A stretch of 11,292 nt of DNA from an uncultured Gaiellaceae bacterium (lineage in GTDB: Bacteria > Actinomycetota > Thermoleophilia > Gaiellales > Gaiellaceae), in assembly GCA_955652075.1 (NCBI GenBank), contig CATPAS010000009.1, positions 1 through 11,292 on the forward strand, in the 5' to 3' direction. This document shows positions 1 to 11,292 of this stretch, piece after piece. Under the pieces are notes generated by a model. That model saw nothing but the letters and a program-made list of their open reading frames with translations. It ran no database searches and was not told the DNA's origin. The position numbers and the translations under genes are program-made. Positions within the stretch are counted from its first letter, which is position 1; every line of letters starts with the position of its first letter.

Positions 1-36
1 ACAGCCCGTTCCCTTTGGCCACTCGGGCACACCCCC
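1..36 (-). tRNA. tRNA-Tyr(GUA), 5' half, cut by window edge
   Basis: Read on the minus strand from 36 to 1, the sequence begins GGGGGTG (acceptor strand), then T-G, a CCC D-stem strand, GAGTGGCCAAA (D-loop), GGG, A, the anticodon stem ACGGG and CTGT. The loop CTGTA with anticodon GTA is what the tRNA-Tyr pattern predicts. The window ends after the second anticodon base, so the third anticodon base, variable arm and 3' acceptor strand are not visible. The short CCC/GGG D-stem and D-loop match bacterial tRNA-Tyr. A class II tRNA-Ser or tRNA-Leu is the alternative, but CTGT at the anticodon loop favours Tyr. Confidence 0.88.
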
Positions 37-47
37 GGGGACGACGG

Positions 48-53
48 ATTGTA
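48..53 (-). promoter_or_regulatory. -10 box of the tRNA-Tyr gene
   Basis: TACAAT on the minus strand (53 to 48) lies 11 nt upstream of the tRNA first base, the distance expected for a housekeeping-sigma promoter that starts just before the mature 5' end. No convincing -35 hexamer is visible at 16-18 nt upstream. The same GCTACAA context appears in front of the duplicated tRNA half at 219-226. Confidence 0.5.
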
Positions 54-71
54 GCCGTGGCCTTAAAGACG

Positions 72-174
72 TTTCGCCGCCGCGCCGTGCTTTGCCCGTT
101 GTGGCTCGTCGCGCTGGTCGATAGGAGATCGCCAGAAAGTCATCATGGCCGCGAAGCGGCCGGGCTTTCAGGCG
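72..174 (-). repeat. Structured ~100-nt repeat, copy A
   Basis: This stretch is colinear with 10901-11004 (copy B). Shared blocks sit at equal offsets: TTTCGCCGC, TGCCCG, TAGGA and CATCATGGCCGCGAAGCGGCC-like sequence. Its right end folds into an extended hairpin: outer arms 130-141/163-174, a 5-nt ATCAT internal loop (142-146), then a perfect 6-bp stem GGCCGC/GCGGCC (147-152/156-161) around GAA. Outer-stem differences from copy B are compensatory at two pairs (see findings). The strand is uncertain; minus is chosen because copy A sits between two minus-strand tRNA-type promoters. It matches no RNA family I can name. It could be a small RNA, a terminator-like element or a DNA-level mobile repeat. 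Confidence 0.6.
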
Positions 175-180
175 TCGAGG

Positions 181-226
181 CCGTTCCTTTGGCCACTCGG
201 GCACGCCCCGGGGCGCGGCGTTGTAG
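181..226 (-). pseudogene. Degenerate duplicate of the tRNA-Tyr 5' half with its promoter
   Basis: On the minus strand, 209 to 181 reads GGGGC followed by GTGCCCGAGTGGCCAAAGG and AACGG. It matches the first ~32 nt of the tRNA-Tyr at 1-36 with few changes (acceptor positions, one G lost in the GGG D-stem). A -10-like TACAAC (225 to 220) keeps the GCTACAA context and the spacing of the tRNA-Tyr promoter. After AACGG the similarity to a tRNA ends: no tyrosine anticodon loop, T-arm or matching 3' acceptor strand follows, and the sequence instead runs into hairpin copy A. It is either a dead 5' fragment or a promoter plus tRNA-like head now making a chimeric small RNA. Confidence 0.7.
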
Positions 227-236
227 CTTTGGCGTC

Positions 237-1394
237 GTGGAGCGCTATGACGTCGCGATCGTCGGAGCAGGCCCGGCAGGCTCCACGGCTGCCTACCGCC
301 TCGCGCGCGCTCGCGCGCGCGTCTTACTAATAGACAAGGCACGCTTCCCCCGAGACAAGCCGTGCGGCGGCGGGCTCACGACGCGGGCTGTCCGCCAGTT
401 GCCCTTCTCCGTGGAGCCCGTCGTGGAAGACAGGATCACGCGTACGCGCTGTCGCCTGCGCTACGGGCCGAAGATCGAACGCCAATCGCCGCGGGTGCTC
501 TGTCTGATGACGCAGCGCCGGCGGCTCGACTCATTCCTCGTCGAGCAGGCAGTCGCCGCAGGGGCGGAGTTTCGCGACGGCGTCCATGTCACCATCGACT
601 CCGAGTCCGAGCTGCGTGTCGACGGCGAGCCGGTGGAAGTCGGCGCCTTGATAGGGGCCGACGGCGCGAACGGCATCACGGCTCGCACGCTCGGGCTCGG
701 CGGCGCGATCGTCAACGGCGTTGCGCTCGAGGGCAACCTCCCGTATGAGGAACTGCCGCCTGATGCGTGGCACGGACTGCTCGTGCTCGAGCTCGGCGTC
801 GTGCCTGGTGGCTACGGCTGGATCTTCCCGAAGGGCGAGCACGTGAACGTCGGCGTCGGCGGCTGGGCCCATCAAGGGCCGCAACTGCGCCGCCACCTGC
901 GAACCCTCTGCGAGCACTACGGCATCGACTCGCGCCAGTTGTCCGATCTGCGAGGCCATCGCCTCCCGATGCGGAGGCCTGGAACGGTGCTCGCGCGTGG
1001 CCGTGCGCTCGTGATCGGCGACGCTGCAGGCGCCATCGACCCGGTCTCCGGAGACGGCATCTACGAGGCGTTCGTCACGGCGCGCCTCGCCGCCGAGCAA
1101 ACGCTCGCGCTACTCGAGGGCGCGGCTGAGACGCTCGAGCCCTACGAGGCCGCGGTGAGGCGAGAGCTCGATCCGCTCGCATCGGCGGGGTGGAGCGCCA
1201 AGGTCGCGCTCGACCGCTACCCGCGCGCCGTCTTCGCCGTGATGCGGCTTCCGATCACCTGGCGGGTGATCGAAAAGCTCTTGCTAGGCGAGGTCTCCCA
1301 CCCGGGTGAGACCCGTGGGGCCAGCCGGCGGGCGATGCAGCTGATCGAGACTCTTGCCCGGCTGGCCCGCAGGCCGCGCGCAGCCGTCGCCTAA
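237..1394 (+). CDS. Geranylgeranyl reductase family FAD-dependent oxidoreductase
   Basis: A 385-residue flavoprotein of the geranylgeranyl reductase family (within the p-hydroxybenzoate hydroxylase fold), whose members reduce isoprenoid chains of lipids or quinones using FAD. Visible motifs are the N-terminal dinucleotide site DVAIVGAGPAG (residues 5-15), the family KPCGGGL segment (41-47), GADGANG near 140, and GDAAGAIDPVSGDG starting at residue 261, which contacts FAD. Length fits the family (about 380-420). The GTG start at 237 puts the Rossmann beta-strand at the N-terminus as usual. A longer in-frame reading from 15 would run through the tRNA region on the opposite strand and adds about 74 residues with no family resemblance. 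No Shine-Dalgarno is seen; TAGCTT at 224-229 could serve as the -10 of a leaderless transcript. The substrate is unknown. It is probably not functionally tied to the pilus genes downstream. Confidence 0.88.
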   Translation: MERYDVAIVGAGPAGSTAAYRLARARARVLLIDKARFPRDKPCGGGLTTRAVRQLPFSVEPVVEDRITRTRCRLRYGPKIERQSPRVLCLMTQRRRLDSFLVEQAVAAGAEFRDGVHVTIDSESELRVDGEPVEVGALIGADGANGITARTLGLGGAIVNGVALEGNLPYEELPPDAWHGLLVLELGVVPGGYGWIFPKGEHVNVGVGGWAHQGPQLRRHLRTLCEHYGIDSRQLSDLRGHRLPMRRPGTVLARGRALVIGDAAGAIDPVSGDGIYEAFVTARLAAEQTLALLEGAAETLEPYEAAVRRELDPLASAGWSAKVALDRYPRAVFAVMRLPITWRVIEKLLLGEVSHPGETRGASRRAMQLIETLARLARRPRAAVA

Positions 1395-1417
1395 AGCACC
1401 CTCAGACACCTGCCGAT
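1392..1417 (+). promoter_or_regulatory. FliA/WhiG-type promoter of pilT
   Basis: TAAA (1392-1395), 16 nt, GCCGAT (1412-1417). The -35 box overlaps the TAA stop of the reductase gene. The pattern matches the FliA/SigD/WhiG consensus (TAAA, about 15 nt, GCCGATAA/T). The -10 box covers the ATG at 1416, so that ATG cannot be the translation start; 1434 (or GTG 1425) must be. Confidence 0.72.
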
Positions 1418-1433
1418 GCCATGGGTGCCCGCC

Positions 1434-2663
1434 ATGGAGCTCAATCCCCTGCTCAGACGCGCCGTGGAACTCGGCGCCAGCGACATCCACCTGAAGGTCG
1501 GCCTACCGCCGATCCTTCGGCGCGACGGCGCGCTGAGCCCGCTCGAGGAGTCCGCGATCTTGATGGACAAGGACATGGACTCGCTGATCGAGACCGTAGG
1601 GAAGCGCTCGCCCGAACGCCTCGAAACCTTCAAGCAGACGGGCGACCTGGATATCGCCTACCAGGACGACGATCTCCCGCGGTTCCGCGTCAACGCGTTC
1701 AGGCAGCGCGGGCACATCTCGTTCGCCTTCCGCGTCATTCCGAAGAACGTCCCGAACTTCGAGACCCTCGGTTTGCCTGCGGGCATTCGCAGGCTCGCGG
1801 AGGAGCACCGCGGGCTCGTGCTGGTGACCGGCGCGACCGGCTCGGGTAAGTCGACGACGCTCGCCGCGATGGTCGACTACATCAATCGGACGCGGCAGCA
1901 GCACATCGTCACGATCGAGGACCCGATCGAGATCCTGCACAGCGACCACTCGTGCATCGTCAACCAGCGGGAGGTCGGGCTCGACACGCCGGACTTCATG
2001 CAGGCTCTGCGGCGCGCACTCCGCCAGGACCCCGACGTGATCCTGATCGGCGAGCTGCGGGACGCGGAAACGGCGCAAACGGCGCTGCAGGCAGCCGAAT
2101 CCGGCCACCTCGTTCTGTCGACGCTCCACACAGTCGATGCCGCCGAGACGATCGGCCGCATGGTCGAGTTCTTCCCCGAAGGCAAGCAGCAGATGATCCG
2201 ATCGATCATGGCGGGCGTCCTGCGCGGCGTCGTCAGTCAGCGCCTCCTGCCTCGCGTCGACGGCGGCCGGATCGCCGCCGTCGAGGTGATGGTGACCAAC
2301 ACCCGCATCGCCGACCTCATTCGCGACAACCAGCCCGAGTCGATCACAGACGCACTCGAAGACGGCTCGTTCTTCGACATGCAGTCCTTTACCAAGGCGC
2401 TCATCGATCTCGTCGTCTCGGGCAAGGTTGACCAGGAGGTCGCCGCGAACGCCGCCACGAACCGCCACGATTTCATGGTCACGCTCGATCATGCGCTGAA
2501 GCAGCAGAAGGCCGACGTCTCGGCGGCGGAAAGGCAAGCCAAAGCCGAGGAAAAGCAGGAGCGCGAGCCAGAACCAGAGCCAGAGCCCGAGCCAGAGCCC
2601 GAGCAAGTGTCAGAGCCAGAGCCAGAGCGCCCGACGCTCCGCCTCGCGCAAACCGGAGACTGA
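1434..2663 (+). CDS. pilT: Type IV pilus retraction ATPase PilT
   Basis: A 409-residue hexameric secretion-type ATPase predicted to power pilus retraction from the cytoplasmic side of the membrane. The N-terminus (MELNPLLRRAVELGASDIHLKVG) is the PilT PAS-like start. Walker A is GATGSGKS at residues 133-140, the Asp box lies around TIEDPIE, and Walker B is DVILIGELRD starting at D201, followed by the His box HLVLSTLHT. A PilT-specific C-terminal IADLIRD segment corresponds to the AIRNLIRE motif of retraction ATPases. The protein is longer than usual PilT (about 340-370) because of a charged tail ending in a Glu-Pro repeat. The start at 1434 is set by the promoter -10 box at 1412-1417, which excludes ATG 1416; GTG 1425 remains possible. 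The TGA stop overlaps the next gene's ATG (2663). PilU is the main alternative name. Confidence 0.93.
   Translation: MELNPLLRRAVELGASDIHLKVGLPPILRRDGALSPLEESAILMDKDMDSLIETVGKRSPERLETFKQTGDLDIAYQDDDLPRFRVNAFRQRGHISFAFRVIPKNVPNFETLGLPAGIRRLAEEHRGLVLVTGATGSGKSTTLAAMVDYINRTRQQHIVTIEDPIEILHSDHSCIVNQREVGLDTPDFMQALRRALRQDPDVILIGELRDAETAQTALQAAESGHLVLSTLHTVDAAETIGRMVEFFPEGKQQMIRSIMAGVLRGVVSQRLLPRVDGGRIAAVEVMVTNTRIADLIRDNQPESITDALEDGSFFDMQSFTKALIDLVVSGKVDQEVAANAATNRHDFMVTLDHALKQQKADVSAAERQAKAEEKQEREPEPEPEPEPEPEQVSEPEPERPTLRLAQTGD
2565..2628 (+). repeat. Glu-Pro hexanucleotide repeat in the pilT tail
   Basis: Repeats of a GAGCCN-type hexamer (GAGCCA/GAGCCC/GAACCA), interrupted once by CAAGTGTCA, encode an EP-rich tract from about residue 378 near the end of PilT. 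Such short-unit repeats are prone to slippage; because each unit is 6 nt, gains or losses keep the reading frame. A rigid acidic EP tail is not part of the PilT core fold. Confidence 0.85.
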
Positions 2664-4114
2664 TGCGCCTCCTCGGCGTTGCGGCCATCGGCCTCGCGTT
2701 GCTGGCGGGCTCCGCCCGGGCAGCGGGCCCGCCTGTGCTCGGCTTTTCCGTCTCCTCCGGCGCGCAGACCGGTCTCGTCCACGTCTCCATGCCCAGCGCT
2801 TCGATGCCGAATGCGCCGGGCGCGGTCTCGGTTCCTGTCACCTTCACGTCTCCGCCTGCGAGCCCGCAGCAGGTACCGCTCTCGACCCTTCACGTCATCT
2901 GGCAGCAGGCAGGGTCCGCCTACGGGATTCCCTGGCAGGTCCTCGCTGCGATCAACAAGGTCGAGTCCAACTTCGGCCAGAACATGGGGCCGAGCTCGGC
3001 CGGTGCAGTGGGCTGGATGCAGTTCATGCCCTCGACGTGGTTGCGCTGGGGCGTCGACGCGGACGGCAACGGGATCGCCGATCCCTGGAACGCCTCCGAC
3101 GCCATCTTCGCCGCCGCGCGCTATCTCGCGGCCGCCGGAGGGCAGACCGACATCTCGCGCGCCGTCTTCGCGTACAACCATGCGGACTGGTACGTCCGCG
3201 AGGTACTCGATCTCGCCAGGGTCTACGGCCAGGGCGGAATCACGCAGACCGCCGACCTGCAGCAGCTCCAGGCAACGCTCGACGGAGCGCGGCTCGAGGT
3301 CGTCCGCGCCAACGAGCAGCTCCTCGCCGCACAGGACTCCGAGCAGCAGTTGCGGAAGGTCGACCAGGGGTTGCACGCACAAGTGGACGCTGCGGCGTTG
3401 CTCTCGGATCGTCTGGCATCGGAGCGGCGCGCCGTTCTCTTCGACGTCAGCGTCGATGCGGCCCGCGCAGCCACCGACGCCGCACGCGTGAACCTCGAGC
3501 AGGCTCAGTCCTCCCTCGCGAGCGCGTCCCAGAGCGTCCAGGCCCCGTCATTCGCGCAGGGCGTCGGGACGCTGATGGGAGCGGCCTCCTTTCACGACAA
3601 CTACGTCTTTCCAGTAGGCGGTGGGCCGCAGATCGTCTCGGTCGCCCACACGCATCACGACTACCCCGCGGCCGACATCGCCGCGCCGGCCGGTTCGCCC
3701 GTGTACGCGATCTCGAACGCAGTCGTCCTCAACGCCTGGCATGCGGCCGACCCCAGCTGCGGCATCGGCATGACGATCCGCACGACGGACGGTCAGGTCT
3801 GGACGTACTGCCACCTCGCCTACCTCGATCCCGCCGTCATGGACGGCGTCTCCCTCGCAGCGGGGACTCAGATCGGTCTCGTCGGATCGACGGGCCATGC
3901 GACCGGGCCGCATCTCCATCTCCAGCTCCAACCAGCGGCGTCCTACCCACAGGATCAGCCCTGGTTCCAGAGCTTCGCGGGCATCGCGTTCCGCTGGCAG
4001 GACGCCCCGACGCCACTCGAACTGCCCAACGCCACGCCCCCTTCGGGGCGGGTCTTCTCCGTCGTCCCCAATTCGAGGGATGCCGTGATCGGCTTCACCA
4101 ATGGTGGGGCTTGA
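2663..4114 (+). CDS. Secreted lytic transglycosylase-M23 peptidase fusion
   Basis: A 483-residue exported peptidoglycan hydrolase with two catalytic domains. Residues 1-20 (MRLLGVAAIGLALLAGSARA) form a signal peptide. Residues about 75-190 are a lytic transglycosylase domain of the SLT/MltB type: INKVESNFG holds the likely catalytic Glu101, followed by AVGWMQFMPSTW and FAYNHADWYV. An Ala/Gln/Leu-rich coiled coil runs about 195-295. Residues about 315-430 are an M23 (LytM) metallopeptidase: HDYPAAD supplies His332 and Asp338, and HLH supplies His417/His419. All expected metal ligands are present, so activity is likely. The ATG overlaps the pilT stop codon and has GGAGA just upstream, implying translational coupling. 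Cutting both glycan strands and stem peptides suits opening the wall for a pilus machine; that role is inferred from position. Confidence 0.88.
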   Translation: MRLLGVAAIGLALLAGSARAAGPPVLGFSVSSGAQTGLVHVSMPSASMPNAPGAVSVPVTFTSPPASPQQVPLSTLHVIWQQAGSAYGIPWQVLAAINKVESNFGQNMGPSSAGAVGWMQFMPSTWLRWGVDADGNGIADPWNASDAIFAAARYLAAAGGQTDISRAVFAYNHADWYVREVLDLARVYGQGGITQTADLQQLQATLDGARLEVVRANEQLLAAQDSEQQLRKVDQGLHAQVDAAALLSDRLASERRAVLFDVSVDAARAATDAARVNLEQAQSSLASASQSVQAPSFAQGVGTLMGAASFHDNYVFPVGGGPQIVSVAHTHHDYPAADIAAPAGSPVYAISNAVVLNAWHAADPSCGIGMTIRTTDGQVWTYCHLAYLDPAVMDGVSLAAGTQIGLVGSTGHATGPHLHLQLQPAASYPQDQPWFQSFAGIAFRWQDAPTPLELPNATPPSGRVFSVVPNSRDAVIGFTNGGA

Positions 4115-4136
4115 GTCCACGCCGGTTTCTGCCGAT
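4111..4136 (+). promoter_or_regulatory. FliA/WhiG-type promoter of the PASTA/prepilin operon
   Basis: TTGA (4111-4114), 16 nt, GCCGAT (4131-4136). The -35 box overlaps the TGA stop of the hydrolase gene and is the most degenerate of the five; the -10 and the spacing are identical to the others. The ATG at 4146 begins 15 nt after the first base of GCCGAT, so the transcript is probably leaderless and reads into the prepilin genes. Confidence 0.62.
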
Positions 4137-4145
4137 TCGCGGAAC

Positions 4146-4982
4146 ATGGCTCTGCGGATAGCCACCCGCTTGCCGCGCCTTGCGATTGTGGGCGTGGTCC
4201 TGCTGCTCGCCAGCACGACTCTCGCCGTCGGCGCAGCGAAGCAGATGACGGCGGTCCCGCAAGGGGCTCCGGCACCGGTCCCCGTCCCCACACTGGTAGT
4301 CCCAGATCTGTCGGGCCAGGCGTTCGTGTTCGCCAAGGGGACGCTCGAAGACACCGGGTTCGCCTGGCAGGTCTTGGGCTCCGTGCACGGGTTCGCGGCA
4401 AACAAGGTCGCCCGCCAGTCGCCGCCTCCCGGCACGCGCGTTCGCGATACCGGTGCGCCGACCATCTCCGTCACTCTGACGCGGACGGCCTATCCGGAGA
4501 AGGGCAGTCCCGAGGACGTCTCACCGTATCTCGGCACGTCTGTCCAACCGATGGGTCTGCCGAGGATCCCTGTCGCGGCGCTTCCCGCAGCTCCCAAGGG
4601 AGCGCAGACGAAGCCCGCGCCGGCGAAGCCTGCAACGAAGAAGGCCGAGCCTAAGACTGCCGCTCCGACCAAGCGCCCACCCGCATTCGTCGTGGCCGGC
4701 GCACCGCGTGAACCGCTGAAGGAGATGCCCCTCACGCGGCGCGCTCAACTGCTGGCTGTGTGGGTCGCCGCGCATCCCTGGACGGCGGCGAACGTGCGTC
4801 ACTTCCTCTATCAGCACGCCTGGATCGTCACCGGCGCATCGTTCGGCTGGTGGCACGGAGCCGCAGCGCTCCGGGAGTTGATCGCCGCTGACCGAGTCGT
4901 GCAGCAGCGCTGGGGCATCGGCAAGCAGAACGAGCTGGTTGCCCGCCGAATGCTCGCGAACGTCGAGGCGAGAACTAAGTGA
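4146..4982 (+). CDS. Membrane-anchored PASTA-domain protein
   Basis: A 278-residue protein with one N-terminal hydrophobic segment (about residues 11-31, an uncleaved anchor or signal peptide). One PASTA-like domain follows at about 50-113 (VPDLSGQAF, then ARQSPPPGTRV and a closing SVTLT strand). Next come a disordered Ala/Lys/Pro linker (about 145-190) and an 80-residue Trp-rich helical C-terminal domain that I do not recognise. PASTA domains generally bind peptidoglycan stem peptides or each other outside the cell. Here there is no kinase or transpeptidase partner domain. The start is placed at 4146 because the sigma-type promoter ends at 4136; an in-frame ATG at 4101 lies inside the upstream gene and before the promoter. 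The gene's TGA overlaps the GTG of the next gene, so it is operonic with the prepilins. A plausible role is wall anchoring of the pilus machine, which is inference. Confidence 0.8.
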   Translation: MALRIATRLPRLAIVGVVLLLASTTLAVGAAKQMTAVPQGAPAPVPVPTLVVPDLSGQAFVFAKGTLEDTGFAWQVLGSVHGFAANKVARQSPPPGTRVRDTGAPTISVTLTRTAYPEKGSPEDVSPYLGTSVQPMGLPRIPVAALPAAPKGAQTKPAPAKPATKKAEPKTAAPTKRPPAFVVAGAPREPLKEMPLTRRAQLLAVWVAAHPWTAANVRHFLYQHAWIVTGASFGWWHGAAALRELIAADRVVQQRWGIGKQNELVARRMLANVEARTK

Positions 4983-5545
4983 TCAAACGTCGGCGCACGT
5001 TGTGCCTCAGGGGAGAAGCCGGCTTCAGCCTTGTCGAGAGCATTGTCGTGATGGCGATCCTCGCAACTGTCATGGGCAGCATCGGCGGCCTGTTCGCCGC
5101 GGGCTCCCGCGCGGAGATCGATGCGAACAGGCGCTTCCAGGCCCAGCAGGACGGGCGAGTCGCGCTCGACCGCATCCGGAAGGACATCCACTGCGCCAAG
5201 TCCGCCGCCGTAACGACGGTCGCCGGCAGCCCGACGACCTACATGGTGACGCTTACCATCCCTGCGGGCTGCGGAGGCGACATCAGCTGGTGCACCGTCT
5301 CCGTTGGCGGCTCGAGCACTCGGTTCGCGCTCTATCGACTGGGAGGCTCGTCCTGCAGCAGCGCAGGGCTCCGCACAGCGGACTACCTGATCTCCGCGAA
5401 CGCCTTTCCGACGTACACGACGCAATCGACCTCGTCGCTCGCGTCTCTGGCGGTCGACTTTCAGATCAGCATGCGCGGATCCTCGAGTCTCGATGCGTAC
5501 GAGCTCAAGGACACCATCTACCTCCGAAACAGCACAAGGACATGA
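4979..5545 (+). CDS. Class III minor prepilin (PilV/PilW/PulG-like)
   Basis: A 188-residue type IV prepilin. The leader MIKRRRTLCLRGEAG is basic and ends in Gly15; cleavage before Phe16 would leave FSLVESIVVMAILATVMGS, with the conserved Glu at mature position 5 and a hydrophobic helix. PilD, encoded downstream, should cleave and N-methylate it. The C-terminal globular part contains several cysteines (two in IPAGCGGDISWC, one in SSCSS) that may form disulphides. The length and sequence are like minor pilins that prime the fibre tip rather than a major pilin. The GTG start overlaps the stop of the PASTA gene, and its own TGA is followed within a few bases by the next gene, so all three are co-translated. 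Confidence 0.85.
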   Translation: MIKRRRTLCLRGEAGFSLVESIVVMAILATVMGSIGGLFAAGSRAEIDANRRFQAQQDGRVALDRIRKDIHCAKSAAVTTVAGSPTTYMVTLTIPAGCGGDISWCTVSVGGSSTRFALYRLGGSSCSSAGLRTADYLISANAFPTYTTQSTSSLASLAVDFQISMRGSSSLDAYELKDTIYLRNSTRT

Positions 5546-5547
5546 CC

Positions 5548-6984
5548 ATGGTCAAGTTTTCGCGGCGCCTACGTGCCGAATTTGGACAGGCGCTGCCGCT
5601 GGCTCTCGGCGTCTCGGTCGCGCTCATGATGACGATCACGACGGTGGTGGAGTACACGTCGTCCAACTCCCGCTGGTCCAGTTACTCACGCGCCAACGTC
5701 TCTGCCTACTCGCTCGCCGAAGCGGGGATGAACGACGCGCGTTCCGTTCTCTGGAAGGCGTTGAATCCGCGCGACGGGACCTCCGTGCCGCAGACCACAG
5801 TCACGCTCGATGGCGGCACGGCGACGTTCTCCGGAGTCTATGACGATCCCACCTCGACCTGGACCCTCACCTCCACCGGGAGCGTGCGCAATCCGAACGG
5901 CACGGCGAACCGCGCTGTCACGCGGACGATCAACAGCAAGGTCCGTGTCTCCACGGCTTCGATCAGCGGGGCAGACGATGTGATCTGGAACTACCTTTAT
6001 ACGGACGCACCAACGGGAACGTGCATGAACCTGGCGAACAACTCGGTCATCAGCACTCCGCTGTATGTGCGCGGCGACCTGTGCATGGGCAACAACTCCT
6101 CGATCACGGGTGGGGTGACCACGGTCCTTCAGGTGGGAGGCTCGCTCACCATCGGCAACGGAGGCACGACAGTGGGCACCGCCGCGAACAAGGTGAACCA
6201 GGTGAAGGTGGGCCTCGGCTGCACCGGAGGCAATCCGAACCCTCACCCCTGCACGACCGCGGACAAGGTGTACGCAACGAACTATTCGTCGACCACGTCC
6301 GGCCTGACCAAGCCGCCGATCGACCTCGCCACGTGGTACCAGAACTCCTACCCCGGGCCGAAGCACAACTGCGGCACCGGCAGCTTCCCGGGCGGGTTCG
6401 ACACCGACACCTTGCAGAACAACAGTCGGGGCGCGGTCAACCTCACCCCCGCTTCGGCGTACGACTGCCGCGTGCTGGACGGAATGGGGAACATCATCGG
6501 CAGGATCTCGTGGACCCCCGGGAACCCCAAGGGAACGCTGACCGTGAACGGGACGATGTTCTTCGACGGGCCGATCAGCTACAGCGGCTCTGCCGTTTAC
6601 AGCGGCCGCGCGACGATCTACTCCTCCGGCACGATCAGCTTCGGCATCGGTGCCACTCTCTGCGGCGTCGCGGCCTGTGACACGACCTGGGACTCCACGT
6701 CGAACCTGCTCGTCCTGGTCTCTGGATCCAATGCCCAGAGTCCCAGCTGTGCGTTCACGCTCGGGAACAACTCGGTCTTCCAGGGGGCGACGATGATGGG
6801 GGGCGACTACTGTGAGAACAACAACGCCGGCACCTGGGGCGCGGTTATCGCGCATCAGCTCTTCATCTCGAACAACGCGATCAACCACTACGTCCCGTTC
6901 GGCACGCTCCTCCCCGGCCAGCCTGCAGCCGGTGGCACTGCGACGACCCTGGTGAACGAGAGCGACTCGTACGTCGCGGGCTAG
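5548..6984 (+). CDS. Large PilX-like pilin-associated protein
   Basis: A 478-residue protein with a short basic N-terminus, then FGQALPLALGVSVALMM (hydrophobic helix from residue 12), then SLAEAGMNDAR, the pattern of PilX-family minor pilins. It has Gly13 at the place of a prepilin cleavage site but no Glu at mature position 5, so PilD processing is uncertain. The remaining ~400 residues are Asn/Gly/Thr/Ser-rich, with repeated short beta-strand stretches (LYVRGDLCMGNNSSIT, SLTIGNGGTTVG) and about ten cysteines, suggesting a secreted beta-helix-like adhesive or tip domain. Two starts compete: ATG 5542 overlaps the prepilin stop (ATGA), while AAGGA at 5536-5540 is correctly spaced (7 nt) for ATG 5548, which I prefer. 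No closer family can be assigned by eye. Confidence 0.75.
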   Translation: MVKFSRRLRAEFGQALPLALGVSVALMMTITTVVEYTSSNSRWSSYSRANVSAYSLAEAGMNDARSVLWKALNPRDGTSVPQTTVTLDGGTATFSGVYDDPTSTWTLTSTGSVRNPNGTANRAVTRTINSKVRVSTASISGADDVIWNYLYTDAPTGTCMNLANNSVISTPLYVRGDLCMGNNSSITGGVTTVLQVGGSLTIGNGGTTVGTAANKVNQVKVGLGCTGGNPNPHPCTTADKVYATNYSSTTSGLTKPPIDLATWYQNSYPGPKHNCGTGSFPGGFDTDTLQNNSRGAVNLTPASAYDCRVLDGMGNIIGRISWTPGNPKGTLTVNGTMFFDGPISYSGSAVYSGRATIYSSGTISFGIGATLCGVAACDTTWDSTSNLLVLVSGSNAQSPSCAFTLGNNSVFQGATMMGGDYCENNNAGTWGAVIAHQLFISNNAINHYVPFGTLLPGQPAAGGTATTLVNESDSYVAG

Positions 6985-6993
6985 CGGCATCCC

Positions 6994-7019
6994 TCAACTC
7001 AGGGACAGCAACTGCCGAT
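6994..7019 (+). promoter_or_regulatory. FliA/WhiG-type promoter of pilD
   Basis: TCAA (6994-6997), 16 nt, GCCGAT (7014-7019), extended to GCCGATAT, which equals the SigD -10 consensus. It lies in the 44-nt gap between the PilX-like gene and pilD. The ATG at 7029 starts 15 nt after the first base of the -10, predicting a leaderless pilD mRNA. Confidence 0.78.
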
Positions 7020-7028
7020 ATCGAGGAC

Positions 7029-7778
7029 ATGGATTTCGCTCTCGCCGCCGTCTTCTTCGCGCCCGGACTCGCGCTCGGTAGCTTCCTGAACGTCGTCGCT
7101 GCGCGCGTGCCGCTGCGGCGGTCGATCGTGCGGCCGCCTTCTGCCTGCATGTCCTGCTCGCAGGAGATCCGCTGGTACGACAACGTTCCGCTGTTGTCCT
7201 ACTTCCTGCTTCGGGGCCGCTGCCGCCACTGCCAGGCGCGTATCCCGGTCGTGTATCCGGCCGTCGAGCTCGCGACCGCGCTGCTCCTCGCCGGCTGCGT
7301 GCTCGCGTTCGGGCTCACTGCGAGGGCCGCGGTCTCCGCCTTGTTCTGCGCCGTGCTGGTTGCCGTCTCGGCGATCGATCTCGAGCACCGCATCATCCCC
7401 AACCGCATCGTCCTCCCTGCGACGGTCGTCGTGCTCGTCGCGAACACCGCGCGCGATCTCAGCCCTGAATGGGCGCTCGCCGCGCTCGCGGGCTCGGGCT
7501 TCCTGTTCGCGGCGGCGCTGGCCTATCCCGCCGGGATGGGGATGGGCGACGTGAAGCTGGCCCTCCTGATGGGCGCCGCCCTGGGGCGGACGGTCCCGGT
7601 CGCTCTGATGGTCGGGATGCTGGCCGCGCTGGTGCCCAGCGTCGTGCTGCTCGTCCGACACGGCTCGAAGGCGCGCAAGATGGGGATCCCGTTCGGCCCG
7701 TTCCTCGCGATTGGCTCGGTCGTCGCCATCTTCTGGGGCCACGACATCCTGCACGCGTACTTCTCGACGCTGCGTTAG
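7029..7778 (+). CDS. pilD: Prepilin peptidase / N-methyltransferase PilD
   Basis: A 249-residue polytopic membrane aspartyl protease that removes class III leaders from prepilins and methylates the new N-terminus. The N-terminal GSFLNVVAARVP block and the two zinc-type cysteine pairs, Cys40/Cys43 and Cys65/Cys68, mark the methylase domain. The catalytic aspartates are Asp117 in AIDLEHRIIPN and Asp174 in GMGMGDVK. About eight hydrophobic segments are visible. Length and motif order are standard for a bifunctional PilD/GspO. It is transcribed alone from its own sigma-type promoter. Its TAG stop overlaps the TAA stop of the convergent membrane gene. Its likely substrate within the window is the prepilin at 4979-5545, and possibly the PilX-like protein. 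Confidence 0.94.
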   Translation: MDFALAAVFFAPGLALGSFLNVVAARVPLRRSIVRPPSACMSCSQEIRWYDNVPLLSYFLLRGRCRHCQARIPVVYPAVELATALLLAGCVLAFGLTARAAVSALFCAVLVAVSAIDLEHRIIPNRIVLPATVVVLVANTARDLSPEWALAALAGSGFLFAAALAYPAGMGMGDVKLALLMGAALGRTVPVALMVGMLAALVPSVVLLVRHGSKARKMGIPFGPFLAIGSVVAIFWGHDILHAYFSTLR

Positions 7779-8728
7779 CTCTGCGGGCCCAGGGCTCGCC
7801 CGAGCCGACTTGCGGGGAGCCGAGTTGGCAATTCTCCGAGGACCAGTCCGGCGCCTGTGAGGACGAGCGCTTCTACTTCGAGCCAGTACCACCCGAAGGA
7901 AACAGGATCGAGCGCGAGACGAACGAGCGCGACTGCGAGCGGCACGAGCCACAACGAGTGCACGCTGCGGCGCAGCGCAAACGCGATGACCGCGCCTGCA
8001 CCGATCGCCAGCGAGGCCTGCGCGAGCCTTAGCGGCCAGCCGAAGTGAGCGCCGGGACCGACGAGGAGCCCGACCAGCGTCCCCGACGTCACGCGCCATT
8101 CGTGGTCGAACATGCGGAACGTGCCGAGCAGCGCGAACGGCACGAGCATCACCCCGATGACGGCCGCCTGCGCGCACGCGCCGGCGAGTGCGTCCGTCAC
8201 TCTCGGAGCCAGCAGCAGCACCACCACGCCCAGCACACCCCACAGCTCGAAACCGACGGACAGACCTACCAGGGCTCCCGCGCTCAAGACTCGACCTTCA
8301 CGTGCCCAGAGGCCGGCGAGCACCCAGAGCAAGGGAACGATCGCCTCGGCCGGATGGCCATAGACGAACGCGATGTGAGTCAACCCCGCGGCCACGGCCA
8401 CCAGCCCGACTGCGAGCCGCGCCCGGTCGGAGAGCCCGAGCCGGCCGAGCACGAACAGGAGTAGCGCCGCGACGCCCAGTTCGATCAGGAACGCGAGCGC
8501 GGCCAGGTTGGGCACGGCGCCGAAGACCGCCAGCTGCAAGGGGCCCGACTGCAGCTGCGGGTCGGCGAAGGTGTTCGCCCAGCCACCTGAGAGCAGCTGC
8601 TGGCCCTTGTGGACGAAGTAGACGAGGTCGCCTGAGTCCGTCCCTCGATCGAGGTACGCGAGGCCCGCCGTCGGTGCCAGGACGGGTACCCAGAGCCGGG
8701 CGAGCGGCGAACGCAGGAAGTCCCTCAC
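7775..8728 (-). CDS. Polytopic membrane protein, possible GT-C-type glycosyltransferase
   Basis: A 317-residue very hydrophobic protein with about eight or nine membrane segments. Near the N-terminus it has GTDSGDLVYFVHKGQQLL and, shortly after, FADPQLQSGPLQL: a D..YF..G pattern followed by an extracytoplasmic loop, as seen in polyprenyl-phosphate-dependent mannosyltransferase-like (GT-C/DUF2029) proteins. It lacks the length of a full GT-C enzyme (usually above 380), so this is a weak guess. The GTG start at 8728 lies 16 nt from the first base of a FliA/WhiG-type -10 box, which supports the start and places the gene in the pilus regulon. It is divergent from pilB and convergent with pilD, with stops overlapping by 4 nt. 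Pilin glycosylation would fit but is not shown. Confidence 0.72.
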   Translation of the reverse strand: MRDFLRSPLARLWVPVLAPTAGLAYLDRGTDSGDLVYFVHKGQQLLSGGWANTFADPQLQSGPLQLAVFGAVPNLAALAFLIELGVAALLLFVLGRLGLSDRARLAVGLVAVAAGLTHIAFVYGHPAEAIVPLLWVLAGLWAREGRVLSAGALVGLSVGFELWGVLGVVVLLLAPRVTDALAGACAQAAVIGVMLVPFALLGTFRMFDHEWRVTSGTLVGLLVGPGAHFGWPLRLAQASLAIGAGAVIAFALRRSVHSLWLVPLAVALVRLALDPVSFGWYWLEVEALVLTGAGLVLGELPTRLPASRLGRALGPQS

Positions 8729-8738
8729 CTAGGGCGAT

Positions 8739-8764
8739 ATCGGCCTCTGGACGGGTGAGGTTGA
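8739..8764 (-). promoter_or_regulatory. FliA/WhiG-type promoter of the divergent membrane gene
   Basis: On the minus strand: TCAA (8764-8761), 16 nt, GCCGAT (8744-8739), extended to GCCGATAT. The GTG start at 8728 is 10 nt past the -10 box, so the mRNA is probably leaderless. Its -35 box is only 11 bp from the -35 box of the pilB promoter on the other strand. Confidence 0.78.
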
Positions 8765-8775
8765 GGGAGCCGGGA

Positions 8776-8801
8776 TCAAGGGACGGGCGGCTCCTGCCGA
8801 T
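8776..8801 (+). promoter_or_regulatory. FliA/WhiG-type promoter of pilB
   Basis: TCAA (8776-8779), 16 nt, GCCGAT (8796-8801), followed by AC. It is back-to-back with the promoter of the minus-strand membrane gene. The pilB ATG at 8820 leaves a short leader of roughly 9-10 nt that carries GAGGG (8811-8815), so here, unlike pilD, a Shine-Dalgarno is available. Confidence 0.76.
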
Positions 8802-8819
8802 ACCTCGAACGAGGGATAT

Positions 8820-10619
8820 ATGGACACCGAACGCCCACGGAATCTGCGTAGTCCTGGCACCGAGACCGGACCTGCGGCGACGCCTGGTGGCGGGGGCCTC
8901 GGAGGGGCCCCGCCGCCGATCAACGCGCTCGCCGAGATCGTCGCGGACCTGATCGCCGCCACGGGCCTGGTTCCAGCGGACAAGCTTGCCATGGTCCGGA
9001 GCGCGGCCGGGATGGGCTCCTTTGCGCACGCCCTCGTGGAGCAGAACGTCGCTTCCAGCGAGGGGCTTGCCCGCACCCTCGCGGCCCGCTACCAGATGCC
9101 CCTCATCGATCTGGCATTGACAGGCGTCACCGAAGAGGCGACCGGCCAGATCGCTCTCCACGTGCTCGAGCGTCTGGTCGCGATTCCGTACGCGATCGAG
9201 GACGGAACGCTCAAGGTCGCCGTTGGCGACCCGGGCAACATCCAGGGAATCGACGAGCTCCGCCTCGCGACGCGCTACCCGCTCGAAATCGGCGTGGCCG
9301 CCCGCGACGACATCTTCGTCGAGATCCGCCGCCTTGCTCGCGCCTCTGAGGCGTTCGGCGCCCGCGCCGCTGCTGCTGAAGGCGAACTCGCGCTGGTCGA
9401 GGAAGAGGAGGAAACCGACGACCTCGAGGTCGACGACGGCATCTCGGATGCGCCCCTCGTTCGTCTCGTCAACTCCGTGATCTTCCAGGCCGCCGAGGAC
9501 GGGGCCTCTGACGTCCACTTCGAGCCCCAGGAGGACGCGCTGCTGGTCCGCTTCCGCGTAGACGGCGTGCTGCACGAGGTGCAGCGGATTCCGAAGCGCA
9601 TGATGCCCGGCGTCCTCACCCGACTGAAGGTGCTCGCAAAGCTCGACATCGCCGAGCGGCGCAAGCCGCAAGACGGCCGCATCTCACTCAACGCGGCAGC
9701 CGCTGGCCGAACCCTGGACGTCCGCGTCGCAACGCTCCCGACGGTCGAGGGCGAGTCGATCGTCATGCGTCTTCTGGACAAGTCCAAGAAGGCGCCGACC
9801 CTCCAGGAGCTGGGCATGTCCGACGAGATGCGGGGGGCGCTGGAAACCTTGATCCGCAAGCCCACGGGCGCTCTCCTCGTCACCGGACCCACGGGCTCCG
9901 GTAAGTCGACGACGCTGTATGCGGCGCTGACCGAGATCAACCGGCCCGAGATCAACATCATCACGGTGGAGGATCCGGTCGAGTACCGCCTCTCGGGCGT
10001 CAACCAGGTGCAGATCAACCAGAAGGCCGGCCTCACGTTCGCGACAGCACTGCGATCGATCCTGCGTTCCGACCCCGACGTGGTGATGGTCGGTGAGATC
10101 CGGGACGGCGAGACCGCCAAGATCTCGATCGAGGCTGCTCTCACGGGCCACCTCGTCCTGTCGACGCTGCATACGAACGATGCGCCTCAGGCTCTGACGC
10201 GTCTGGGTGAGATGGGCGTGGAACCATTTCTGATCGGCGCTGCAGTCTCGGCCGTGCTCGCCCAGCGGCTGGCCCGCAAGCTCTGCACGCACTGCTGTGA
10301 GATGTACACGCCGTCCGTCGACGAGCTGATGAAGGCGCGAGTTTCCCGCGAGGTGGCCGCCGCCAGCGACGGGATGGTCTTCTACCGCAAGAAGGGCTGT
10401 CCCAGGTGCAACCAGTCCGGCTACAAGGGCCGGATCGGCGTCTTCCAGCTGCTGACCATGAGCGAGCAGCTCGAGAGCCTCGCCGTCACGAAAGCAAGCC
10501 GCGAAGACATCGAGCGCGCCGCGATCGGCGAAGGCATGCGAACCCTGTGGGACGACGGCCTGGCCAAGGTCGCCGCGGGCCTGACGTCCATCGAAGAGCT
10601 CGCGCGCGTCTCCATCTGA
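8820..10619 (+). CDS. pilB: Type IV pilus extension ATPase PilB
   Basis: A 599-residue GspE/PilB-type ATPase that drives pilin polymerisation. Residues about 1-40 are Gly/Pro-rich and probably disordered. About 40-145 is a T2SSE N-terminal domain (LARTLAARYQMPLIDL, then ALHVLERLVAIPYAIEDGTLKVAVGDP), related to the c-di-GMP-binding MshE N-domain, though binding cannot be judged here. An acidic linker (EEEETDDLEVDDG) precedes the ATPase core, with Walker A GPTGSGKS at 356-363, Asp-box TVEDPVEYR, Walker B DPDVVMVGEIRD and His-box HLVLSTLHT. The PilB-type zinc site has Cys489/Cys492 and Cys527/Cys530. GAGGG sits 4 nt before the ATG. No pilC follows, although it often does. The last 39 codons are duplicated on the minus strand at the window's right end. 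Confidence 0.95.
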   Translation: MDTERPRNLRSPGTETGPAATPGGGGLGGAPPPINALAEIVADLIAATGLVPADKLAMVRSAAGMGSFAHALVEQNVASSEGLARTLAARYQMPLIDLALTGVTEEATGQIALHVLERLVAIPYAIEDGTLKVAVGDPGNIQGIDELRLATRYPLEIGVAARDDIFVEIRRLARASEAFGARAAAAEGELALVEEEEETDDLEVDDGISDAPLVRLVNSVIFQAAEDGASDVHFEPQEDALLVRFRVDGVLHEVQRIPKRMMPGVLTRLKVLAKLDIAERRKPQDGRISLNAAAAGRTLDVRVATLPTVEGESIVMRLLDKSKKAPTLQELGMSDEMRGALETLIRKPTGALLVTGPTGSGKSTTLYAALTEINRPEINIITVEDPVEYRLSGVNQVQINQKAGLTFATALRSILRSDPDVVMVGEIRDGETAKISIEAALTGHLVLSTLHTNDAPQALTRLGEMGVEPFLIGAAVSAVLAQRLARKLCTHCCEMYTPSVDELMKARVSREVAAASDGMVFYRKKGCPRCNQSGYKGRIGVFQLLTMSEQLESLAVTKASREDIERAAIGEGMRTLWDDGLAKVAAGLTSIEELARVSI

Positions 10620-10763
10620 GGCGGAGGAAGATTCGAGCCCAGCCGCGCGTCTGGCGAGTGGGATGGGAGGACCTGCGGGGCGTATCTCTTTCAAGACATA
10701 TGGCGTTGAAGCCATATGACGCGGTCCCTCATGCTCATCTCCGCATGCCTGCTGATCGTGCTC
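10500..10763 (+). repeat. Large inverted repeat, left arm
   Basis: This 264-nt arm is the reverse complement of 11029-11292, with no net length difference; both may continue further (the right arm is cut by the window edge). It covers the last 39 pilB codons (one base change in 119, plus a different stop codon), a poorly conserved stretch of about 35 nt after the stop, then a second well-conserved block to 10763 (about six differences in 108). Identity ends inside the small-peptide ORF, after codon 16. Confidence 0.93.
10697..10718. repeat. Short palindrome at the small-peptide start, left copy
   Basis: Perfect 8-bp arms CATATGGC/GCCATATG around GTTGAA. The last three bases are the ATG of the small-peptide ORF, so an RNA hairpin here would sequester that start. 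It also contains TCAA (10691-10694), 16 nt, GCCATA, a near-match to the pilus promoters. Operator, recombination site, RNA hairpin and degenerate promoter are all possible. Confidence 0.6.
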
Positions 10764-10895
10764 ACCATGGCAGCCGGGGCCGCCCCGGCGAAGCGGGCAG
10801 ATGCGTGCACCTGGGGCGCCTCCTCAGTGGTCGTAGAACAGGTCAACGGCCAGTACGTCGAGAGCGATCCGAACACAACGGGCTGCATCCCGTAA
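10716..10895 (+). CDS. Small secreted peptide, 59 aa
   Basis: A 59-residue ORF beginning MTRSLMLISACLLIVL, a basic residue followed by a hydrophobic core, and a likely signal-peptidase I site around AAGAAPA or KRADA. A mature part of about 30-35 residues would contain two cysteines (ACTW and TGCIP) that could pair. Comparison with the inverted copy at 11076-11005 shows that both base changes within the shared N-terminal codons fall at third positions of this frame, supporting it over the overlapping frame from 10700. No strong Shine-Dalgarno is present; ATG 10731 is an alternative start in frame. It lies 96 nt after pilB. I recognise no family. A tip-associated or signalling peptide is speculation. 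Confidence 0.5.
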   Translation: MTRSLMLISACLLIVLTMAAGAAPAKRADACTWGASSVVVEQVNGQYVESDPNTTGCIP

Positions 10896-10900
10896 CAGCT

Positions 10901-11004
10901 TTTCGCCGCGGAGGCGGGCTGTGCCCGACTCCGCCACCAACGCCCTCCGTTAGGACGCGCGGCGGAAAATCATCATGGCCGCGAAGCGGCCCGATTTTCC
11001 GCCG
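10901..11004 (-). repeat. Structured ~100-nt repeat, copy B
   Basis: This is colinear with copy A (72-174) and occupies the gap between the two convergent small-peptide ORFs. The extended hairpin has 12-bp perfect outer arms (10960-10971/10993-11004), the same ATCAT internal loop (10972-10976), and the identical inner stem GGCCGC/GCGGCC (10977-10982/10986-10991) with loop GAA. The outer arms differ from copy A but stay paired. The hairpin ends directly against the TAA of the minus-strand peptide, so it could act as its terminator, though no T-run follows. Orientation matches copy A; the strand is uncertain. Confidence 0.6.
10908..10934 (+). terminator. Possible terminator hairpin after the 59-aa ORF
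   Basis: Arms GCGGAG/CTCCGC (10908-10913/10929-10934) enclose an inner GGGC/GCCC stem with a TGT loop. It begins 12 nt after the stop of the 59-aa ORF. No U-tract follows, so intrinsic termination is uncertain. It lies inside repeat copy B. Confidence 0.35.
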
Positions 11005-11076
11005 TTACTGCGCGTGTACGTCACAGCCGAGCACCATCAGCAGGCACGCGGAGATGAGCATGAGGGACCGCGTCAT
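11005..11076 (-). CDS. Tiny secreted peptide, 23 aa, possible lipopeptide
   Basis: This minus-strand ORF shares MTRSLMLISACLL with the 59-aa peptide, then diverges to MVLGCDVHAQ and stops. MVLGC resembles a lipobox (hydrophobic residues followed by Gly-Cys), so a lipid-modified exported hexapeptide is conceivable; equally it may be a truncated relic. The start sits in the same palindrome as the 59-aa ORF. It follows the second pilB by 96 nt, the same spacing as on the other side. Its TAA abuts the hairpin of repeat copy B. Confidence 0.4.
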   Translation of the reverse strand: MTRSLMLISACLLMVLGCDVHAQ

Positions 11077-11095
11077 ATGGCTTCAACGCCATATG
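11074..11095. repeat. Short palindrome at the small-peptide start, right copy
   Basis: The same 8-bp-arm palindrome as at 10697-10718, unchanged. On the minus strand it ends with the ATG of the 23-aa ORF. Confidence 0.6.
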
Positions 11096-11172
11096 GCTTG
11101 AAAGAGATACGCGCCGCTCGTCCTCCCATCCCACCTCGAGACGGGCGCTCCCCCTGGAATCTTCCGTGCCTC

Positions 11173-11292
11173 TTAGATGGAGACGCGCGCGAGCTCTTCG
11201 ATGGACGTCAGGCCCGCGGCCACCTTGGCCAGGCCGTCGTCCCACAGGGTTCGCATGCCTTCGCCGATCGCGGCGCGCTCGATGTCTTCGCG
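11173..11292 (-). CDS. pilB: Second pilB copy, C-terminal 39 codons, cut by window edge
   Basis: The 39 visible residues (from REDIERAAIGEGM to EELARVSI) are identical to the C-terminus of the PilB encoded at 8820-10619. The DNA differs by one synonymous change (a Val codon) and by the stop codon (TAA instead of TGA). The gene runs convergently toward the first pilB, and the stops are about 550 nt apart. Whether a full second pilB exists beyond the edge, or only a duplicated tail, cannot be told. Near-perfect coding identity beside a diverged spacer suggests recent gene conversion or strong constraint. Confidence 0.85.
   Translation of the reverse strand, partial: REDIERAAIGEGMRTLWDDGLAKVAAGLTSIEELARVSI

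Follow-up and report, generated by a model that had tools for sequence, protein, structure and literature searches.

Putative WhiG-type promoters at a type IV pilus locus of an uncultured Gaiellaceae bacterium

We analyzed an 11,292-nucleotide stretch of DNA from an uncultured Gaiellaceae bacterium (the window) and found five promoter-like sites which, with a probability of roughly 0.8 judged from sequence and analogy, are promoters of a WhiG-type sigma factor that drives a type IV pilus locus under restraint by RsiG and c-di-GMP, as in Rubrobacter. This link between WhiG, RsiG and pili is already published for Rubrobacter (PMC8325347), as the original prediction had correctly stated; here the predicted switch is met in another lineage.

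Genes and promoter-like sites in the window

The window contains the pilB, pilT, pilD and prepilin genes of a type IV pilus locus:

1434 to 2663, plus strand: pilT-like ATPase (T2SSE; PF00437, 167.7 bits, scanned from 1416)
2663 to 4114, plus strand: cell-wall enzyme with lytic transglycosylase and M23 peptidase domains (LT/M23; PF13406, PF01551)
4146 to 4982, plus strand: PASTA-domain membrane protein (PF03793, 28.8 bits), ATG 10 nt past GCCGAT
4979 to 5545, plus strand: pilin-like protein with an N-terminal methylation motif (PF07963, 24.2 bits)
5545 to 6984, plus strand: PilX-like minor-pilin candidate, no Pfam match, named by position and architecture only
7029 to 7778, plus strand: pilD prepilin peptidase (PF06750, PF01478), ATG 10 nt past GCCGAT
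7775 to 8728, minus strand: membrane protein without a Pfam match that resembles a glycosyltransferase by eye; GTG start 11 nt past GCCGAT
8820 to 10619, plus strand: pilB assembly ATPase (PF00437, 450.7 bits) with an MshEN domain (PF05157, 47.7 bits)

The pilT gene starts at ATG 1434, or possibly GTG 1425, in a frame that is open from ATG 1416. Its stop is overlapped by the start of the LT/M23 gene, making a shared transcript likely, and the LT/M23 gene has no upstream site of its own in any of nine relatives. The PilX-like candidate is weakly conserved among relatives. The gene for the platform protein PilC is absent from the window, which stops after pilB; in one relative (G026), a T2SSF gene with a 16-nt-spaced site lies less than 7 kb from pilB.

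A pattern scan of the window recovered all five predicted sites, each with exactly 16 nt (N16) between its boxes:

P1, 1392 to 1417, plus strand: TAAA-N16-GCCGAT, predicted to serve both pilT and the LT/M23 gene; a site also precedes pilT in 11 of the 13 relatives compared
P2, 4111 to 4136, plus strand: TTGA-N16-GCCGAT; site in 8 of 10 relatives
P3, 6994 to 7019, plus strand: TCAA-N16-GCCGATA, upstream of pilD; site in 8 of 16 relatives
P4, 8764 to 8739, minus strand: TCAA-N16-GCCGATA, divergent from P5; site in 5 of 6 relatives
P5, 8776 to 8801, plus strand: TCAA-N16-GCCGATA, upstream of pilB; site in 8 of 20 relatives

The reductase gene upstream of P1 ends with a TAA that is part of the -35 box, and the LT/M23 gene with a TGA that is part of the TTGA of P2. 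P5 is followed by ACCTCGAACGAGGGATATATG, a short leader with GAGG.

The window has six matches to TNRA-N16-GCCGAT, whereas 200 dinucleotide shuffles gave 0.21 on average (largest 2). The sixth match (1014 to 1039, minus strand, TCGA), within the gene for a FAD-dependent reductase-like protein, seems to be a chance one. By itself GCCGAT is two-fold enriched (26 against 12.7), so this box alone is uninformative. The two bases 3' of it are GC at pilT, TC at the PASTA gene, AT at pilD, AC at pilB and AT at the minus-strand gene; GCCGATA is thus present at three of the five sites and GCCGATAA at none. The sites pair TAAA-like and GCCGATAA-like boxes, including TNAA/TTGA and GCCGATN variants, ahead of gene starts and with a nearly constant spacing. 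The FliA/WhiG-type signature assigned to them in the original prediction holds for the TAAA and GCCGAT boxes, but at two of the five GCCGAT is not followed by A, and the consensus of Escherichia coli FliA, TAAAGTTT-n11-GCCGATAA or TAAA-N15-GCCGATAA, is one base shorter between the boxes (PMC2859248).

Conservation and spacing across relatives

In a comparison of 21 related loci, sites stand ahead of 40 of the 65 orthologous first-gene starts and of none of the 41 other starts; the count of 65 excludes a pilB match in L040 that is actually pilT, and half of the pilD and most of the pilB orthologues lack a counted site of their own. Because they are conserved at orthologous first-gene starts and absent from other starts, the five sites read as predicted promoters. 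Invariant spacing, which had been proposed for the locus, holds within the window but is relaxed among relatives, where the spacer is N16 at 37 of the 40 sites and N17 at the other 3. Start codons peak 10 nt downstream of GCCGAT, which suggests that mRNAs from these sites are nearly leaderless. Among the eight sites before pilD in relatives, that in L073 is probably chance and that in L082 is doubtful. A ninth pilB site, in L088, exists beyond the eight counted; it was left out because the pilB match there is truncated. Of the 11 relatives that remain without a counted pilB site, 10 have pilB closely following pilD on the same strand.

Whether the motif is non-random genome-wide depends on how tightly it is drawn. 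The loose form TNAA-N16-GCCGAT is unenriched in the own genome (25 matches at N16, 23 at N15, 7 at N17, 12 at N18 and 0 at N14), but the strict form TMAA-N10..22-GCCGATA clusters at N16, before gene starts, with 8 of its 12 matches at that spacing. Two of these eight, on C171 and C348, are identical, lie close to the ends of their contigs and may represent a single locus. In six WhiG-positive relatives with one such sigma, no FlhA and matches listed in full, 54 of 69 strict matches fall at N16; in eight WhiG-negative relatives, all of one genus, the figure is 8 of 26, a mild excess (p 0.025). The six-genome set leaves out three further fully listed WhiG-positive genomes: G018 (5 of 8 at N16) and G044 (7 of 15), each of which has a second sigma, and G079, from another family of the class, which has WhiG, RsiG and PilB and N16 in only 5 of 21. 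The single-contig genome G026 has 7 of 9 matches at N16, three of them within the retrieved pilus stretch. A reversed-pattern control was set aside as evidence because the reversed box differs in make-up.

Relatives with a second FliA-like sigma carry 15-nt spacers at flagellar genes, for example flagellin in G052 and flhB in G038. In these two-sigma genomes flagellar promoters tend to N15 and pilus-type promoters (type IV or Tad) to N16, and in WhiG-only relatives N16 prevails nearly everywhere, flagellar genes mostly included. Spacer length might thus separate two regulons, although counter-examples exist, and we offer only tentatively, as a possibility on the doubtful side, that it keeps the regulons of two flagellar-type sigmas insulated within a single cell. 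An absolute spacer code was rejected: apparent orthologues of one aminotransferase-like protein, assigned by eye, show a spacer of N15 in G049 but of N16 in G052, G061 and G050, and an FlgE/F/G-like gene has N16 in G050 and N15 in G064 (the latter gene assigned by eye). In the sigma tree the eight second sigmas lie on one side of a branch with support 78/73 and long-branch warnings.

WhiG, RsiG and the proposed switch

The genome encodes a FliA/WhiG-family sigma, as anticipated (TIGR02479, G000:C104:503-1180; 287.7 bits against a curated cut-off of 189.6), whose closest solved sequence is 6pfj (279 bits). A single-motif RsiG homologue is likewise present (PF22802; 76.1 bits, cut-off 27), an 80-aa ORF in locus L175 in which the c-di-GMP motif, defined as E(X)3S(X)2R(X)3[Q/H](X)3D, is intact: ENEVSYQRRLLHGKID. 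On both of these points, an encoded sigma of the family and the placing of the motif, the conditions that would refute the original prediction came out mostly in its favor. In one set of loci scanned for the RsiG motif, the single hit fell within a wall enzyme and RsiG itself was not recovered. The RsiG tree, with few columns and long branches, hints at separate RsiG duplications but does not establish them.

FlhA (TIGR01398) was found neither in the own genome, whose assembly is 72% complete, nor in any of nine same-genus genomes, and the organism is apparently flagellum-less. FlgM was not found in the own genome either, a silence that says little since the FlgM model is also silent in flagellated relatives. 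At that level of completeness, flagellar genes, a further FliA-like sigma or a different anti-sigma could have been missed.

In the mechanism that we propose, the only WhiG-type sigma found in the genome would read the five sites and drive the pilus locus. By analogy with Rubrobacter, an RsiG homodimer would bind two c-di-GMP and, when c-di-GMP is high, hold WhiG; we infer both this binding and the direction of control. A drop in c-di-GMP would then free WhiG, and the pilus operons would be transcribed. Two HD-domain proteins and another pilT are likely further targets, and a sigma-70 gene is a probable one. WhiG-type sites precede an HD_5 gene (C219) and an HD-domain gene (C335), so that the predicted regulon joins five sites in the pilus cluster to sites at putative c-di-GMP enzyme genes. 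Because such sites stand before a gene of HD-GYP type and before another HD-domain gene, freed WhiG may feed back on c-di-GMP.

Of the alternatives, that the motif is a chance product of GC-rich sequence and codon use is hardly credible. GCCGAT is common and the loose motif is equally frequent at N15, and single sites such as that in L073 may indeed be chance; yet sites are kept at orthologous starts though their spacer letters change, none precedes the 41 other starts, and start codons peak at a fixed distance. That a different sigma with a similar consensus, for example a stress sigma, reads the sites is quite improbable. The boxes do differ from TAAA/GCCGATAA, and the genome has weaker sigma matches, four at 98-116 bits and four fragments below 27 bits; against this, TAAA plus GCCGATAA is the flagellar-clade consensus (PMC8325347, PMC2859248), only one sigma exceeds the FliA/WhiG cut-off, and N16 clustering is strong in the six WhiG-positive and weak in the eight WhiG-negative genomes.

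It is also conceivable, though unlikely, that the promoters belong to WhiG while the pili escape RsiG and c-di-GMP, with WhiG kept in check by a different anti-sigma or by the level at which it is itself expressed. RsiG-WhiG binding in this organism is a prediction, and no TNAA-N14..18-GCCGAT match occurs on the contigs of whiG (C104) and rsiG (C230), so no feedback loop through their promoters is evident. Among 39 genomes at least 90% complete, 23 have PilB, all within the 34 that carry both WhiG and RsiG; the 11 of these 34 with no PilB match at E 1e-100 show that pili are not the sole target. Control of the pili by RsiG is favored by the co-occurrence itself (RsiG in 34, WhiG in 34, the same 34 when the tables are combined), by the intact motif in 30 of 30 RsiG loci (L090-L119, the own included), and by the reported binding of related single-motif RsiG-WhiG pairs (PMC8325347).

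Relation to known systems

The closest parallel is Rubrobacter radiotolerans, which shares a single-motif RsiG, a WhiG-type sigma, flagellar-type promoters in the pilus cluster and c-di-GMP enzyme genes among the targets, the last predicted here from sequence (PMC8325347). Twelve predicted WhiG promoters with mapped transcription starts are described there, three of them in the pilus cluster; the evidence described there consists of promoter matches and start-site mapping. Unlike that cluster, ours has five putative promoters in a 7.4-kb stretch, known from sequence rather than from mapped starts, and likely targets among which are a module of LT/M23 and PASTA genes, another pilT and, probably, a sigma-70 gene (PMC8325347).

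The sites share TAAA and GCCGAT boxes with E. coli FliA (sigma-28) flagellar promoters, but are spaced N16 instead of N15, and neither FlgM nor a flagellar export gene was found here (PMC2859248). Streptomyces WhiG-RsiG belongs to the same sigma and anti-sigma families, with a twin-motif monomeric RsiG and sporulation targets where we find a single-motif RsiG and pili (PMC8325347). Zoospore pili of Actinoplanes missouriensis are likewise driven by a flagellar-type (FliA-family) sigma in an actinobacterium, but those zoospores are flagellated and the genus is described as lacking RsiG (PMC8325347).

These findings suggest that WhiG/RsiG control of pili is not peculiar to Rubrobacter and is common in a second actinobacterial lineage, one known here mainly from draft genomes. 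The promoter rule, N16 with a start codon about 10 nt downstream, would allow regulon prediction in uncultivable genomes, and comparing relatives with flagella, Tad pili and type IV pili may reveal which machine the switch controlled first.

Predicted promoter sites and gene layout of the pilus locus

A Pfam scan of the window identified an FAD-dependent reductase, a PilT-like ATPase, a transglycosylase/M23 protein (the wall enzyme), a PASTA protein, a prepilin, a prepilin peptidase, and PilB with an MshEN domain; the protein after the prepilin and a membrane protein on the opposite strand had no Pfam match. The original prediction placed five FliA/WhiG-type promoters here, and a sequence check located each of the predicted sites, with 16 nt between the −35-like box and the −10-like box GCCGAT:

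P1, 1392–1417, plus strand, upstream of pilT
P2, 4111–4136, plus strand, upstream of the PASTA gene
P3, 6994–7019, plus strand, upstream of pilD
P4, 8764–8739, minus strand, upstream of the minus-strand gene
P5, 8776–8801, plus strand, upstream of pilB

TNRA-N16-GCCGAT has six matches in the window where 0.21 would be expected, the sixth (1014–1039, minus strand) lying within the reductase-like gene, and GCCGAT by itself is frequent (26 against 12.7 expected). Because genes overlap, P1 likely transcribes pilT and the wall enzyme, and P2 the PASTA gene, the pilin gene and the next gene. P1 and P2 each have the stop codon of the upstream gene inside the −35 box, an overlap that may explain the TTGA of P2; three related loci (L076, L082 and L088) carry TCAA at the P2 position, making stop-codon overlap impossible there.

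The contig end (10500–11292) folds back on itself and repeats the end of pilB, with arms at 10500–10620 and 11172–11292 (98% complementary) and at 10658–10763 and 11029–11134 (94%), as either an assembly artefact or a real palindrome. A 35-nt direct repeat (12–46 and 186–220, 86%) looks by eye like a segment of a reversed tRNA-Ser, although no tRNA was found by ARAGORN.

With a threshold of E 1e-100, 41 of the 81 genomes have a PilB match. We assembled 21 loci from stretches of 20 of these genomes plus L040, from the MAG Actinobacteria bacterium isolate AC_26, which carries other genes than the stretch from relative G008 and, judging by an identical pilD site, may be of the same species. A site was defined as TNRA-N15..17-GCCGAT between −130 and +40 of the predicted start, after excluding pilT and pilB matches below 48% identity (paralogues) and starts less than 110 bases from a locus end. 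Across these loci, of which those of the same genus are mutually dependent, sites were found at 40 of 65 first-gene starts and at none of the 41 starts of the reductase, wall enzyme, pilin and pilX genes; single-letter shuffling of the stretches gives at most 0.045 expected sites per gene set.

Sites upstream of orthologous starts in 21 related loci (starts with a site/starts counted)
pilT: 11/13
PASTA gene: 8/10
Minus-strand gene: 5/6
pilD: 8/16
pilB: 8/20
Reductase: 0/4
Wall enzyme: 0/9
Pilin: 0/14
pilX: 0/14

The spacer is 16 nt in 37 of these 40 sites and 17 nt in three. The pilD site of L073 is probably due to chance and that of L082 is doubtful, while L088, whose pilB match is truncated, has a pilB site that went uncounted for this reason. 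Of the 11 other loci lacking a pilB site, 10 have pilB closely downstream of pilD. Two frames without a Pfam match downstream of pilB (L071:4987-5589, 201 aa; L078:12440-13027, 196 aa) each start 10 nt past an N16 site.

We surveyed 134 distinct TMAA-N16-GCCGATW sites from all retrieved loci and the window, assigning to each the longest ORF of at least 60 aa starting within ~60 nt. The distance from GCCGAT to the ORF start is 10 nt at 36 sites and 11 nt at nine, with a second peak at 19 nt (10 cases, of the pilB type with GAGG); 23 sites have no qualifying ORF. Of 50 N15 sites, 11 have the start at 10–11 nt. Since surveyed sites are often orthologous and the loci were chosen for the motif, the shape of the peak, not its size, counts as evidence. 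The E. coli aer start lies 6 bp past the −10 octamer (PMC2859248), and by analogy start codons 10 nt downstream would leave a leader of only ~0–2 nt.

Spacer length across genomes

Genome-wide, a 16-nt spacer prevails for a strict motif but not for a loose one: TMAA-N10..22-GCCGATA has 12 matches in the window's own genome, eight of them at N16, whereas TNAA-GCCGAT is about equally common at N15 (23) and N16 (25). Strict matches fall at N16 in 7 of 9 cases in G026, a single-contig relative. Among the rows listed for 27 genomes, the N16 share was 54/69 in six WhiG-positive genomes that have a single sigma and lack FlhA, versus 8/26 in eight WhiG-negative genomes of one genus (Fisher p 2.8e-5); a ninth WhiG-negative genome (G056) had zero matches, and G013 and G020 stand outside this count. 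Fully listed genomes in neither group gave 5/8 (G018), 7/15 (G044) and 5/21 (G079), the last of which speaks against N16 as a general rule for the class.

Nine further genomes were compared by family (f2 versus f3). Five f2 genomes, classed as two-sigma, gave 31:49 for N15:N16, versus 4:32 for three f3 genomes with flagella, which encode a single WhiG or, in G074 (70% complete), yielded none (Fisher p 0.0023). The f2 classing has gaps: the second sigma of G058 is slightly below cut-off, G061 (82% complete) yielded no second sigma, and G049 and G058 yielded no FlhA. Excluding G061 gave 24:40 versus 4:32 (p 0.005). G040, likewise with two sigmas and FlhA, gave 3:3. Downstream genes were surveyed at 89 selected sites; genes preceded by a site include:

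N15: flagellin (G052, G058; G061 by eye)
N15: FlgE/F/G-like gene (G052)
N15: FlhB (G038)
N15: FliJ (G061)
N16: FlhB (G050; G064 by eye)
N16: FlgE/F/G-like gene (G050)
N16: Tad pilus genes, CpaB/RcpC-like and TadE, in f2 (L324, L333, L339 by Pfam; L321, L334, L342, L350 by eye)

N15 sites also precede non-flagellar genes, and a possible link between spacer length and gene type has counter-examples.

The WhiG-type sigma and its putative RsiG partner

Both regulators anticipated by the original prediction are encoded in the window's own genome: one sigma above the FliA/WhiG cut-off (287.7 bits; closest solved sequence, 6pfj) and an RsiG homologue, an 80-aa ORF with the motif ENEVSYQRRLLHGKID. The RsiG family PF22802 was matched in 63 of 81 genomes and in none of 14 controls, and FliA/WhiG (E 1e-50) in 58 of 81. 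Genomes with just one of the two (RsiG in seven, WhiG in two) are all less than 90% complete, and among those at least 90% complete the two occur in the identical 34 of 39. RsiG is present in all 41 PilB genomes, three of which (G006, G021 and G028; 78–85% complete) lack a WhiG match. The strict RsiG motif occurs in 30 of 30 loci L090–L119 and 18 of 20 loci L206–L225, both exceptions being G061 fragments at contig ends. A profile search of the 81 genomes found FlhA in 14, and none in the window's own genome or its nine congeners. The FlgM model matched one of 81, marginally, and may be blind in this lineage, because flagellated relatives were also unmatched.

The WhiG–RsiG switch was described in Rubrobacter (PMC8325347), and among the matches listed from open-licence literature on RsiG/WhiG, Thermoleophilia pili and FliA/WhiG spacers we recognised no extension of it to this lineage. 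A Streptomyces phosphodiesterase is reported to antagonise RsiG (PMC13232838).

The five single-motif RsiG forms described in PMC8325347 come from Rubrobacteria and Thermoleophilia, the latter being the probable class of the window. Twin-motif RsiG-like frames occur inside the window's own order or family: a single frame of 174–231 aa carries two PF22802 matches in each of G038 (L206), G050 (L209), G064 (L210) and G074 (L211), the second motif of G074 having a terminal E instead of D. The RsiG tree places both G038 halves among single-motif forms of their own family, with a support of 89/89 that is not starred, and splits the f3 halves between two separate groups; these frames possibly arose by separate duplications. 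In two further G038 loci, L207 and L208, an RsiG-like motif sits at the end of a longer frame. L208, ~4 kb from flhA, is a possible candidate anti-sigma for the flagellar sigma, and the upstream portion of its frame looks doubtful.

Other likely targets

Elsewhere in the window's own genome, N16 sites precede the following genes:

C339: second PilT-like ATPase
C219: HD_5 protein of HD-GYP type (125.1 bits)
C335: HD-domain protein, cut by the contig end
C171/C348: large protein without a Pfam match
C240 (L371): 52-aa cysteine-rich ORF, starting 11 nt after the site
C54: sigma-70 gene, cut off, identified by resemblance

Many of the remaining sites are probably chance matches, as they sit inside long open frames. 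The genome also encodes a second PilB-like ATPase (G000:C361:6906-8372, 50% identity). Among relatives, a PilC-like gene in G026 is preceded by a site, sites like that of the C240 ORF are present in G008 and G009, and others lie upstream of GGDEF, EAL or HD_5 genes (L279, L287 and L304 with N15; L317 and L345 with N16).

Look-alikes of the C54 gene in G026 and G038 match sigma-70 regions 1.2 to 4. WhiG-type sites lie upstream of sigma-70 genes in four genomes (L013, L151 and L344, and L233 with N15; identification by eye for L013 and L233), an arrangement that could represent a sigma cascade.
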